A DNA stretch of 63,859 nt from Nitrospirota bacterium (GTDB lineage: Bacteria > Nitrospirota > Thermodesulfovibrionia > Thermodesulfovibrionales > UBA6898): positions 1-63,859 of the forward strand of contig JACRLQ010000019.1 in NCBI GenBank assembly GCA_016215155.1. The letters run 5' to 3'. The position numbers and the translations under genes were made by a program. Positions 1-63,859 of this stretch are shown here, in pieces (position 1 is the stretch's first letter; each line of letters begins with the position of its first letter). The notes under the pieces are model-generated. The model made no database searches and was not told the origin of the DNA. It saw only the letters and a program-made list of their open reading frames with translations.

Positions 1-824
1 ACGATGTCGGAGGCGGATTTTACATCCGCCACTATCTCCCTGAGTTTTTCGACCATGTTTTTCATAGCAAGGAGCAGCTGTCCAGTCTCATCCGATGAAT
101 TTACTTCTATATTCACCGTCAGGTCCCCGTCGGCAATTCTGTTGGCCGTGCCGACGCCTTCGTCCAGGGGCTTGGTTATGCTCCTCGTTATGAGAATACT
201 TATGAAAATTCCAAGCGCAATCGCTATAGCCGCTATCGCAAAATTGATTGTTATCGTCTGCTTCTGAAAAACTCCCATTTCCTCTTCGGCCGCAGCCATT
301 CTTTTCCACCCTTCAGTCGCAAAATCCTTTGCGTCTTTTTCGGCGGCATGGACTTCGTCTTTTGCCTCAGCAACCGCCTTGTTGGCCTCCACTGTCGTCG
401 TTATCTGGCCCGCGGCGATCATGCCGTAGACTTTTCTGAAACTGCTCTCATAGGCTTTCATGTTGTCCGTAATGCGTTTGACAAGTTCCTTGTCCTCTTT
501 ACTTTTGGCGACCTTTTCAATGGACTCGATGCGCTTTTTAACGGCGTCGACCTCCTCGGTCCACTCTTTGAAATATCCATCGGTTTTGTCCATGCTTCCG
601 ATGTTGATGAAGATGTCCTTCTCAAACCGTCTCGCGCCGACAATATTGGCCCGCAGCCTGCCTGAATGTTCGGCGACAGCACCCTCCTGGTCCAGCATAT
701 GCTCTGCCTTGTCATGCATCCTTCCGACACCCATATAGGCAGTAAATGCGACTACGGAAAGCAGAACCAGAATGACCCCGAACCCGAGTCCCAACCGTTT
801 CCCTATCTTCAAATTTTTTACCAT
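1..824 (-). CDS. Methyl-accepting chemotaxis protein, N-terminal part (cut by window edge)
   Basis: The reading frame runs from ATG at 824 to the window edge without a stop, so only the N-terminal 274 residues are seen. They begin MVKNLKIGKRLGLGFGVILV, giving a basic start and a first membrane segment at about residues 8-28. A helical periplasmic region of four-helix-bundle type follows (about 30-185), then a second membrane segment (about 190-210) and a HAMP linker entering the signalling domain. A strong Shine-Dalgarno (GGAGGAAG) precedes the start. It is the last gene of the STAS-cheY-cheA operon and probably feeds the CheA beside it. The ligand cannot be predicted; the cytoplasmic hairpin lies outside the window. 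Confidence 0.9.
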   Translation of the reverse strand, partial: MVKNLKIGKRLGLGFGVILVLLSVVAFTAYMGVGRMHDKAEHMLDQEGAVAEHSGRLRANIVGARRFEKDIFINIGSMDKTDGYFKEWTEEVDAVKKRIESIEKVAKSKEDKELVKRITDNMKAYESSFRKVYGMIAAGQITTTVEANKAVAEAKDEVHAAEKDAKDFATEGWKRMAAAEEEMGVFQKQTITINFAIAAIAIALGIFISILITRSITKPLDEGVGTANRIADGDLTVNIEVNSSDETGQLLLAMKNMVEKLREIVADVKSASDI

Positions 825-892
825 TACTTCCTCCTATATTAGTTGCATTTAGTAAGCCCCGAACAGCACCTTTATAAAACGATCGACCCGCT

Positions 893-3025
893 TTAGTCAC
901 CTCCCCGTTTTCCAACAACCTCCAATAACTGCGGGACATCCAGGATCAGGGCCACGCTGCCGTCGCCCAGAATTGTCGCGCCGGACACGCCCGTTACGTC
1001 CCTGAAGACCCTTCCCAAGGTCTTTATTACCGTCTGAAATTCCCCTATGACTTTATCGACCACAAACCCGACCTTCTGTCCGTCCTGCCTCACGATCACG
1101 ATCTGTTCCCTCTCCGGCCTGTCTCCGTCCATAGAGAACTGCTCCCTGAGGCGGATGTAAGGCACCAGCTGCGAGCGTATATTGATCACCCGGGTCGCCT
1201 CCGTCCGCCGGGCACTGTCCCGTCCGAGTTCCACGCATTCCTTCACCGCCGAAAGCGGCACGACGAACATCTCGCCTCCGACCTCGACCAGAAGCCCCTC
1301 GATAATGGCGAGGGTAAGCGGCAGGCTTAACGTTATCGTCGTGCCGACCCCGGGCGTACTTTCGATCCCGATCGTTCCCCTGAGCGCTTCCACGGATTTT
1401 TTCACCACGTCCATCCCGACCCCCCGGCCCGAGACGTTCGTCACGTTTTCAGAGGTAGTGAACCCGGGCAGGAGTATCATCGAAAAAAGCTCCCTTTCCG
1501 GTATCGACTCATCGGGGGCCATAAGGCCTTTTTCCACCGCCTTCCGTCTGATGACGCCGCGGTCCAGGCCCGCGCCGTCATCACTTATCCGGATAATGAC
1601 ATTGGGGCCGGACTGAAGAGCGGCCAGATGGACCCTTCCTTTTCTTTTTTTCCCGGCAGCCGCCCTGACCTCCGGAAGTTCGATGCCGTGATCCACACAG
1701 TTTCGGATCAGGTGGACCAGAGGGTCGTTGAGTTTTTCTATAACGGTCTTGTCGAGTTCGGTCTCCGCCCCCTCGGTGGTAATCTCAACGGCCTTCCCGA
1801 GTTCCTGCGAGAGGTCCCTGACGAGCCTCCGGAACCTGCTGAACGTCGTCCCTATAGGGACCATCCGTATATTCATGGTGTTGTCGCGGAGTTCGGCGGT
1901 CAGCCTCTCTATCTCTTCCGCGATGGATATCAGACCGGGGTCCTGGCTCCGGAGCGAGGTCTGACTGAGGCGCGCCTGCACCGTCACCAGCTCACCGACA
2001 AGGTTCACAAGCCTGTCGAGTTTCCCGGCCGACACCCTGAGACTCGATATGCCCTCGGCCCTCAACCTGCTCTCTCTTGCCAGCCTCACCTGCTCCTGTT
2101 CCGCCAGGGCCGCCTGAACGCTGTCGCGGTCAACCAGACCCTCATCGATCAGCAGCTCCCCCAGCGGCAGCGTTTTTTTTTCGCTCAAGACCTTCTCCAG
2201 ATTCTCCCTCGTGAGCTCGCTTTTTTCGATCAGTATCTCCCCGAGCCTTTTATAGTCGGAAGTGTCGAGGTCGCTCTCGCCGTCATCGACGACCTCGATA
2301 TTCAGCTCGCACTGCCCGTCAATGAAGATAAAAACGTCCCTGATCGCGTCGGTCCCCCTGCTTGTGGTAAGTATGATGTCCCAGTAAACATAGCAGGCCT
2401 CGGGGTCAAGTTCATCGAGTTCAGGGATGTCATCCATGTGGGCCACGACCCTGCAATCTCCCAGCCCGCTCAATTCTCTCATGAGGAGGACCGGGTTGGT
2501 CCCGCTTAAAAATATCTCTTTCACCGGCTTGAAGCGGATCCTGTACGTGACCTCCCCGCCTGGTTCTGCCGAGAACATAAACGGGTTGAGGCCGGAGGGG
2601 GGAAGCACAACACGCGGCCGTTTCCGGCCCTCATCAGAGGGGGAAAGGCTTTTAAAGCCGGCGAGTATCGAAGCGGTCTGCTCCTGATACCCGTATTCCC
2701 CCGGGTGAGGGTTAAGGACCATCTCGCGGATCAGGTCGGCCGCGGAAAGTGTCAGGTCTATTAGGGTCCTGCACGGCAGTACCCTGCCGCTTCTTACAAG
2801 ATCATAGACATTTTCTATATCATGTGTGAACCCCGACACCTCGTCGAACCCGGACATGGCTCCGGAGCCTTTTATCGTGTGGAAGGCGCGGAAGATGGAC
2901 GAAACCGCTTCAGTGTCTCCGGGGTCTTCCTCCAACTGCAGCAGTGAGGCCTCAAGGGCCGTAAGGATCTCGAAGGTCTCGTCAGTGAAGGCCTGCCGCA
3001 TCCTGTCCTGTAATTCTTCGCTCAC
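893..3025 (-). CDS. cheA: Chemotaxis histidine kinase CheA
   Basis: Hybrid-free CheA of 710 residues that phosphorylates response regulators on signals from chemoreceptor arrays. An N-terminal Hpt domain carries the phospho-accepting His49 in FHTIKGSG. A regulatory region follows (about 150-265), then a stretch around 285-335 with two LGE(I/L)LI...G/EL..E motifs resembling the N-terminal domain of GspE/MshE ATPases. Next come the dimerisation helices, the HATPase domain (N-box HLIRNCVDHGIE, G-box DDGAGLD) and a C-terminal CheW-like domain (about 575-705). The start is GTG, overlapping the stop of the upstream CheY-like gene (GTGA). No separate cheW is visible, but the operon continues past the window edge. 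Confidence 0.96.
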   Translation of the reverse strand: MSEELQDRMRQAFTDETFEILTALEASLLQLEEDPGDTEAVSSIFRAFHTIKGSGAMSGFDEVSGFTHDIENVYDLVRSGRVLPCRTLIDLTLSAADLIREMVLNPHPGEYGYQEQTASILAGFKSLSPSDEGRKRPRVVLPPSGLNPFMFSAEPGGEVTYRIRFKPVKEIFLSGTNPVLLMRELSGLGDCRVVAHMDDIPELDELDPEACYVYWDIILTTSRGTDAIRDVFIFIDGQCELNIEVVDDGESDLDTSDYKRLGEILIEKSELTRENLEKVLSEKKTLPLGELLIDEGLVDRDSVQAALAEQEQVRLARESRLRAEGISSLRVSAGKLDRLVNLVGELVTVQARLSQTSLRSQDPGLISIAEEIERLTAELRDNTMNIRMVPIGTTFSRFRRLVRDLSQELGKAVEITTEGAETELDKTVIEKLNDPLVHLIRNCVDHGIELPEVRAAAGKKRKGRVHLAALQSGPNVIIRISDDGAGLDRGVIRRKAVEKGLMAPDESIPERELFSMILLPGFTTSENVTNVSGRGVGMDVVKKSVEALRGTIGIESTPGVGTTITLSLPLTLAIIEGLLVEVGGEMFVVPLSAVKECVELGRDSARRTEATRVINIRSQLVPYIRLREQFSMDGDRPEREQIVIVRQDGQKVGFVVDKVIGEFQTVIKTLGRVFRDVTGVSGATILGDGSVALILDVPQLLEVVGKRGGD

Positions 3026-3387
3026 GGCAGCACCTTTTTAACGACCGCTGTCAGCTGGTCGGGCGTAAAAGGCTTTACCATCCAGCCCGTGGCGCCCGCG
3101 GCCTTGCCCTCGTGTTTCTTTTCGGTCTGAGACTCCGTTGTAAGTATTATGATCGGAATAAGCTTATAAAGCGGGTCCTCCCTGACCTTCCTGACCAGGC
3201 TTATTCCGTCGAGCTCCGGCATATTCACATCCGTAATAAGCATGTCGATTCGCCTGCCGGCAAGTTTTTTCAGCGCCTCCTTGCCGTTGGCAGCCTCGAT
3301 GATCTCATAGCCCAGCTGCTTGAGGGTGAAGTTGATCATCAGTCTTACACTTGCGGAATCGTCAACGGACATTATCGTCTTGGTCAC
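3022..3387 (-). CDS. CheY-like single-domain response regulator
   Basis: A stand-alone receiver domain of 121 residues. The acidic pair is in SVDDS, the phospho-acceptor Asp in MLITDVNMPELDG, the conserved Thr in ILTTES and the Lys in MVKPF. I start it at GTG 3387 because an AGGAGG Shine-Dalgarno sits just upstream; a longer reading to 3426 would enter the STAS gene without a ribosome site. It overlaps cheA by four bases and the STAS gene by 26, so translation is probably coupled. As the partner of the adjacent CheA it should carry the output phosphate, either to a flagellar or pilus motor or as a sink. Confidence 0.93.
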   Translation of the reverse strand: MTKTIMSVDDSASVRLMINFTLKQLGYEIIEAANGKEALKKLAGRRIDMLITDVNMPELDGISLVRKVREDPLYKLIPIIILTTESQTEKKHEGKAAGATGWMVKPFTPDQLTAVVKKVLP

Positions 3388-3730
3388 TTTTTCCTCCTGT
3401 CCACAGGCAGCTCCCGTCACGGTCATGGGAACAACCCTTTTCCCGCCTGAACCCGGCGGCGTCGATACATGAAGCCAAAGGCGCCTGCAAAATATTTTTT
3501 ATGACCAGCTGCCTGTTTTCCCGAAGCGCGGTGCGGTGGGCGGCGCACAGGATCTGGAAAAAAGAGACGTCCGCTTCCGAGGCCGGGTCCAGGCTGAGGA
3601 CGATCTCCCCTGCCCGTTTAAGCTCTTCGCTCAATACGCCGCGGATAGCGACGGCATTTTCGAGCGTAAGCATACCGCCCAGATTAAATTCAAGCCCGTC
3701 ATCCGACTTACCGCAACTGAACGTTTTCAT
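3362..3730 (-). CDS. STAS-domain protein of the chemotaxis operon
   Basis: A 122-residue protein beginning MKTFSCGKSDDG, with the STAS (anti-sigma-antagonist-like) pattern: a TLENAVAIRGVL helix, an IVLSLDPASEADVSFFQIL strand-turn-helix and a following LCAAHR helix. Such single STAS proteins are common at the head of che operons in Deltaproteobacteria and Nitrospirota; their biochemical role is little known. ATG 3730 is preferred, with AGGA about eight bases upstream; an in-frame GTG lies at 3751. The 3' end overlaps the CheY-like gene, placing it first in a STAS-cheY-cheA-receptor operon. The C-terminal tail read within the overlap (after about residue 95) is less STAS-like. Confidence 0.8.
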   Translation of the reverse strand: MKTFSCGKSDDGLEFNLGGMLTLENAVAIRGVLSEELKRAGEIVLSLDPASEADVSFFQILCAAHRTALRENRQLVIKNILQAPLASCIDAAGFRREKGCSHDRDGSCLWTGGKSDQDDNVR

Positions 3731-3903
3731 CTTTGTCCTGGCCCCTTTCACTGTCCGGTATTCCCGTTAGTCACCAACGCATGTCTCGCAAGACCAATGC
3801 CAGCCATGCCTGTGTGCTACTAAATAATTACGGTTGCAACCTGCTGATTTAAAATGAATTTAATCGTCATAACCCTGGCGGGCAGACAAGTTCAGGCAGT
3901 AGC

Positions 3904-3938
3904 GCCCGAAAACCGGTCACCTTGCCCGAAAACCGGTC
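3904..3938. repeat. Tandem 15-bp direct repeat, candidate operator upstream of the chemotaxis operon
   Basis: GCCCGAAAACCGGTC occurs twice, at 3904-3918 and 3924-3938, with a 20-bp period that puts both copies on nearly the same DNA face. It lies in the gene-free stretch 3731-3993 between the tRNA-Leu gene and the chemotaxis operon, about 170-210 bp upstream of the STAS start. A regulator-binding site is an inference; nothing else is seen in this gap. Confidence 0.4.
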
Positions 3939-3993
3939 GTTAATATGAATACGCGGCGGATGGGAAGTCAGGGGAAATTTGAGGGCATTTAAT

Positions 3994-4080
3994 TGGTGCC
4001 GATGGAGAGAATCGAACTCTCACGGGGTCGCCCCCACCGGATTTTGAGTCCGGCGCGTCTGCCAGTTCCACCACATCGGC
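3994..4080 (-). tRNA. tRNA-Leu (anticodon CAA)
   Basis: On the minus strand a type II tRNA of 87 nt begins GCCGATG and ends CATCGGC plus encoded CCA, forming a perfect 7-bp acceptor stem. The D arm reads GTGGAACTGGCAGAC. The anticodon arm is CCGGA-CTCAAAA-TCCGG with CAA in the loop. A long variable arm (GTGGGGGCGACCCC region) and a T arm with GTTCGATTC follow. The long variable arm and CAA anticodon identify leucine. Confidence 0.96.
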
Positions 4081-4099
4081 ACCGATCTGTTACCTTTTG

Positions 4100-4129
4100 A
4101 TTCTAAAGTATTTTCTCGGGTTTATGCAA
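4100..4129 (-). promoter_or_regulatory. Putative sigma70-type promoter of tRNA-Leu
   Basis: On the minus strand TTGCAT (4124-4129) and TAGAAT (4100-4105) are separated by 18 bp and end about 20 bp before the tRNA 5' end. The -10 segment (GATTCTAAAG on the plus strand) is also kept in the tRNA remnant at 6891-6900. Confidence 0.5.
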
Positions 4130-4249
4130 CAGGTTATCTGTTTCTATTATTTAATGGATCAGCATAATTTCCACAACGCGCGCTGACCTCACTGATTTAT
4201 TTTATCCGCTGAATAAAAAAAAGCTAAAATCTTATAAGATATACGACAT

Positions 4250-6790
4250 ATGAAAAAAAATAATCTGATAAGAGCAGGGCATCTGAGACAGATCTTCCCC
4301 TCTAATGAATATCTTCAGGCAGGTGCAGTTCTCGTGCTCCTCCTTAATGTATTCTTTTTCCCGGTTATCTGGGGAAATAAGACCCTGATGAACAGCGTGA
4401 GGGACGTGCAGAGCATCATGCCCTACGGAGCATATGGAGAGGTTAACGGCTACGTAAAGAACGACCGCACACCTGATGCAGGCGCCTCCGGATGGGTGGC
4501 CGAACCGTACTTCAAGTTAAAACAACAACAGTATTTCAAAGAACATTGTTTTCCTCTCTGGAACCCCTATAACGCTTATGGCGTGCCCTTTTCGGCTCAA
4601 ATGGACTCAGAAACGTATTATCCGCTATCGATTCTTGCCTCAATAAGCCCGAGCATTCGTTCCTATGATCTCTATTTAATATGCCGTTTGTTCATTGCCG
4701 GCATATTCACCTATATGTTCCTGCGCTTTTTTATCGAAAAATTGCCTGCGCTTTTTGGGGCCATATCATTTATGTTTACCGGTTATTTTATTATTTATAT
4801 AAATCTGCCGCACTTGTCAGTTGATGTTTTTTTGCCCGGAATATTTTTCTTTTTTGAACTCCTTCTGAGGAAAAGAGATGCAAGAGGGGTCATCTCTGCC
4901 GCCGTTGCAATTTCCCTTTCTCTTATCGGGGGGATGCCCGAATCAGCCTTTCTGGGTTTAACTTCGGGATATCTGTACTTTTCCTTCAGGGTATTCACTA
5001 ATTCGGATTTTAAAAAGTCGAAAAAACATCATTTCAGAAATTTCATCCTGATGAATATTCTGGGATTCCTCTTGTCCGCATTTCTGCTTCTTCCCTTTTT
5101 TGAACTTGTGAAGAATTCTTTTACTATTCATACTTCCCAATATTTTCCCAAACCGCCCGGTGCATTTTATATCAATTTTACTTTATACAGCCTCCTGAGT
5201 TATTTTGCCCCTTTTGTATTTGCCGTATCTCCTGTTTTTGACATTTCTTCGATGTCGATCTTTTACGATACAACGGGCTACTATGGAATAATTCCGTTTA
5301 TATTTGCGTTGCTTTCTTTGGCGTATTACTTTTTCTTTCCCAGAGACAGCGGCGATAGGGACATCCGCCTGGTATGCGGCTTTTTTTCAGTTGCCGCACT
5401 CCTGTTGGTAATGAAGCGATATGGTCTTGCACCCATTCAATGGGTAGGATATCTCCCCATCCTGAAAATGGTATTTTTTTTTAAATACCAGGAACCATTG
5501 ATAAGCTTCTTCCTTGCATGTCTTTCAGGTATCGGATTTTCCGTCTTGTTTACGGAAAAATGTAAGCCCAAGCTAATAAATACGGTCATTTGTGTCTTCG
5601 CCCTTGTCTTTGCAGGCATTGCCATCAGCGCATGGTCCCCTGGAGAAAAAGCAGGACTAACGGGGCAGCATTCAGCTTCATTCTATTCGTATTGTGTGCT
5701 CATAATACTTACTTTGTTAACAGTGTCGATCTTAAGCTATCGGTACTTATCCTCGAAAAAGAAATATGCCCTTTACTGTTTTTTTATTCTTCTCGTATTC
5801 GAGCTGTTTTTCATTTTTTTATATCCTTTCTTTTATATGAAAAAAGGATATCTGGCAGACAAGACGGCCGATCCTTATAAGGGCGCTCCTTTCATCGAAT
5901 TTCTTAAAAAAGAGAATGTCGATTATTCAAGGGTATTCGGTCGTGACGGGGTGCTCTACCCTAACTGGGCAAGCGCTTTCGGACTTTTCGACGTCAGATT
6001 TCTCGATGCCATGTTATATGATAAATACCGAAATTTTGTGCGATATTTTTTTATCGATAAATATGGGGATAAGGAAGTCCCCTTTACCCTCGAATTATTT
6101 GACAGATTTACAGGGCAAGACACGGTTTTTGAATACGATTTCCGTACATATTCCGAGAAAAGATTCCTTCAACTTTCCTCCGTTAAGTATCTGTTGACGA
6201 TGAAAAGTTTAGGAAAAGACGTTGAAGATACCGCAATAGGCAGAATGATCTATGATGATGAAATAAAAATCTACGAAACATCGGACATTCTGCCCCGAGC
6301 CTCTGTTTTTTACGGGGCCAAATTGTCTGATAATGAAAACCAGGTCCTCTCCATCTTGAAAAATCCGGGTTTTGATATCAGACAGGAAGTAATGATTTAT
6401 TCAAAAGACTTGGGTAACAACGAAAGAAGCCGTCTCGAAACGATAAACTCCCTGCCGCCCAGGAAGTCTGAGCCTGCAAAGATTGTATCGTATACATCCC
6501 AGAGCGTAAGTATTGAGGCCGAATTGGACAGAAGCGGCATTTTGATGTTAAATGACAGCAACTATCCGGGATGGAAGGTCTCTGTGGACGGGCAGGAAGA
6601 AATAATGCTTAATGTTAACTATTTATTCAGAGGGGTATTTCTCGATAAAGGAAAACACATAATACTATTTACGTACCAGCCAATGTCGTTTTACATCGGG
6701 CTTTGTATCTCTGTGGTGACATTAATGCTTATGATCGCTGCAAGTTTCAATATATCCAAATCAGCCTCCAGGTCTAATGACATCAGTTAG
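4250..6790 (+). CDS. YfhO-family polytopic membrane protein
   Basis: An 846-residue protein with about 12 or more hydrophobic segments between residues 22 and 530, then a soluble region of about 270 residues and a last membrane segment near 815-840. The DSNYPGWKVSVDG motif near residues 765-775 followed by a C-terminal membrane helix is typical of the YfhO family (PF09586), whose Gram-positive members are linked to glycosylation of surface polymers; GT-C-like topology is the likely fold. The exact role here is unknown, and no glycosyltransferase lies beside it. The gene is visibly more AT-rich than its neighbours, lacks a clear Shine-Dalgarno, and sits between tRNA-Leu and a partial tRNA-Leu copy, all consistent with acquisition by transfer. 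Confidence 0.85.
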   Translation: MKKNNLIRAGHLRQIFPSNEYLQAGAVLVLLLNVFFFPVIWGNKTLMNSVRDVQSIMPYGAYGEVNGYVKNDRTPDAGASGWVAEPYFKLKQQQYFKEHCFPLWNPYNAYGVPFSAQMDSETYYPLSILASISPSIRSYDLYLICRLFIAGIFTYMFLRFFIEKLPALFGAISFMFTGYFIIYINLPHLSVDVFLPGIFFFFELLLRKRDARGVISAAVAISLSLIGGMPESAFLGLTSGYLYFSFRVFTNSDFKKSKKHHFRNFILMNILGFLLSAFLLLPFFELVKNSFTIHTSQYFPKPPGAFYINFTLYSLLSYFAPFVFAVSPVFDISSMSIFYDTTGYYGIIPFIFALLSLAYYFFFPRDSGDRDIRLVCGFFSVAALLLVMKRYGLAPIQWVGYLPILKMVFFFKYQEPLISFFLACLSGIGFSVLFTEKCKPKLINTVICVFALVFAGIAISAWSPGEKAGLTGQHSASFYSYCVLIILTLLTVSILSYRYLSSKKKYALYCFFILLVFELFFIFLYPFFYMKKGYLADKTADPYKGAPFIEFLKKENVDYSRVFGRDGVLYPNWASAFGLFDVRFLDAMLYDKYRNFVRYFFIDKYGDKEVPFTLELFDRFTGQDTVFEYDFRTYSEKRFLQLSSVKYLLTMKSLGKDVEDTAIGRMIYDDEIKIYETSDILPRASVFYGAKLSDNENQVLSILKNPGFDIRQEVMIYSKDLGNNERSRLETINSLPPRKSEPAKIVSYTSQSVSIEAELDRSGILMLNDSNYPGWKVSVDGQEEIMLNVNYLFRGVFLDKGKHIILFTYQPMSFYIGLCISVVTLMLMIAASFNISKSASRSNDIS

Positions 6791-6855
6791 TGAAGCAGTT
6801 TTCACGTAAATCTATTGAATTTTGTTCCATATCTTCCATACTGCGTTTAATTAAA

Positions 6856-6900
6856 TCCGGCGCACCGGTTCCACCACATCGGAACGCATGGATTCTAAAG
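6856..6900 (-). repeat. Degenerate copy of the tRNA-Leu 5' half and its -10 box (att-like)
   Basis: TCCGGCGC (6856-6863) and GTTCCACCACATCGG (6868-6882) match tRNA positions 4049-4056 and 4065-4079 in the same order and orientation, with a 4-bp gap instead of 8. GATTCTAAAG (6891-6900) matches 4099-4108. The two copies bracket the AT-rich YfhO gene, as expected for a small insertion at a tRNA. The 6791-7092 gap holds this remnant and a GGAGG ribosome site for the next gene at about 7080; I see no other feature there. Confidence 0.7.
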
Positions 6901-7092
6901 GATTTCACTTCGTGTGGTCAAGCGGTCCGAAGCGTCCTGTATTTACCGGTTCCAGCGCCATAAAAACCTGCAGGGAACGGGCAATCATGCCGTGGAAAAC
7001 CCAGATCAAATTTTTTGCAGGCAAGGCCCCTTGCAACATAAACGCCATTATGATATATTTAGGCAACTAACTTAAACTGGAGGTCTTCTAAA

Positions 7093-7740
7093 ATGAGAGC
7101 AAAAAAGAGTATTGTCGTTGCATTACTGCTATGTCTCGGACTGCTGACAGCCTCGGCTGCTTATGCGGATCCGGCGCGTTATCCGGGGTATCCTGCCGCC
7201 GCGCTTGTGAATGTCAGCACCCCTGACATAAGTCTCAATTTTGTCGTTCTAATGAAATTCGCCGCTGATTCTTCCGGCATAAACGGCTTTACCGCGGACG
7301 AGGCCCAGCTTAGCTCTGAGCAGCTCGGCGCGCTGGTCGCGCCGGTAATCGGCATAATTACCAGTCAGTTGCCTTCGGCGGACGTATCTTCTGTATTTGT
7401 TACCCCCTCAGACCTGGAAGGCTGGAGTGCCGATGAGGTGGCCGACGTTGTTGCCGACAATTACCTTTCCTGGGGATACGACGCATATTTATTCCTGGAT
7501 ATCAACAGGGTAAGCGGCGTTTCAGGCGCTTTCGTGCCTGTTGAAGGGCTTCCTAACACAAATGCCAGGGTAGACCTCTGGCTGGGCGATGCCGCGGGGA
7601 CGATTTCGTGGCTGCTGTCGGAAGACATAACTCCATTTCTGGCTGCGATCGGCGTAGCCGGCGATTACCTGTATATCGTGTCGCTTGAGGTACCTGAAAC
7701 TTACTGGCTGCTGCTTGGCGCATTAATGTCGGGGTTATAA
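7093..7740 (+). CDS. Exported hypothetical protein with a PEP-CTERM-like but tail-less C-terminus
   Basis: A 215-residue protein with a clear Sec signal peptide (MRAKKS, hydrophobic core, cleavage near AYADPA at about residue 25). The mature part is acidic and has no family I recognise. The last 16 residues, VPETYWLLLGALMSGL, look like the Pro-Glu plus membrane segment of a PEP-CTERM sorting signal, but the gene stops before the usual arginine cluster. No exosortase gene is in the window. The gene has a good GGAGG ribosome site and is followed by a strong terminator, so it seems to be a single-gene transcript. A secreted protein with a membrane-retained end is the alternative. Confidence 0.75.
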   Translation: MRAKKSIVVALLLCLGLLTASAAYADPARYPGYPAAALVNVSTPDISLNFVVLMKFAADSSGINGFTADEAQLSSEQLGALVAPVIGIITSQLPSADVSSVFVTPSDLEGWSADEVADVVADNYLSWGYDAYLFLDINRVSGVSGAFVPVEGLPNTNARVDLWLGDAAGTISWLLSEDITPFLAAIGVAGDYLYIVSLEVPETYWLLLGALMSGL

Positions 7741-7782
7741 GCCGACCCTGACCGGCAAACAAAGAAGGTCATTTCCGACCAG

Positions 7783-7820
7783 CGGCGCTGTCATGATACA
7801 ATGACAGCGCCGTTTTTATT
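7783..7820 (+). terminator. Rho-independent terminator
   Basis: A perfect 12-bp stem (CGGCGCTGTCAT, 7783-7794, with its complement at 7801-7812) closes a 6-nt loop and is followed by a T-tract at 7813-7817. It ends the 7093 gene; there is no T-run for the opposite strand. Confidence 0.92.
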
Positions 7821-7832
7821 TCCATTGAATTA

Positions 7833-8306
7833 TCAGGCCGCCAGTGGCATCGACCTGCAGATGGCCTCAAGATGCCCCTGGAGCGCTTCCGGTTCAGGAA
7901 GTCCTTCGGGCGCCCGATAATCAAGCCTCGAACATGATATGATTTTGTTGATCAGTCTTCTGACGCCAAAGTCGATGATCTCATCGGCTGAAAGACCATC
8001 GGCCTTATTGATCAGCAACGGCTCAGAATGCCACACCTCACCGGTAGTGGCTATACCCGAACACTGCGGCCCGCTCACGTCGCTTGGGACGGCGCCTTTT
8101 GAAATGGCATAGGTGCAGATGTCATATTTCACAAGCTGCAGCCCGCTAAGCACCGGATTGCCGCCGATGCCGTACCGGCCTTTCGTAATCGGAGCGAAAC
8201 GTTCGAGGTTGACCCCCGAGCATACGGACATCACATCTCCGCCTTCTTTACGGTCGGTGTTCACGACAAAATAGATAAAATCGTTTACATATTCGCGTCG
8301 TTCCAT
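7833..8306 (-). CDS. Hypothetical protein
   Basis: 157 residues starting MERREYVNDFIYFVVNTDR at ATG 8306, chosen because AAGGAGG lies just upstream; longer in-frame readings begin in non-coding sequence. There is no signal peptide or membrane segment. Four cysteines (in SVCSG, DICTY, PQCSG and SCSR) and several Gly/Pro turns could suit metal or cofactor binding, but I recognise no family. It stands alone, convergent with the 7093 gene, with a decayed repeat upstream. Confidence 0.7.
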   Translation of the reverse strand: MERREYVNDFIYFVVNTDRKEGGDVMSVCSGVNLERFAPITKGRYGIGGNPVLSGLQLVKYDICTYAISKGAVPSDVSGPQCSGIATTGEVWHSEPLLINKADGLSADEIIDFGVRRLINKIISCSRLDYRAPEGLPEPEALQGHLEAICRSMPLAA

Positions 8307-8390
8307 GGACAGCCTCCTTAAACGGGACTTTATATATCCTTTTTTATCATAATTAGGGTATTTTGTCAACAGCGAAATGCGCGGAAGTTT

Positions 8391-8567
8391 CCCAATAATT
8401 AGATCTGTGAATCTGGAATACATTGTCAAATAAGGATTTAGGAAGAAAAGGATGTAGTTATAGTCTGTCTTAATAAACAGGGAAATCCACGACTGAAAAT
8501 CTCAGTAACAAGCTTTTATGGAACAGTAAAATCGAGGCCGTCATTCCCGCGCAGGCGGGAATGACGG
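8391..8567. repeat. Decayed dispersed repeat, copy 1
   Basis: About 180 bp related to 63441-63624 in the same orientation. Shared blocks include an AATAAT(T/C)AGA(T/C)CTGTGAAT start, a GTAGT...AGTCTGT middle, ACTGAAA(A)TCTCAG and a closing palindrome GTCATTCCCGC...GCGGGAATGAC. The copies differ by many substitutions and small gaps, so they are old. Together with AT-rich sequence it fills the 8307-8589 gap. It could be a remnant of a small non-autonomous mobile element. Confidence 0.6.
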
Positions 8568-8589
8568 AGGAAGAGGCCCGCTTAAACTG

Positions 8590-10251
8590 TTAATGGCCCC
8601 GGCCCATGCTGAGGGCCTGGCCAATTGCGGGGATAAAATCTTTCTTCCTCGACATCACCCGGGGCAGAATGCAGGAGCCGTCTTCGACAGTCACATTAAA
8701 GGCCTTCTCGATCATCCAGGTCTCGCCTTTGACCAATACCCGTTCATGAGACGAACTGACCGGGTTGGTCACGAGGAGGACCGTCATGTCGTAGCCGCTC
8801 ACAACGCGCAGGCGTTCGAGCTCGTCAAGCAGGTCTTCCTCCCTCTGGTCGATATCGTTACAGTCAAGGACCATCATCTGGCTTACCCCGAGCTTCTTGC
8901 CCCCGATGAGAAATTCCTTGAAGTCGGCCGCGATAAGTTCCGAAGCGGTCTTGCCCTGCACATTTATGCTGGCCTGAAGGAGCTCCCTGCCATAGTCCTC
9001 CAGGGCCACCCCGGCCAGTTCGGCAAGCTTCTTCGCGGCCTCCCTGTCACGCTCGGTCGTCGTCGAAAGGGTCAGAAGAAGCGTGTCGGAAAGGATACCC
9101 GACAGAAGCAGCCCCGCTATCTCGGCAGGGACCTTGACCTGGTAAAGGAACATGACCCCGGCAACCACCGTGCAGGTGCTGCCCACAGGGTCGTTATAGA
9201 CGAATATCGGGGCCACGGTCGAGATGTCTCCCACCCGGTGATGGTCTATTATCTCGATGATTTCGGCCTCCTCGATATTGTCAACCGCCTGGGAGAGCTC
9301 ATTATGATCCACGAGCACGGCCATTTTTCTGACCGGTTTAAGCAGGTCCGTCCTTGTTATGAAGCCTATCAGCCTTTCGTCGCTGTCGATGACCACGGCG
9401 GAACGGTACTCCGACTCTACGACCTTTTTCCTCAGGTCAGAGATCTGGGTAAACAGTCCGACCGTCGGACTCTCTTTATGCATTATGGCCTCGACGGGCA
9501 CCGACAAGGTCATCAGCTGCACGGTCGAAAAAGTGTGGTGCGGAGACAATAATATCAGCGTCCCCTTTTTTTCGGCCTCCGCCACGACGTCGTTATTTAC
9601 CTGCATGTTGTTGACCACGATCAGCGCCGAACACCCTGCCTCGATAAGCTCGGACTGTATGTCATGCTGGTCGCCCACGATCACTATGTCTCCCGGCCTG
9701 ACCCGGTTGAGGATCGTGCCTTTTTGCATCGAGGCTATATGTATCCTGCCGCTTAGACTCTGGATCTTCCCCGAGTTCGTGATGACCCTTCCCTCCAGCG
9801 TCCTGACCAGGATATTGAGGTCTATCGGCGCCTTCGAAAGGTCGGTAAACCCTACGCTGTCCATGTAATGCATGGCGACGTCCTTGAGGCCGACCATCCC
9901 GGCCAGCCTTCCCTCGTCGTCAATCACGGGCAGGGACCGGACATTTTTCTCCTTCATAAGAAGCATAAGCGCCTGGACCGAATCACGGACCCCGGCGGAC
10001 ACAGGCCTCTTCATATCGAGGTCGCTGACCGTCGCGGCAAGGCTCTCTATCTCGTTAGGCGCGGCTACGCCGAAGCGTGAAAGGACAAATTTCGTCTCCT
10101 CATTGATCTTTCCGGCCCTGGCAGGGCTGAAGAGGTACCGTTTGTCGGTGACATTCTTGAAGTGGGCATATCCGATGGCGGAACAGACGGAGTCCGTATC
10201 AGGATTTTTATGGCCTATCACATACACTATTTTTTTATTGTCGTCCGGCAT
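8590..10251 (-). CDS. ppaC: Mn-dependent inorganic pyrophosphatase with CBS and DRTGG domains
   Basis: A 553-residue family II (DHH) pyrophosphatase that hydrolyses PPi in the cytoplasm. The DHH domain is split: VIGHKNPDTDSVCSA is at the N-terminus, and VDHNE, IDHHR and DPVGSTCT follow after residue 310. A CBS pair flanking a DRTGG domain is inserted in between (about 70-300), as in nucleotide-regulated clostridial and deltaproteobacterial enzymes. The C-terminal DHHA2 domain carries SRKKDFIPAIG, which holds the phosphate-binding Arg/Lys. Adenine-nucleotide control through the CBS domains is known for this subclass and inferred here. It lies 30 bp downstream of mnmE on the same strand and may be the last gene of that operon. 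Confidence 0.93.
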   Translation of the reverse strand: MPDDNKKIVYVIGHKNPDTDSVCSAIGYAHFKNVTDKRYLFSPARAGKINEETKFVLSRFGVAAPNEIESLAATVSDLDMKRPVSAGVRDSVQALMLLMKEKNVRSLPVIDDEGRLAGMVGLKDVAMHYMDSVGFTDLSKAPIDLNILVRTLEGRVITNSGKIQSLSGRIHIASMQKGTILNRVRPGDIVIVGDQHDIQSELIEAGCSALIVVNNMQVNNDVVAEAEKKGTLILLSPHHTFSTVQLMTLSVPVEAIMHKESPTVGLFTQISDLRKKVVESEYRSAVVIDSDERLIGFITRTDLLKPVRKMAVLVDHNELSQAVDNIEEAEIIEIIDHHRVGDISTVAPIFVYNDPVGSTCTVVAGVMFLYQVKVPAEIAGLLLSGILSDTLLLTLSTTTERDREAAKKLAELAGVALEDYGRELLQASINVQGKTASELIAADFKEFLIGGKKLGVSQMMVLDCNDIDQREEDLLDELERLRVVSGYDMTVLLVTNPVSSSHERVLVKGETWMIEKAFNVTVEDGSCILPRVMSRKKDFIPAIGQALSMGRGH

Positions 10252-10281
10252 ATTTCCATCCTAGTTTAGAGGATATTTGCG

Positions 10282-11667
10282 TTATTTCCCGATGCAGAAG
10301 TCGCTGAAGATCTTATCGAGTATCATGTCGTTGGTCACCGCGCCTGTCAGTCCGCCGATGCCGTCGAGCGCGTCCCTGAGCTCTATCGAAAATATCTCAA
10401 GCGGCTGACCTCCCGTCAGTGCAGCTTCCGAGCGCGCGAGGGCCGAAGCGGCATTATCCAGGCAGAGCTTCTGTCTGAGGTTTGTGATGACCACCCCCTC
10501 GCGCTCTTCATCCCAGTTTTCGAGGTTGGCCCTGATGATCTCGGATTTGAGCTCTGCCAGCCCCTCTCCGGTGAGCGTCGATATCCGCACCTGTTTCTTC
10601 CCCGAACCACTCATGGCCTCATAAGATATTCCCGGCGGAAGGTCCGTTTTATTTATGACCATGACGCCCTTTTTGTCCCTTATCAACTCGATGAGTTCCA
10701 TATCGTCCTCGGTCAGATTTTCGCTTCCGTCAAAGACCGCAAGCACGTAATCGGCGTTATCGAGCGCGTAGAGACTTCTTTTGATCCCCTCTTTTTCGAT
10801 GACCTCATCGGCCTTCCGGATGCCGGCGGTATCGACGATGCGGAGGGGGAGTCCGTCTATATTGAGACCTTCCTCCAAAACATCCCTCGTCGTGCCCGGT
10901 ATGCTGGTGACAATCGCCCTGTCTCTCTCCAAAAAGGCGTTAAGGAGGGACGACTTCCCGACATTGGGTCTGCCGACTATCGCGACCGAAAGCCCCTCCC
11001 TGAAAAAACGGGCCTCATCAAACGTCCTTGATAATTTCTCGAGTTCCAGCCTCACGTCGCTGATGCGTCCGAGCATATGCCCGTTCGTCTTGACCTCTAT
11101 CTCGTCTTCCGGAAAATCGATATACGCCTCGGCAAACGCGCATATCTCGATCAGCGAGTCGCGCAGACCTTCGAGTTTAAGGGACAGCCCTCCTTTGAGC
11201 TGGTCCAAAGCTATCCGCCTGCTCTCGTCCGTGCGGGCGAGTATCAGGTCCATCACCGCCTCTGCCTGGGGAAGGCTGATTCTTCCGTTTAAAAACGCCC
11301 TTTTTGTAAATTCGCCGGGGGCCGCGAGCCTCGCGCCCAGGCCCAGTACGGTCTCAAGGACCCTTCTCACCGTGGCCATGCCGCCGTGGCAGTTTATCTC
11401 GACGACATCCTCTTTGGTGTAAGAGCGGGGCGCCCTCATGACCGAGACGAGCACCTCGTCGATTACTTTACCGCCGGAGGGGTCTACCGCTTCTCCGTAG
11501 CGCATTGTGTATGTCCCGGCCGCGGAGATATCAAAGGGGGCCCTTCGGCCGCGGAACATTTCCCCTGCGATCCTTATCGCGTCGGGCCCGCTCACGCGCA
11601 CGATGCCTACCCCACCCTGCCCTACGGGTGTCGAGATCGCCGCTATTGTATCATCGATATATTCCAT
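10282..11667 (-). CDS. mnmE: tRNA modification GTPase MnmE
   Basis: 461 residues. With MnmG it installs the (carboxymethyl)aminomethyl group on the wobble uridine of several tRNAs. The folate-binding N-terminal domain (1-120) begins with the typical DTIAAISTPVGQGGVGIVR. The G domain has G1 GRPNVGKSS (232-240), G3 DTAG and G4 NKTD. The last residues are the conserved FCIGK, whose Cys is required for modification in other bacteria. It follows yidC in the conserved rpmH-rnpA-yidD-yidC-mnmE order; mnmG itself is not in the window. Confidence 0.97.
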   Translation of the reverse strand: MEYIDDTIAAISTPVGQGGVGIVRVSGPDAIRIAGEMFRGRRAPFDISAAGTYTMRYGEAVDPSGGKVIDEVLVSVMRAPRSYTKEDVVEINCHGGMATVRRVLETVLGLGARLAAPGEFTKRAFLNGRISLPQAEAVMDLILARTDESRRIALDQLKGGLSLKLEGLRDSLIEICAFAEAYIDFPEDEIEVKTNGHMLGRISDVRLELEKLSRTFDEARFFREGLSVAIVGRPNVGKSSLLNAFLERDRAIVTSIPGTTRDVLEEGLNIDGLPLRIVDTAGIRKADEVIEKEGIKRSLYALDNADYVLAVFDGSENLTEDDMELIELIRDKKGVMVINKTDLPPGISYEAMSGSGKKQVRISTLTGEGLAELKSEIIRANLENWDEEREGVVITNLRQKLCLDNAASALARSEAALTGGQPLEIFSIELRDALDGIGGLTGAVTNDMILDKIFSDFCIGK

Positions 11668-11722
11668 CTGAAAGTAATTGTATCAGGACGCGGACTGTAT
11701 TGCGAAAAATATAGGTTTTAAA

Positions 11723-13297
11723 TCAGGCGGCAGGCTGTGAGGCGGCCCTTCTGTTAGAGACGAACTGCTGGCCTATGCTCAGCAGGTTATTGATGAGCCA
11801 GTACAGCACGAGCCCCGAAGCAAAATTCAGGAACATGAATGTAAAAATAACCGGCATAAACAGCATCATCTTCGCCTGCTTGGGGTCCATCGTGGAGGGC
11901 GTCATCTTCTGCTGAATAAACATGGTTGCGCCCATAAGATACGGCAGAGGCCCGCCCAGGGAGAATCCGGCCACATGCCCAAAGAGCGTGTCCGGCGCGG
12001 AAAGATCTGTAATCCAGAGCATAAAAGGCGCGCCTCTGAGCTCTATCGACACGAGAAGCACCTTATAGAGGGCAAAAAATACAGGTATCTGAAGCAGCAT
12101 CGGGAGGCACCCGCCGAGCGGATTGACCTTGTGCTTTTTATACAGCTCGCTCATCTCCAACTGCATCTTTTTGGGGTCTTTCTTGTATTTTTCCTTGATC
12201 TCGTTCATCTTCGGCTGGAGCGCCTGGAGCCTCTTCATCGAGGCCTGCCCCTTTTCGACTATCGGGATAAAGGGTATCCTGACGACTATGGTCAGGAGTA
12301 TGATCGCCCATCCGTAATTGCCCATGAAGCCGTAAAAGAACTTGAGGACCCAGAAAAGCGGCCTCGCGATGATCGAAAAAAACCCAAAGTCAATGACATG
12401 TTCAAGTCCCAGGTTAAGCTTTGCCAGCCCGTCATGCTCTTTAGGCCCGGCGTACAGGTAAAATTTATTCACACCCGGCTTCGCCTTAAACGCGATGGCA
12501 GGTTTTTCCTTATAGAGCCAGACCCGCGCCTCTTCAACCGGGGTCTGCGGCGCCAGGGCCGCAACAAAATACTTGTCTTCCTGTGCGATCCACTTGAGCG
12601 CCTCTTTAAAAACAACGGGTTCTTTGAGGTCCCCGGGCTTGAACTCCTTGAGGTCGCTGCCGGTAAGAAGCGCCGGACCCGAGTGCATCGACTCATCCAC
12701 CTCAATTATTCCGAAATCGGAACCGAGCGTTATCCAGTACTCCGGCAGGCCCGAGACCTCATCGGTGAGTTCGACGTCGTACCGCCCGTAATTGAAGGTG
12801 TAGGTCCTCCTTACGGAAACCCCGTCCTTTGCGTATTCGAATACTAGTATCCCTATTTTATTGTTACCGTCGAGTGTTATGTCTTTACCGTTTGTCTGGA
12901 AATTGACGGAGGCGAGTTCGAACCCGGCGCCGGAGCCGATCCCGGCGGAAGGAAGAACGCCGGTTTTGGAAAGAAGCACAAGAGGTCTCTTTATCTTGTC
13001 TTTATAAGACTTCAGCTCCCAGGACTTGACCGTCCCGCCTTTAGATGAAAATACGGCGGTGAAAAGATCGGTTTCGACCTTTATGTCTTTTTCGCCGCCG
13101 GCCGGCGTCGCATCAACAACCGGAGCAACGGGGGTGACAGCCTTTGGTCCAGTTGGGACAACCTTGTCTTGCGCCTTCTCCTCAGTCTGAGCTTGAGGCG
13201 GGGGAGGGGGCATCTCCTGCTTGGGCGTGAGAAACTGGAACCCGAGGATCACCATGATAGAAAGCGCTATGGCCAGTAATGTTTTGTTGTCCATCAT
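11723..13297 (-). CDS. yidC: Membrane protein insertase YidC
   Basis: 524 residues, Gram-negative type. A single N-terminal helix starting MMDNKTLLAIALSIMVILGF precedes a proline-rich linker. The large periplasmic beta-sandwich domain occupies about 70-290. The conserved 60KD-IMP core with five membrane segments (about 310-510) includes the charged cytoplasmic loop PKMNEIKEKYKKDPKKMQ and the GGCLPMLLQIPVFFALY signature. It inserts membrane proteins alone or with SecYEG. It begins two bases after the yidD stop, so the two are probably translationally coupled. Two ATG codons in tandem make the exact start uncertain by one residue. Confidence 0.97.
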   Translation of the reverse strand: MMDNKTLLAIALSIMVILGFQFLTPKQEMPPPPPQAQTEEKAQDKVVPTGPKAVTPVAPVVDATPAGGEKDIKVETDLFTAVFSSKGGTVKSWELKSYKDKIKRPLVLLSKTGVLPSAGIGSGAGFELASVNFQTNGKDITLDGNNKIGILVFEYAKDGVSVRRTYTFNYGRYDVELTDEVSGLPEYWITLGSDFGIIEVDESMHSGPALLTGSDLKEFKPGDLKEPVVFKEALKWIAQEDKYFVAALAPQTPVEEARVWLYKEKPAIAFKAKPGVNKFYLYAGPKEHDGLAKLNLGLEHVIDFGFFSIIARPLFWVLKFFYGFMGNYGWAIILLTIVVRIPFIPIVEKGQASMKRLQALQPKMNEIKEKYKKDPKKMQLEMSELYKKHKVNPLGGCLPMLLQIPVFFALYKVLLVSIELRGAPFMLWITDLSAPDTLFGHVAGFSLGGPLPYLMGATMFIQQKMTPSTMDPKQAKMMLFMPVIFTFMFLNFASGLVLYWLINNLLSIGQQFVSNRRAASQPAA

Positions 13298-13299
13298 AT

Positions 13300-13509
13300 C
13301 TATCGTACCGGATCAAATCCGCCGGGATGAAATGGGTGGCACTTAAGGACCCTTCTTAAAGAAAGATAGAACCCTTTGGCGGCGCCATAACGTCCAATGG
13401 CTTCCATGGAATACTCCGAACAGGTCGGGACAAATCTGCAGGCAGCGGGCAGAAGCGGCGAAACAGCATATTTATAAAGTTTTATTGTCGCTATCAGTAT
13501 GTTTTTCAT
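13300..13509 (-). CDS. yidD: Membrane protein insertion efficiency factor YidD
   Basis: 69 residues from ATG 13509 (an in-frame TTG lies two codons upstream). The family signature is complete: [24 protein letters not shown], then [28 protein letters not shown], with the three conserved cysteines. YidD is a small membrane-associated protein that aids YidC-dependent insertion. It overlaps the rnpA 3' end by 38 bases and precedes yidC directly. Confidence 0.94.
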
Positions 13510-13822
13510 CTGCAAGTCCGAAAAGACATCTTGTAAACGCCTTGCTCAGGGCAACAAAAACAGCCTCCGAAGCCCCGCGCCTTGCCACAACGACGAAGTC
13601 GAAGGCCAGGGATTTGTTCAATAACTGTTTTCTGACGATTTCACGCAGACGCCGTTTGGTCCTGTTTCTCGAAACGGCATTGCCGGTCTTCCTGCTTACG
13701 GCAAGCCCGAGTCTGCAGAATGACAGCCCGTTTGGTTTCGCGTATATTACCAGATACTGAGAAGGAAATTTGAGGCCAAGCTCGAATACTTTGTCGAAAT
13801 CCCCTTTTTTTCTAAGGGGCAA
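13472..13822 (-). CDS. rnpA: Ribonuclease P protein component
   Basis: 116 residues starting at TTG 13822 ([14 protein letters not shown]). The RNR signature appears as [22 protein letters not shown], a basic helix that contacts the RNase P RNA, and the final strands contain [11 protein letters not shown]. It matures the 5' ends of tRNAs. The start follows the rpmH stop by 17 bp and the end overlaps yidD, as in many bacteria. Confidence 0.94.
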
Positions 13823-13839
13823 GTAAGCCTTTTTTCCGC

Positions 13840-13980
13840 CTAACAGGCCAGCTTTTTCCGTCCTTTTTTCCTTCTTCTTCTGATAACGTTACGACCGCCA
13901 GGGGTGCTCATGCGCTCGAGAAAGCCGTGAGTCCTCTTCTTCCTGATGTTATGTGGCCTGAATGTAGTATATGTTCCCAT
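13840..13980 (-). CDS. rpmH: 50S ribosomal protein L34
   Basis: 46 residues starting at ATG 13980 after [24 protein letters not shown], then the basic [20 protein letters not shown] tail. This matches L34 apart from a slightly unusual N-terminus; most begin MKRTYQP. It is the first gene of the rpmH-rnpA-yidD-yidC-mnmE operon. No dnaA or DnaA-box cluster is seen upstream, where a divergent peptidase gene lies instead, so the origin linkage common around rpmH is absent here. Confidence 0.96.
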
Positions 13981-13998
13981 AATTTTCTCCGAAGGAAA

Positions 13999-14028
13999 AT
14001 TATAAACACAGAGGACGAATAAAGTCAA
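13999..14028 (-). promoter_or_regulatory. Putative sigma70 promoter of the rpmH operon
   Basis: On the minus strand TTGACT (14023-14028), an 18-bp spacer and a consensus TATAAT (13999-14004) lie just upstream of the rpmH start. This suits a strong promoter for a ribosomal protein operon. Confidence 0.7.
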
Positions 14029-14102
14029 GGCAACGACAGACAAATTTTTACGCTCAAACCCAGGGGTTATGATTTATACTATCGGAATCAGGCTCAGGAC
14101 AA

Positions 14103-14657
14103 ATGAAATCGGCCTTTTTTCATAACATAATCCACCTCAACGGGCTGGACCTCCGTGGGTTCAGGGAATGGTCCTTTCTGCCGGGGATGCTGTTTAATTC
14201 CGGTGAGAAGTGGTGGGGAGACCGGTCGGAGCGCGGTTTCCCCCATGAAGGGCTCGACCTCTGCTGTTACCTTGCCGCGGGAGGCGAAAAAATCGCCCTT
14301 GGCAGCGGGGTTCTCGTACCCTCGCTCTATGACGGCGCTGTCGCCTCTGTTGCCGACGATTATATCGGAAAAACCATATTTTTAAGGCACCCGCAATTTT
14401 CATCGGGGGTCCGGGATTTCTTCACGATTTACGGCCATACAGACCCTCTTGCCGGGATCAAAGAAAATACCGCGCTTTCAGAAGGGACACCCCTGGCAAT
14501 TATTGCCGCCGTAAAAGGCCGGCAGTCAGGGCCGCCTCCCCACCTGCATATCTCGGCGGCATTTATATCGAAAGAGGTCCCGGCGGAAGAACTCGGCTGG
14601 AAGATGATGAGAGACACCGACAGGGTCAGGCTGATAGACCCGCTGCCTCTTCTTTAG
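14103..14657 (+). CDS. M23-like peptidase domain protein without signal peptide
   Basis: 184 residues. The LytM/M23 zinc pattern is visible: H48-E-G-L-D52 in FPHEGLDLC, a YGHTDPL turn (H112) and H147-L-H149 in PPHLHIS. The usual first ligand His and third-position Asp are both there. M23 enzymes cut peptidoglycan cross-bridges, but this one has neither a signal peptide nor a membrane anchor, so it is either non-classically located, cytoplasmic with another substrate, or a non-lytic homologue. It is divergent from rpmH and stands alone. I saw no better upstream start. Confidence 0.75.
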   Translation: MKSAFFHNIIHLNGLDLRGFREWSFLPGMLFNSGEKWWGDRSERGFPHEGLDLCCYLAAGGEKIALGSGVLVPSLYDGAVASVADDYIGKTIFLRHPQFSSGVRDFFTIYGHTDPLAGIKENTALSEGTPLAIIAAVKGRQSGPPPHLHISAAFISKEVPAEELGWKMMRDTDRVRLIDPLPLL

Positions 14658-14660
14658 CAT

Positions 14661-14688
14661 AAAAAAACCCTGCGCAGGGACCGCAGGG
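14661..14688 (-). terminator. Rho-independent terminator, minus strand
   Basis: A CCCTGCG/CGCAGGG stem (14668-14674 and 14682-14688) is followed on the minus strand by seven T residues (14661-14667). It lies downstream of the entericidin-like gene. Confidence 0.7.
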
Positions 14689-14808
14689 CCATCTATTGTG
14701 TGAATACTTATTTTCTGCGTCATTCCCACAGGTGAAACGTGCCGGGAATCCGGCCGGAAAGATTCCGGACGGGCCGGAACGACAAAAATTCGTAACCGGC
14801 GGCAGCGG

Positions 14809-14952
14809 CTATTCGGTCTTTTTGGTGCCGGACGCCTTCTCTATCGCCTGCCCGCCGCTGCTGATATCCTTCCCCAGGCCCCCAACTGTATTGCATCCGG
14901 CAAGGACCGAGAAACATAATACAACAAGAGCTATCAAGGCCGCATTTTTCAT
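14809..14952 (-). CDS. Entericidin-like small lipoprotein
   Basis: 47 residues from ATG 14952, with GGAAGGA upstream. A lipoprotein signal ends in the lipobox LAGC (Cys20). The short mature part NTVGGLGKDISSGGQAIEKA matches the entericidin A/B pattern of a small amphipathic helix after a glycine-rich turn. Entericidins are inner- or outer-membrane lipoproteins linked to stress-induced lysis in enterobacteria; here only the family resemblance is supported. It is followed by a terminator and divergent from the patatin gene. Confidence 0.85.
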   Translation of the reverse strand: MKNAALIALVVLCFSVLAGCNTVGGLGKDISSGGQAIEKASGTKKTE

Positions 14953-15075
14953 CACGCTGTCCTTCCTTTCAATGAAATTTTCAATGATTATTATAACCCA
15001 CCTTCGATAATATATAATAAGTTTATAACAAAACCGAAAAAAATTCACGGGGGAAACATCCTGAAACATAACATA

Positions 15076-15954
15076 TTGCCGGGTCATATATTCTGGGGTC
15101 CCGTTATGGCGCTGCTCCTTTTTTTCGGGGCCTGCGCCCCAAAGGAGACGGTCAAGGCCGGAAAGCCTGCCGCGAAAATCGCCATTGTCCTGGGCGCCGG
15201 GGCCTCAAGGGGGTTTGCGCATATCGGGGCGCTGAAGGTGCTTGAGGCCAACAGGGTCCCTGTTCACATGATCGTCGGCACGAGCGCCGGCAGCTTCGTC
15301 GGCAGTCTGTATGCCTATGGCTATGACTCGTTTACCCTCCAGAAGATGTCTCTGGACATAGAAAAAAGCGACATTGCGGACTATGTCGTCCCCGACAACG
15401 GCTTTATCAAGGGGGATAAACTGGAGGAATACGTTAACCTCATGGTAAAAAACACGCCCATCGAAAAACTCCGCATACCTTTCTACGCCATAACTACGGG
15501 CATCCCCGGGGGGCAGGAGCTCGTCTTCAGTAAAGGCAACACGGGGACCGCCGTGAGGGCAAGCTGCTCTATACCCGGCATATTCAGGCCTGTGAGGATA
15601 GGCGACCGCATGTATGTTGACGGCGGGGTCGTAAGCCCCGTGGCAGTCGACACCGCGCGGACCTACGGAGCTGATATCGTCATAGCTGTCGACATTTCAT
15701 CGGACCGTGACACCAAACAGCCCGAGAGCACCTTCGAGACGATACTTCAGTCCATAAATATCATGTATTCAAAGCTCTCGGCCGTCCAGCTTGCGAGGGC
15801 TGACGTAGTGATACGTCCGAAGGTCGGGCATATAGGTTCGGCTGATTTCGAAAAAAGGCATGAGGCGATTCTCGAAGGCGAGAAGGCCGCCTATGAGGCG
15901 ATGCCGCGCATAAAGGAAATTCTATCGAGGTTGACGCAGGAAGGAAGACTTTAG
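15076..15954 (+). CDS. Patatin-like phospholipase, lipoprotein (RssA/NTE type)
   Basis: 292 residues read from TTG 15076. The start is uncertain, but only this reading gives a signal peptide of useful length before the lipobox FGAC (Cys20). The hydrolase core has the oxyanion glycine motif LGAGASRGFAHIGAL (39-53), the nucleophile Ser70 in GTSAG and the catalytic Asp in DGG of YVDGGVVSPVAV. Patatin-type enzymes are Ser-Asp lipid acyl hydrolases. Lipidation should place it in the envelope facing the periplasm. ATG 15105 is an alternative start but would leave too short an n-region. Confidence 0.9.
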   Translation: MPGHIFWGPVMALLLFFGACAPKETVKAGKPAAKIAIVLGAGASRGFAHIGALKVLEANRVPVHMIVGTSAGSFVGSLYAYGYDSFTLQKMSLDIEKSDIADYVVPDNGFIKGDKLEEYVNLMVKNTPIEKLRIPFYAITTGIPGGQELVFSKGNTGTAVRASCSIPGIFRPVRIGDRMYVDGGVVSPVAVDTARTYGADIVIAVDISSDRDTKQPESTFETILQSINIMYSKLSAVQLARADVVIRPKVGHIGSADFEKRHEAILEGEKAAYEAMPRIKEILSRLTQEGRL

Positions 15955-15997
15955 TTGCCGCTTATCTTAATCGTATAAATCCGAACCGGGGGAAAAT

Positions 15998-16990
15998 CTA
16001 TCGGGAAAAAACGATGGCGCCATAACATGAAACCGCCGCTATTAATGCCGAACATGGGATTGTGAGGACCCATGCCCAGACGATCGTCCCTGCCACACCC
16101 CACCGGACGGCGCTCAGCCTCCGGATCGAGCCTACTCCCATTATTGATCCGGTAATCGTATGTGTCGTGCTTATAGGGACCCCGAGGGCGGAAGAGACAA
16201 AAAGCATGGTAGCGGCGCCGGTTTCCGCGCAGAAACCGTCAACGGGCGTTAATTTTGCAACTTTCTGGCCCATGGTCTTTACGATGCGCCAGCCGCCGAA
16301 CAGGGTCCCCAGGGCTATAGCGGAATGGCAGCTGATCACGACCCAAAAAGGCACGTAAAATTTGTCGCCCAGAAGCCCGGCGCTGAAAAGGAGACTGGCG
16401 ATGATGCCCATGGTCTTCTGGGCGTCATTGCCGCCGTGGCCCAGGCTGTATAACGAGGCTGAAACCAACTGGCCTTTTCTAAAAAAACCCTCGATAAAAG
16501 TGCGGGGACTGTTTCTGGAGAGCCTGTAAACAAGCAGACCAAATCCGAGGCCGAGCAGCAATCCGGCAACCGGGGATATGACGATAAAGGCCAGGGTCTT
16601 CAGGATGCCTCTCCATACGAGCGCACCGGAGCCCGCCTTGACCAGCGCAGAGCCTATCATGCCGCCGATAAGGGCATGTGACGAACTGGTGGGAAGGCCA
16701 AAATACCAGGTGATGATATTCCAGCTGCAGGCCCCTGCAAGTGTCCCGAATATAACCGTATTGTCCACTATGGAAATGTCGATAATACCTTTTCCGATCG
16801 TATTTGCAACATGCAGACCGAAAAAAAGAAAGGCGATGAAGTTGAAGAAGGCCGCCCAGATTACAGCCTGTCTGGGTGAAAGGACCCGTGTGGAGACAAC
16901 CGTTGCGATAGAGTTGGCGGAATCATGGAACCCGTTGAGGAAATCGAAAACAAGGGCCAGAAGAATAAGGCTGAGTATAGTTAACGTCAT
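15998..16990 (-). CDS. PiT-family inorganic phosphate transporter
   Basis: 330 residues, nearly all membrane segments. Both PiT halves are seen: the N-terminal GFHDSANSIATVVSTRVL and the C-terminal half with GHGGNDAQKTMGI and STTHTITGSIMGVG. These transporters bring in metal-phosphate with protons. The DUF47 (PhoU-like) gene lies 78 bp upstream on the same strand, the usual pairing. The spacer contains a CGGCAGC/GCTGCCG inverted repeat (about 17004-17038) that may lower expression of the transporter relative to its partner. Confidence 0.95.
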   Translation of the reverse strand: MTLTILSLILLALVFDFLNGFHDSANSIATVVSTRVLSPRQAVIWAAFFNFIAFLFFGLHVANTIGKGIIDISIVDNTVIFGTLAGACSWNIITWYFGLPTSSSHALIGGMIGSALVKAGSGALVWRGILKTLAFIVISPVAGLLLGLGFGLLVYRLSRNSPRTFIEGFFRKGQLVSASLYSLGHGGNDAQKTMGIIASLLFSAGLLGDKFYVPFWVVISCHSAIALGTLFGGWRIVKTMGQKVAKLTPVDGFCAETGAATMLFVSSALGVPISTTHTITGSIMGVGSIRRLSAVRWGVAGTIVWAWVLTIPCSALIAAVSCYGAIVFSR

Positions 16991-17068
16991 GCGCTGAAAA
17001 ATCCGGCAGCCGGCATCATCAGAGGACCGGAGCTGCCGAAAGAGGTCAGGACCATGACAGGGGAAAGG

Positions 17069-17686
17069 TCATGCATATTTGAGGACAATAGCTTCAAGAA
17101 CATTGGCGACGTCCTCGCACTTGTCTGAGGCGTCTTCGAGATGCTCGTATATCTCTTTCCATTTTATGATGAGGACCGGGTCCTTGATCTCATCGAAGAG
17201 CTTACCGAGCGCGTCCCTGAAGTCCCTGTCGACGACGTTTTCGAGCCGGTTGATCTCTATGCAGTACTCCTGAACGTGGCTGTAATTTTTCTCCTTCAGC
17301 TTCTGTATGGCCTTATGCATGGCCTCGCAGGTGGCATGGAGGTCCTTCGACATCGAGACGGCCTCCTTCGTGGATGCCGTTAACCGGAACAGCGAGAGCC
17401 TGTCGACGGCCCCCCAGATAAGATCGAGCACATCGTCGAGGCTCGAGGCAAGGGCGTGCAGGTCTTCGCGGTCGATGGGGGTGATGAAAGTCTTGTTGAG
17501 CTTCTTCATGATCTCATGGGTCAGAATGTCGCCCTCCTGCTCGACCTCATAGATCTCTTTTGCGCGCTGTTCGATGTTGTTAAAATTTTCCATGAGGTCA
17601 ACAAGGAGCGCGGCCGCCTTTGTTATATTGAGCGAGGCCCGGTCGAATATCTCGAAAAAATCAACTTCTTTGGGAAAGAGTTTCAT
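17069..17686 (-). CDS. DUF47 / PhoU-like regulatory partner of the Pit transporter
   Basis: 205 residues, almost wholly helical, with the family pattern beginning FPKEVDFFEIFDRASLNI and acidic helix pairs EQEGDILTHEIMKKLN and DREDLHALASSLDDVLD. Members bind metal ions through these acidic motifs and are nearly always encoded with PiT transporters. Cytoplasmic; it probably modulates phosphate uptake by the downstream gene, with which it forms a two-gene operon. Confidence 0.93.
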   Translation of the reverse strand: MKLFPKEVDFFEIFDRASLNITKAAALLVDLMENFNNIEQRAKEIYEVEQEGDILTHEIMKKLNKTFITPIDREDLHALASSLDDVLDLIWGAVDRLSLFRLTASTKEAVSMSKDLHATCEAMHKAIQKLKEKNYSHVQEYCIEINRLENVVDRDFRDALGKLFDEIKDPVLIIKWKEIYEHLEDASDKCEDVANVLEAIVLKYA

Positions 17687-17816
17687 AGCTATTTACCTCA
17701 AATAGGATAAAAAATTTTTGCCGGCATGTCAAACAAAGGACCGCCGCTGCCCCTGAGAACTTACCTGTAGATTATGATATACTCCCTCATGCCAATAGTC
17801 AACGCAGAACTGAAAT

Positions 17817-18605
17817 ATGACGACCTTCCGCAGGGCATATAAACTAGTCCTGCTGGTCTGTCTGGACATCTTTTTCCTCTTTGTCGGGCTGCTGATCAGC
17901 CTTACCCCCTTTTTAGAGAAGGGAACAAAGACCAGGGTGGCTGTCCGGGGCATGATGCTCTGGGCGAAGGCGACGTGTCTTGTCCTGGGCCTGAGGGTCC
18001 GGACTTCCGGGGCGCCGCGGCATGACCCGGGCGCGTTCATCGCCTGTAACCACGCAAGCTACACCGACATCCCGGTGATCGGCAGCATCATACCCTCGGT
18101 GTTCGTATCGAAGCATGAGGTCGGCTCGTGGTTTCTTTTCGGAAAGCTGGCGCGGCTCGGCGGCACCGTGTTTGTGCGGCGGGAATCAAAGACCTCCACC
18201 ATGGAGGCGGTGAAAGAGGCGGGGGAGAGGCTCCGGGATAAAATAAACATCGTCCTTTTCCCGGAGGGCACGACCGATGACGGCAGGCATGTGAAGGAAT
18301 TCAGGAGTTCTTTTTTCCGGATACCCGTCGATACAGGCGCCCCGATAATCCCCGTCAGTATATTCTACAGTTCCGTGGACGGAAAACAGACCGGAGATTA
18401 TCCTGAAAACGAGATGGCCTGGCACGGAGACCAGGCGCTCCGGGAGCATCTGTGGAACCTGCTGTCAAAAAAGAGGGTCGAGGTGAAGGTCCATTTCAAT
18501 CCCCTTATATCCGTGAGGCCGGGAGATGACAGGAAGGAACTCGCGGCCCTGGCCTGCCGGAGCGTAAGAGAGGGTCTCAGCCTGCTTGAAGGACCTGCTC
18601 CGTGA
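17817..18605 (+). CDS. 1-acyl-sn-glycerol-3-phosphate acyltransferase family (PlsC-like)
   Basis: 262 residues with a membrane segment at about 14-36. The acyltransferase motifs are complete: NHASYTD (His and Asp of HX4D), FVRRES, FPEGTT and a PIIPVSI motif. It would acylate lysophosphatidate in phospholipid synthesis. Only the family is secure, since several acyl acceptors are used by relatives. It stands alone and is divergent from the phosphate transport operon. No clear Shine-Dalgarno precedes ATG 17817. Confidence 0.9.
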   Translation: MTTFRRAYKLVLLVCLDIFFLFVGLLISLTPFLEKGTKTRVAVRGMMLWAKATCLVLGLRVRTSGAPRHDPGAFIACNHASYTDIPVIGSIIPSVFVSKHEVGSWFLFGKLARLGGTVFVRRESKTSTMEAVKEAGERLRDKINIVLFPEGTTDDGRHVKEFRSSFFRIPVDTGAPIIPVSIFYSSVDGKQTGDYPENEMAWHGDQALREHLWNLLSKKRVEVKVHFNPLISVRPGDDRKELAALACRSVREGLSLLEGPAP

Positions 18606-18721
18606 CGCAGGCCGGCCCTCAAATTATGGTTTGCTTTATTTTGGTCCGTCTTTTATACTTTTAACTGGTGTTCGCTAGCGGCTTCAATTGGCGGAGAATT
18701 GACATAATGAGTGGGGGATTA

Positions 18722-21598
18722 ATGAAAAAAAGAAATTTCAGTTTGATCATACTTGAGGTGTGCCTTTCTCTGTTCTTTATTTCCTTAACTGCTTCCGCAG
18801 TAATTGCATCGTATGAACTCACCGTGAACTCTCTGAACCCCGCAAGCGGAGTGGCGGTTACCGTCACCCCCAATGACAACAGCGGCCAGGGTAATGGGAC
18901 AACCTCCTTTACAAGGACGTACGATGATACCGCTGAGGTGACGCTGACGGCCCCCGCAATGGTAGGATGGAATAACTTCATCAATTGGACCGGGTGTGAT
19001 AGTACCTCCGGCGCCGGCAATACCGACTGCACCGTCTCGATGACGGCGGCCAGGGCAGTGACCGCGAATTATCAGGACGTATGTCATTTCAGCATTTTGC
19101 CTGCTGACCGGTACTTTGGTTCGAATGCGGGAACCGGCAGTATAAGGGTGACGGAACAGTTGTCGCCCTGCAGTGAAGTGTCGTTGACCGTATTGGTGAC
19201 CAATGCCCTGACCGGAGCCGCGATTCCAAATGCAGCGGTCACTTCAGGCGCGCAAAGCGGCTTTACCGACGGCACAGGAGCTTTCAAATTACTGGTGCCT
19301 CTTGATTTGACCGGCAACGCGATCGTAAGTGCAAGCGCGGTCAATTACGGTCCGGTGACGACGACAACGTCTCTTACCTGCGGCACGGAAAACAGTGTGA
19401 GTGTGTCATTAATGCCTATCAACAACGTCGGAACGCTGAGGGGAGATATCCGTATGGTGCTCACCTGGGGTTTAAACCCCGGCGATCTGGACTCGCATCT
19501 GACAGGACCATCTGTCGGCGGAGGCAGCAGATTTCATGTGTACTACGTTGATAAGAACAATTGCGGTTCGGCCGCATGTAACGCCGGCATACCTGCCTGG
19601 CTGGATGTGGACGACGTGACGAGCTATGGGCCCGAGACGGTCACGATCATGAAGTCAAACGGGTTATTCACCCCGGGGCTTTACAGATATTCCATACATC
19701 ATTTTGCAGGCAGCAGCGACATAGCAAACAGCGGCGCTGTGGTGAATTTGTATGAAGGGGCGACCCTGATAAGGACGTTTTATCCGCCGTATCCTGCAGC
19801 TGGCCAGACATTGAGTGACGATTGGGTATGGACGGTCCTTGAGCTGGAAGTCGATACCGATGGGACCAGCTATGAGCTCAATGACATTGGAACGTATTTC
19901 GGACCCGTGACCGCCGGCAGTGTCTCACGTCCGGGTCAGAACCCATCCTCAGAAGAGAGGGACCTGTTCAGGGACCTCCCTCCCAAGCAGGAAGAACCCG
20001 GCGGAACGGCACTTTCAGTTGCCCCGGTGGAGGGCGGACGTTCCGCCGGCGCGGTGACGCCTCTGACCGTGGGGAGCTGTCCATGGACGGCGGTGAGCAA
20101 TGACGCATGGATAAGCATTACCTCAGGCGACAGCGGAACAGGCAATGGCATGGTTGGGTATTCGGCTTCTGCGAATACAGGGACAAGTCTGAGGACCGGA
20201 ACGATAACCGTGGGAGGGCAGACATTTACAGTAATACAGTCTGGCGCACCGATAAGGACGCTGAGCGTGAACTCTTCAAACCCTGCAAGCGGCGTCGCGG
20301 TCACGATAACTCCGGATGACAACAACGGCCAGGGCAACGGGACAACCTCCTTTACAAGAATGTATGTCAATAATACCGAAGTGACGCTGACGGCCGCTGA
20401 TGAGGCTGATGGCAACATCTTCTCCACCTGGACCGGCTGTAACAGCACCTCAGGCGCGGGGGGGATCATTTGTTCAGTGAAGATGTCGGCATCAAGAACG
20501 GTGAAAGCGGTCTACGTAAAGCCCACCTTTGTGTTAACAGTGAACTCTACAAACCCTGCAGGCGGAGTATCGATTTCCGTCGATCCAAATGACAACAGCA
20601 GCCACGTCAGTGGCACGACCTCATTCACGAGGAGATACAACTTTGATACCGTGGTGACACTGACAGCGCCCGCAACCGCGGCAGGCAACAGCGTCAATTT
20701 CGGCAGTTGGACCGGCTGCGACAGCACCTCAGGCGCAGGGGGAAGCATCTGTGCCGTAAAGATGACCGAAACAAAGACGGTGACGGCCCATTATCTGATG
20801 CCAACCTATACATTGACCGTGCAGTCCGCAACCCCCTCAAGCGGAGTGGAGATCACGGTAACCCCCAATGACAACAGCGGCCAGGGGAATGGGACAAGCT
20901 CCTTTACAAGGACATTCAATAAAGATACCGTGGTGACTTTGACGGCGCCTGAAACGTCAGGGGACAGCGGCTTCAGCAGCTGGACCGGATGCGACAGCAC
21001 TTCGGGTGCAGGCGGTGTTACGTGCTCAGTAAACATGTGGGGCGCAAAGACGGTAACGGCAAACTATCTGGCGTATACCCTTACGGTGCAAAAAGATGGA
21101 ACGGGGGCCTCTCTGGGCACCGTAGTGGCTGATAGCGGGGTGCTTGGCTGGACTGGCGTTAATGGAAGCGCGGTATATCCTGTCAATACTCCGGTACAAT
21201 TAACAGCATCAATCAATGATGCCAATTATATGTTCAGCGGGTGGTCAGGCAATTGTGGCGGCAACGGGACGGTGTGCAATCTCATAATGAACGGCAGTAA
21301 GGCGGTTACCGCGACATTCGACCATGTCCCGGTTTCCTGCATAAATGGAAATATACTGGTTGGCAGTTCTTTTCACACGACCATTGAATCCTCACTTTCT
21401 TCCATAGTGAACGGGGCGTTGATAAAACTTGCCAAAAACAGTTTTGTGGAAAATGTCGCATTTGAAACGCCAGGCCTGCTTACGCTGAAGGGTGGCTTGA
21501 ATTGTGATTTTGCGACCATAATCGGTCTTTCAACAGTCGTGGGCAGCATCACAATAAGTGTTGGAGAGATAACAATCGATGGGATAATTATCAGATAA
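18722..21598 (+). CDS. Large exported repeat protein: B-repeats, DUF2135-like and BACON domains, shared C-terminal module
   Basis: 958 residues from ATG 18722, which follows GGGGG and starts a signal peptide (MKKRNFSLIILEVCLSLFF...). Domain order: one divergent InlB B-repeat-like unit (about 30-120), a transthyretin-like carboxypeptidase-regulatory stretch (about 150-235), a DUF2135/YfaP-like domain (WGLNPGDLDSHLTGP, about 245-395), a BACON-like domain (about 425-520), three more close B-repeats plus one divergent copy (about 520-860), and a C-terminal module ending TIDGIIIR. Close repeats share NDNSGQGNGTTSFTR and WTGCDSTSGAG, also at DNA level. Probably a surface or secreted adhesin-like protein; no catalytic motif is seen. 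Confidence 0.85.
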   Translation: MKKRNFSLIILEVCLSLFFISLTASAVIASYELTVNSLNPASGVAVTVTPNDNSGQGNGTTSFTRTYDDTAEVTLTAPAMVGWNNFINWTGCDSTSGAGNTDCTVSMTAARAVTANYQDVCHFSILPADRYFGSNAGTGSIRVTEQLSPCSEVSLTVLVTNALTGAAIPNAAVTSGAQSGFTDGTGAFKLLVPLDLTGNAIVSASAVNYGPVTTTTSLTCGTENSVSVSLMPINNVGTLRGDIRMVLTWGLNPGDLDSHLTGPSVGGGSRFHVYYVDKNNCGSAACNAGIPAWLDVDDVTSYGPETVTIMKSNGLFTPGLYRYSIHHFAGSSDIANSGAVVNLYEGATLIRTFYPPYPAAGQTLSDDWVWTVLELEVDTDGTSYELNDIGTYFGPVTAGSVSRPGQNPSSEERDLFRDLPPKQEEPGGTALSVAPVEGGRSAGAVTPLTVGSCPWTAVSNDAWISITSGDSGTGNGMVGYSASANTGTSLRTGTITVGGQTFTVIQSGAPIRTLSVNSSNPASGVAVTITPDDNNGQGNGTTSFTRMYVNNTEVTLTAADEADGNIFSTWTGCNSTSGAGGIICSVKMSASRTVKAVYVKPTFVLTVNSTNPAGGVSISVDPNDNSSHVSGTTSFTRRYNFDTVVTLTAPATAAGNSVNFGSWTGCDSTSGAGGSICAVKMTETKTVTAHYLMPTYTLTVQSATPSSGVEITVTPNDNSGQGNGTSSFTRTFNKDTVVTLTAPETSGDSGFSSWTGCDSTSGAGGVTCSVNMWGAKTVTANYLAYTLTVQKDGTGASLGTVVADSGVLGWTGVNGSAVYPVNTPVQLTASINDANYMFSGWSGNCGGNGTVCNLIMNGSKAVTATFDHVPVSCINGNILVGSSFHTTIESSLSSIVNGALIKLAKNSFVENVAFETPGLLTLKGGLNCDFATIIGLSTVVGSITISVGEITIDGIIIR

Positions 21599-21640
21599 AG
21601 GAGCTTGCCGTTTTATCCTGCCGGAGCGTAACGGAGGGCC

Positions 21641-22729
21641 TCAGACTCCTCGAAAAGAAAGCGCCTTCCTGATGTCTTCAGGCTTAATGCCCTTCTCGAT
21701 CCTTACCGCGCCGATTTTTTCGGGCAGTATAAACTTCAGGGTCCCTGACACGGTCTTTTTATCGAGCTCCATGGCAGGTATGAGGTCCGTGGCCTCGATG
21801 CCGGGGGGCAGCTCTGACGGCAGACCATAGGCCATGATAAGGGCCCTTATCCTCGACACCTCCCGCTCCTGTAAAAGACCGAGGACGTTCGCCAGTCTCG
21901 CGGCATAATACATGCCGATGGCCACCGCTTCTCCGTGAAGATATTTCTTATAGCCCGTGACGGTCTCTATCGCATGCCCTATGGTATGCCCGAAATTTAA
22001 TATCGCCCTGAGACCGGCCTCTCTTTCGTCCCTGGAGACCACCTCCGCCTTGATCTCACAGGAACGCCTGATCACCTCTGTTAATGCTTCGCCGTCGAGG
22101 CCCAAAACAGCGTCTTTTCCGTCTTCGAGAAACTCAAAAAACCCCTCGTCCCAGATCACGCCGTATTTTATTACCTCCGCAAGGCCCGACAAGAACTCTC
22201 TTTTGGGAAGTGTGGCCAGGGTATCGATGTCGATCAGGACAAGCCTCGGCTGCCAAAAGGCGCCTATCATATTCTTCCCGAGGGGATGGTTCACGCCTGT
22301 CTTTCCGCCGACTGAACTGTCCACCTGGCCGAGAAGCGTAGTGGGGACCTGTATAAAATCTATACCCCTCATGTACGTCGATGCCGCAAACCCGGTGATG
22401 TCGCCGATGACCCCGCCGCCAAGGGCCACAAGGGCGGACCTCCTGTCGAGCTTCGCCCTGAGCATCGCCTCGTAAATCTTCTCCATCGAAGCGAGGCTCT
22501 TATATTCCTCGCCGTCGGGAATGATGATCTCCTCGACCTCAAACCCGGACTTTATTAAAGACCCCGCGGCCGTGGCCCCGTAGAGTTTAAATACGGTAGG
22601 GTTGCTGACCAGACCTATTTTCCCGCTGAACTCAAATTTTTCAGCGGCGCCTCCAAGTTCCGGAAGCAGATTTCTGCCTATAAGAATGCTGTAACTTCTG
22701 TCTCCAAGGTCAACCCTTAGCTTCTGCAT
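21641..22729 (-). CDS. aroB: 3-dehydroquinate synthase
   Basis: 362 residues. It converts DAHP to 3-dehydroquinate in the shikimate pathway, with NAD and a divalent metal. Clear signatures are IPDGEEYKSL, the NAD site LGGGVIGDITGFAASTYMRG, VDSSVGGKTGVNHPLGKN, and the metal ligands Glu in EVIKYG and His in GHTIGHAIE and HGEAVAIGM. Its start overlaps aroK by 20 bases, so it is the last gene of aroC-aroK-aroB. It converges with the 18722 repeat-protein gene. Confidence 0.97.
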   Translation of the reverse strand: MQKLRVDLGDRSYSILIGRNLLPELGGAAEKFEFSGKIGLVSNPTVFKLYGATAAGSLIKSGFEVEEIIIPDGEEYKSLASMEKIYEAMLRAKLDRRSALVALGGGVIGDITGFAASTYMRGIDFIQVPTTLLGQVDSSVGGKTGVNHPLGKNMIGAFWQPRLVLIDIDTLATLPKREFLSGLAEVIKYGVIWDEGFFEFLEDGKDAVLGLDGEALTEVIRRSCEIKAEVVSRDEREAGLRAILNFGHTIGHAIETVTGYKKYLHGEAVAIGMYYAARLANVLGLLQEREVSRIRALIMAYGLPSELPPGIEATDLIPAMELDKKTVSGTLKFILPEKIGAVRIEKGIKPEDIRKALSFRGV

Positions 22730-23225
22730 TATATATCTCCGCTATCTCCTCAGCGACCTGAAGAGGGTTTTTATTTTCGGTGTCGATCATTATACCCGCC
22801 GCCTCATAAAAAGGCCTCCTGTACCCAAGGAGGTCCATAATTTTTTTTAACGGGTCGTCCGTCTGAAGCAGAGGCCGCTCGTCATTTTCCGCCGTCCTTC
22901 TGAAAATGGTCTCGGGCCGCGCGTAAAGACAGAAGATAACGCTGTGCCGCCGCAGGGCCTCGATATTTTCCGGTCTCAGGACCGCGCCGCCGCCGGTCGA
23001 AATTATGACATGGCGTTCGCCCGCCGCCTTTCGTATCATGCCGGATTCGATCTCGCGGAACCTCTCTTCCCCCTGGTCCCGGAACAGGTCGGCGATCTTA
23101 AGGCCCTCGGAATGCTCTATCTCCGTGTCTATGTCGATCAGCCTCATCGAGAGCATCCGCGCGAGCTCCCTGCCGACCGCCGTCTTGCCTGTGCCCATAA
23201 ACCCGGTAAGGACGATATTTTTCAT
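22710..23225 (-). CDS. aroK: Shikimate kinase
   Basis: 171 residues, the standard length. Walker A is GFMGTGKTAVG at residues 8-18, followed by the shikimate-binding DTEIE, GEERFREIE, STGGGAVL and the lid region ERPLLQTDDPL. It phosphorylates shikimate at the 3-OH. It lies nine bases after aroC and overlaps aroB. Confidence 0.96.
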   Translation of the reverse strand: MKNIVLTGFMGTGKTAVGRELARMLSMRLIDIDTEIEHSEGLKIADLFRDQGEERFREIESGMIRKAAGERHVIISTGGGAVLRPENIEALRRHSVIFCLYARPETIFRRTAENDERPLLQTDDPLKKIMDLLGYRRPFYEAAGIMIDTENKNPLQVAEEIAEIYNAEAKG

Positions 23226-23234
23226 ATGCGGATA

Positions 23235-24464
23235 TTAATAATCCCTCAGGTATTTGACGTATGAACTGTAATTCCTGCCGGTTTCTTTCATGCTGTCGCC
23301 GCCGAATTTTTCGAGGAAGGCATCGGCCGCGACAAGGGCGGACATGGCCTCGGCCACCACGGCCGCCGCCGGCACGGCACAGGTGTCGGAACGTTCATAT
23401 GCGGCCTCAAACGGCCTTTTTGTCTTTAAGTCGACCGACATCAGCGGCCGCCTGAGCGTGGGGATAGGCTTCATGACCGCCCTTATTATCAAAGGCATGC
23501 CGTTGGACATGCCGCCCTCGATGCCTCCGGCGTTGTTGGTCTTACGATAAAACCCGGTCTTATCGCTGTCTTTTATCATCTTCCGGCTTCCGGCTTCCGG
23601 CTTCCGGCTTCTTCTGTAGTGTATCTCGTCCATGACCTCGGAGCCGGGTCTTTCGCCTATCTCAAAGCCAAGCCCTATCTCAACGCCTTTTATCGCCTGG
23701 ATGCTCATCACGGCCTGCGCAAGCCTGCCGTCAAGCTTCCTGTCCCACTGGACATGGCTTCCAAGGCCGACTGGAAGACCTGTAATAAAGACCTCGAACA
23801 CCCCGCCTAAGGAATCGCCTTCCTTTATCGCCTTATCTATCGCCGCTACCATCTTCCCGGAGGCCGGGGCGTCCGGACATCTGACAGGGGATTTTTCCGC
23901 CGCGGCAAATAGTTTTATCAGCTGCTCCGGCGACAATTTCCCGCTCCCGGCGCCCGACTTCTGCTTGCCTATCTGTACCACATAACTTCCAATGCCTATG
24001 CCGAATTCCGCGAGGAACTTCCTGGCCACCGCCCCCAGCGCGACCCTCATCGCGGTCTCGCGGGCGCTGGAACGCTCCAGGATGTTCCTGGCGTCTTTGT
24101 GATCATACTTGAGGACGCCGGAGAGATCGGCATGACCCGGCCTCGGCCGTGTGACGGCGCTGATCGAGCCCTCGTGTAAGGCGTCGGAGGACATGCCCTG
24201 TGCCCAGTTTTTCCAGTCCCTGTTTTCTATCAGGAGGCTGACGGGAGACCCAAGGGTCTTCCCCCATCGCACACCCGAGAGGATCCGCGCGTGGTCGGAC
24301 TCTATCTTCATCCGGCCGCCTCTTCCATGGCCGCCCTGCCGCCGCCTCAGTTCTTTGTCGATGTCGGCCTCGGACACGGCAAGGCCTGCCGGCAGCCCGT
24401 CTATTATTCCGGTCAGTGCCGGGCCATGCGATTCGCCTGCTGTCAGAAATTTGATGTGTCCCAT
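23235..24464 (-). CDS. aroC: Chorismate synthase, with a repeat-encoded insertion
   Basis: 409 residues from ATG 24464 (AAGGGA upstream; the frame extends further but without family sequence). It uses reduced FMN to make chorismate from EPSP. Signatures include FLTAGESHGPALTG, RRQGGHGRGGRM, the ERSSARETAMRVALG helix and NNAGGIEGGMSNG. An insertion, RKPEAGSRKM, just before KDSDKTGFYRK is encoded by four tandem copies of a 7-bp unit, so copy-number change other than by three would shift the frame. It follows the DUF4124 gene by 16 bp and precedes aroK. Confidence 0.95.
   Translation of the reverse strand: MGHIKFLTAGESHGPALTGIIDGLPAGLAVSEADIDKELRRRQGGHGRGGRMKIESDHARILSGVRWGKTLGSPVSLLIENRDWKNWAQGMSSDALHEGSISAVTRPRPGHADLSGVLKYDHKDARNILERSSARETAMRVALGAVARKFLAEFGIGIGSYVVQIGKQKSGAGSGKLSPEQLIKLFAAAEKSPVRCPDAPASGKMVAAIDKAIKEGDSLGGVFEVFITGLPVGLGSHVQWDRKLDGRLAQAVMSIQAIKGVEIGLGFEIGERPGSEVMDEIHYRRSRKPEAGSRKMIKDSDKTGFYRKTNNAGGIEGGMSNGMPLIIRAVMKPIPTLRRPLMSVDLKTKRPFEAAYERSDTCAVPAAAVVAEAMSALVAADAFLEKFGGDSMKETGRNYSSYVKYLRDY
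23580..23610. repeat. 7-bp tandem repeat (CTTCCGG x4 plus 3 bp) inside aroC
   Basis: Four perfect copies of CTTCCGG (minus strand CCGGAAG) and a partial fifth. The unit is not a multiple of three and runs through all frames, encoding KPEAGSRK. Confidence 0.95.
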
Positions 24465-24480
24465 TTTGGTCCCTTCTGTT

Positions 24481-25023
24481 TTATTTTTTTCCCGCTTTGC
24501 TTTGAAAAGTGTCCGTCTTGAGGATATATGAATCAAACAATTCAGACACCTCCCGTGAGTATACATAAAAGACGCCGAGCACGAAGCAAAGGGCCAATGC
24601 CATTTTTATGACCGCGCCCGTCAGGCCGCTCAACCGGGATTTATTGATCGCATGTATGAGCGCGATCAGGCCTATAAAGGCGGCCGCCACACCGGCATGC
24701 CTTAAGTATTCCGTTTCCCTGAAATCCTCGACGGCCTTACGGACTTTGCTTCCTGCCTCCGGGACTTTTGACGGGACCTTCGAAGACTCCTTCTTTTCGG
24801 CCGTGACGGACCGGGAGACTTCATCCTTCTCCCTGCCCGGCTCCACCTTCACCGCGTTTTTTCTATACCTCTCCGGGACCGCCTGGAGGCTGTCGGTATA
24901 GGACTCGACCCCGTTTTTGTCGGTATATTTATACATCTCCGCCGACGCGTGACGAGGTACAGGCATCAAGCAGTAAAGAAAACAGATGAAAATAATGATT
25001 TTTTTATAGTTCATCGGAATCAT
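24481..25023 (-). CDS. DUF4124-domain exported/membrane protein
   Basis: 180 residues. A signal peptide (MIPMNYKKIIIFICFLYCLM..., cleavage near ASA) leads to a DUF4124 domain starting EMYKYTDKNGVESYTDSLQ, a short beta-meander found in many exported proteins of unknown role. Next is a charged Lys/Glu-rich linker, then two membrane segments (about 110-130 and 135-155). ATG 25023 has AGGGGG before it; a second ATG is three codons later. It is upstream of aroC on the same strand, but no functional link is evident. Confidence 0.8.
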   Translation of the reverse strand: MIPMNYKKIIIFICFLYCLMPVPRHASAEMYKYTDKNGVESYTDSLQAVPERYRKNAVKVEPGREKDEVSRSVTAEKKESSKVPSKVPEAGSKVRKAVEDFRETEYLRHAGVAAAFIGLIALIHAINKSRLSGLTGAVIKMALALCFVLGVFYVYSREVSELFDSYILKTDTFQSKAGKK

Positions 25024-25158
25024 AACGCCCCCTCGCCCCCTCTTATCTTAAGAGGGGGGAAGAGATTACCGGCATATCTTAATTAATCCTTCGCCCCTCA
25101 TCACTCCGCCGTCGTTAACACCCCCTCTTAGTGTAAGAGGGGGTTGGGGGGCGTTATT
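25023..25158. repeat. Two C/G-rich intergenic repeat elements
   Basis: AACGCCCCCTCGCCCCCTCTTA followed within a few bases by its complement-like AAGAGGGGG (25024-25056), and a second copy at 25117-25158 ending GGGGGGCGTTATT. The same pattern, a CCCCTCTTA/TAAGAGGGG palindrome flanked by AACGCCCC or GGGGCGTTA, recurs at 38739-38810 and 44928-44975. This fills the 25024-25188 gap. Confidence 0.75.
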
Positions 25159-25188
25159 TCTATCCAATAACTTCTTAACTGCCTTGAT

Positions 25189-26712
25189 TCATGGTTGGAT
25201 CGTAATAATCAGGGTTGCCTGCGGAGCCGGATTATAGGTTTCATTGCCTGACTGATTTGCAGCAATTTCGCATGATCCGGCAGCTTTGCCTGTCACTTCT
25301 GACGCGCCTGTAATTTGGCACGTTGTCGGAGTATTACTGCTAAGCGAAACCAAAAGCCCCGATGAAGCAGTGGCAGTCACTAGACCAGTGCCACCTACCG
25401 TAACAGTTGGTGCAGCTCCAAAAGTTATTGTCTGAGCCTGCTTAGCTCTAACAGTAAGGTTTGCCGTCTTGGTCTTTCCTATGGTATCTATAACTGTGAG
25501 GGTGGCAGTTTGACCTGCCGCGTCTGACGGAGCAAAAACATTAAAAATACCACCGCTTGCATCCACGTGCGAAGGGCTCGGATTAATATTGGGGTTGTCG
25601 GAAAGAACCGTATAGCCAGGCACACCGCCAACGATCGCAAAGGTCGCTGTTGCGCCGGCATCCATTGTAATTGACGCTGGAAGGACATCCAGGTTAGGCG
25701 GAGAAAGAACTGTAATAACAACATCAGGTACAACAGTTCCTCCGATTGAATCACGGACAGTAATATCTACAGTAGAAGATGCTGGAAAGTTTGCAGGTAT
25801 TGTCACGTTGAAAGTCCCGCCATTTGTAGTCACTGTGGCCGGAACAGGCGCAATTGCTGGATTGGACGAGAATACCGAATAATTCGGCACCCCGCCTATG
25901 ATCGTAAATTTAACCGTGCCTCCCGCTATAACCGAGGCCTTATCAGGCAGCACTATGGGGGGCGGGGGATCACCCGCTGTTACTGTTACCGTTATTGGCG
26001 CGGCGAAGGTGCTGTCTCTTACTATGTATTGAAATTTCGTATCCTTTGCAGTACCGACAGGAACGGTCACCTTAAAAGTACCGCCACTCGACGATACTGT
26101 CGAGGGGACTGCGGGGACCCCAGTATTGACTGCAGTTATCGTATATCCGGGCACTCCTCCCGTAATCGTAAATTGACCGCTACTTCCTGCAGCTAACGTA
26201 AGAGCGTCAGGAGACACAGTGAGCGCCTCAGTCGTCGTGATGACCTTGATCGCCTGCCCGACGAACTGCTGACCGCTTAAGATCTTGAGATTGCCCGAGT
26301 AGTTCAGCCCGGCACCTGTCTTATACACGACGCAGAGGTTATATATGCCGTCCCCGTCAGTCTGCTTCCTCGCCAGAGTGTTGATTATCGCCGAACCGTC
26401 GCAGAGACCGACCAGGGAGCTGAGATCGGCAATGGTCGTGCCCGGCGCCTCGGTGAGTTCAAAGGTGACGTCGAAGATGGTGTCCCGCACTCCCTTATTC
26501 GTATTATCGAAGTCCTTGACCGCGATCTGATATATCTGGACTATCGACTTCAGCACCGGGCTGGTACTTGCTATTGTGAGCGCGTCATCGCTTGAGGGGG
26601 TTATCGTAATCACGGCCCCGATAGGCGCAAAGAGGCTGCCTGTGCCGCCCCCGCAGCCCGCGACGGCTGCCGACAAAATAAGAATAAACATTAAAAGGAC
26701 TATTTTCCTCAT
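25189..26712 (-). CDS. Lipoprotein with tandem Ig-like domains
   Basis: 507 residues from ATG 26712, directly after GGAGGT. The signal ends in lipobox VAGC followed by GGGTG. After about 170 residues of unique sequence come three tandem beta-sandwich repeats of about 90 residues. Each has the pattern L-P/S-A-G-(T/S)-F-T-I-x-GGVPxYTV...NP, a putative Ig-like type. A final domain starts AQTITFGAAPTVTVGG. No catalytic residues are seen. It resembles the 35671 gene in its repeats. It should be anchored in the outer membrane or on the surface as a structural or adhesion protein. Confidence 0.8.
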   Translation of the reverse strand: MRKIVLLMFILILSAAVAGCGGGTGSLFAPIGAVITITPSSDDALTIASTSPVLKSIVQIYQIAVKDFDNTNKGVRDTIFDVTFELTEAPGTTIADLSSLVGLCDGSAIINTLARKQTDGDGIYNLCVVYKTGAGLNYSGNLKILSGQQFVGQAIKVITTTEALTVSPDALTLAAGSSGQFTITGGVPGYTITAVNTGVPAVPSTVSSSGGTFKVTVPVGTAKDTKFQYIVRDSTFAAPITVTVTAGDPPPPIVLPDKASVIAGGTVKFTIIGGVPNYSVFSSNPAIAPVPATVTTNGGTFNVTIPANFPASSTVDITVRDSIGGTVVPDVVITVLSPPNLDVLPASITMDAGATATFAIVGGVPGYTVLSDNPNINPSPSHVDASGGIFNVFAPSDAAGQTATLTVIDTIGKTKTANLTVRAKQAQTITFGAAPTVTVGGTGLVTATASSGLLVSLSSNTPTTCQITGASEVTGKAAGSCEIAANQSGNETYNPAPQATLIITIQP

Positions 26713-26801
26713 ATGACCTCCGGCCACCCTTCACCCCTCCCAGGAGGGGAATTTCCAGAACTATCTCAAAATCGATTTATTCATCCGGCAAGCGTCTTCC
26801 C

Positions 26802-26876
26802 GTCATTCCCGCGCAGGCGGGAATCCATGTTTCAAGCCGTTTCAATTGGACCCCCGCTTTCGCGAGGGTGACGACT
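26802..26876. repeat. Bipartite palindromic repeat (GTCATTCCCGC...GCGGGAAT type)
   Basis: GTCATTCCCGCGCAGGCGGGAATCC is followed 25 bp later by a degenerate inverse, ACCCCCGCTTTCGCGAGGGTGACGAC. Relatives of this palindrome lie at 8541-8567, 35482-35511, 61097-61126 and 63596-63621. It lies between the Ig-like lipoprotein and the CPBP protease genes; nothing else is seen in 26713-26937 except a short GGAGGGG repeat at 26735-26752. Confidence 0.8.
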
Positions 26877-26937
26877 TTTACTATATCACCTGTTTTGAGA
26901 CAGGTCCCAGGCAATTACAACATGATGAATTTACAAA

Positions 26938-27510
26938 TTATATCATAAATCCCTGATATACCACATTCGACAGGAAGTGAAAGAGTATCGGGGGGACGAC
27001 ATTGCCGGTCCTCAGGTATAAAAACCCCATGACCAGCGACGGGAAAAAGGTAAACAGTGCGGAGGGGTCATGGGAAAAGAAAAAGGCGGGAACATGGGCG
27101 AGCGCGAACAATGCGCTTACCGTTATGACCGCCTTCATATCATTGCCGAGCGACTGCTGAATAAACCCGCGAAAGAAGAACTCCTCAGGGACTGACACCA
27201 TGGCAAACTGATGAAATATCAGTGAAAGCGGCGGCAACCGCCATGGGCCGACGAAGGCCGACATGACAAAATATGTTGGGAGCAATACCAATACGGAGAC
27301 AACGGAACCCAGCTTGAGATTACTTCGATTTAAGGTCATATGTATTCCATCCGTCAGGACGAACGATACCAGGAGAAGATAAAAAGGGACAAGATAACGA
27401 ATCAGGGGCGCTGACGGGTAAATATAAGAAAGCACGACCGCAAAAAGAAGAAAAATATAAGATGGGATTATTTTTTTGTATATCAATTTATCGGAATTAA
27501 TTGTCAGCAT
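26938..27510 (-). CDS. CPBP-family intramembrane glutamic protease
   Basis: 190 residues from ATG 27510 (an in-frame TTG is at 27528), with about six membrane segments. The active-site set of the CPBP/Abi family is intact: E109-E110-xxx-R114 in VPEEFFFRGFIQ, H139 in FALAHVP, and H178 with N182 in FHFLSN. Family members cut prenylated or C-terminal-anchor substrates, and some (myxosortase, MrtJ-type) are dedicated to Cys-containing C-terminal sorting signals. A candidate substrate, the subtilase with a Gly-rich/Cys/TM/Arg tail, lies 5.3 kb upstream on the same strand. That pairing is inference. Confidence 0.88.
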   Translation of the reverse strand: MLTINSDKLIYKKIIPSYIFLLFAVVLSYIYPSAPLIRYLVPFYLLLVSFVLTDGIHMTLNRSNLKLGSVVSVLVLLPTYFVMSAFVGPWRLPPLSLIFHQFAMVSVPEEFFFRGFIQQSLGNDMKAVITVSALFALAHVPAFFFSHDPSALFTFFPSLVMGFLYLRTGNVVPPILFHFLSNVVYQGFMI

Positions 27511-27655
27511 CGGTTGCAAAGGCCTCAAAACAATATGCGCGTGCTATTGCCAACCCACCGTTCATAACCCCTGGGAGTTACTCTGAACAATTGCATCCGT
27601 CAATTCATTACAGATAATGTCCATACCATTATGAAACTGTTTTTAACTGTCCCTC

Positions 27656-27689
27656 TAAAAAACAGGGGCAGGGAGAAATGCCCTGCCCC
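27656..27689 (-). terminator. Rho-independent terminator of the vWA/SLH gene
   Basis: GGGGCAGGG (27665-27673) pairs with CCCTGCCCC (27681-27689) around a 7-nt loop. On the minus strand the stem is followed by TGTTTTTTA. It lies 33 bp past the stop of the 27722 gene. Confidence 0.85.
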
Positions 27690-27721
27690 ATAAACCGGCA
27701 TCGCCGCGACGGCTTCAATTT

Positions 27722-30700
27722 CTATTTTATTACAATTCCATCAATTATTAGCGTTCCGTTGGTTATCGTCAGCGACCCTTCAATAGCTGAATTTGAAAAA
27801 TTGCTTATAAACGCGCAATCATACCCGCCCCTGAGGGTAAACGTGCCCGGACGGTTAAGGTTGACGCTCTCTGCAGAGGTCAGGCTGACCATGCGCAGGA
27901 TGTCGCCGTTTTGAACATCGACGACATCGGCGAAAGCGTTCTGGACCGTAGAGTAGACCAGGGACGTCCGTGTGTCTTTGACCGGCATGGTCCTGCAGGA
28001 AATATTGGGCTGCAGGAACGTCTCCGCAAGGAAGAGGCTCATGTCGGCCCTCGTCAGAGAATTGTCGGGGCAGAAGTTATCGCCTCCGCAGCCCACAGCC
28101 ACGCTGAACTCCCAGAGTTTCTCAATATACCTGCAGGTATTATTGCCTCCAAAGATACTGCCGTTTACATCATCAAACTTTGTGGCGGTGCATAGGTCCG
28201 CGGGTAATACACCCAGGGCCTTCAGAAGGACCACCGCCATCTCGCCGCGCGAGATGTAGGCATTGGGAAGAAAATATCCGTCGCTGCGCCGGGCCACTAT
28301 GTTAAGTTCGCTGAAGGCCTCTATATATCTGCAGACCTCAGCCCCCTGAGTCATGGCTGCATTGACGTCGTTATAGATGGCCCCTGTGCAGGCCGGCGCA
28401 GGGGCCAGCCCCAGCGCCTTGATTATAAAGACCGCCACCTGCCCGTTGTTTACGAACTCATTGGGGCAATAGGTGTTGCCGCCGGCGCAGGCCGGATTGA
28501 ATTCGTTATTAAACAGGGTCTCTATGTATGGCGCAGCGTAACTGCCCGGGGAGACATCCGAAAAAGAAGAGGTGTTAAGCAATAAAAAGTGGGCGGTGAC
28601 TTCCTGGTCTGAGCCCATGAGGACACGGCAGGTATTTCCGGTGTTCCTGCAGGCTCCGCTCCAGCCTGTAAATACGGCGCCGAAGGAGGGGGTCGCGGTC
28701 AGTATGACCGGGGTATTATAGCCGTATGGCGCCGTCCCAATGGTGAGAGGGCCATTCCATGTTATCAGGCCGGAACTGGCAGCGACTGTCCCGCCGCCTG
28801 TGCCGGCGATGTTTATCGTAAGGATGGCGGAGGGTGGCCTTGTAAACTCAGCGGTTACGGCTCTGTCGGCATTCATCGCAACTATACACAAATCTCCGTT
28901 TAAGCTGTCGCATCCTGTCCAGACGGTAAATTCCGAGCCCGAGGCCGCAACGGGCATCAGGGTCGCGATATCATTGGCCTTGAACGTCGCGGTCCCTATA
29001 CTGCCGATCCAGATGAAATCGCCGGCCCGGGGAAGGACGAGCAGGTTATCGCTGTCGGTATCGTTATAGCTTATCCTGAGTATATTCTCAGCGTCGGAAT
29101 CCTGGAACGACACCACAAGGATATTTCCGGAATACACGGAATCGCCCGTATTGATGTCATCGAGCCCCTGATAAAGGACGTCAACACTACCCGTGAGTCC
29201 CGATGCGTTGAGCTCGCCAAGGAGTATGGTACCGTTGCCCGTGCGGGAACCAGTGGCCACCTCCGTGAGCGTGAGGGTATTTCCCAGGTCAGTATCGGAA
29301 ACATCTGCAATGACCTCAACGGTCCCGAACAGGCCTGAGAAATTCAGTGTTGAAAGAGTTATTTTCGCGTTACAGGTCCCTGTGCCGGCCGCCACCTTGT
29401 CGTCGTTTGTTTTGGTGACCGAGTTATAGAGGGTGACCGTGGCTGCGCATGACGACCCTGATACCGTGACCGAGAGATCCCAGTACAAAACGGAAGTGAA
29501 GGGGTTCATCCCCTGCAACTGCCAGTTTCCGACCTGACCGATACCGGGATCACCGGCCTCGATAAACTGTGACAGGGTGACCGTCCTGTCTCCAAACAGA
29601 TCGGTCAATTTCCAGTAAAAAGCGTGCGCGTCAGGGGCCATGCCGGATATCCCAAGCAGGGTCCAGTTCGAGACCTGACCGGGGGTGAGGTCGTCCCCGA
29701 ATTCAGTGATCTGGGGAACAAAAGCCGCATTGAGGCTGCCGGACATTCCCGAGAAATTCTGAGGGAAAAGATCTATGGGGCCGTCTCCGGTGCGGAAACC
29801 GGTTGCCACCAGATTGGCTAAAGACTTTGTGGACGACCGGTAGAGGTTCACGATCCCTAAACGATCAAAGTCCAGCAGGTCCCAGTAAATACTCCTGTTG
29901 GCAGAGTCGATGTTCGTGGTGGACAGCCCGGAAAGCGACCAGACTGAAAGCTGGTTTGAGTTATCTCCCGAATCGGCAAGCGCCACCTTAAGGGCCACCT
30001 TCACGGACCCGGACAGCCCGGAACTATTTTGGGGCAGGAGCGTGATTGTGCCATCGCCGAGCTTCGAACCCTCGGCCACAAGGTCACCTGCGGCCTTTGC
30101 CGCCGCCTTATACAGGCTCACCGTCCTTGTGCCGCCTGAGTCCGTCAGGCTCCAGTAGAGCATGTACAGGTCCGTGTTCGAAGAGGATATGCCCGTCAGC
30201 GCCCACTCTGAGAGCTGCTGTGAAGTCTCGTCGCCGAATTCAGTAATGACGGCAAAATAAAGAGTGTTGTTGATATCGGTGTCATCCACGGAGTAATTAA
30301 CCGTGACACTGCCATTTATCCCGGACCCGTTGGCCTCAACAAGAGCGATCGAGCCGTTTGGTCCTGAACCCTCGGCCACCTTGTCGAGGGGATCAACTGA
30401 AGACTTCGCAGCCGATTTGTAGAGGCTCACCGTACTTGTGCCGCCGCCTGAATCCGTCAGGTTCCAGTAGAGGATATAGTCATCTGTGTTGGAGGCCGAA
30501 ACCCCGGTCAACGTCCAGCCTGAAAGCTGGTTCGCGGCATCCCCATTTTCAAACTGCTGGGGGATGGTATTGGCAAAGGTCACGTTGTTGACGAGCACAG
30601 TGCCGAACCCGCTGCCCGTTTTGGTGACGGTAAGCGCATAATTTCCCGCCGCGGTGTCAAAGTTTGCGGTGACGTTTTTGGCGGCGTTCATGGTCACCTG

Positions 30701-32695
30701 ACAGAGGCCAAACCCTGAGCAGTCTCCGGACCAGCCGGCAAAGTATGAGCCGGAATTCGTGACAGGCGTGAGGGTCACGACATCGCCGTTATTATGTGTT
30801 GAGGTTGCGGTGGACCCGTTCCAGAAAAGGGAACCCATGATCGCGTTCGCCGAATCTGTATCGTCTGCGGAGTAAGTGACGTCCACGCTCCCCGAGAGGC
30901 CGGAACTGATGCGCTCGCCGAGGATTATCGTCCCGTTGCCTACACGGGAACCCTGCGCCACGAGATCAACCGTGGACTTCAGGCTCGACCGATAGAGCTT
31001 GACCGTCGTGGTGACACCATCGCGCACCAGGTCCCAGTAGAAGGTATATGCCTTCATCTCGGTTTCAGGCAGCCAGTTAATGCTCCAGTTCGAAAGCTGG
31101 TCCGCCGTATCGCCCTGTTCCAGGACCGGGATTACCGTGCCGGCCCCGGCGCCTGTCTTTGTTATGGTAAGTCTCTGTTGGGTCGGCACGCCGGCCATAA
31201 AGGCGACCGTGACATTCTTGTTGTCGGCGTCCATGTCTATCTGACAGGGCGTTACGCCTCCGCCGCAGGCCCCTGACCAGGTAAATTGAGAGTTCGTCGC
31301 GGCGAGGTCGGCAAAGATGTTCACATGGCTGCCGGCCTTGAGGATCGTGGACATAATGCTCGTTGCCGGATAGGCGAAGTCGATGCCCCCGACATCGGAG
31401 AGCACTGATCCTCCGGCCTCGCCGGTTGCATTGACGGTCAGATTATAGCAGCCCAGGGTCGAGTACTGGACGGACTGGGACCCGGCGGCATTATCGGCCA
31501 CCTTGATTTTAAGCGTATGCGAGCGTCCGGGCCTGAGGTCGGTCTCTGAATAGGTCAGCAGGTACCCGACCACATCCAGGTCGCTTGCAATGGCGGCGTA
31601 TATGCCGGCAAGCTCAGCGGAAGTGGGCGCTTCGAAATATTTACCGCCCGTATCAACGGCCATCTGCGTCAGAGCGGTGGCGTCCGCCCCTCCGAGCCCT
31701 ATGGTAAATATAGGGAGCTGGTTGTCTTTCGCGAATTGGATCACCTCGTCGATAGTGCGTGTAGAGCCGTTGTCCCCGCCATCCGTCATGGCAACTACCG
31801 CCCGGGTATTGGTAGTCACCGAGGCGGTATCGACAAGGGCCTGATATACCGAATCAAAAAGCGCTGTAGCGCCCCCGGCCCCTGGCCAGTCGTCTAATAC
31901 CGCGGAGGTCAGGGCGCTCGCATTCGAGGTGAAAGATTGCATCACCTCCACCTCAGAGCTGAATTTTATGACCTCTGCCTGGCCGCCGGTCGAGGTTATA
32001 CGGGTTATGAAGTCCACGGCGGCGTTTTCCATGTCCGTGATGGCATCTTCGGGCATACTGCCGCTATAGTCCATGGTCATCGCGACCGCCGTGCTTGCGC
32101 CGGGACAGGTCGCTGTCTGCAGAGTAAAGTCTGTCTTCTGGACAGAGTCAGCAAATACCGTAAAGTCTCTCTGGACCAGATTATTAAGGACGCCCGAGGC
32201 CCCCTTCACTTCAACGCATGCATAAACGGAGGCGCAACTGCTGTTGACGCTGCCTATCCTGATGGTCTTGTCGTTGAGGCTCGAAAAGGTCACAGTGACC
32301 GTCCTTGTCACCCCGTCGGACACAAAACACTGATTGGAGGTCGTGCTGCTGCATCCGTTCCACCTGACAAAGGATGACCCAGCGTCCGCCGTTGCGATAA
32401 GTGTCACCGGAGTGCCGGTAAAAGTATGTGAACAGACGACGGCGCCTGTTGCGTTCGGGCCGCAATTCATTACCGGCGGAGAACTCGTGACAATTCCCGT
32501 GCCTGTCCCTGACTGGGCGACGGTTATCGTGGGGGCGGCGTCGGCGCCTCCGGAGAGGCCAGAAAACAAAAAGGCGCATATCAGCATTAGAGAAAGCGGA
32601 ACTAAAGAACCCACCCCTGCACCCCTCCCAAGAGGGGACTTTCGAGACAAGGACGCATTCGGAAATGATTTGGCTCTATTATTATCGCAGTTCAT
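27722..32695 (-). CDS. Giant exported vWA / SLH repeat protein
   Basis: 1657 residues from ATG 32695, fixed by AGGAGG four bases upstream. The signal core is MLICAFLFSGLSGGADA. Domains: a B-repeat-like unit (about 55-140), a von Willebrand A domain (about 150-385) with MIDAS DYSGSM near residue 208 and AMTDGGDNG, and a short B-repeat. About six copies of a roughly 90-residue unit follow (QLSxWxLxG...YWxLTD...TVSLYKSAAKS...GSGLSGSVxVxY...DDTD), interrupted by another B-repeat, then two more B-repeats, three Cys-containing SLH-like repeats (about 1378-1562) and a C-terminal module ending IIDGIVIK. Probably a surface adhesin or matrix protein. The n-region is encoded by an intergenic-type repeat. 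Confidence 0.87.
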   Translation of the reverse strand: MNCDNNRAKSFPNASLSRKSPLGRGAGVGSLVPLSLMLICAFLFSGLSGGADAAPTITVAQSGTGTGIVTSSPPVMNCGPNATGAVVCSHTFTGTPVTLIATADAGSSFVRWNGCSSTTSNQCFVSDGVTRTVTVTFSSLNDKTIRIGSVNSSCASVYACVEVKGASGVLNNLVQRDFTVFADSVQKTDFTLQTATCPGASTAVAMTMDYSGSMPEDAITDMENAAVDFITRITSTGGQAEVIKFSSEVEVMQSFTSNASALTSAVLDDWPGAGGATALFDSVYQALVDTASVTTNTRAVVAMTDGGDNGSTRTIDEVIQFAKDNQLPIFTIGLGGADATALTQMAVDTGGKYFEAPTSAELAGIYAAIASDLDVVGYLLTYSETDLRPGRSHTLKIKVADNAAGSQSVQYSTLGCYNLTVNATGEAGGSVLSDVGGIDFAYPATSIMSTILKAGSHVNIFADLAATNSQFTWSGACGGGVTPCQIDMDADNKNVTVAFMAGVPTQQRLTITKTGAGAGTVIPVLEQGDTADQLSNWSINWLPETEMKAYTFYWDLVRDGVTTTVKLYRSSLKSTVDLVAQGSRVGNGTIILGERISSGLSGSVDVTYSADDTDSANAIMGSLFWNGSTATSTHNNGDVVTLTPVTNSGSYFAGWSGDCSGFGLCQVTMNAAKNVTANFDTAAGNYALTVTKTGSGFGTVLVNNVTFANTIPQQFENGDAANQLSGWTLTGVSASNTDDYILYWNLTDSGGGTSTVSLYKSAAKSSVDPLDKVAEGSGPNGSIALVEANGSGINGSVTVNYSVDDTDINNTLYFAVITEFGDETSQQLSEWALTGISSSNTDLYMLYWSLTDSGGTRTVSLYKAAAKAAGDLVAEGSKLGDGTITLLPQNSSGLSGSVKVALKVALADSGDNSNQLSVWSLSGLSTTNIDSANRSIYWDLLDFDRLGIVNLYRSSTKSLANLVATGFRTGDGPIDLFPQNFSGMSGSLNAAFVPQITEFGDDLTPGQVSNWTLLGISGMAPDAHAFYWKLTDLFGDRTVTLSQFIEAGDPGIGQVGNWQLQGMNPFTSVLYWDLSVTVSGSSCAATVTLYNSVTKTNDDKVAAGTGTCNAKITLSTLNFSGLFGTVEVIADVSDTDLGNTLTLTEVATGSRTGNGTILLGELNASGLTGSVDVLYQGLDDINTGDSVYSGNILVVSFQDSDAENILRISYNDTDSDNLLVLPRAGDFIWIGSIGTATFKANDIATLMPVAASGSEFTVWTGCDSLNGDLCIVAMNADRAVTAEFTRPPSAILTINIAGTGGGTVAASSGLITWNGPLTIGTAPYGYNTPVILTATPSFGAVFTGWSGACRNTGNTCRVLMGSDQEVTAHFLLLNTSSFSDVSPGSYAAPYIETLFNNEFNPACAGGNTYCPNEFVNNGQVAVFIIKALGLAPAPACTGAIYNDVNAAMTQGAEVCRYIEAFSELNIVARRSDGYFLPNAYISRGEMAVVLLKALGVLPADLCTATKFDDVNGSIFGGNNTCRYIEKLWEFSVAVGCGGDNFCPDNSLTRADMSLFLAETFLQPNISCRTMPVKDTRTSLVYSTVQNAFADVVDVQNGDILRMVSLTSAESVNLNRPGTFTLRGGYDCAFISNFSNSAIEGSLTITNGTLIIDGIVIK

Positions 32696-32826
32696 AGGTC
32701 CTCCTGATACTGTCATATATATAGCTTATGCTATAATTATGACGGAATACTTCTCATTAAGGCAAATAGCCGCACAGCGCCCCCTCCTCGAAAAAGGCGC
32801 CGGGAGAGGGCCGGAAAAAAAGACCG

Positions 32827-35433
32827 TTACTTTCTGCGTCTAAGGGTCCTTATTAATCCGATAACTACCAGCGGCAGCAGTAATACCGCGCCGTCGGAAA
32901 CCGCCGTCGGAAGGTTCTGCCTCGGTCCGACAGAGCATCCGCCGCCCCCGCCGCCTAAGCCCGCCTGCGGACCGGCGGTCACACCCGTCACCCCGGAATA
33001 TCCGGATTCAGCCATGACAGGGGAGCGGTTAGGAGGATTGGGAAGGGCGCTCACCGCCTTTATCCGATACGTGTACGATGTGCCTGCCGCGAGCCCCCTG
33101 TCGGTAAACGACGTCGCGTTCTGACCGGCCTCGGCTATCATCAGGAAGGTACCGTCCGGCTGCTTTCTCTCAATCACATACAGGTCCTCGCCGGAGTTGT
33201 CGCTCCACGACAGGTTCAGCTCTGAAGACACGGATGAGACCGCGGTGAGCCCGGCCGGAGGCAGGAGCGATGTTACGGCCTTCTGCGCGTTTATGCGGCC
33301 GCCTGAATATATCCACCCCTCAAGAGATGGCTGCTTGTCCACATATTTGATGATCATGCCCCTGATCTGGGAATAACTGTAGTTTGGGTAGGCGCTCTTA
33401 AGGAGCGCGGCAAGGCCCGCTACATGGGGCGCGGCCATCGAAGTCCCGGAACAGACGTTATAGCCGGCAAGCGGAGTTCCCGTGCACCAGGTGGCGCTCC
33501 AGTCAGTAGGAAAGGCCACATCAGTCGAGGTCGTCGGGACCGTGCTCATTATATAATCTCCAGGCGCCGACACATGCACCGTCTCCAGTCCGAAATTGCT
33601 GAACGTCGAGCGCCTGTCGTTCTGGTTGGACGACGCGACCGCGATGACATTGTCCAGCACAAACGACGCGGGGTAGACCGGGTTTATATCGTTGTTGTCA
33701 CCCCTGAAGTCTCCGGGTATGTCCGAGCTGCCGTTTCCGGCGGAGGCTATTACCAGGACGCCCGCCTGTCTCGCCGCAAGGATGGCGTCTCTCATGGCAT
33801 ATGACATGCCGGGGCCCCCCAGGCTGGCGTTTATTATCTTTACACCTTTGAATGTCGCGTACCCTATCGCGTCGATAACGTCGGAACTGCTGCAGGACCC
33901 TGATGAGTCGCATACCTTAAGCGGCATGAGTTCCACCCTCCAGTTTACACCGGCGGTCCCTTCCCCGTTATCACCCGTGGCCCCTATGATGCCGGCGACA
34001 TGGGTGCCATGGCCGTTGTCGTCCCACGGGTCGTTGGTGCCGTCGACGAAGTTCCAGCCCCTCCAGTCATCGATTCTTTTATTGTTGTCATATTCGATCG
34101 TGGAGGCCGTTAACCCCGCGGACTGGTCAACGAGCAGCGCCGCCTCGGTCCTGCCCTCGAGGATATCGGCAAATCTCCTGGCCTCCGTCTTGTTCGCCGC
34201 GGTATAATTCATCGGGACCGCCACTTTCGGGCGGATATGAAGGGCCGCGAGCGCGGCCTCATCCGCGGTCATCACGTCTCCGCCGGAGACCGGCAGGAGC
34301 GCAACATCGACGCCTGTAAGCGGGGGATTCATCATCTCGGGGACCAGGCCGGTGTCTCCGGCAAAGTAGATCTTCGGCCCCGGCTCAAGTTTGAGATCGA
34401 CCACCGGGTTCGTCCCGCCGGTCGGGGTGTTTATATCGCGGTTTCTGTTGACCGTAAAGATGAACCCGACCCACCCTGCCGATGACGGATGATTGGGCTT
34501 GTTGGTGCTGTAAGCAGGCACCGCCTCGATATGGATGCCCCCGACGTCAAGCGTGTCCCAGTGCCTTACCGTCCTGATATTGGGGACGGCGTGGGGCTTC
34601 AGGAGCGGGACGTTGTCGGAGAGCCTCTTTGCGCAGTCCGGAGTAGTCACGATCACGGTGTTCGGTCCGAGCACTTTTACCACGTCAGAAGGGGAACAGT
34701 GGTCGCTGTGGTCGTGGGATATCAGAATTATGTCCGCTACATCGGTCTTCTGGATTCTATACGGATCAGTATAGATGACCTGCTCGCCCACGATCTTGAA
34801 GGTCGCCGTGCCGAGCCAATGGGTGTCCTGCAGGAGGACCTTGACCCTGTCGGCCCACATATTGCCGGCCAGGTCCGGGTGGGTATAATCGATCCCGGTA
34901 TCCATGACGGCCACGGCCACACTCCTGGACCCCGTGGTTACATCCCAAGCGCCCTGGGCCTTTATGTCGGCGCCTGGGGTCCCGTTGGCGTACGTGCCGG
35001 TATTCTGAAGCGCCCACTGCTGCGGGTTATAATAAAGGTCATTGGGCATCCTCAAGACCGAATTAATATAATCAGGCTCGGCATAATCAACGCTTGCGCC
35101 GCTCATATAAATCCCTATGGCGTCCGGGACGGAAAGTCCGGCGGGCAGTCTGACAAGATAGAGGCTGTCGATACCCGATAGCTTCCGGAGGACGGTCCCC
35201 CCCGATAACTGGTGCGCGACGTTCATATCAGCGTCTGAGACGCCGTCCTTAAACTTCACGATGATCTGACCTTCCCTGAACCTGGCTGCGGCAATCTTTT
35301 CGAGGACGGCCTTTGCGGTCACCGCCTTCGAGGGCTGTACCCCCTGACCTCCGTTTATGACGTCCGCGGTCTTCGGACCTCCGCAGGCCGCGATCGATAT
35401 GGTCAAAAGCGCTGATATTATAATTTTTTTCAT
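32827..35433 (-). CDS. Subtilisin-like protease with a nested metallo-beta-lactamase-fold domain
   Basis: 868 residues from ATG 35433 (GGAGAGG upstream). The signal ends in a lipobox-like IAAC (Cys17). A propeptide-like region spans about 50-125. The S8 triad is Asp178 (VMDTGID), His475 (NGHGTHVAG) and Ser665 (SGTSMAAPH), with oxyanion Asn567 (ASAGNGS). Between Asp178 and His475, residues about 196-446 form an MBL-fold (UlaG-like) domain with H240-x-H242-x-D244-H245, H315 and D360, but Asn409 where relatives have His. A fibronectin III domain (about 725-797) follows, then a tail with GLGGGGGGC (Cys833), a hydrophobic segment and RRRK. The S8 sequence resumes cleanly on both sides. A paralogue of the inserted domain is the gene at 60371. 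Confidence 0.93.
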   Translation of the reverse strand: MKKIIISALLTISIAACGGPKTADVINGGQGVQPSKAVTAKAVLEKIAAARFREGQIIVKFKDGVSDADMNVAHQLSGGTVLRKLSGIDSLYLVRLPAGLSVPDAIGIYMSGASVDYAEPDYINSVLRMPNDLYYNPQQWALQNTGTYANGTPGADIKAQGAWDVTTGSRSVAVAVMDTGIDYTHPDLAGNMWADRVKVLLQDTHWLGTATFKIVGEQVIYTDPYRIQKTDVADIILISHDHSDHCSPSDVVKVLGPNTVIVTTPDCAKRLSDNVPLLKPHAVPNIRTVRHWDTLDVGGIHIEAVPAYSTNKPNHPSSAGWVGFIFTVNRNRDINTPTGGTNPVVDLKLEPGPKIYFAGDTGLVPEMMNPPLTGVDVALLPVSGGDVMTADEAALAALHIRPKVAVPMNYTAANKTEARRFADILEGRTEAALLVDQSAGLTASTIEYDNNKRIDDWRGWNFVDGTNDPWDDNGHGTHVAGIIGATGDNGEGTAGVNWRVELMPLKVCDSSGSCSSSDVIDAIGYATFKGVKIINASLGGPGMSYAMRDAILAARQAGVLVIASAGNGSSDIPGDFRGDNNDINPVYPASFVLDNVIAVASSNQNDRRSTFSNFGLETVHVSAPGDYIMSTVPTTSTDVAFPTDWSATWCTGTPLAGYNVCSGTSMAAPHVAGLAALLKSAYPNYSYSQIRGMIIKYVDKQPSLEGWIYSGGRINAQKAVTSLLPPAGLTAVSSVSSELNLSWSDNSGEDLYVIERKQPDGTFLMIAEAGQNATSFTDRGLAAGTSYTYRIKAVSALPNPPNRSPVMAESGYSGVTGVTAGPQAGLGGGGGGCSVGPRQNLPTAVSDGAVLLLPLVVIGLIRTLRRRK

Positions 35434-35481
35434 TACGCCTCTCCTTCTTTGAATGAACTCGTAAACGTCTTTTAAAAGGCC

Positions 35482-35511
35482 TTCATTCCCGAAGTTCTTA
35501 ATCGGGAATCC
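35482..35511. repeat. Degenerate GTCATTCCCG-type palindrome
   Basis: TTCATTCCCGA (35482-35492) with the inverse TCGGGAATC (35502-35510), upstream of the subtilase start. Same family as 26802-26876. Confidence 0.6.
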
Positions 35512-35631
35512 ACTGTGCCGCTTTATCAATGGTTTCCCTTCTTCAAGGTACTGTGTCCGGTCCCCGGGTCAAACCTGTCTGGAGGCCCGAGGATGACAAT
35601 ATTTTACGAAAACGTCTTCTCTAGTGCCTGC

Positions 35632-35658
35632 TAAAAGGGCGGGCCGATCGCCCGCCCT
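35632..35658 (-). terminator. Rho-independent terminator
   Basis: A nine-bp stem, AGGGCGGGC (35636-35644) with GCCCGCCCT (35650-35658), is followed on the minus strand by TTTTAG. It ends the 35671 lipoprotein gene. Confidence 0.75.
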
Positions 35659-35670
35659 AAACTCACTCAT

Positions 35671-37983
35671 TTACGGATGGACCGTAAAGGTCGTGTTTGT
35701 CTGGGCGCCTACGTTATCGGTCACCGTAAGCGTACATGTCACACTTGCCCCCACAGCCCTTCCCGGATCGATAGTGACCGTGCCACCGTTTACGACGATC
35801 GACCAGGGCGCGGCAGGAGACAGACCCGGATTCGGGGTGCAGGTGCCTCCGTCGGAGATCAGATATGGCGGAGACCCGCCTGTTACAGAAAACGTGACGT
35901 CATCGGTGGCGTTGCCGTCAGGATTGATGAGGCCGATGACATCCGGCTTATTGACGCTTATAACGAGCCCCGTCGTCTGGGGGAAGATCTGGAGCGTTGC
36001 AGTGGCATTGGCTCCCGCGTTGTCGAAGACTGTAAGCGTAACTGTCGTCACGGCCCCTACGTTGTTCGCAAAGAAGCTGAAAGAAAACGGGGCCGCCCCG
36101 GAGGTCCATGTCCCGGAAGGCGTCAGGGCCGGGTTGTTCGATGTCACGATATACGGACCCGTTCCGCCCATGACAGTCGCCGTGACAAGGTTCGCCGCCC
36201 CGTTGGCGGACACAGGCATACCGATGACGTTGAATTTGTCGAGCGTTATGCCCAGAACAAGCGGGTTAACGGTGACCGGCACGCTTACGGTCGCGCCGAC
36301 ACTGTCAGAGACGAACAAAGTGACCTGTGTCGAGACATTCACTGAATTCGGATCTACAGTGAACTGCGTCACACCCGCGCCGAGCAATCCCGGACTTGCG
36401 ATTACACCAGGGTTGGACGAAGTGATCGTATAAGGGCCGGTCCCGCCGGAGATCGAGAAGGTCAGGTCGTCGGCGGCGTTGCCGTCGGGATTTGGTATTC
36501 CCATGACCGGCGTGGGCGGATTCGGAGTGACGGTCAACTGCGCGACCTGAACAATCTGGAGGACCAACTTCACATCAACCTTCGCGCCGAGAGAATCATA
36601 GACACTCAGGGTGACGGTCTGATCGGCGGTCGGCACACCGGCGACCATCGCCGTAAGTACGGACCCGGCGATAGTGGCCTGAACGACCGCGGGACTGTCA
36701 GAAAATACGCTATAGGGGGCCGTGCCGCCCAAAATGGTGTAACGGGCGGTATTACCGACCACCGGGTTCGCTATCGTCTGCGAGGCAGGGATAACGGACA
36801 GCGCCGGAGGCCCGGCGGTAGGCACCGTGACATTGATGTTCGTGCTTCCCGATTGGCCGCCGGCAGATGCAGTAACGGTCGCCGTCGAGGCGACCAGCAC
36901 CGGGTTCGGCGCGGTATATTTCGCCTTTGCGATACCATTGGCATCGGTAGCAGCGAATGCATCGATCGTGCCGAGATTGGTCGTAAAACGCACATTTGTT
37001 CCCGACGGAGGCGGGACCCCAACTGAGGTGGTCACCGTTGCGACCACGTCCGCCGTGCCGGGCGCCACAGCGGTGGTCGTCGTCCCTGTAGAGGTGGTGG
37101 TGGTTATGGTCCCTCCGCCCTGGACCGTCGTGGGGCTTGCTGAAACCGTTATGGAGGTGACGGTCACGGGTTTCAGAAATAGGGTCACGACGTCAACAGT
37201 ATTGTTGTCAGCCTCGGCGGTAATATTTACGGTAGTGTCATAGGTCCTCAGTATCGAAGGAAGGACCCGCGCCAGGACAGAGGCCTGTCCCTGCGCATTA
37301 GTATGCACAACCGGGGCCTTGGTGTCTGAGCCGGCAGGGAAGGTGACCTCAGGGCTGTCGGCGCCGAACGTGACCGCGCTATTCATGAGCGGGGCTCCCG
37401 TAGAATCAGTAACAGTGGCCCGGATAACGGCATCCGTCTTTCCCGAGGGCTGAAAAAGGATAAAATCAGAGGTCTCGTTGTAGACGCCGTCATTGTCGCT
37501 GTCAACATCAAGGGTCAGGCTTGCAAGATTAAGAGTCCCTTGCCCGGCCCCAGGCCATACCATGTCAAACGGCGTGAAATAGACCGTCTTTCTGTCGCGG
37601 ATTTTTTCGGTGCCGGTGTTGTCGGCATTCACCTCGGCCTGGACCGTCGCGAAACCGGAAGTAGTTGAATAAAGGGTAGCGGTAGCGATACCGTTTTGAT
37701 TTGTCATTGACGTCGTTGTATCAAGGACGCCGGTGGTGGAGAGATTAGTCCAGACAACCTGCCTGTTAGGAATCGGGACTCCATTGCCGTCGATGGCCTT
37801 GGTCTTAAGATAGCAATAACCGTTGGTCTGGTTGACGTACGACGTCGCCATAAGTTCGACGCGCGAGACCACCCCGGGGTTTACGCCGTCAGGCAGGCTG
37901 GCTGACGAACCGCCGCCCCCGCACCCGAAAAGCGAGGCTGCGGCAGCCATTATCAATATAATTAAGGTCAGTCTCTTTATCAT
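35671..37983 (-). CDS. Large lipoprotein with invasin-like (Big_1) and Ig-like repeats
   Basis: 770 residues from ATG 37983 (AGGAGG upstream). Signal and lipobox: SLFGC followed by GGGGSS. Three invasin/intimin-like Ig units come first, recognisable by GVPIPNRQVVWT...NQNGIATATLYS and similar TNAQGQASV and DANGIAKAKY strands. Five Ig-like units of about 90 residues follow, each with an ISGG(T/S)xPYxI(T/V)SxNP signature, close to those of the 25189 lipoprotein. It has no catalytic motif. Likely a surface-exposed structural or adhesion lipoprotein. Its start lies inside the 3' end of the next lipoprotein gene (13-bp overlap with its stop region), so the two are co-transcribed. Confidence 0.82.
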   Translation of the reverse strand: MIKRLTLIILIMAAAASLFGCGGGGSSASLPDGVNPGVVSRVELMATSYVNQTNGYCYLKTKAIDGNGVPIPNRQVVWTNLSTTGVLDTTTSMTNQNGIATATLYSTTSGFATVQAEVNADNTGTEKIRDRKTVYFTPFDMVWPGAGQGTLNLASLTLDVDSDNDGVYNETSDFILFQPSGKTDAVIRATVTDSTGAPLMNSAVTFGADSPEVTFPAGSDTKAPVVHTNAQGQASVLARVLPSILRTYDTTVNITAEADNNTVDVVTLFLKPVTVTSITVSASPTTVQGGGTITTTTSTGTTTTAVAPGTADVVATVTTSVGVPPPSGTNVRFTTNLGTIDAFAATDANGIAKAKYTAPNPVLVASTATVTASAGGQSGSTNINVTVPTAGPPALSVIPASQTIANPVVGNTARYTILGGTAPYSVFSDSPAVVQATIAGSVLTAMVAGVPTADQTVTLSVYDSLGAKVDVKLVLQIVQVAQLTVTPNPPTPVMGIPNPDGNAADDLTFSISGGTGPYTITSSNPGVIASPGLLGAGVTQFTVDPNSVNVSTQVTLFVSDSVGATVSVPVTVNPLVLGITLDKFNVIGMPVSANGAANLVTATVMGGTGPYIVTSNNPALTPSGTWTSGAAPFSFSFFANNVGAVTTVTLTVFDNAGANATATLQIFPQTTGLVISVNKPDVIGLINPDGNATDDVTFSVTGGSPPYLISDGGTCTPNPGLSPAAPWSIVVNGGTVTIDPGRAVGASVTCTLTVTDNVGAQTNTTFTVHP

Positions 37984-37994
37984 GAATCCTCCTG

Positions 37995-38588
37995 CTAACA
38001 TTTATTGAAGTTATCGAGCCATATATCCAGAGGCGCCTGGAAAGTGCCAGACTTGCCGAAGTTACTGGTATATGTACATGTCATAAGGGCCACGTAATGG
38101 GTCGGTCTCTCGGCTGGCATGTGGGTCTGGTCAACTATGACCGGGGTCGAGTACTGCAGTTTCCTCGTAATATCGATAATGGTTACATCGCAGGAATTCG
38201 TGCCCTCGACCAGTGTGCAGTTCGGAAAGATCGTCAGCGACTCGATGATCGGCGCCGCGGGGTCCTCGTTGGCCTTCAGATAGGTTATGGTACATTCCTG
38301 GATCTTGGCCGGGAATTGAGCGTCCGTTATGGCCGGTGTCAGATTTGCAGTCGTCACGTCCAGTGTCGCACTCTCCCTCGTAAACACCTCAACACTTGTG
38401 CATGTCTCATTGCAGCAGTTTTGAAATGCATCGATATCGGGCGACGACATGGAAAGGATGGCCGAGTTAATCATAATGCCGGTGTTTTGCGGGTCCGCAC
38501 CCGGGGCCCCTCCGCTGCCGCCGCAACTGATAAGCGATATGACCGCCAATATGACAAATGATATGGGCCCGTAATGTCTGTTAGTCAT
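37995..38588 (-). CDS. Cys-rich lipoprotein
   Basis: 197 residues from ATG 38588 (AAGGAGG upstream). The signal ends in lipobox LISC followed by GGSGG. The mature part has several cysteines, including the cluster QNCCNETCTS, plus CTITY, PNCTL, NSCDV, MTCTY and a C-terminal Cys, suggesting disulfides or metal binding. I recognise no family. It is the first gene of a two-gene unit with the Big_1 lipoprotein. Confidence 0.75.
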   Translation of the reverse strand: MTNRHYGPISFVILAVISLISCGGSGGAPGADPQNTGIMINSAILSMSSPDIDAFQNCCNETCTSVEVFTRESATLDVTTANLTPAITDAQFPAKIQECTITYLKANEDPAAPIIESLTIFPNCTLVEGTNSCDVTIIDITRKLQYSTPVIVDQTHMPAERPTHYVALMTCTYTSNFGKSGTFQAPLDIWLDNFNKC

Positions 38589-38738
38589 CCTTCCTCCTTA
38601 TGCAACTTCCCTGTATTTCTATTAATAAATTCTGTCTGCAATAAATCTGTTTTGTTCTAACCGGGGGCGAAAAATCAACCCACCCCTTCCCACCATACAA
38701 ACCGGCGGGCAAGCACCCTTCCGAAGAGGGGACCTGAC

Positions 38739-38810
38739 TCCCCCTTCCCCCTCTTAAGTTAAGAGGGGGTGCCGCAGCCAACAGTAGGTGCTTCAAGCAG
38801 CGGGGCGTTA
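38739..38810. repeat. C/G-rich intergenic repeat element
   Basis: CCCCCTCTTAA followed by its inverse TTAAGAGGGGG (about 38748-38769), with GGGGCGTTAT at 38801-38810. Same family as 25023-25158. A degenerate relative (CACCCTTCCGAAGAGGGGACC) precedes it at 38715-38734. Between them they account for most of 38589-38816. Confidence 0.7.
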
Positions 38811-38816
38811 TCTTCC

Positions 38817-41174
38817 CTATTTATTCTCCGCCTGATGCACTACTATCGTCGGTGTGATAAATATCATAAGTTCCTTCGTAGAGGGGCCGATCTGCTGCTT
38901 GGTCTTAAAAAGCCAGCCCAGTCCCGGTATCCTGCTCAAAAGAGGCACCATATCGGAACTCTCCGAGACGTCAACCCTGTATATGCCGCCAAGGACCAGG
39001 GTCTCGCCATTTTTTACGATGGCCTGGGTCGAAAGGCTCTTTGTGTTGACCACGGCGCTCGCCCCGGCGGTACCCGCTTCAAGGCTGTTGTCAGTGGCCT
39101 GGACCTTCAGCTGTACATAACCGTCAGGCGTTATCTTCGGCGTGACGGTCAGACTTAACGTTGCCGTCTGCGCCTGGCTCGAAGTGCCTGACTGGCTTAC
39201 CGTAGGTATGAAAAACGTGGTGCCCTGCTGGATCGTCGCAGACTCATTATCCATGGTGAGGATCTTCGGATTGGACAACGTCCTCGATTTCCCGATAGAC
39301 TCCAGGGCGGACAGGGAAAGGTCCACCTTCAGGCTGTTGGCCGCTCCGATCGTCATGCCGACTGCTCCGCCGGGGTTGCTGGTGGTTGATCCGGCCCCGA
39401 CTACCGGACTGTTTACGGAGAAGGTCCCGCTTATCGGGTTTACGCCCTGCTGGATAGACATCGCCCCTCCCCACCTGATCCCGAGGGTTTCAGAGTAACT
39501 GCTCCCCACTTCCACTATCTTTGCCTCGATCATTACCTGGGGTTTGGGCACATCCATTATCTTTACAAGTTCCCTGATCTTGTTTATCGCCGACTGCGTG
39601 TCCTTTATAATGAGGGAGTTCATCCTTGTGTCGGATGTTATCGTCCCTCTGGGGCTCTGAAGCCTGCCCGCGGTAATGGCGGCGCTGACCTCACCTGAGG
39701 TTGCATAGTTGATCCTGAGTACGTCCTGAACAAGTTCTTCGGCCTTTTCCTGTGATGCCTTGGCAGCGGACCTCTCATCGATAATCTTCGTAAATACGGC
39801 CTGCGGAGCTATCCATAAAATGTTTCCTTCGATGGATTTGGAAAGGTTGAACGTATTCAATATTATCGAAAGCGCCTGGTCCCAGGGCACGTTCATGAGC
39901 TTTATCGTAATCTTGCCCTTGACCGAAGGGTCCAGCACCAGGTTATAACCGTTGACATCGGCCAGCAGTCTGAATATCGGGCCTACCTCAGCGTCCTGGA
40001 AGTCCAGAGATATCTTCTTTCCGCCGAAACCGCCGTCTGCCCTGGCCGATGGATCGGAAGGGGCATCCTTTGCCCCTTGTTCAACCACGGCGATTTTGGC
40101 ATTTTCTTTCGATTGCCCCCTGACAGTCTCTTTGTTTGATACTCTTGGTTCTATCAACGTTACTTCTTTTACCGGCTCTTTGTTTGGTTCCTTTGATTCT
40201 ATCGCCGGCACTTCCTTGACCGGTTCGCTGACAGCGACGTTTTTAACCACTTTTTCGGCAGCCGGTTCAGTCTGGGCAACCGCGACGCCTTCAGAAGCCG
40301 CCGTTTTGAGGGCCACCTCCACCGCCCTGCCGACCGCGGTCACCTCGAATCTCGTCTTTTCACTGAGGTCAAGGACGAGCCTGACCTTGTCTTTATGCTT
40401 GCCGGCCCGTATGCCCTTCAAAGGGGCCACAACGGTCTTCGGCACTGCGGCCCTCAGCGCGACCCCGGGGATATCGATGACGATCCGCTCATCGAGCGGA
40501 AATACATTGGGGGTCATGCCGCCATTGCCCTGAATGATTATTTTAAGGACATCTCCGGCCCTGCCGATCTCAATTTTGTTTATCTCGGTCGCGCCGGGTA
40601 TCAGGGCCAGGGTATTTTCAGCGACCTTTTCAGGTTCGGCGGCCTGTTGCGCCTCCGGCTCCTTCTGCTCAGGGGCCGCCGGCTCAGCGGCCTTCTCCGG
40701 CTCTTGAGGCGCCGCGGCTACGGGTTCTTTCTGCTCATTTACCGCCGCGGGCTCCTCAGCCTTAACGGCAAGCGTCAAAGAGTTGTCTTTATAGCTGGGC
40801 GTCACCACCGAAGGGTTATGCAGCACCAGGTTGATCTTCAGCATCCTTGCCGGGGAATCCATTGCCTGGGGGACAACTTCGGCAATTCCCGCCTTGTCGG
40901 AGACTATTTTTTGGGTGAAGGCCCCAGCCCCCATGTCCGGTATATCGACCGTCATCCTGTAAGGGTCGTTCCCCTTATACATGGTATAGACAAACGCCTT
41001 GTTGCTCACAATAGTCACGCTGTCATCCTGCAGCCGGATGTCCGTGATGACGGGCGGGACCTCGGCAGGCGGGGCATCGGCGACCGCGCCCCTTGATGCG
41101 CAACCCGCAACGAGTGCAAGCACCATGACGGTGATTAATAAAAACAACTTTTTCTGATGTTCGGATTTCTTCAT
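38817..41174 (-). CDS. pilQ: Type IV pilus secretin PilQ
   Basis: 785 residues. Lipobox VAGC in the first 25 residues anchors it in the outer membrane. Two peptidoglycan-binding AMIN domains lie before and after a Pro/Glu/Ala-rich linker (about 45-145 and 190-295). A second low-complexity linker with EPVKEV/EPNKE repeats comes next. STN and secretin N domains follow (about 385-560), then the secretin beta-barrel domain (about 590-780) with VPLLSRIPGLGWLF and the terminal KELMIFITPTIV. It forms the outer-membrane pore for pilus fibres. Start and pilP stop overlap by one base (TAATG). Confidence 0.95.
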   Translation of the reverse strand: MKKSEHQKKLFLLITVMVLALVAGCASRGAVADAPPAEVPPVITDIRLQDDSVTIVSNKAFVYTMYKGNDPYRMTVDIPDMGAGAFTQKIVSDKAGIAEVVPQAMDSPARMLKINLVLHNPSVVTPSYKDNSLTLAVKAEEPAAVNEQKEPVAAAPQEPEKAAEPAAPEQKEPEAQQAAEPEKVAENTLALIPGATEINKIEIGRAGDVLKIIIQGNGGMTPNVFPLDERIVIDIPGVALRAAVPKTVVAPLKGIRAGKHKDKVRLVLDLSEKTRFEVTAVGRAVEVALKTAASEGVAVAQTEPAAEKVVKNVAVSEPVKEVPAIESKEPNKEPVKEVTLIEPRVSNKETVRGQSKENAKIAVVEQGAKDAPSDPSARADGGFGGKKISLDFQDAEVGPIFRLLADVNGYNLVLDPSVKGKITIKLMNVPWDQALSIILNTFNLSKSIEGNILWIAPQAVFTKIIDERSAAKASQEKAEELVQDVLRINYATSGEVSAAITAGRLQSPRGTITSDTRMNSLIIKDTQSAINKIRELVKIMDVPKPQVMIEAKIVEVGSSYSETLGIRWGGAMSIQQGVNPISGTFSVNSPVVGAGSTTSNPGGAVGMTIGAANSLKVDLSLSALESIGKSRTLSNPKILTMDNESATIQQGTTFFIPTVSQSGTSSQAQTATLSLTVTPKITPDGYVQLKVQATDNSLEAGTAGASAVVNTKSLSTQAIVKNGETLVLGGIYRVDVSESSDMVPLLSRIPGLGWLFKTKQQIGPSTKELMIFITPTIVVHQAENK

Positions 41175-41689
41175 TATTCCCCCTCCTCACGGAGTTTCAA
41201 TACGGTGTCTTTTATCACGTTCTGTCCTTTATAGTTTTTGACCTGCTCGGTGATCCTGACCGTCCTTGCGGTTATCTCCTCGACCCTGCCCCCATACAGG
41301 CCCAGGGTCATCCCTTTCCTGATTGTGTAGGATTTACCGTCAGGCAGGGTTATCATGGCATAGGAACGGTCTTTTTCCATTACCACCGCGATCAGCTTTA
41401 TCTCATCGACATCGAAGTTCTCGACGGGGTTCGACTTCTTCTTGCGCGGAGGCTGGGTCTTTATGTCAACGATTATCGAAAGGAAGGGGTCCCGCCGTCC
41501 CCTGGGGTCGTAAGAATACACCTCTTTTTCGACCTTGAATTCATCTGACGGCGCAGTGACGGAGGCAGCCGCAGCCTTCGGTTTTTCCGCCGCTGGGGCC
41601 TCAACGGCCGGCTTGTCTTTGCATCCTGCCGCGCACAGCAGCAACACGGCCAGAGCGGAGGAAACCAATCTTTGACACATACCGGTCAT
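41174..41689 (-). CDS. pilP: Type IV pilus lipoprotein PilP
   Basis: 171 residues with lipobox LCAAGC. The PilP core follows a Lys/Ala-rich linker: YDPRGRRDPFLSI, then the beta-domain with LKLIAV-like DEIKLIAVVME and DGKSYTIRKGMTLGLYGG. PilP links the inner-membrane PilMNO platform to PilQ. It lies one base from pilO and overlaps pilQ. Confidence 0.93.
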   Translation of the reverse strand: MTGMCQRLVSSALAVLLLCAAGCKDKPAVEAPAAEKPKAAAASVTAPSDEFKVEKEVYSYDPRGRRDPFLSIIVDIKTQPPRKKKSNPVENFDVDEIKLIAVVMEKDRSYAMITLPDGKSYTIRKGMTLGLYGGRVEEITARTVRITEQVKNYKGQNVIKDTVLKLREEGE

Positions 41690-41690
41690 A

Positions 41691-42314
41691 CTATTTCTTC
41701 CCCTCCGGCTTTTTGCCTATATCGGCCTCGGCCACGGCTGAAAAAGTGGAAAGGGAAAAAGTTATGTTCAGGTTTGTCTGGGCCGGGGCCTTCCCCTTCT
41801 GGGCGCCGCCCAGCCTGAGGGTGGTGACATTCACTATCCTGTTGAGCTTCGTCAGGCTCGCGAGGAAATTACCCAGGTCGTGATATGTTCCGCCTACCAC
41901 GAAATCGCTCGGTATCTCATAGACAATCCCGCTTGAATGCATCGTCTTGGGCCTGGGTCTCCAGGATTTTATCTCCAGCCCCGCGGCGATGCTCATATCG
42001 GAGAACTGCTTAAGCAGGCCGGATATCTCTTTTTCTTCAGGCAGCAATTCCTTGAGTTCCTTAAGCCTCCCGAGAAGTTTTTCGTTCTCCCTGATCAGCA
42101 CATCGAGCTTTGCGACCTTCGCCTGATTTTCCGCGATCTTGTTGTTCTGCTCTCCGATCCTGACATCAAGGGCCTTGATCTCCTTCTGCCTGGGCATAAT
42201 GAAAATGATTATCACCGCTGCCGCCACGATAATTGCGGGCAGGACGGCGATTATTATCCTGGCGTACCCCGGCACGGTCTTCAGGTCGAGCTTAAGGTTC
42301 AGGGAGAGCGCCAT
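41691..42314 (-). CDS. pilO: Type IV pilus alignment protein PilO
   Basis: 207 residues: a short cytoplasmic N-terminus, one membrane helix (about 20-42), a coiled coil (about 50-95) and a ferredoxin-like periplasmic domain. LPEEKEISGLLKQFSDMSIAAGLEI and the GTYHDLGNFLASLTKLNRIVNV motif are typical of PilO. It pairs with PilN, whose gene ends one base upstream. Confidence 0.93.
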   Translation of the reverse strand: MALSLNLKLDLKTVPGYARIIIAVLPAIIVAAAVIIIFIMPRQKEIKALDVRIGEQNNKIAENQAKVAKLDVLIRENEKLLGRLKELKELLPEEKEISGLLKQFSDMSIAAGLEIKSWRPRPKTMHSSGIVYEIPSDFVVGGTYHDLGNFLASLTKLNRIVNVTTLRLGGAQKGKAPAQTNLNITFSLSTFSAVAEADIGKKPEGKK

Positions 42315-42315
42315 A

Positions 42316-42855
42316 TCAGCCGTTGACCTTCATTGACACGCTGAAATTATATACCGAGAACCCGCCGGCCTGGGCCTGCACCGATTCCTTGAGATACACA
42401 TCAGAAAAAAGCTTCGAGTTTTTGAGATTATTCACATAATTGACGACATCCGTATTGGTAAATGCGGTGCAGGCAATCCCGAGTTCAAGGCCCTTCAGGT
42501 CCAGGGAGATCAGCCATACCCCGTTTGGAAGCTGGGCGCTGATCTCATCAAGCACCTTTACCGGGATGGTCTTGCTCTTGCTGAGCTGCTCGATGATCTC
42601 CTTCCTGGTTTTGAAATCCTGGTTTCGCTTTTCGAAGTCAGCGACGTCCTTGATCTTTTTGTCGAGTTCCGCGATCTTGCTGTCATTTTCGGCGATCAGC
42701 TTTTTCCTGCCGTCGATCCTGGAATTAAAATAATAGATCAGATAGAGCATAAGCACCGTCGTAACCAGAGTTACCAGGACGGAGGCGACGACGAACATCG
42801 GGACCTGCTTGGCCTTCTTCTTCCTCTTGATGGGCAGCAGGTTGACTTTAATCAT
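42316..42855 (-). CDS. pilN: Type IV pilus assembly protein PilN
   Basis: 179 residues beginning MIKVNLLPIKRKKK, the NLLP motif that docks into PilM. One membrane helix (about 22-45), a coiled coil and a small periplasmic domain follow, with the typical LPNGVWLISL. Its start overlaps the pilM stop by four bases (ATGA). Confidence 0.94.
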   Translation of the reverse strand: MIKVNLLPIKRKKKAKQVPMFVVASVLVTLVTTVLMLYLIYYFNSRIDGRKKLIAENDSKIAELDKKIKDVADFEKRNQDFKTRKEIIEQLSKSKTIPVKVLDEISAQLPNGVWLISLDLKGLELGIACTAFTNTDVVNYVNNLKNSKLFSDVYLKESVQAQAGGFSVYNFSVSMKVNG

Positions 42856-43904
42856 CGGTCGCCCTGTTTTCTTAACGCCAGGCCTACGGCAATACCGAGT
42901 ATCGGGGCCACCTCTCCCAGATATGCCGAATCAATTTTTTTAGGGATTTTTATGTTTCTGAAAGGCTCCGCCACGGAAGTCTGGATCCCGGTTTTTTCGG
43001 CTATCATCTGGGCGAAGTTTCTTATCAGGGCGCCCCCCCCCGATAAGATGATTTCCGAAATCTCCTCATGCATTGTAGTGCTGCTGTAGTAATCCAGCGA
43101 CCGGGCGATCTCGCCCAGGATTTCGCCCGAGGCGGCCTCGATTACCGAACTGACCTGCTCGGGGGAGACGTTCTCTACGGACTCGCCGCGTTTTAACTTT
43201 TCGGCGTTTTCATATGAAACATTGAGCTCCCTCTGGATCGCCTCCGTATGCAGATTGGTCCCCAGGGAGCTGTCACGGGTAAATACCGAGACCCCACCCT
43301 TTAGAATGCTCATGTTGATCGTGCTGGCGCCCAGGTTGAGAAGGGCAACGTTCCTGTCGGTATCTATCTGGTAATTTGCGCCGTACATATTCTCAAGCGC
43401 GAAGGCATCAACATCGACAATGATGGGGTTCAACCCCGCTTCCTTGACTACTGAGATATATTCATTGATTACATCTTTTTTTACCGCCACAAGGATGACG
43501 TCCATCTGCCCCGGCTCTTCCTTGGGGCCGATTATCTGAAAGTCAAGGTCCACGTCCTCTATGTCAAACGGGACATACTGCTCCGCCTCAAACTTGATGG
43601 ACTCCTGGAGTTCCTCCTCCGACATCTCGGGCAGGGATATACGCTTGATTATGACGGATGAATGGCCGGAGACGGAAATAACGGTGTCTTTTGTCTTGGT
43701 ACCGGTTTTTTTGACCAGTTCTTTGATCGACTCGACGAGCCGGATGGAATCGATGATCGAACCGTCAACTATCAGTTCCTGGGGCAGCTGCGCGATATCA
43801 AAAAGTTCCAGCTCATAGCCGCCTTTTGATTCCTTGAGCTTTACGATTTTAATATAGCTCGAACCGATATCTAATCCTATTGAACCTTTCGCGCCAAAAA
43901 GCAT
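42852..43904 (-). CDS. pilM: Type IV pilus assembly protein PilM
   Basis: 350 residues, actin/FtsA fold, cytoplasmic. Nucleotide-binding motifs are IGLDIGSSYIKIV, ALLNLGASTINMSI and ILSGGGALIRNF. PilM binds the PilN N-terminus and ATP and forms the inner ring of the pilus machine. It is the first gene of pilMNOPQ. The 129-bp AT-rich upstream gap (43905-44033) has a minus-strand TTGACA at 43933-43938, but no convincing -10 box at the right spacing. Pilus motor ATPases and pilins are not in the window. Confidence 0.95.
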   Translation of the reverse strand: MLFGAKGSIGLDIGSSYIKIVKLKESKGGYELELFDIAQLPQELIVDGSIIDSIRLVESIKELVKKTGTKTKDTVISVSGHSSVIIKRISLPEMSEEELQESIKFEAEQYVPFDIEDVDLDFQIIGPKEEPGQMDVILVAVKKDVINEYISVVKEAGLNPIIVDVDAFALENMYGANYQIDTDRNVALLNLGASTINMSILKGGVSVFTRDSSLGTNLHTEAIQRELNVSYENAEKLKRGESVENVSPEQVSSVIEAASGEILGEIARSLDYYSSTTMHEEISEIILSGGGALIRNFAQMIAEKTGIQTSVAEPFRNIKIPKKIDSAYLGEVAPILGIAVGLALRKQGDR

Positions 43905-44033
43905 AGTTTATGATTTCAGAAAAAAATTATATTGTCAAGCAAATTCTGTAATACCTACCCATAATTAATACTGATATTTCATATAGTTGACCATGATTAT
44001 TTATGAAATTAGTTTAACAATCAAGGAATAAAC

Positions 44034-44915
44034 CTACAAGTTTAGGTTTCTCTCAACGTGTATAAACCCGGCCTCTATCCTTCCAATTCCGAACAAAGAA
44101 CCGTCCGGGCCTTTAAGTTTTACCGACTTAGTATCATGGCCCGGCATGCCCGGGCCGATTTGAATCTTCATTCCATTTCTGGCCCTGACATACTCCTCCG
44201 GGGACAGGACGATCCCGGCCAGTCCCGAAAGCGCATCGTCCGGTGAATAAACGGACAGGCCATCAGGAACAAGTTCACGCGAGACAAGGTCTTCAAGATC
44301 TAAAGAATACCTGCCGTCAAAAGGCCCTATTGCCGACCTTGACAGAGAGACCAGGTGCGCGCCCACTCCGAGTTTGTTCCCTATGTCATCGCAGAGGGTC
44401 CTTATATAGGTGCCTTTGGAACATGACACGCACAGATCTACATACGGCAGATCGATCTTGTGTATGTCCAACTGAAAAATTTCGACCTTCCTGGATTCCC
44501 TCTCTATCGAAATCCCCTTTCTGGCGAGGGTGTATAACGGCATGCCGGACATCTTTATCGCCGAATACATGGGGGGGACCTGCTCTATCTTACCCCTAAA
44601 CCCCATGACGGCCTCTTTTACCAGCTCGCCGGTTATAAAAGAAATGTCCTTCTTTTCGGTCACCTGTCCGTCTGAATCGTAGGTGTCCGTTTTTTCGCCG
44701 AGCTTTATTCTTGCCTCATACCGTTTGTCCATCTCCAGGAGAAACCGGGATATCTTGGTGGCCTCCCCGAGACAGACGAGCAGGACGCCCGTGGCGAGCG
44801 GATCGAGTGTCCCCGTGTGGCCGGCCTTCTTTTGTCCGAGGATCCGCTTGACCCTGGTAACGGCCTGCTGTGAGGTCATGCCGGAGGGTTTGTTGAGGTT
44901 AATGACGAGATTCAT
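44034..44915 (-). CDS. truB: tRNA pseudouridine-55 synthase TruB
   Basis: 293 residues. The catalytic motif HTGTLDPLATGVL contains the essential Asp near residue 39. NLNKPSGMTSQQAV at the start, RFxGxIEQVPPMYSAIK and the GTYIRTLCDDIG motif complete the family pattern, and a short PUA-like tail ends the protein. It modifies U55 in the T-arm of tRNAs. Last gene of infB-rbfA-nrnA-truB. Confidence 0.96.
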   Translation of the reverse strand: MNLVINLNKPSGMTSQQAVTRVKRILGQKKAGHTGTLDPLATGVLLVCLGEATKISRFLLEMDKRYEARIKLGEKTDTYDSDGQVTEKKDISFITGELVKEAVMGFRGKIEQVPPMYSAIKMSGMPLYTLARKGISIERESRKVEIFQLDIHKIDLPYVDLCVSCSKGTYIRTLCDDIGNKLGVGAHLVSLSRSAIGPFDGRYSLDLEDLVSRELVPDGLSVYSPDDALSGLAGIVLSPEEYVRARNGMKIQIGPGMPGHDTKSVKLKGPDGSLFGIGRIEAGFIHVERNLNL

Positions 44916-44927
44916 GGCAAGGTCCTG

Positions 44928-44975
44928 AATAACGCCCCTCGCTCCCCTCTTAATTTAAGAGGGGATGGGGGAGTT
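44928..44975. repeat. C/G-rich intergenic repeat between truB and nrnA
   Basis: AACGCCCCTCGCTCCCCTCTTA, then AAGAGGGGATGGGGGAGTTA, an imperfect palindrome with ends like those at 25023-25158. It is the only sequence between truB and nrnA, so it is transcribed within the operon. Confidence 0.75.
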
Positions 44976-45936
44976 AAGTCTTTTTGTCTCCTTCCAGCTT
45001 TCTGACCGCCTGCAGCAGCGCTCTTCTGACGCATGCGAAGTCCCCCTCAGTCTTGTACCCCGCGGCATTTCTGTGACCGCCCCCGCCGAAGGTCTCAGCG
45101 ATCGCGGCGACATTTACCGCCCCCTTGGCCCTTAGACTCGCCTTCCACTGGTTTCCGCCCAGCTCCCGGAACATCGCCGACATTTTGACCGAATCTATCT
45201 TTCTGGGGAAATTGGAAAACTGTTCCGTGTCCTCAGGTTTTGTCCCGGTCTTCCTGAACATTTCCCTGGTGACCCGGGTTATCGCGATGCCGTTTTTTTT
45301 CTCAAGGGTGTTCATGGACAGCAGAAACAGCCTGAATCTTTTATAATCCCATGTCTCGTATAGGCTCTCCGCAATCACATTAGGCTCGGCGCCCGCTTTT
45401 ACGAGTTCAGCGGAGGCCGTAAGGACCCCGGCGGTCGTATTGCTGTATCTGAACGTGCCTGTGTCGACCGATATCGCGGTATAAAGGTTCTCCGCCATGT
45501 CCCGGGTAAGCGCGACCCCAAGGGCTTTTATGAGATAGTGGATAAGCAGCCCGGTGGCGGCGGCATCTTTTCTTATCCATCGTATATCGCCGAAGTCACT
45601 TTCAGTTTCATGATGATCGATCACGATCGACGACCTGAAGCTGAAGCCTTCCAACCCTGCCCTGTCAGGGGCATTGCAGTCAAGCAGGACGAGAACGGGG
45701 TCTGACTTCAGCATATTCCTGATATCAGTCCTGAACTTCCCGTGCCCGGGCATAAAGCGGTAGATCTTCGGCACGGGGTCACGGTCATAGACAAGGACCT
45801 TCTTGCCTATCGCCTCCAGGGCGCAGGCAAGGGCGACGGAAGAACCGATCGCGTCCCCGTCAGGGTTGATATGCGTCGCGATCAGAAACCGGGCGTCTCG
45901 CCGGAATGCCGAGAGGACCTTACCGGGGGTCTTCAT
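44974..45936 (-). CDS. nrnA: DHH/DHHA1 phosphoesterase, NrnA-type oligoribonuclease/pAp phosphatase
   Basis: 320 residues. DHH motifs: THINPDGDAIGSSVAL, LLDCNAPDRAG and the signature VIDHHETES. The DHHA1 domain ends with FGGGGHRNAAGY. NrnA degrades nanoRNAs and dephosphorylates pAp using Mn ions. It overlaps rbfA by 17 bases, the common order rbfA-nrnA-truB. Confidence 0.94.
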   Translation of the reverse strand: MKTPGKVLSAFRRDARFLIATHINPDGDAIGSSVALACALEAIGKKVLVYDRDPVPKIYRFMPGHGKFRTDIRNMLKSDPVLVLLDCNAPDRAGLEGFSFRSSIVIDHHETESDFGDIRWIRKDAAATGLLIHYLIKALGVALTRDMAENLYTAISVDTGTFRYSNTTAGVLTASAELVKAGAEPNVIAESLYETWDYKRFRLFLLSMNTLEKKNGIAITRVTREMFRKTGTKPEDTEQFSNFPRKIDSVKMSAMFRELGGNQWKASLRAKGAVNVAAIAETFGGGGHRNAAGYKTEGDFACVRRALLQAVRKLEGDKKT

Positions 45937-46279
45937 CCTTCTCCCTTATCTCCTTAAGGATCTTGTCGATCTTGAAACCGTAGTCGATAGACGAGTCAAG
46001 CCTGAACTCCAGATGCGGGATGAACTTCATCCTGAGCCTCTTCGTCAATATAGAGCGCATAAAGGCCCTGGACGAATTAAGGGCCGCAAGAGTCTCCTCC
46101 CGCTGCTCTTCTTTTAGGATGCTTACGAATATCCTTGCGGATTTAAGGTCCGGAGACAGGTCAACCCCCGTGACGGTCACAAAGCCGATCCTGGGGTCTT
46201 TTAATTTGTACATGATTATTTCAGCGATCTCTTCCCTTATGAGGTCACCGACCCTCTGGGAACGCTTATATGGAAGCAT
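45920..46279 (-). CDS. rbfA: Ribosome-binding factor A
   Basis: 119 residues with a KH-type fold. Typical motifs are SQRVGDLIREEIAEII, DPRIGFVTVTGVDLSPDLKSA and LRMKFIPHLEFRLD. It assists 30S maturation near the 16S 5' end. It lies 245 bp downstream of infB, separated by repeat sequence. Confidence 0.95.
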   Translation of the reverse strand: MLPYKRSQRVGDLIREEIAEIIMYKLKDPRIGFVTVTGVDLSPDLKSARIFVSILKEEQREETLAALNSSRAFMRSILTKRLRMKFIPHLEFRLDSSIDYGFKIDKILKEIREKDEDPR

Positions 46280-46365
46280 ATGTCACCTCACGTGGTCCTC
46301 CTCTTTAAAGGATTGGGAGAGGAGAACAAAAATGCCGTTTTGAAACAGGATATATATTCATCAGC

Positions 46366-46480
46366 AAATCTCCCCTTACCCCTTTTTTCCTAAGAGGGGA
46401 TCTTTCCCTCCCTTAGGCAAAGGGAGTTTACCCGCCTCTGGCGGCGCCGAAGGCGACCAGGGGTCAGGAGGGATTTTTCA
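46366..46480. repeat. Cluster of degenerate C/G-rich repeats
   Basis: CCTTTTTTCCTAAGAGGGG, then CCCTCCCTTAGGCAAAGGGAG and CGCCTCTGGCGGCGCCGAAGGCG, ending GGTCAGGAGGGATTTTT. It contains several short inverted repeats and occupies the infB-rbfA gap (46280-46524). Confidence 0.55.
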
Positions 46481-46524
46481 ATCTATTTCGTTACTATGAA
46501 ACCGTCGGGGAATTACTGTCAGTA

Positions 46525-48285
46525 TCAGAGTTTTGAGGCTATCTTCTCGATGATATAGTTTTCAAGTATATCGCCCACCTTGATATCATTGAAGTTCTCG
46601 ATCAATATACCGCACTCGTATCCGGTCTGGACCTCTTTGACATCATCCTTGAACCTTTTTAAGGTGGCAAGCTTTCCCTCATAGGCTACCACGTTGTCCC
46701 TGAGCACCCTTATTCCGTCGCAAGCCCTGGACATGTATCCGTCTATAACATATGCGCCGGCGATGGTGCCCAGCCTGGACACGGGGAAAAGCTGTCTCAC
46801 CTCGGCCCTGCCCAGCACTTTTTCCTTGAGCGTGGGGGCAAGCATGCCCTCAAGGGCCTTCTTTACGTCTTCTATCGCCTCATATATGACATTGTAAAGT
46901 CTTATGTCAACGCCCTCTTTTTCAGCCGTCTGAAGCGCCTTGGTTTCGGGCCTTACACTAAACCCTATTATTATCGCGTTGGACGCGGTAGCGAGCATTA
47001 CGTCCGACTCATTTATGCCGCCTACCGAAGTATGGATGACCCTGACCTTGACCTCGGGATGTGTTATATTTTCGAAGGCGTCCTTTATGGCCTCGACCGA
47101 ACCCTGGACATCACCCTTGATGATTATGTTCAACTCCCTGATCTGGCCTTCCTGTATCTTTGTGTAGAGCTCATCGAGGGTAAGTTTTTTTGCCTTCGCG
47201 ATCTCCAGAGAGCGGTGCTTCTGGAACCTCGTAAGGGCGATCTGCCGGGCCCTTTTTTCGTCCTCTACAACGACAAAGGTGTCGCCCGCCGAGGGGACCT
47301 CGGAGAACCCGATGACCTCGACCGGTGTCGATGGCCCCGCGACCTGAATTCTCTTTCCGATATCATCGATCAGCGCCCTGACCTTGCCCACGTGGACCCC
47401 TGAGAGTAACGCGTCGCCTACTTTCAGTGTGCCGTTTTGGACCAGGAGGGTGGCCACCGGGCCTCTCCCCTTGTCAAGCTTTGCCTCAACGACAGTGCCC
47501 TTTGCCTCTTTATCAAAATTGGCCTTGAGCTCCATCATCTCGGCCTGAAGCAGGATCATCTCAAGCAGATGCTCGATACCCATGCGTTTTTTTGCCGATA
47601 CCTCCACAAAGATATCATGCCCGCCCCACTCCTCGGAGATTATACCGTGTTCGGCGAGTTCACTCTTGACCTTGGCGGGGTTTGCGTCCGGTTTGTCGAT
47701 TTTATTGACTGCCACGATTATGGGAACAGCGGCGGCCTTCGCATGGTTTATGGCCTCAACGGTCTGGGGCATCACCCCGTCGTCGGCGGCCACAACCAGC
47801 ACCACGATGTCAGTGATCTTGGCCCCTCTTGCCCTCATCGCGGTAAAGGCCTCGTGACCGGGGGTGTCGAGAAATACTATGTCTTTGCCGTGCAGGTTTA
47901 TCTTGTAGGCGCCTATGTGCTGGGTTATCCCGCCGGCCTCCGTCTCAGTGACCTTCGTCTCTCTTATGGCATCAAGCAGAGAGGTCTTTCCATGGTCGAC
48001 ATGGCCCATGATCGTCACTACCGGGGCCCTGTGTTTGAGGAAGCTGGTATCGTCCTTGATCTCTTCGACCACCGTTTCATCCTCGACGGAAGCAAGCTCG
48101 AGCTTGATCCCGAAACTCTCGGCGACCAACAAAGCGGCATCCGTGTCGACCGGCTGATTTATGGTGGGCATATATCCCAATTCCATAAATTTCTTTATGA
48201 CATCGGAGAATTTAAGACCGATAAGTTCGGAGAACTCCTTTACCGTAGTGCCTTCCCTGAGCTTCAGGGTCTTTTTCCTCGGCAT
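46525..48285 (-). CDS. infB: Translation initiation factor IF-2, GTPase and C-terminal part
   Basis: 586 residues read from ATG 48285, but family sequence (a Gly/Arg-rich linker [13 protein letters not shown]) continues upstream in the same frame, so this is not a natural N-terminus. The IF2 N2-type domain [20 protein letters not shown] leads to the G domain ([21 protein letters not shown]), domain II and the C1/C2 domains that bind fMet-tRNA. The N-terminal part is encoded at 48357-48929 in another frame. No Shine-Dalgarno lies near 48285. The normally adjacent nusA is absent; a divergent rpmB lies upstream instead. Confidence 0.9.
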
Positions 48286-48356
48286 CGTCGAAAGCGGCTG
48301 TGACTTCTGGTCCTGCCTGAAAGGCCCTCTTCCCCTGTCCCCCCGTCTGCCGCCTC

Positions 48357-48929
48357 TTATATCATGGGAAACTTCTCGATCTTTTCAGCCTCGGCGTCTT
48401 TTTTGAATTTATCGGGCACCTCAATGCCCTCTTCAGCCTCGGCCCCGGGTGCCCCGGCCGCATCAAGGCTGTCGGAGACGGCGGCGTTCGAATCAGTCAC
48501 CGCCTCGTCGGGTTCAGCGGCACTTTCAGGGACCTCAACGGTCGCCGGCGTCCCAGGGGCGGTTACCGCGGCCTTTTTCTCCGGCTCGACCTGTGCCTTT
48601 TTTTCATGGGCTGCGCCGGTTGGGATCTTAACGTCAGCGGCCGGTTTGAGGGCCTCTTCCCGCGGCGCATGTGAAGCGGCCTTTTCCGTCCTGGGCTGTT
48701 CCTTCTTTTTTTGCGCGGCGGCGGACGGCGATTTTCCCTCTGGAGTTTGGGCCGGACCGGCGTGGACCACCGGCGCGGAAAGCGCCTTTATTATCCTGTC
48801 GGCAATGTCCTGGTCTATGCCTGAGGCGGGGGTCTTTCCCCCGACTCCAAGCCTTGAGAGTTCATCGAGGATGTCCTTGCTCTGCCTGTTGAGCTGCTTT
48901 GCTAATTCGTATATTCTCACTTTAGACAT
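48357..48929 (-). CDS. infB: Translation initiation factor IF-2, N-terminal part (frame interrupted)
   Basis: 190 residues: an IF2_N domain ([20 protein letters not shown]...) and a long Ala/Pro/Glu linker, ending at TAA (48357-48359) right after EKIEKFPMI. One extra G in the plus-strand GGG run at 48366-48368 (CCC on the coding strand) would give [13 protein letters not shown] and join this part to the 46525-48285 frame, for a protein of about 800 residues, a normal IF-2 length. So either a one-base indel error or a real frameshift splits the gene. Confidence 0.88.
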
Positions 48930-48983
48930 TTATATCCTTATCCCGGCTTTTGGCATTGTATTTTATAAAAGTGCTGTATGATC

Positions 48984-49012
48984 TTGTATCAAGTATCCTG
49001 AAATGTTATCAT
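48984..49012 (+). promoter_or_regulatory. Putative sigma70 promoter of rpmB
   Basis: TTGTAT (48984-48989), a 17-bp spacer and TATCAT (49007-49012), about 43 bp before the rpmB ATG; the gene also has a strong AAAGGAGGT ribosome site (about 49039-49047). Confidence 0.55.
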
Positions 49013-49054
49013 AAATGACCCATTTTATGCAATTCTGAAAGGAGGTACGAAATA

Positions 49055-49243
49055 ATGGCGAGCTGTATTACATGTGGAAAAAAGAAGACTGTAGGCAATA
49101 ACGTCAGTCATGCAAATAACAAGACGAAAAGACGCATCATGCCAAACCTTCAGCGCACGAAGATTGAAACCGCTCACGGAAACAGGCGGGCCTATGTCTG
49201 CACAAGATGTCTCAGGTCAGGAGCAGTCAAAAAGGTCGTCTGA
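49055..49243 (+). CDS. rpmB: 50S ribosomal protein L28 (zinc-type)
   Basis: 62 residues: [31 protein letters not shown] and the C-terminal [11 protein letters not shown]. Both CxxC pairs (Cys4/Cys7 and CTRC) are present, so it is the C+ form expected to bind zinc; zinc-free paralogues replace these in some bacteria under zinc starvation. It is followed by the DUF721 gene, sharing TGATG. Confidence 0.95.
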
Positions 49244-49698
49244 TGGACAGGGCGGAATCCCTTCTTGCCCCGATACTGAAGCGCCTGGGCATTGATGAAG
49301 ATGTCCGCCTCCTTCGTATAAGAAAAGACTGGCCCGGCATTTTCGACAGGCCCCTTGCAACTCATATGTCACCCTCAAGGCTGCTTGAGGGTGAACTTTT
49401 ATTGAACGTAGCTTCCCCTATCTGGATGCAGCAGCTCAGTTTCTCAAAAAATGAGATATTGGACAAGCTAAGAAAGTATGGCGTCAGAGACCTTCGCCTG
49501 AGGGTGGGCAAAGTCTCATGGAAGAAGGATGAACTCAAAGATCCGGAGATGTCCCGTCAGGTTGAACTCGGGGCTGAAGACGCCGAATTTCTTGATCAGC
49601 TCATATCAGGCATACACGACGACGAACTCAAAGAAACGATAAGGACCGTAGCGAAAAAATCGCTTTCCGCAAAAAGACGCAGGACAGGGCGGCACTAG
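49243..49698 (+). CDS. DUF721 (DciA-like) protein
   Basis: 151 residues from ATG 49243, overlapping the rpmB stop by one base (TGATG), with AAAAGG upstream. The DUF721 domain (about 1-95) shows LAPILKRLG, RKDWPGIFDRPLATHMSPSRL and EGELLLNVASPIWMQQLSF. DciA proteins of this family load the replicative helicase in many bacteria lacking DnaC; for this copy the role is inferred from the family. The C-terminal third is charged and probably disordered. Confidence 0.87.
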   Translation: MDRAESLLAPILKRLGIDEDVRLLRIRKDWPGIFDRPLATHMSPSRLLEGELLLNVASPIWMQQLSFSKNEILDKLRKYGVRDLRLRVGKVSWKKDELKDPEMSRQVELGAEDAEFLDQLISGIHDDELKETIRTVAKKSLSAKRRRTGRH

Positions 49699-49718
49699 TC
49701 TGGTATTTTGAAAAGATT

Positions 49719-49785
49719 GTCATTTCGACCAAAGGGAGAAATCTGATTATTTAACACAAGATTTCTCACTGCGTTCGAAATGACA
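49719..49785. repeat. Inverted repeat (GTCATTTCGA...AGAAATCT type)
   Basis: TGTCATTTCGACCAAAGGGAG..AAATCT (49719-49744) is mirrored by AGATTTCTCACTGCGTTCGAAATGACA (49759-49785). A palindromic intergenic element in the convergent gap between DUF721 and clpX; it could also end transcription from either side. Confidence 0.8.
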
Positions 49786-49812
49786 TAGCAAAAATCTCGG
49801 TGAAGCGGTGTG

Positions 49813-51054
49813 CTACGCCGACTCAGCCTGTTTTTCGTATATAAGGATCGGCTTTTCCCTCTTGACGACCGTATCTTCGGTTATCAGGCATTCCTTTATG
49901 CCCTTTTGAGAAGGTATCTCGTACATGACGTCGAGCATTATCTCCTCGAGGATCGCCCTCAGTCCGCGTGCTCCGGACTTGCGCTGGACCGCTCTTTTTG
50001 CTATCGCGGAAAGGGAGCCTTCGGTGAACTTGAGCCTTACGTTATCAAAAGACAACAGTTTCTGGTACTGTTTCACCAGGGCGTTTTTGGGTTCGACGAG
50101 TATCTTCACAAGAGATGCCTCATCAAGTTCTTCAAGAGAGGCAAATACCGGGAGCCTCCCGACAAATTCAGGGATAAGGCCGTATTTCATCAGGTCTTCC
50201 GGCTCCGTTGTGCCCAGTATCTCCCCGATCTTCCTTTCGGATTTGCTTATGAGATTCGTTCCGAACCCTACCGTTTTCTTCCCTTTTCTCTGCTCGATGA
50301 TCGCGTCAAGGCCTATAAAGGCCCCACCGCAGATGAACAGTATGTTCGTGGTGTCCACCTGGATAAAGTCCTGCTGAGGGTGTTTCCTTCCTCCCTGGGG
50401 GGGGATGTTCGCTATTGTCCCCTCTATAATCTTCAGAAGGGCCTGCTGCACGCCCTCCCCCGAGACATCACGCGTAATGGAAGGGTTGTCGGCCTTTCTG
50501 CTTATCTTGTCGATCTCATCGATGTATACAATGCCTCTTTGGGCCTTCTCGACGTCATATTCAGCGGACTGCAGAAGCTTAAGGATTATATTTTCGACGT
50601 CCTCGCCCACATAACCGGCCTCGGTGAGGGTCGTCGCGTCGGCAATCGTAAAGGGGACATCGAGGATCCTGGCGAGGGTCTGCGCAAGGAGCGTCTTCCC
50701 CGTGCCGGTCGGCCCTATCAGAAGTATGTTGCTCTTTTGGAGTTCGACGTCCGACTCCGAAGGGTTATAGATCCTCTTGTAGTGGTTATGTACCGCGACG
50801 GAAAGTATCCGTTTCGCCCTGTCCTGCCCTATGACAAAATCGTTCAGAACGCCGTGTATCTCCCTCGGTGTAGGGAGTTTTGGAAACGCCCCCTTGCCGG
50901 AGTCCACATAGAGTTCGTCCGCAATGATCTCATTGCAGAGTTCTATACATTCGTTACAGATATAAACCGTAGGCCCTGCTATAAGCTTCCTGACTTCCTC
51001 CTGGCCCTTGCCGCAGAAAGAACATTTCAGCAATTCCTCATCTTTTTTTGCCAT
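49813..51054 (-). CDS. clpX: ATP-dependent Clp protease ATP-binding subunit ClpX
   Basis: 413 residues. The N-terminal zinc-binding domain has CSFCGKGQ...CNECIELC. The AAA+ module shows Walker [13 protein letters not shown], Walker [10 protein letters not shown], the pore loop GYVGED and the [11 protein letters not shown] sensor region. It unfolds substrates for ClpP, whose gene precedes it by 73 bp on the same strand. Order tig-clpP-clpX is conserved widely. Confidence 0.97.
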
Positions 51055-51127
51055 TTAATCCTCCGTATCAAAAGACCCGGACTTCATCGGGTCCGGATCA
51101 GAAAACAGCTCGACTTGCCCTTCCGCG

Positions 51128-51721
51128 TTACACTACCTTTTTGACCGTTCTTATGACGTCATCCACCAGGCCGTATGCCTTTGCCTCGTCGCCCGACATG
51201 AAGAAATCCCTGTCAGTATCGGCCTGTACCTTATCTATCGGCTGACCTGTGTGTTTTGCTATTATCTGGTTGAGATTTTCCTTAAGCCTGAGGATCTCTC
51301 TGGCATGGATTTCTATATCCGTCGCCTGGCCGGAGAACCCTCCCATCGGCTGATGCATCATTATCCGGGAGTTCGGCAGCGAGAACCTCTTGCCCTTTGT
51401 CCCCGCTGTAAGCAGCAGCGCGCCCATGCTCGCGGCCTGTCCGATGCAGTAGGTGCAGATATCGGGCTTCACGTACTGCATCGTATCATATATCGCGAGC
51501 CCTGAAGACACGACCCCTCCAGGGGAATTTACATACAGGTGAATGTCCTTGTCAGGGTCTTCCGTCTGCAGAAAAAGTATCTGGGCGATGACAGTATTGG
51601 CAACGTAGTCATCGATCGGGCTGCCCAAAAATATTATCCTGTCTTTAAGGAGCCTCGAATAAATATCATAGGCCCTTTCCGACCTTCCGGTCTGCTCTAT
51701 AACGATAGGAATTACGCTCAT
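51128..51721 (-). CDS. clpP: ATP-dependent Clp protease proteolytic subunit ClpP
   Basis: 197 residues. Catalytic Ser in [11 protein letters not shown], His in [10 protein letters not shown], and Asp in the later DTDRDFFM region. N-terminal [32 protein letters not shown] is typical. Forms the tetradecameric protease chamber with ClpX. It starts one base after the tig stop. Confidence 0.97.
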
Positions 51722-51722
51722 T

Positions 51723-53012
51723 TCAGGCTCCTTTTACGATCTCGGCCTTCGATAATATCAGGTCGAGGACCTTCTCATCCCTTATGGTCCTGCCTAAATT
51801 ATCCAGGGAGCCGTCACGTGTGACAAATAAATTTATAACTGCTTCGGGCGTTGCCTTGAAATGCCTTGCGAGCAGGCTTATCCTCGCCTTGATCTCCTCT
51901 TCCGACACCGCGACCTTCTCCTTGTCCGCTATCATGTCAAGAAGCAGGGCGACCTTTACATTATGGATCGCCTTGGGTCTGAGAGAATCCAGAAGTTCCG
52001 CGTCATTTTTGCCGGGCGCGCCTTCGGACTCAGGGTTCGAAGCGTCACCCTCAGGATGCTTCTCATTGAGCATGAGGTTTTCGAGTTCTTTGTTCAACAA
52101 AGACTCAGGCAGATCAAAGGAATGCCTTTCAACAAGTTTTTCGATCAGCTGTCCTTTCTGTTTCGACGAGACCCCATCTGCCTTGTTCTTATGCAGGCCT
52201 TCCCTTACTCTTTCTCTGAGGGCCTCAATGGTTTCGTGTCCGAAATCTTTTGCGAGTTCATCGTCGATCTCGGGCATCTTCTTTTCCTTGACCTCTTTGA
52301 TCGTGATCCTCAGGCGGTCTCCCCTGCTGCTGTCGTCTTTTATCTCGCCCCCTTCCACCTCGGGCAGTGTCACTTCGACCAGATCCCCCTTTTTTCTTCC
52401 CAGGACCGCATCGGCAATTCCCTTCGGAACAAGGTTGTTACCCAAGTTCATCACCTGGTCCTTCGCGGAGGCGATCTCCTTCTCTCCGGCGGGGTCAAGT
52501 TTAAGATAGTCTATGACTATAAGGTCGGAATCCCGGACCTCCCTGTCAACGACCTCGAACATGGCCCGTCCTTCCTGAAGCCCTTTTATGGTCTCGTCTA
52601 TCTCGCTTTCAGTAACCTCAAACGGTATATCGTCTACTTTAATGCCTGTGTAATCAAGTCCGGCGACCTCCGGCCTCACCTCAACGGTGAACGTAAAAGA
52701 GAGGGCTTCGTTTCTTTTAAGTTCAAGGGCGCTCTCCATGTCCGGGTAACCCACCGGCACAAGGTTCGACTCCCTGAGCGCCCGTGTGTAATAGTCAGGA
52801 ACGAGTTTATCTATAAGATCGGATTTGATTTCACCGCCGAACTTCTTTTCGACAAGACTCACGGGGGCCTTCCCGGGCCTGAAGCCCGGTATCTTTGACT
52901 TCTGTCTCAGGTTATCAAGCGATCTCGCGTATTCTTTTTCAACAATATCAGCGGGGATCTCGATCCTGAGACGTTTTTTTGTACTGCTTATGTCCTCGAC
53001 TTCTATGGTCAA
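51723..53012 (-). CDS. tig: Trigger factor
   Basis: 429 residues. The ribosome-binding tail contains the signature [13 protein letters not shown]-like peptidyl-prolyl isomerase domain (about 150-240) has VIDYLKL and GDLVEVTLP, and the helical C-terminal arms follow. The signature's F-R-K core is intact, so ribosome docking should be normal. First gene of tig-clpP-clpX. Confidence 0.96.
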
Positions 53013-53106
53013 TGTCGCCTCCCAACAGTTTATCTAGAGTAAAATATAACCCGTTACTTAGTCAATTTGAGGCCGTTTGCGGGAATTATCAGGACCTTGA
53101 ACTGAT

Positions 53107-53150
53107 ATGGTTCGACAGGCTCACCATGCCCGGTCACTCTGAGCTTGCCG
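53107..53150. repeat. Dispersed element GGTTCGACAGGCTCACCATG
   Basis: GGTTCGACAGGCTCACCATG at 53109-53128 followed by a loosely inverse CACTCTGAGCTTGCCGGAGAG. This type of short intergenic repeat is common in diverse genomes. It lies in the 53013-53192 gap between tig and murJ, which holds nothing else I recognise. Confidence 0.5.
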
Positions 53151-53192
53151 GAGAGTTGGAACGCTATAGTCAAAAAACAATGAGCAGCTATT

Positions 53193-54767
53193 CTACACGG
53201 ACCTTCTTTTGAACCTGCCCGCGATTGCCTGCTGAATATATCTCATCTCCTCATTCTTAAGGAAGTAGCTGACTGCCGCGTATATGACGATACATGCCAC
53301 GGCCGCGGACGCAAAATAAATCGTCTTGAGTCCCGTGTTTCCGGACACCCTCCATAACTCGCCATGGAGCATGGCCCAGCCGGACAGTCCCATGACAAAA
53401 GAGGCTGCGGCGGTCCTGGCGAATGAGGTGATTATCTTCCTTGCGTCTATACGCTCAAGTTTCTTCCTGAGAAAATAGCCGAGGAGGAGAAAATTGATCC
53501 CTGAGGCAAGGGCGTTTGCGAGCGCAAGGCCTGAATGGAGCATCGGCCCCATAAGGGCAAGGCTCAGGACAAGGTTGGTTGCCATGCCGACTGCGGCAAG
53601 CTTGACCGGGGTCCTGGTGTCCTGCATCGAATAAAACGCGGTCGTCAAGACCCTGACGCCGACGATGGACCAGATGCCGATCGAATAAAACAGAAGCGCC
53701 TCCGCCGTGCCGCGTGTCGCGGCATAATCGAACTGTCCTCTCTGAAACAGAAGGTTTACGATCGGCTCCCTGAGCGCGATCAGGCCCGCCATTGAGGGGA
53801 CTGCGATAAAAAAGAGGAGCCTTAGCGCAAAAGAGAAGTCCGCCCTCAGGTTCTCCATGTCACCCCTGACCGCATGTTCGGAAAGGGTCGGCAGCACCGC
53901 CATGCCCATGGCGACCCCGAATATCCCTATCGGGAATTGTATCAGTCTCATCGAGTAGTAAAGATATGTGATACTGCCGTCGGGGAGGTATGAGGCCAGG
54001 ATATTGGATACTATGATATTGATCTGGTTCACGGCAAGGGCCGCGGTAGCCGGTATAAGGAGTATCGCCATGCGCCTCAAGCCCGGATGCCCGAACGAGG
54101 CATCCAGTCCGAGACTGTATCCGTTTCTGAAAAAAGAAGGCAGCTGAAAGGCAAACTGGGCCAGGCCCCCGATAGCGACGCCCGCGGCCACGGCCATTAT
54201 AGGGCTGCTGAAAAACCGGGCGAAGAAAATGATGACCACTATGATCGTTATGTTGAGCATGGCCGGGGCCAGTGTAGGCACAAAAAAGACCTTTTTTGTG
54301 TTCAGTGCGCCCATGACCAAAGACGCGAGGCTTATAAAAAGCAGAAATGGAAACATGATGCGGGTGAGCACGACCGTCATCTGAAATTTTTCGGCTGACT
54401 TCAAAAACCCCGGGGCGACGGCCGCGACTATCGCGGGTGAGAAAAATATCCCGGCGATGCAGACAAGTCCGACGACGATCACGATAAAGGTGAATGTGAT
54501 CCTGACGAGTGTCCTGGCCTCTTCCTCGCCCTTTTTCTGTCTGTACTCGGTAAGCACAGGGATAAAGGCCGAGGACATCGATCCTTCCGCGAAAAGCTCC
54601 CTCAGGAGGTTGGGTATCCGGAAGGCCGCGAAGAATGTATCCGAAAGACCTGTAGCCCCGAAAAAGACCGCCAGGATCATGTCCTTTACATAGCCCAGCA
54701 CCCGGCTTATGAACGTGGCAAAAGACATGATGCCGGCCGCCTTCGCGATCTTCCCTTTTTGGTCCAT
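53193..54767 (-). CDS. murJ: Lipid II flippase MurJ (MviN)
   Basis: 524 residues with about 14 membrane segments. MOP-superfamily hallmarks: SFATFISRVLGYVKDMILA at the N-terminus, GLSDTFFAAFRIPNLLRELFAEGSM and, mid-protein, YLYYSMRLIQFPIGIFGVAMGMAVLPTLS. It moves lipid II across the inner membrane for peptidoglycan synthesis. It stands alone upstream of tig and divergent from trpC. Confidence 0.96.
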   Translation of the reverse strand: MDQKGKIAKAAGIMSFATFISRVLGYVKDMILAVFFGATGLSDTFFAAFRIPNLLRELFAEGSMSSAFIPVLTEYRQKKGEEEARTLVRITFTFIVIVVGLVCIAGIFFSPAIVAAVAPGFLKSAEKFQMTVVLTRIMFPFLLFISLASLVMGALNTKKVFFVPTLAPAMLNITIIVVIIFFARFFSSPIMAVAAGVAIGGLAQFAFQLPSFFRNGYSLGLDASFGHPGLRRMAILLIPATAALAVNQINIIVSNILASYLPDGSITYLYYSMRLIQFPIGIFGVAMGMAVLPTLSEHAVRGDMENLRADFSFALRLLFFIAVPSMAGLIALREPIVNLLFQRGQFDYAATRGTAEALLFYSIGIWSIVGVRVLTTAFYSMQDTRTPVKLAAVGMATNLVLSLALMGPMLHSGLALANALASGINFLLLGYFLRKKLERIDARKIITSFARTAAASFVMGLSGWAMLHGELWRVSGNTGLKTIYFASAAVACIVIYAAVSYFLKNEEMRYIQQAIAGRFKRRSV

Positions 54768-54951
54768 GATGCGTAATTATATCAGATAGGGGATTGTTTT
54801 CATTATCAAGCGGTAGTCCTCTGCAAAGACTGCCGTTTTTGCGGCAGTGATACGATAAAGTTTGTCGATCTCGGACCGTACGACAAAACTTATAAAATGT
54901 GAGTTCCGGCCGCGCCTTGAAAATCCTTTCCCGTTACCTTTAAAATCCCTT

Positions 54952-55737
54952 ATGTCAATTTTAGAAAAAATCGTCGATAAGAAAAAAGAGCGGCTTGCCT
55001 CTTCGAAACGGACAACGCCGCATTCCGCGCTGATCGCCGCAATCGGGGGCCTCGAAAAACCGAAAGATTTTGCGCAGGCCATAAAAAGGACCGATGCGCC
55101 TCTAAGGCTTATCGCCGAGATCAAGAAGGCCTCACCATCGAAAGGTCTGATCAGGCCTGATTTCGACCACGTCAAGATCGCTTCAATCTACGAAGACAAA
55201 AAGGTGGACGCCATATCAGTGCTGACTGAAGAAGATTTTTTCCAGGGCAGGCTTGAATACCTCCCTGAGGTAAGAAAAATCTCATCCAGGCCGCTTCTGA
55301 GGAAGGATTTCATTATCGACGAGTACCAGATATATGAGGCAAGGGCGAATATGGCCGATGCCGTACTCCTGATCGCGGCGATACTTGGAGAAAAACAGGC
55401 CGGGGAATATCTGCATATTTCACGGGACCTCGGGATGTCAGTGCTGTTTGAGGTCCATGACTACGACGAACTCGAAATGGCCCTGCGGCTTGACGTCCCG
55501 ATCATAGGGATAAACAACCGTAACCTTAAGACCCTCGCGATAGATCTCGACACCACGTTCAACCTGATGAAGGAGATCCCAGCTGGAAAGACCGTTGTCA
55601 GCGAAAGCGGCATAAGCGGCAGGGACGATGTCCTCCGGCTGGAGCAGGCAGGAATAGACGCGATGCTGGTCGGCTCCTCTCTTATGGCCTCCCGGGATAT
55701 GGGGGCACAGATCGACCGGTTGAGAGGCGTTATCTGA
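54952..55737 (+). CDS. trpC: Indole-3-glycerol phosphate synthase
   Basis: 261 residues from ATG 54952 (MSILEKIVDKKKERLA); a TTG 30 codons upstream is in frame but adds no family sequence. TIM-barrel catalytic motifs are present: IAEIKKASPSKG, VLTEEDFFQG, LLRKDFIIDEYQIYEAR, IGINNRNL, SESGI and MLVGSSLM. It closes the indole ring in tryptophan synthesis. It is the only trp gene in the window, and no Shine-Dalgarno is obvious. Confidence 0.95.
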   Translation: MSILEKIVDKKKERLASSKRTTPHSALIAAIGGLEKPKDFAQAIKRTDAPLRLIAEIKKASPSKGLIRPDFDHVKIASIYEDKKVDAISVLTEEDFFQGRLEYLPEVRKISSRPLLRKDFIIDEYQIYEARANMADAVLLIAAILGEKQAGEYLHISRDLGMSVLFEVHDYDELEMALRLDVPIIGINNRNLKTLAIDLDTTFNLMKEIPAGKTVVSESGISGRDDVLRLEQAGIDAMLVGSSLMASRDMGAQIDRLRGVI

Positions 55738-55746
55738 CCCCGTTCC

Positions 55747-56616
55747 TCACCTCAGATAATTGCCGTATAACCCATAAATAAAGTGGCCTTTAATGGTATA
55801 TGTCTCCATACCCCACTCCTCCGGCAGCGGCCAGTAGGGCTCGCCGTCTTTGAGGGCCTTGATCGCGGCATCGTCGAGGACCCTGTACCCCGAGGTCCTG
55901 ACGAGCTCCGGCCTGCCCCTCAGAGTACCGTCTTTATTTATGGTGAACGTAAGTTCAAGGTCCCCATAAATGCCTTTTGCCAGCGCCTCGGGAGGATAGA
56001 CCCAGAGGCCTTCTATCCTGCTTCTGAGCTTGTCCATATAGCCTTTAAAACGGTACTGTCTTGTGCTGAAGGTTATGCCTTCCCCCCGGCCCTGCTTTAC
56101 CCCTCTGTCTTTCTGCGCGACCGCATCCGTCACCCGCCGGTCAAAAAGTCTCGCCCTCGGAGAGGGGCCGGGTTTAGCCGGTTCTACGCCGGGGGCTTTG
56201 TCTCCGTCTTCGCCTCTGTCTGCGACGCTGCCTTTTCCCGACACCTTCCCTCCGAACTCGGCAAGGGACTTCCCGGCATCGCTGTCGCCTGCTTCACTTA
56301 AAGGCTTCCCTTCGGGGAGGCTGTCAGGTGTATGTAAGGGCGTAACCGGTTTGAAAGGCGCTTCGTCCTCCCTGGATGGAGTATGAAGCAGAGGTCTCCG
56401 GCTGGTCCGGGGCAACGGGATTACAGGAGGGCGGGGTATGGACATGGGTATGCGCACCACCCGCTTTTTTGTTTCTTCAGGAGTTACGAGAGTCGCGGAA
56501 AACTCCTTCGGCTTTTTCACTTTTACAGAGGGAAGATTATAAATGCCCGCAAAAATGAATAGATGCAGGGTTATTGATGCTACGAAAAATGTCCTGAACC
56601 GCAAAGCGTAATACAC
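55747..56616 (-). CDS. TonB-family energy transducer-like protein
   Basis: 289 residues from GTG 56616. An N-terminal membrane segment (about 10-28) is followed by a long Pro/Lys/Arg-rich linker (about 35-190). The TonB C-terminal domain (about 195-285) shows YPPEALAKGIYGDLELTFTI, DDAAIKAL and WPLPEEW. The end lies nine bases from the convergent trpC. ExbB/ExbD genes and a receptor are not seen nearby, so the partner system is unknown. Confidence 0.85.
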   Translation of the reverse strand: MYYALRFRTFFVASITLHLFIFAGIYNLPSVKVKKPKEFSATLVTPEETKKRVVRIPMSIPRPPVIPLPRTSRRPLLHTPSREDEAPFKPVTPLHTPDSLPEGKPLSEAGDSDAGKSLAEFGGKVSGKGSVADRGEDGDKAPGVEPAKPGPSPRARLFDRRVTDAVAQKDRGVKQGRGEGITFSTRQYRFKGYMDKLRSRIEGLWVYPPEALAKGIYGDLELTFTINKDGTLRGRPELVRTSGYRVLDDAAIKALKDGEPYWPLPEEWGMETYTIKGHFIYGLYGNYLR

Positions 56617-56626
56617 CCTCAGCTGG

Positions 56627-56714
56627 AATAACGCCCCCGCCTTCGGCGCCCCCTCATTTCTCCTCGGCGAATCCGCCTGGGCGCGGAAAGATAAGTGGGG
56701 GAAGGGGGAGTTAT
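56627..56714. repeat. Composite C/G-rich repeat upstream of the TonB-like gene
   Basis: AATAACGCCCCCGCCTTCGGCG, then GCGAATCCGCCTGGGCGCGG and TGGGGGAAGGGGGAGTTAT. The ends (AACGCCCC/GGGGAGTTA) mark it as a longer member of the family at 44928-44975. Confidence 0.6.
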
Positions 56715-56792
56715 GGTCCCGGAAAATGGTATTCGGAGATCTTTTATTGATGACATATTACACCAATGCACTTATTCGTATATCCCGAAAAA

Positions 56793-57299
56793 TCAGAACC
56801 CGGGGGGGAAGGGGCAATGTATCCTCGCTTTACGGACAACCTGCCTGCTGTCGAGATAATGCGCCGAGATCTTGAAAAAAAAATCACCTACGGTGCCGGA
56901 GATCGTCTTGTCCCTGTTTTCCGCCCACCTCATCGTCTTTTTATAGTTGTTTATCGCGACGATAAGATATACACGGTCGTCTGCCATGCTGCTGATGTCC
57001 TCGGGGCTTGGGAACGGCAGCCCCTTCATCTCACCAAACTGGGTATGGGAATGAAAATCCCCGATGATCTGCAGACGGTCGAAACGGGCCAGTATGGGAT
57101 CGATCTTCTTGTGGCTCCTGTCATGAGAGACGACCCCGGTAGGACGTCTCGACGCGGTCTGGAAACTGAAGGCATGCTCTATGATGAACCTGTCCTCAAG
57201 TCTGTACCCCAGCAGGAACCCAAGGCATTCCTGCTTATAGACCTCCGCTGAGCTCAGAAGCAGATCAATAAAGGCATTTTCCGATAGATACGCCCTCAT
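56793..57299 (-). CDS. JAMM/MPN+ metalloprotease-domain protein
   Basis: 168 residues. The JAMM zinc site is complete: Glu24 in QECLGFLLG, then H83-S-H85 in GDFHSHTQFG and S98-x-x-D101 in PSPEDIS. In bacteria such domains remove ubiquitin-like or C-terminal tags (cysteine/molybdopterin synthesis), and others are uncharacterised. No ubiquitin-like protein, E1 or MoaD/ThiS homologue is encoded nearby, so the substrate is unknown. It lies 13 bp after uspA as the last gene of the serS-nagA-MBL-birA-coaX-galT-uspA run. Confidence 0.87.
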   Translation of the reverse strand: MRAYLSENAFIDLLLSSAEVYKQECLGFLLGYRLEDRFIIEHAFSFQTASRRPTGVVSHDRSHKKIDPILARFDRLQIIGDFHSHTQFGEMKGLPFPSPEDISSMADDRVYLIVAINNYKKTMRWAENRDKTISGTVGDFFFKISAHYLDSRQVVRKARIHCPFPPGF

Positions 57300-57312
57300 C
57301 TATGACGGTTCG

Positions 57313-57762
57313 TTATTTTGTGTTCGTCAATCTTACCGAAAGCACGGGGCAGGGCGCGTTGCGGACGACCTGCTCGGCGGTGCTTCCAAACAGCATCCTG
57401 TCGATCCCCTTTCTGCCATGTGTCCCCAGCACGATCATGTCCGCCTTGTTTTCACCGGCAAACCTGCAGAGCTCTTCATACGGAATGCCTTTTAACACTA
57501 CCCTGTCAATCTCCTTGAATCCCCTCATCTCATCGATAAAGCTTTTTTCCAGTTCCGCCTTCGCGCTCTTTTCGATATCGGTGTACATTTCGTCCATCGA
57601 GATGTGCGGCACGTACCATCCGGCGGCCTTGGCGACATCATAGACGACATGGACCAGGTAAAGCCTTGCTCCGTATTTTTTTGCCAGGTCAACGGCATAA
57701 GGCAGGGCATGTGAGGACCCTTCTGAGAAATCGGTTGCGAATATGATCTTTTTAATGTCCAT
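57313..57762 (-). CDS. Universal stress protein (UspA family)
   Basis: 149 residues from ATG 57762 (GGGAGG upstream). The core starts KKIIFATDFSEGSSHALPYA and ends with the ATP-binding pattern GTHGRKGIDRMLFGSTAEQVV followed by NAPCPVLSV. It therefore belongs to the nucleotide-binding Usp class. It begins one base after the galT stop and is co-transcribed with it. Confidence 0.93.
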   Translation of the reverse strand: MDIKKIIFATDFSEGSSHALPYAVDLAKKYGARLYLVHVVYDVAKAAGWYVPHISMDEMYTDIEKSAKAELEKSFIDEMRGFKEIDRVVLKGIPYEELCRFAGENKADMIVLGTHGRKGIDRMLFGSTAEQVVRNAPCPVLSVRLTNTK

Positions 57763-57763
57763 C

Positions 57764-58789
57764 TTAAACCTCCCTAAGATATTTTGATGCCGCTTCCGGT
57801 GAAGTAGGCAGTATGTAAAAACCAGAACCCCATTCAAATCCGCTCGTTTTGAGAAATCGGGGCATCATCTCCAGATGCCAGTGGTAATCCTCCCCGAGGG
57901 TATGCCAGTGGTCTTTCCGGGGCATTCTGTTCGGAACGGAGTGGATAAAATAATTGAAGGACACCCCACTGAACAGCTTCCTCATCTTCTTAAGTATCGA
58001 AGAAAGAATAAGCGCGAAGTCTTCCGTCTCATCAGGGCTTATATCCTGAAACGCGCAGCTGTGGTTTTTCGGCATGATCCATACCTCAAAAGGGAACTTC
58101 GAGGCATAGGGACAGAAGGCCAGGAAATTCTTTGTCTCAAGGCTGACCCTGCTTCCCGCCCTCAACTCTTCACTTACAATGTCGCAGAATATGCACCGCT
58201 CCTTGTAGGCAAAATACTGCTTCGCGCCGTCAAGCTCTTCCTTGACTCGCTTTGGGATGACCGGGGTCGAGGCAAGGTGGGATATGGGATGGGAATAGAC
58301 CGCCCCCGCGTCACTGCCGGAATTTTTATAAATAAGCGTGTATCTCATCCGCGGGTCTTTTTCGAGGTCGGCCATCCGCTCCCGATACGTGATGATCACT
58401 TTGGTCATCTGTTCTAGGCCCAGCTCCTCGGGCGGGACATTATGGTGAGGGGACTCGATAATAATCTCATTCGCCCCGATGCTGTTCATCTTGTCATACA
58501 TCCCATCGCCCCGCCTGCCGAGTTCGCCTTCGATATGGAATATCGGATCGACATTCGGGACCACCCTGGTCGCCCAGTCCTTGTCTGAGGCCCCGGCGCA
58601 CGTCGACTTTATAGACATGATCTCTTTCGGGGCCTCGCCCTCCCTGCCCCGGCACAGAATGCAGGACGTCTCTGAGCTCTCGGGTTGCGGGAGGACATAT
58701 TCGGCTGGAGTTCTCGACCTGTTAAGAACAGCGACCCATCTGCCCAGCAGGGGGTCCTTCCTTAATTCATTACTTCCTGTTTTTATCAT
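57764..58789 (-). CDS. galT: Galactose-1-phosphate uridylyltransferase homologue with altered active site
   Basis: 341 residues of the GalT/HIT fold. Zn-ligand-like SCILCRGREG and CIFCDIV are present, as is the second-half HWHLEMMP motif. The nucleophile motif, normally HPH(S/G)Q, here reads SHPISHLASTP: the catalytic His is Ile and the Gln is His. Related non-GalT members act as nucleotidyl transferases on other sugars or ADP-glucose, but they too keep the His. So activity as GalT is doubtful. It overlaps coaX by 20 bases and is followed directly by uspA. Confidence 0.82.
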   Translation of the reverse strand: MIKTGSNELRKDPLLGRWVAVLNRSRTPAEYVLPQPESSETSCILCRGREGEAPKEIMSIKSTCAGASDKDWATRVVPNVDPIFHIEGELGRRGDGMYDKMNSIGANEIIIESPHHNVPPEELGLEQMTKVIITYRERMADLEKDPRMRYTLIYKNSGSDAGAVYSHPISHLASTPVIPKRVKEELDGAKQYFAYKERCIFCDIVSEELRAGSRVSLETKNFLAFCPYASKFPFEVWIMPKNHSCAFQDISPDETEDFALILSSILKKMRKLFSGVSFNYFIHSVPNRMPRKDHWHTLGEDYHWHLEMMPRFLKTSGFEWGSGFYILPTSPEAASKYLREV

Positions 58790-59540
58790 AAAGTGTCCTC
58801 AGCCCCTCGAAAATCAGGTCCGGTTTTATATCATACTGCCTTTTAATGTAGTTTTTCATCATCCCGCCGTATCCGCCCGTAATGACCATCCTGAAGGAGG
58901 CGCCCGTTTCCTGTTCGATCCCGGCGGCGATCCGTTCGACAGCCCCGGCAGTGCCGAAAAAGAGCCCTGAGCATATGCACTGCGCGGTGTCCGTGCCGAG
59001 AGCGGCGGCAGGCCCGATCAGCGGGACCTCTGTGAGCTTTGACGTACCCTTTTCAAGCGCCGAGTTCATAAGCCCCAGCCCGGGCATTATCGAGCCTCCG
59101 AGCAGGCGCCCGCCGGCATCGACCGCCGTTACCGTGGTTGCCGTGCCGAAGTCGACGACCAAAACAGGCCCACCGAAGATATCGTACGCCCCCGCAGAGG
59201 TCGCTATCCTGTCCGCGCCGAGCTCTTCAGGGGCAGTGAGCCTTTCAAAGTCCAGGCCGGTATTCATCCTTATGCCCACCACGTCCACGGTCCCGCCACG
59301 GCCCGCAAACGTCCGGGCCACTGCCTCGAAAACATCCGTATGCGTATCGACTACTGAGCATATTATACAGCTAACATTATCTTTTTCTATATTGTTCAGG
59401 GCGATGAAGTCCGACATCAGGCTGTAATATACGTCCTGATGAAAAACAGGATGAGTATCTATCCTCTGGACGATCAGCCCTGCCCCTTTGCAATAACCTA
59501 TGTTTATCGAGGAATTGCCTATATCAAAGCAGATCAGCAA
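58770..59540 (-). CDS. coaX: Type III pantothenate kinase
   Basis: 256 residues, ASKHA fold. Phosphate-binding motif DIGNSSINIGY at residues 6-16, pantothenate-site GADRIATSAGAYDI, VDFGTATTVTAVD, GGSIMPGLG and a final VITGGYGGM. It starts CoA synthesis and needs a monovalent cation in relatives. It overlaps birA by seven bases and galT by 20. Confidence 0.95.
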   Translation of the reverse strand: MLICFDIGNSSINIGYCKGAGLIVQRIDTHPVFHQDVYYSLMSDFIALNNIEKDNVSCIICSVVDTHTDVFEAVARTFAGRGGTVDVVGIRMNTGLDFERLTAPEELGADRIATSAGAYDIFGGPVLVVDFGTATTVTAVDAGGRLLGGSIMPGLGLMNSALEKGTSKLTEVPLIGPAAALGTDTAQCICSGLFFGTAGAVERIAAGIEQETGASFRMVITGGYGGMMKNYIKRQYDIKPDLIFEGLRTLYDKNRK

Positions 59541-60370
59541 CGATTGCCCCCCTCCTGCTCGGCAAGGTCCCCGCAGCTGACACGTTTGAGTTCGCCCGAA
59601 GCAAGCCTGACAAGGAGCATCCCCTGATCGTCGATATCTTCAGCCAATCCGGATATCGTGGTATTGGAGCCGCTGACAGTGACACTGACCTGCCTGCCCA
59701 GCGATGACGACAGGGATTTTATCTCCTCTATGAGCGGCCCGCTGCCGCTTTGGCCCACGCTTGACAGCCGGGACCCAAACTCATTGAGGACACGGGAGAT
59801 CACCCCTGCCCTCGAAAAGAAACATCCGGTCTCTATATAGGCTGAGGTGGCCGTATCGGCTATCTCCCCGGGGAAATCGCAGGCAGGTGTATTGAGATTG
59901 ATCCCGATCCCGACCACCGCTTTCCGAACCAGGCCTCTCTCTGACTTTACCTCGGCGAGAATACCCCCGAGCTTTTTCCCTGAGACCATAAGGTCATTCG
60001 GCCATTTTATCAGGACATCCAGGCCGGTTTCTTCCCTGAGCGCGGACGCGGAGGCCAGTGCGGCCATGATCGTCAAAAAAGAGGCGTGGCCCTCGATGAT
60101 TTCAGGGCTTATACGCATGCTCATGCAGATATTTACACCCGCGGGGGAAGCCCATCTTCTGCCGAACCTGCCCCTGCCCTTTTCCTGGGCCTCGGCGACG
60201 ATGACTAACCCCTTGCCTGAGTCGTTGAAGGGATGCAGAAGGGCTATATCATTTGTGGAGCCGGACGTCTGATAACAGATGACCTCTCCCCAGAAGCCGC
60301 TTTCAAGCCCGGAGACAATAGCCTCCGGGGAAACGGGACCCATATAGTCAGACTTATTATGCCCTGCCAA
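59534..60370 (-). CDS. birA: Biotin-[acetyl-CoA-carboxylase] ligase
   Basis: 278 residues. The BPL catalytic domain has SGSTNDIA, the ATP loop GRGRFGRRW, and KWPNDLMVSGKKLGGIL. The short C-terminal domain (about 230-270) is kept. There is no N-terminal DNA-binding domain, so it is a ligase only and not a repressor. A TTG at 60370, next to the MBL gene stop, is used because AAGGGA precedes it; ATG 60343 is the alternative. birA-coaX is a common gene pair. Confidence 0.93.
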   Translation of the reverse strand: MAGHNKSDYMGPVSPEAIVSGLESGFWGEVICYQTSGSTNDIALLHPFNDSGKGLVIVAEAQEKGRGRFGRRWASPAGVNICMSMRISPEIIEGHASFLTIMAALASASALREETGLDVLIKWPNDLMVSGKKLGGILAEVKSERGLVRKAVVGIGINLNTPACDFPGEIADTATSAYIETGCFFSRAGVISRVLNEFGSRLSSVGQSGSGPLIEEIKSLSSSLGRQVSVTVSGSNTTISGLAEDIDDQGMLLVRLASGELKRVSCGDLAEQEGGNRC

Positions 60371-61069
60371 CTATTCTTCCCTTAGTATCGTCACTTCTAT
60401 CCTGCCTTTCAGCAGATCGGAAAACCTTTTAGCGTCCTCCGGCGACCCCACTATCGACCCGTAATGCATGGGGATGGCAAGCTTCGGCTTTATGTCTAGC
60501 GCGGCCTTTACCGCCTCCTCGGCGGTCATGACATAGGTGCCTGAGACCGGAAGCAGGGCTATGTCCGCCCTGAAATCTTTCATCTCCGGTATATGGTCGG
60601 TGTCGCCGGCCAGATAGATCCTCTGCCCGTTGAGGGTAAAGATATAACCTGCCCAGCCCCTGTCCTTTGTATGAAAATTCTTGTTTGTATTATAAGACGG
60701 CACAACCTCGACCTTTACGCCCAGAACTTCAATACGGTCTCCGGGCTTTACGGTCGTGATCTTCCCTGAGAGCTTGGCCGCGCAATCGGCAGGCGCGACT
60801 ATGACCGTCTCGGGGCCCCTGACCTTCGCGACGTCTTCAGGTGAACAATGGTCGCGATGTTCATGGGTAATAAGTATGATGTCCGCGACGTCTTTTTTCT
60901 TTATCTGAAAAGGGTCGGTATATATGACCTTTTCGCCTGTAATCCTGAACGTGTCATGTCCGAGCCAGTGAATATTCTTTGTCATAGTATCTCCTCCATG
61001 GACTTCCTGGATGCCAAGCATATAAATGCAGGCCGTTACCGCAATAATAAGAAGAAACGCTTTTTTCAC
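60371..61069 (-). CDS. Exported metallo-beta-lactamase-fold hydrolase (UlaG-like)
   Basis: 232 residues from GTG 61069 (AAAGGAG upstream). An N-terminal hydrophobic stretch (about 4-20) reads as a signal peptide; an internal ATG (residue 29) just before the catalytic domain could give a cytoplasmic form. The metal-site residues are complete: H69-x-H71-x-D73-H74 (THEHRDH), H133, D156 (AGDTD) and H202 (IPMHYG). Family members hydrolyse lactones or phosphodiesters; the substrate here is unknown. It is a clear paralogue of the domain nested in the 32827 subtilase, matching from HWLG to the end, but with all ligands intact. Confidence 0.9.
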   Translation of the reverse strand: MKKAFLLIIAVTACIYMLGIQEVHGGDTMTKNIHWLGHDTFRITGEKVIYTDPFQIKKKDVADIILITHEHRDHCSPEDVAKVRGPETVIVAPADCAAKLSGKITTVKPGDRIEVLGVKVEVVPSYNTNKNFHTKDRGWAGYIFTLNGQRIYLAGDTDHIPEMKDFRADIALLPVSGTYVMTAEEAVKAALDIKPKLAIPMHYGSIVGSPEDAKRFSDLLKGRIEVTILREE

Positions 61070-61096
61070 AATATTCTCCTTTGGTGTCTATTTGTC

Positions 61097-61126
61097 GTCA
61101 TTCCCGAGGTAGTAGTCGGGAATGAC
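61097..61126. repeat. GTCATTCCCGA palindrome
   Basis: GTCATTCCCGA (61097-61107) with perfect inverse TCGGGAATGAC (61116-61126) in the nagA-MBL gap; same family as 26802-26876. Confidence 0.8.
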
Positions 61127-61174
61127 CGGCGCTCAGCCCTGAGCCATATGCAAGGAAGCGTTGGACATACTCCC

Positions 61175-62092
61175 CTAGCAGCTGCTTCCAAGCCCCACAT
61201 AACGGGCCGGATTATCAATTGCCGCCTCGCTGATCTCCGCGTCGGGGACCCCGATCTCTTTGAGGACCTCCACTGCGTCGGCTAAGGTTATGGCACTGCC
61301 CGAGAGGACCCCCGTTTTTTCATAAATGGCCTTGCCGCCATAAATCCTGGACATCCTGGGCCTCCCCTTCACTGTGTCGGAGACCAGGATTATCCTGTCG
61401 AGACGCTTCCGGTTGAATATCAGCTCCAGCGTTTTTTTGTGCAGGTGCACCCCATCGGCTATAACTTCAATATAGATGTCCTCATCCAGGAGCCCAAAGC
61501 CCGCAAGCCCCGGCTCCCTGTGGTGGAACGCCCTCATGGCGTTGAATAAATGAGTAATGCCGGTTGCGCCGGCCTTCTTGGCCTCGGCCGCCTCTTCGCA
61601 GGTGGCATCCGAATGTCCCATATTTACCCGTATGCCCAGTTCCGCACACCTCTCTATTACCCTCAGCGCGCCGGGGACCTCGGGGGCGACGGTGATCACC
61701 CTGATGATATCTTCGTTTCCGTCAAGCAGTTTTTTAAGATGTGAGACCGAAGGCCTCGCAAATTGTTTGCCGTCAAGGCAGCCGCAGTATCTGGGGTTCA
61801 AATAAGGCCCCTCCAGGTGCACCCCGATTATGGCGGCGCTTTTACCGGCCTTTTCACCCGAAAAATGCCTCTGCCCCGCGTCTTTTTTCTGCAGCTCGAC
61901 CGCCTTTTTAACCGCCTCTATATTCTTTCTCATTTCATCGGCCGGCCCGGGATATATCGACAGACAGACGGCCTCCGTCCCGGAGTTGCCGTGAAGACCG
62001 GCAATCCTCAGGATGTCGGAGGGTTTGTTTGACCGCGTATCGTAACTGCCTATTCCATGTGTATGAAGGTCCAGGTAACCTTTGAGTTTCAT
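61175..62092 (-). CDS. nagA: N-acetylglucosamine-6-phosphate deacetylase-like amidohydrolase (short)
   Basis: About 305 residues, shorter than the usual 370-390. The protein opens almost at once with the metal motif LDLHTHGIG, so the small N-terminal beta-sandwich half is missing. The rest is intact: VHLEGPYLNPR (metal Glu), NMGHSDAT, THLFNAM, DGVHLH, the catalytic Asp in VSDT, and PARYVGLG. I read from ATG 62092; a GTG at 62101 overlaps the serS stop. It would recycle GlcNAc-6-P in cell-wall turnover. Confidence 0.88.
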   Translation of the reverse strand: MKLKGYLDLHTHGIGSYDTRSNKPSDILRIAGLHGNSGTEAVCLSIYPGPADEMRKNIEAVKKAVELQKKDAGQRHFSGEKAGKSAAIIGVHLEGPYLNPRYCGCLDGKQFARPSVSHLKKLLDGNEDIIRVITVAPEVPGALRVIERCAELGIRVNMGHSDATCEEAAEAKKAGATGITHLFNAMRAFHHREPGLAGFGLLDEDIYIEVIADGVHLHKKTLELIFNRKRLDRIILVSDTVKGRPRMSRIYGGKAIYEKTGVLSGSAITLADAVEVLKEIGVPDAEISEAAIDNPARYVGLGSSC

Positions 62093-62100
62093 GATGCCCA

Positions 62101-63384
<1,284 letters not shown>

Positions 63385-63440
63385 TTATAATATATCCGAT
63401 TGATCTGAAAAGATAAAGAGCATGTGACAATTGCAGTAGT

Positions 63441-63624
63441 TCCCTAAATAATCAGACCTGTGAATTTGCATAGCGTTATCAAGTAACGTTTTTGAGGTAA
63501 ATATGAAGTAGTAGGAGTCTGTTTTAAACAAATTGGAGAATCCCCAACTGAAATCTCAGGGACAGCCTGCTAATGGAAATAGTAAGAAAAAGGCCGTCAT
63601 TCCCGCCTGCGCGGGAATGACGGA
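63441..63624. repeat. Decayed dispersed repeat, copy 2
   Basis: Partner of 8391-8567, same orientation, ending in the palindrome GTCATTCCCGCCTGCGCGGGAATGAC (63596-63621). The gene-free stretch 63367-63769 holds this element and about 145 bp of AT-rich sequence without a feature I recognise. Confidence 0.6.
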
Positions 63625-63769
63625 TAAAAATCGAGGTACTCCTATCCTGTGAAAAATTGTTCTGTTCAAAATATGTTAAATAATGTAACTTATTGAAGGG
63701 AATCAATAATGGCGAAATACAACAACGCGGGAGATTCTGAGGTTTTGTCAATAGGAGTGTAAAAGGCAT

Positions 63770-63859
63770 TTAGGCGGCCATCCTTGCAAACTGCCTGCCG
63801 ATTACCATCTCTCCATTAACGAACTGCTTCCCGGCATAAACATCCAGTAATAAGTGAGG
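63770..63859 (-). CDS. C-terminal end of an unidentified protein (cut by window edge)
   Basis: An open frame entering from the right edge gives 29 residues, PHLLLDVYAGKQFVNGEM then VIGRQFARMAA, and a TAA at 63770-63772. The amino-acid makeup is protein-like and codons are normal, but the piece is too short to name. Its position next to a decayed dispersed repeat makes a mobile-element protein possible. Confidence 0.4.
   Translation of the reverse strand, partial: PHLLLDVYAGKQFVNGEMVIGRQFARMAA

What the first reader, a model, noticed from the sequence alone, without database searches (positions are those of the whole stretch)
26938..27510. CPBP intramembrane protease paired with a Cys-containing C-terminal sorting signal
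The subtilase (32827) ends GLGGGGGGC, a hydrophobic stretch and RRRK (bases 32827-32958). This three-part tail is like MYXO-CTERM and JDVT-CTERM signals, which are processed by CPBP-family proteases (myxosortase, MrtJ types). A catalytically complete CPBP gene lies 5.3 kb away on the same strand. Together they may be a small dedicated sorting system for the nested protease. The protease also has a lipobox-like N-terminus, so its final topology is unclear.
Basis: partly seen in the sequence, partly recalled or inferred. Interest (0 to 1): 0.66.

Follow-up and report, generated by a model that had tools for sequence, protein, structure and literature searches.

The report
Protease that sorts Cys-tailed surface subtilases
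A bacterium of the Nitrospirota carries a membrane protease that most likely trims a cysteine-containing tail off one or two partner proteins so that they can be fixed to the cell surface; this enzyme-tail pair recurs across its class but reaches the cut-off of no current family model, and in some relatives it sits beside the export machinery.

Summary
The gene at 26938-27510 (-) is a catalytically complete CPBP (Rce1-fold) protease, the only one in the genome. The subtilase at 32827-35433 (-) ends in Gly-rich/Cys/TM/RRRK. A profile of 18 such tails finds exactly two in the genome: this subtilase and an unrelated Temptin_C-domain protein on another contig. Across 150 genomes of the class, tail and this CPBP clade occur together in 28, tail alone in 1, protease alone in 4, neither in 117 (Fisher 5e-25; 1e-18 without the profiles' own genomes). 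Other CPBPs do not track the tail. In 18 of 28 genomes the tailed gene lies within 600 bp of the protease. The clade groups with CPBPs of Dadabacteria and Desulfurobacteriaceae, whose genomes also carry such tails. No NCBIfam Mrt or CTERM model reaches its cut-off, so it works like a myxosortase but belongs to no named Mrt/CTERM pair. In three relatives read, a complete gspC-N type II secretion operon is bracketed by two tailed subtilases with the protease at its end. The subtilases also carry an invariant N-terminal lipobox Cys. Cleavage, lipidation and surface location remain inferred.

The parts
26938..27510 (-). CPBP glutamic-type intramembrane protease, proposed sorting enzyme (TTG-extended ORF reaches 27528)
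   Evidence: PF02517 72 bits; AF2 pLDDT 93.6; MmRce1 4cad Z 14.1 over 181 residues
27169..27186 (-). catalytic motif EExxxR (E115, E116, R120)
   Evidence: invariant in 17 orthologues
27094..27096 (-). catalytic His H145
26965..26979 (-). motif HxxxN (H184, N188)
32827..35433 (-). substrate: S8 subtilase lipoprotein with nested metallo-beta-lactamase domain, fn3 domain and C-terminal sorting tail
35383..35385 (-). N-terminal lipobox Cys (IAAC)
   Evidence: invariant Cys in 16 aligned subtilases
35071..35313 (-). fervidolysin-type propeptide domain PF22148
   Evidence: 49.5 bits
34210..34821 (-). metallo-beta-lactamase domain inserted inside the S8 domain
   Evidence: PF13483 71.9 bits; 46% identical to the window protein 60371-61069
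33046..33261 (-). fn3 domain before the tail
   Evidence: PF00041 27 bits
32830..32961 (-). tripartite tail GLGGGGGGC - TM helix - RRRK
   Evidence: profile A1 74.5 bits, E 2e-20; predicted disordered linker then helix 843-867 of the 868-aa protein
32935..32937 (-). invariant tail Cys, proposed lipidation and cleavage site
   Evidence: invariant in 18 tails
27722..32716 (-). VWA/InlB-repeat/SLH protein lying between substrate and protease; no tail, not a proven part of the system
   Evidence: no such gene between the two in the adjacent pairs of relatives

Best explanation
A small dedicated cell-surface sorting system that works like myxosortase/MYXO-CTERM. The subtilase is exported by Sec and held in the inner membrane by its C-terminal TM helix with RRRK inside; the tail Cys (GGGGGC-S-[IV]) is probably lipidated (Lgt is the candidate); the CPBP protease cuts beside it and removes the helix; [quoted passage not shown] Because the N-terminal lipobox Cys lies before the propeptide, autocatalytic removal of the propeptide would discard the N-terminal anchor and leave the C-terminal one to hold the active protease. 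Shown here: catalytic residues and fold, conserved tail, second unrelated tail-bearing protein, co-distribution, adjacency, linkage to a T2SS operon in one family of relatives. Inferred: cleavage, lipidation, surface location, order of steps.
For: Co-distribution 28/1/4/117 in 150 genomes, p=5e-25, p=1e-18 without the genomes used to build the profiles. Other CPBPs do not track it: PF02517 is in 86 of 150 genomes, and of the 54 with only other CPBPs one has a doubtful tail hit. Tail within 600 bp of the protease gene in 18 of 28 genomes, in both relative orientations. Tail occurs on a Temptin_C protein as well as on subtilases. Only one CPBP in the genome. Rce1 fold and complete motifs. GspD in 31 of 32 protease-positive against 61 of 118 protease-negative genomes, p=8e-7; T2SSJ about 6 kb from the pair in all six protease-positive f10 genomes, and complete gspC-N operons bracketed by tailed subtilases read in three of them. 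Lgt present. M. xanthus MrtX cleavage of a Cys-containing tail is experimentally shown (PMC11980579).
Against: No biochemical evidence here. Protease scores below every curated Mrt cut-off. Four genomes have the protease with no tail found. In the window itself the two genes are separated by a 5-kb gene. T2SS is common in the class (GspD in 92 of 150), so its link is supportive rather than specific. Most genomes are metagenome assemblies, and related genomes are not independent (genus-level p is still 3e-16).
Confidence: 0.82

Rival explanations
1. The tail is processed by a rhombosortase (GlyGly-CTERM-like), and the CPBP has another role such as immunity or regulation.
For: The Gly-rich run before the Cys resembles GlyGly-CTERM; VesB of V. 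cholerae is likewise a propeptide-bearing serine protease with an Ig-like fold and a C-terminal tag (PMC13393428).
Against: Rhombosortase model over cut-off in only 3 of 150 genomes, none of them with tails; own genome 29 bits against cut-off 84. Invariant Cys in all tails. Tail tracks the CPBP.
Confidence: 0.03
2. The tail is only a C-terminal membrane anchor and is never cleaved; association with the CPBP reflects operon history.
For: No cleavage evidence; the TM helix plus RRRK would suffice as an anchor (inference).
Against: Invariant GGGGC and near-invariant S and D in the tails, and the same motif on unrelated proteins; the association persists in genomes where the genes are not adjacent (10 of 28 tail genomes, counting the window's 5.3-kb case) and in both orientations.
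Confidence: 0.07
3. The protease is simply a divergent MrtJ or MrtS and the tail a divergent JDVT-CTERM, i.e. a known pair in new phyla.
For: 13 of 18 tails match JDVT-CTERM weakly; best score among tails scored 21 bits against cut-off 27; protease 74 bits to MrtS and 44 to MrtJ; the MrtJ/JDVT-CTERM system is also a two-gene neighbourhood (PMC11980579).
Against: No protease or tail tested reaches any curated cut-off of these systems. The paper reports MrtJ neighbourhoods from beta- and gamma-proteobacteria. Best protease match (MrtS) and best tail match (JDVT) belong to different known systems.
Confidence: 0.2

Closest known systems
MrtJ / JDVT-CTERM
   Same: Two-gene neighbourhood of one CPBP protease and one Cys-tailed target (PMC11980579)
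   Different: Model scores below cut-off on both sides; here Nitrospirota, Dadabacteria and Desulfurobacteriaceae; target usually a subtilase lipoprotein; linked to T2SS in some genomes
MrtX myxosortase / MYXO-CTERM
   Same: CPBP protease, invariant Cys then TM then Arg-rich end; T2SS-dependent surface delivery reported for MYXO-CTERM
   Different: MYXO-CTERM has 35 targets in M. xanthus, here one or two per genome in the class (up to 14 profile hits in other phyla); tail scores 9.3 bits against cut-off 20
MrtS / Synerg-CTERM
   Same: Best-scoring protease model (74 bits)
   Different: Cut-off 130 not reached; only 1 of 18 tails matches Synerg-CTERM, at E 7.7
Rhombosortase / GlyGly-CTERM (VesB)
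   Same: Serine protease with propeptide, Ig-like domain, Gly-rich tail, T2SS export to the surface
   Different: Unrelated enzyme (rhomboid); rhombosortase not found over cut-off in tail-bearing genomes
Rce1 / MmRce1 (4CAD)
   Same: Fold and catalytic residues
   Different: Cleaves prenylated CAAX C termini; no CaaX box here

Membership tests
CPBP / Rce1-like glutamic intramembrane proteases | PF02517 over gathering score | tested here: met
   72.1 bits, cut-off 22.4
CPBP / Rce1-like glutamic intramembrane proteases | EExxxR, His, HxxxN catalytic residues and Rce1 fold | tested here: met
   invariant in 17; 4cad Z 14.1, rmsd 3.0 over 181 residues
Myxosortase family (Mrt_core NF040914) | score over curated cut-off 100 | tested here: not met
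   62.1 bits; best of 17 orthologues E 9.5e-20
MrtX, MrtC, MrtP, MrtS, MrtJ, MrtZ | equivalog/exception cut-offs | tested here: not met
   35.8/180, 52.1/195, 63.7/250, 74.2/130, 43.7/75, 30.6/325
Myxosortase-type sorting system (functional sense) | co-distribution of protease with a tripartite Cys-containing C-terminal signal | tested here: met
   28/1/4/117, p=5e-25
Myxosortase-type sorting system (functional sense) | tail shared by proteins with unrelated passenger domains | tested here: met
   subtilase and Temptin_C protein in the same genome
Myxosortase-type sorting system (functional sense) | Cys-dependent C-terminal cleavage by the protease | not testable with these tools
   needs experiment
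MYXO-CTERM (TIGR03901) | tail over cut-off 20 | tested here: not met
   9.3 bits
JDVT-CTERM (NF033191) | tail over cut-off 27 | tested here: not met
   window tail 7.7 bits; best related tail scored 21 bits
GlyGly-CTERM / rhombosortase | rhombosortase TIGR03902 present with the tail | tested here: not met
   over cut-off in 3 of 150 genomes, none with tails
Named Mrt clades | phylogenetic placement against reference Mrt sequences | not tested
   no reference Mrt sequences could be fetched; the tree holds only CPBPs of the class and relatives

The most novel reading that the evidence does not exclude
The system is an integrated, self-protecting export line for surface proteases: the CPBP lipid-anchors tailed subtilases, and the T2SS secretin that exports them carries a C-terminal copy of the subtilase propeptide (PF22148, 45-50 bits in three relatives; a 57.5-bit match to a local profile in the window's own genome) that docks or inhibits them during passage.
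Probability: 0.3. Interest if true: 0.82.

Novelty: new variant of a known kind. Interest (0 to 1): 0.64.

Why it matters
It extends CPBP-mediated C-terminal sorting to Nitrospirota, Dadabacteria and Desulfurobacteriaceae with a signal and enzyme clade that current family models do not call, so these proteins would be annotated without their sorting signal. The one-enzyme, one-or-two-substrate layout is a simple test case for the open question of which enzyme lipidates the Cys, and the placement of substrates and protease around a complete T2SS operon gives genomic support for the proposed but unproven T2SS step of myxosortase pathways.

Tried and rejected
A DNA pattern for Gly-rich/Cys/Arg tails was useless alone (47 matches against 49 in the control). 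Rhombosortase was tested and rejected as the enzyme. A search of plasmids for CPBP relatives found nothing. The 2024 paper that described MrtJ/JDVT-CTERM is not in the library, so novelty against it rests on NCBIfam models and on its summary in PMC11980579. The full subtilase model is poor (pLDDT 62) and used only for the tail helix. The secretin-propeptide fusion was first thought specific to protease-bearing genomes but is near-general in the class (about 84-86 of 92 GspD), so it is not evidence for the pairing. The protease-positive, tail-negative genomes G064, G096, G138, G147 were searched at relaxed E and no convincing tail was found; no subtilase motif or Cys/hydrophobic tail was seen in their fetched protease neighbourhoods.

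Full report
What is there. The window (contig C13 of a 3.43-Mb genome whose closest CPBP relatives are Nitrospirota, Thermodesulfovibrionia) holds a CPBP gene at 26938-27510 (-), the only PF02517 gene in the genome. It has the complete motif set E115 E116 R120, H145, H184 N188, a confident model (pLDDT 93.6) and the fold of archaeal Rce1 (4cad: Foldseek probability 1.00; VIA-align Z 14.1, 3.0 A over 181 residues). The second-ranked chain of that comparison, 6u0o (SagB-SpdC, Z 13.9), shows only a shared fold. Upstream on the same strand, ending 5.3 kb away, is a subtilase with an N-terminal lipobox, fervidolysin-type propeptide, S8 domain interrupted by a metallo-beta-lactamase domain, fn3 domain, Gly-rich linker, Cys, TM helix and RRRK.

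The tail is a real, portable signal. Eighteen tails (the window's and 17 from loci fetched by the protease) align with invariant GGGGC and P33 and near-invariant S13 and D26. The profile finds exactly two in the window's genome: the subtilase and a 437-aa Temptin_C-domain protein at C87:66077-66202. Tailed proteins of 400-526 aa that resemble the latter at their N termini occur in the three other sampled genomes of the genus.

Pairing. In 13 of the first 38 loci a tailed ORF lies next to the protease gene, 11 just upstream on the same strand and 2 convergent, and all ten tailed ORFs checked are S8 subtilases with the same propeptide and fn3. In an even sample of 150 genomes of the class, tails occur in 29 and the protease clade (at least 140 bits) in 32; both 28, tail only 1 (G069, short frame with a stop), protease only 4, neither 117 (Fisher 5e-25, genus level 3e-16). 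Leaving out all genomes that built the profiles gives 1e-18. PF02517 itself is in 86 of 150, so the tail follows this clade and not CPBPs in general. In 18 of 28 genomes the genes lie within 600 bp, 11 on the same strand and 7 convergent. Rhombosortase is over cut-off in only three genomes, none with tails. Some loci and genomes are the same assemblies, so the two counts are not independent.

Relation to known systems. The window protease scores best to MrtS, MrtP and Mrt_core but below all cut-offs; the 17 orthologues give the same list with similar best E-values. Tails match JDVT-CTERM weakly (best 21 bits of those scored, cut-off 27) and MYXO-CTERM less. In a tree of 78 CPBPs the Thermodesulfovibrionia, Dadabacteria and Desulfurobacteriaceae sequences form one group (92/91) apart from other CPBPs of the class; long branches and lack of reference Mrt sequences limit this. 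Genomes of the latter two groups also carry tails of the form GGGGC-S-[IVLM], up to 14 hits in one genome. Some OFTM genomes in that group are labelled Myxococcota by their records; their protease falls with Dadabacteria. Loci were found partly through the peptide FFPSLVMG, so its conservation there is in part selection. I therefore say it works like a myxosortase system but do not file it under a named pair.

Type II secretion. T2SSJ lies about 6 kb from the protease in all six protease-positive genomes of family f10. Three of these were read in full (L179, L180, L181): tailed subtilase, gspC to gspN, second tailed subtilase, protease convergent (domains checked for L179 and for the three GspD; gspN, H, I and J named by position and pilin-type N termini). 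The other three (G098, G102, G118) rest mainly on coordinates. GspD is in 31 of 32 protease-positive genomes against 61 of 118 others. The own genome has a gsp cluster on C36 and a second T2SS-like cluster on C52. This matches the T2SS-dependent route reported for MYXO-CTERM and GlyGly-CTERM proteins (PMC11980579; PMC13393428).

Mechanism. By analogy with MrtX, whose Cys-dependent cleavage of TraA is shown experimentally: Sec export, IM retention by the tail, lipidation of the Cys (enzyme unknown; Lgt is present), CPBP cleavage, T2SS transport. The subtilases also have an invariant lipobox Cys ahead of the propeptide. I infer that propeptide removal discards this first anchor, leaving the C-terminal one on the active enzyme. 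The Temptin-type proteins of the genus have signal-peptide-like N termini without a canonical lipobox, so the tail does not seem to depend on it.

Side finding. GspD of these bacteria ends in a subtilase-propeptide-like domain (PF22148, 45-50 bits, cut-off 21; own genome L182:6387-8579, 57.5 bits to a local profile). It is present in about 84-86 of 92 GspD of the class (matches spanning the profile), so it is not specific to this pairing. Three literature searches found no description of it.

Noticed in passing
L182:6387-8579 (own genome C36), L179:12533-14842, L180:12398-14635, L181:11891-14209: T2SS secretin GspD carries a C-terminal subtilase-propeptide domain (PF22148); near-general in GspD of the class (about 84-86 of 92). 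Possible docking or self-protection device against exported subtilases; no description found in the library.
   Followed up: partly
window 34210-34821 and 60371-61069: The metallo-beta-lactamase domain nested in the subtilase is 46% identical to a stand-alone MBL protein in the same window; the same nested architecture is in L040:7337-9964.
   Followed up: partly
window 27722-32716, 18668-21598; L182:224-3100: Three proteins of this genome share a C-terminal end of the form GGxxCxF...S.I.GSxTI..G...I.I, perhaps another sorting or surface domain; one of them lies just before the gsp operon on C36.
   Followed up: no
L182:11397-13265: A 622-aa protein with an internal GGGGCFIATAAFGS (CFI-box-like) motif sits inside the own gsp operon between gspF and a gspH-like pilin gene; a different Cys motif from the sorting tail.
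   Followed up: no
genomes G160 and G163 (loci L134-L150): Dadabacteria-like genomes have 11-14 hits to the tail profile, so the system may be much broader there than in Nitrospirota.
   Followed up: partly
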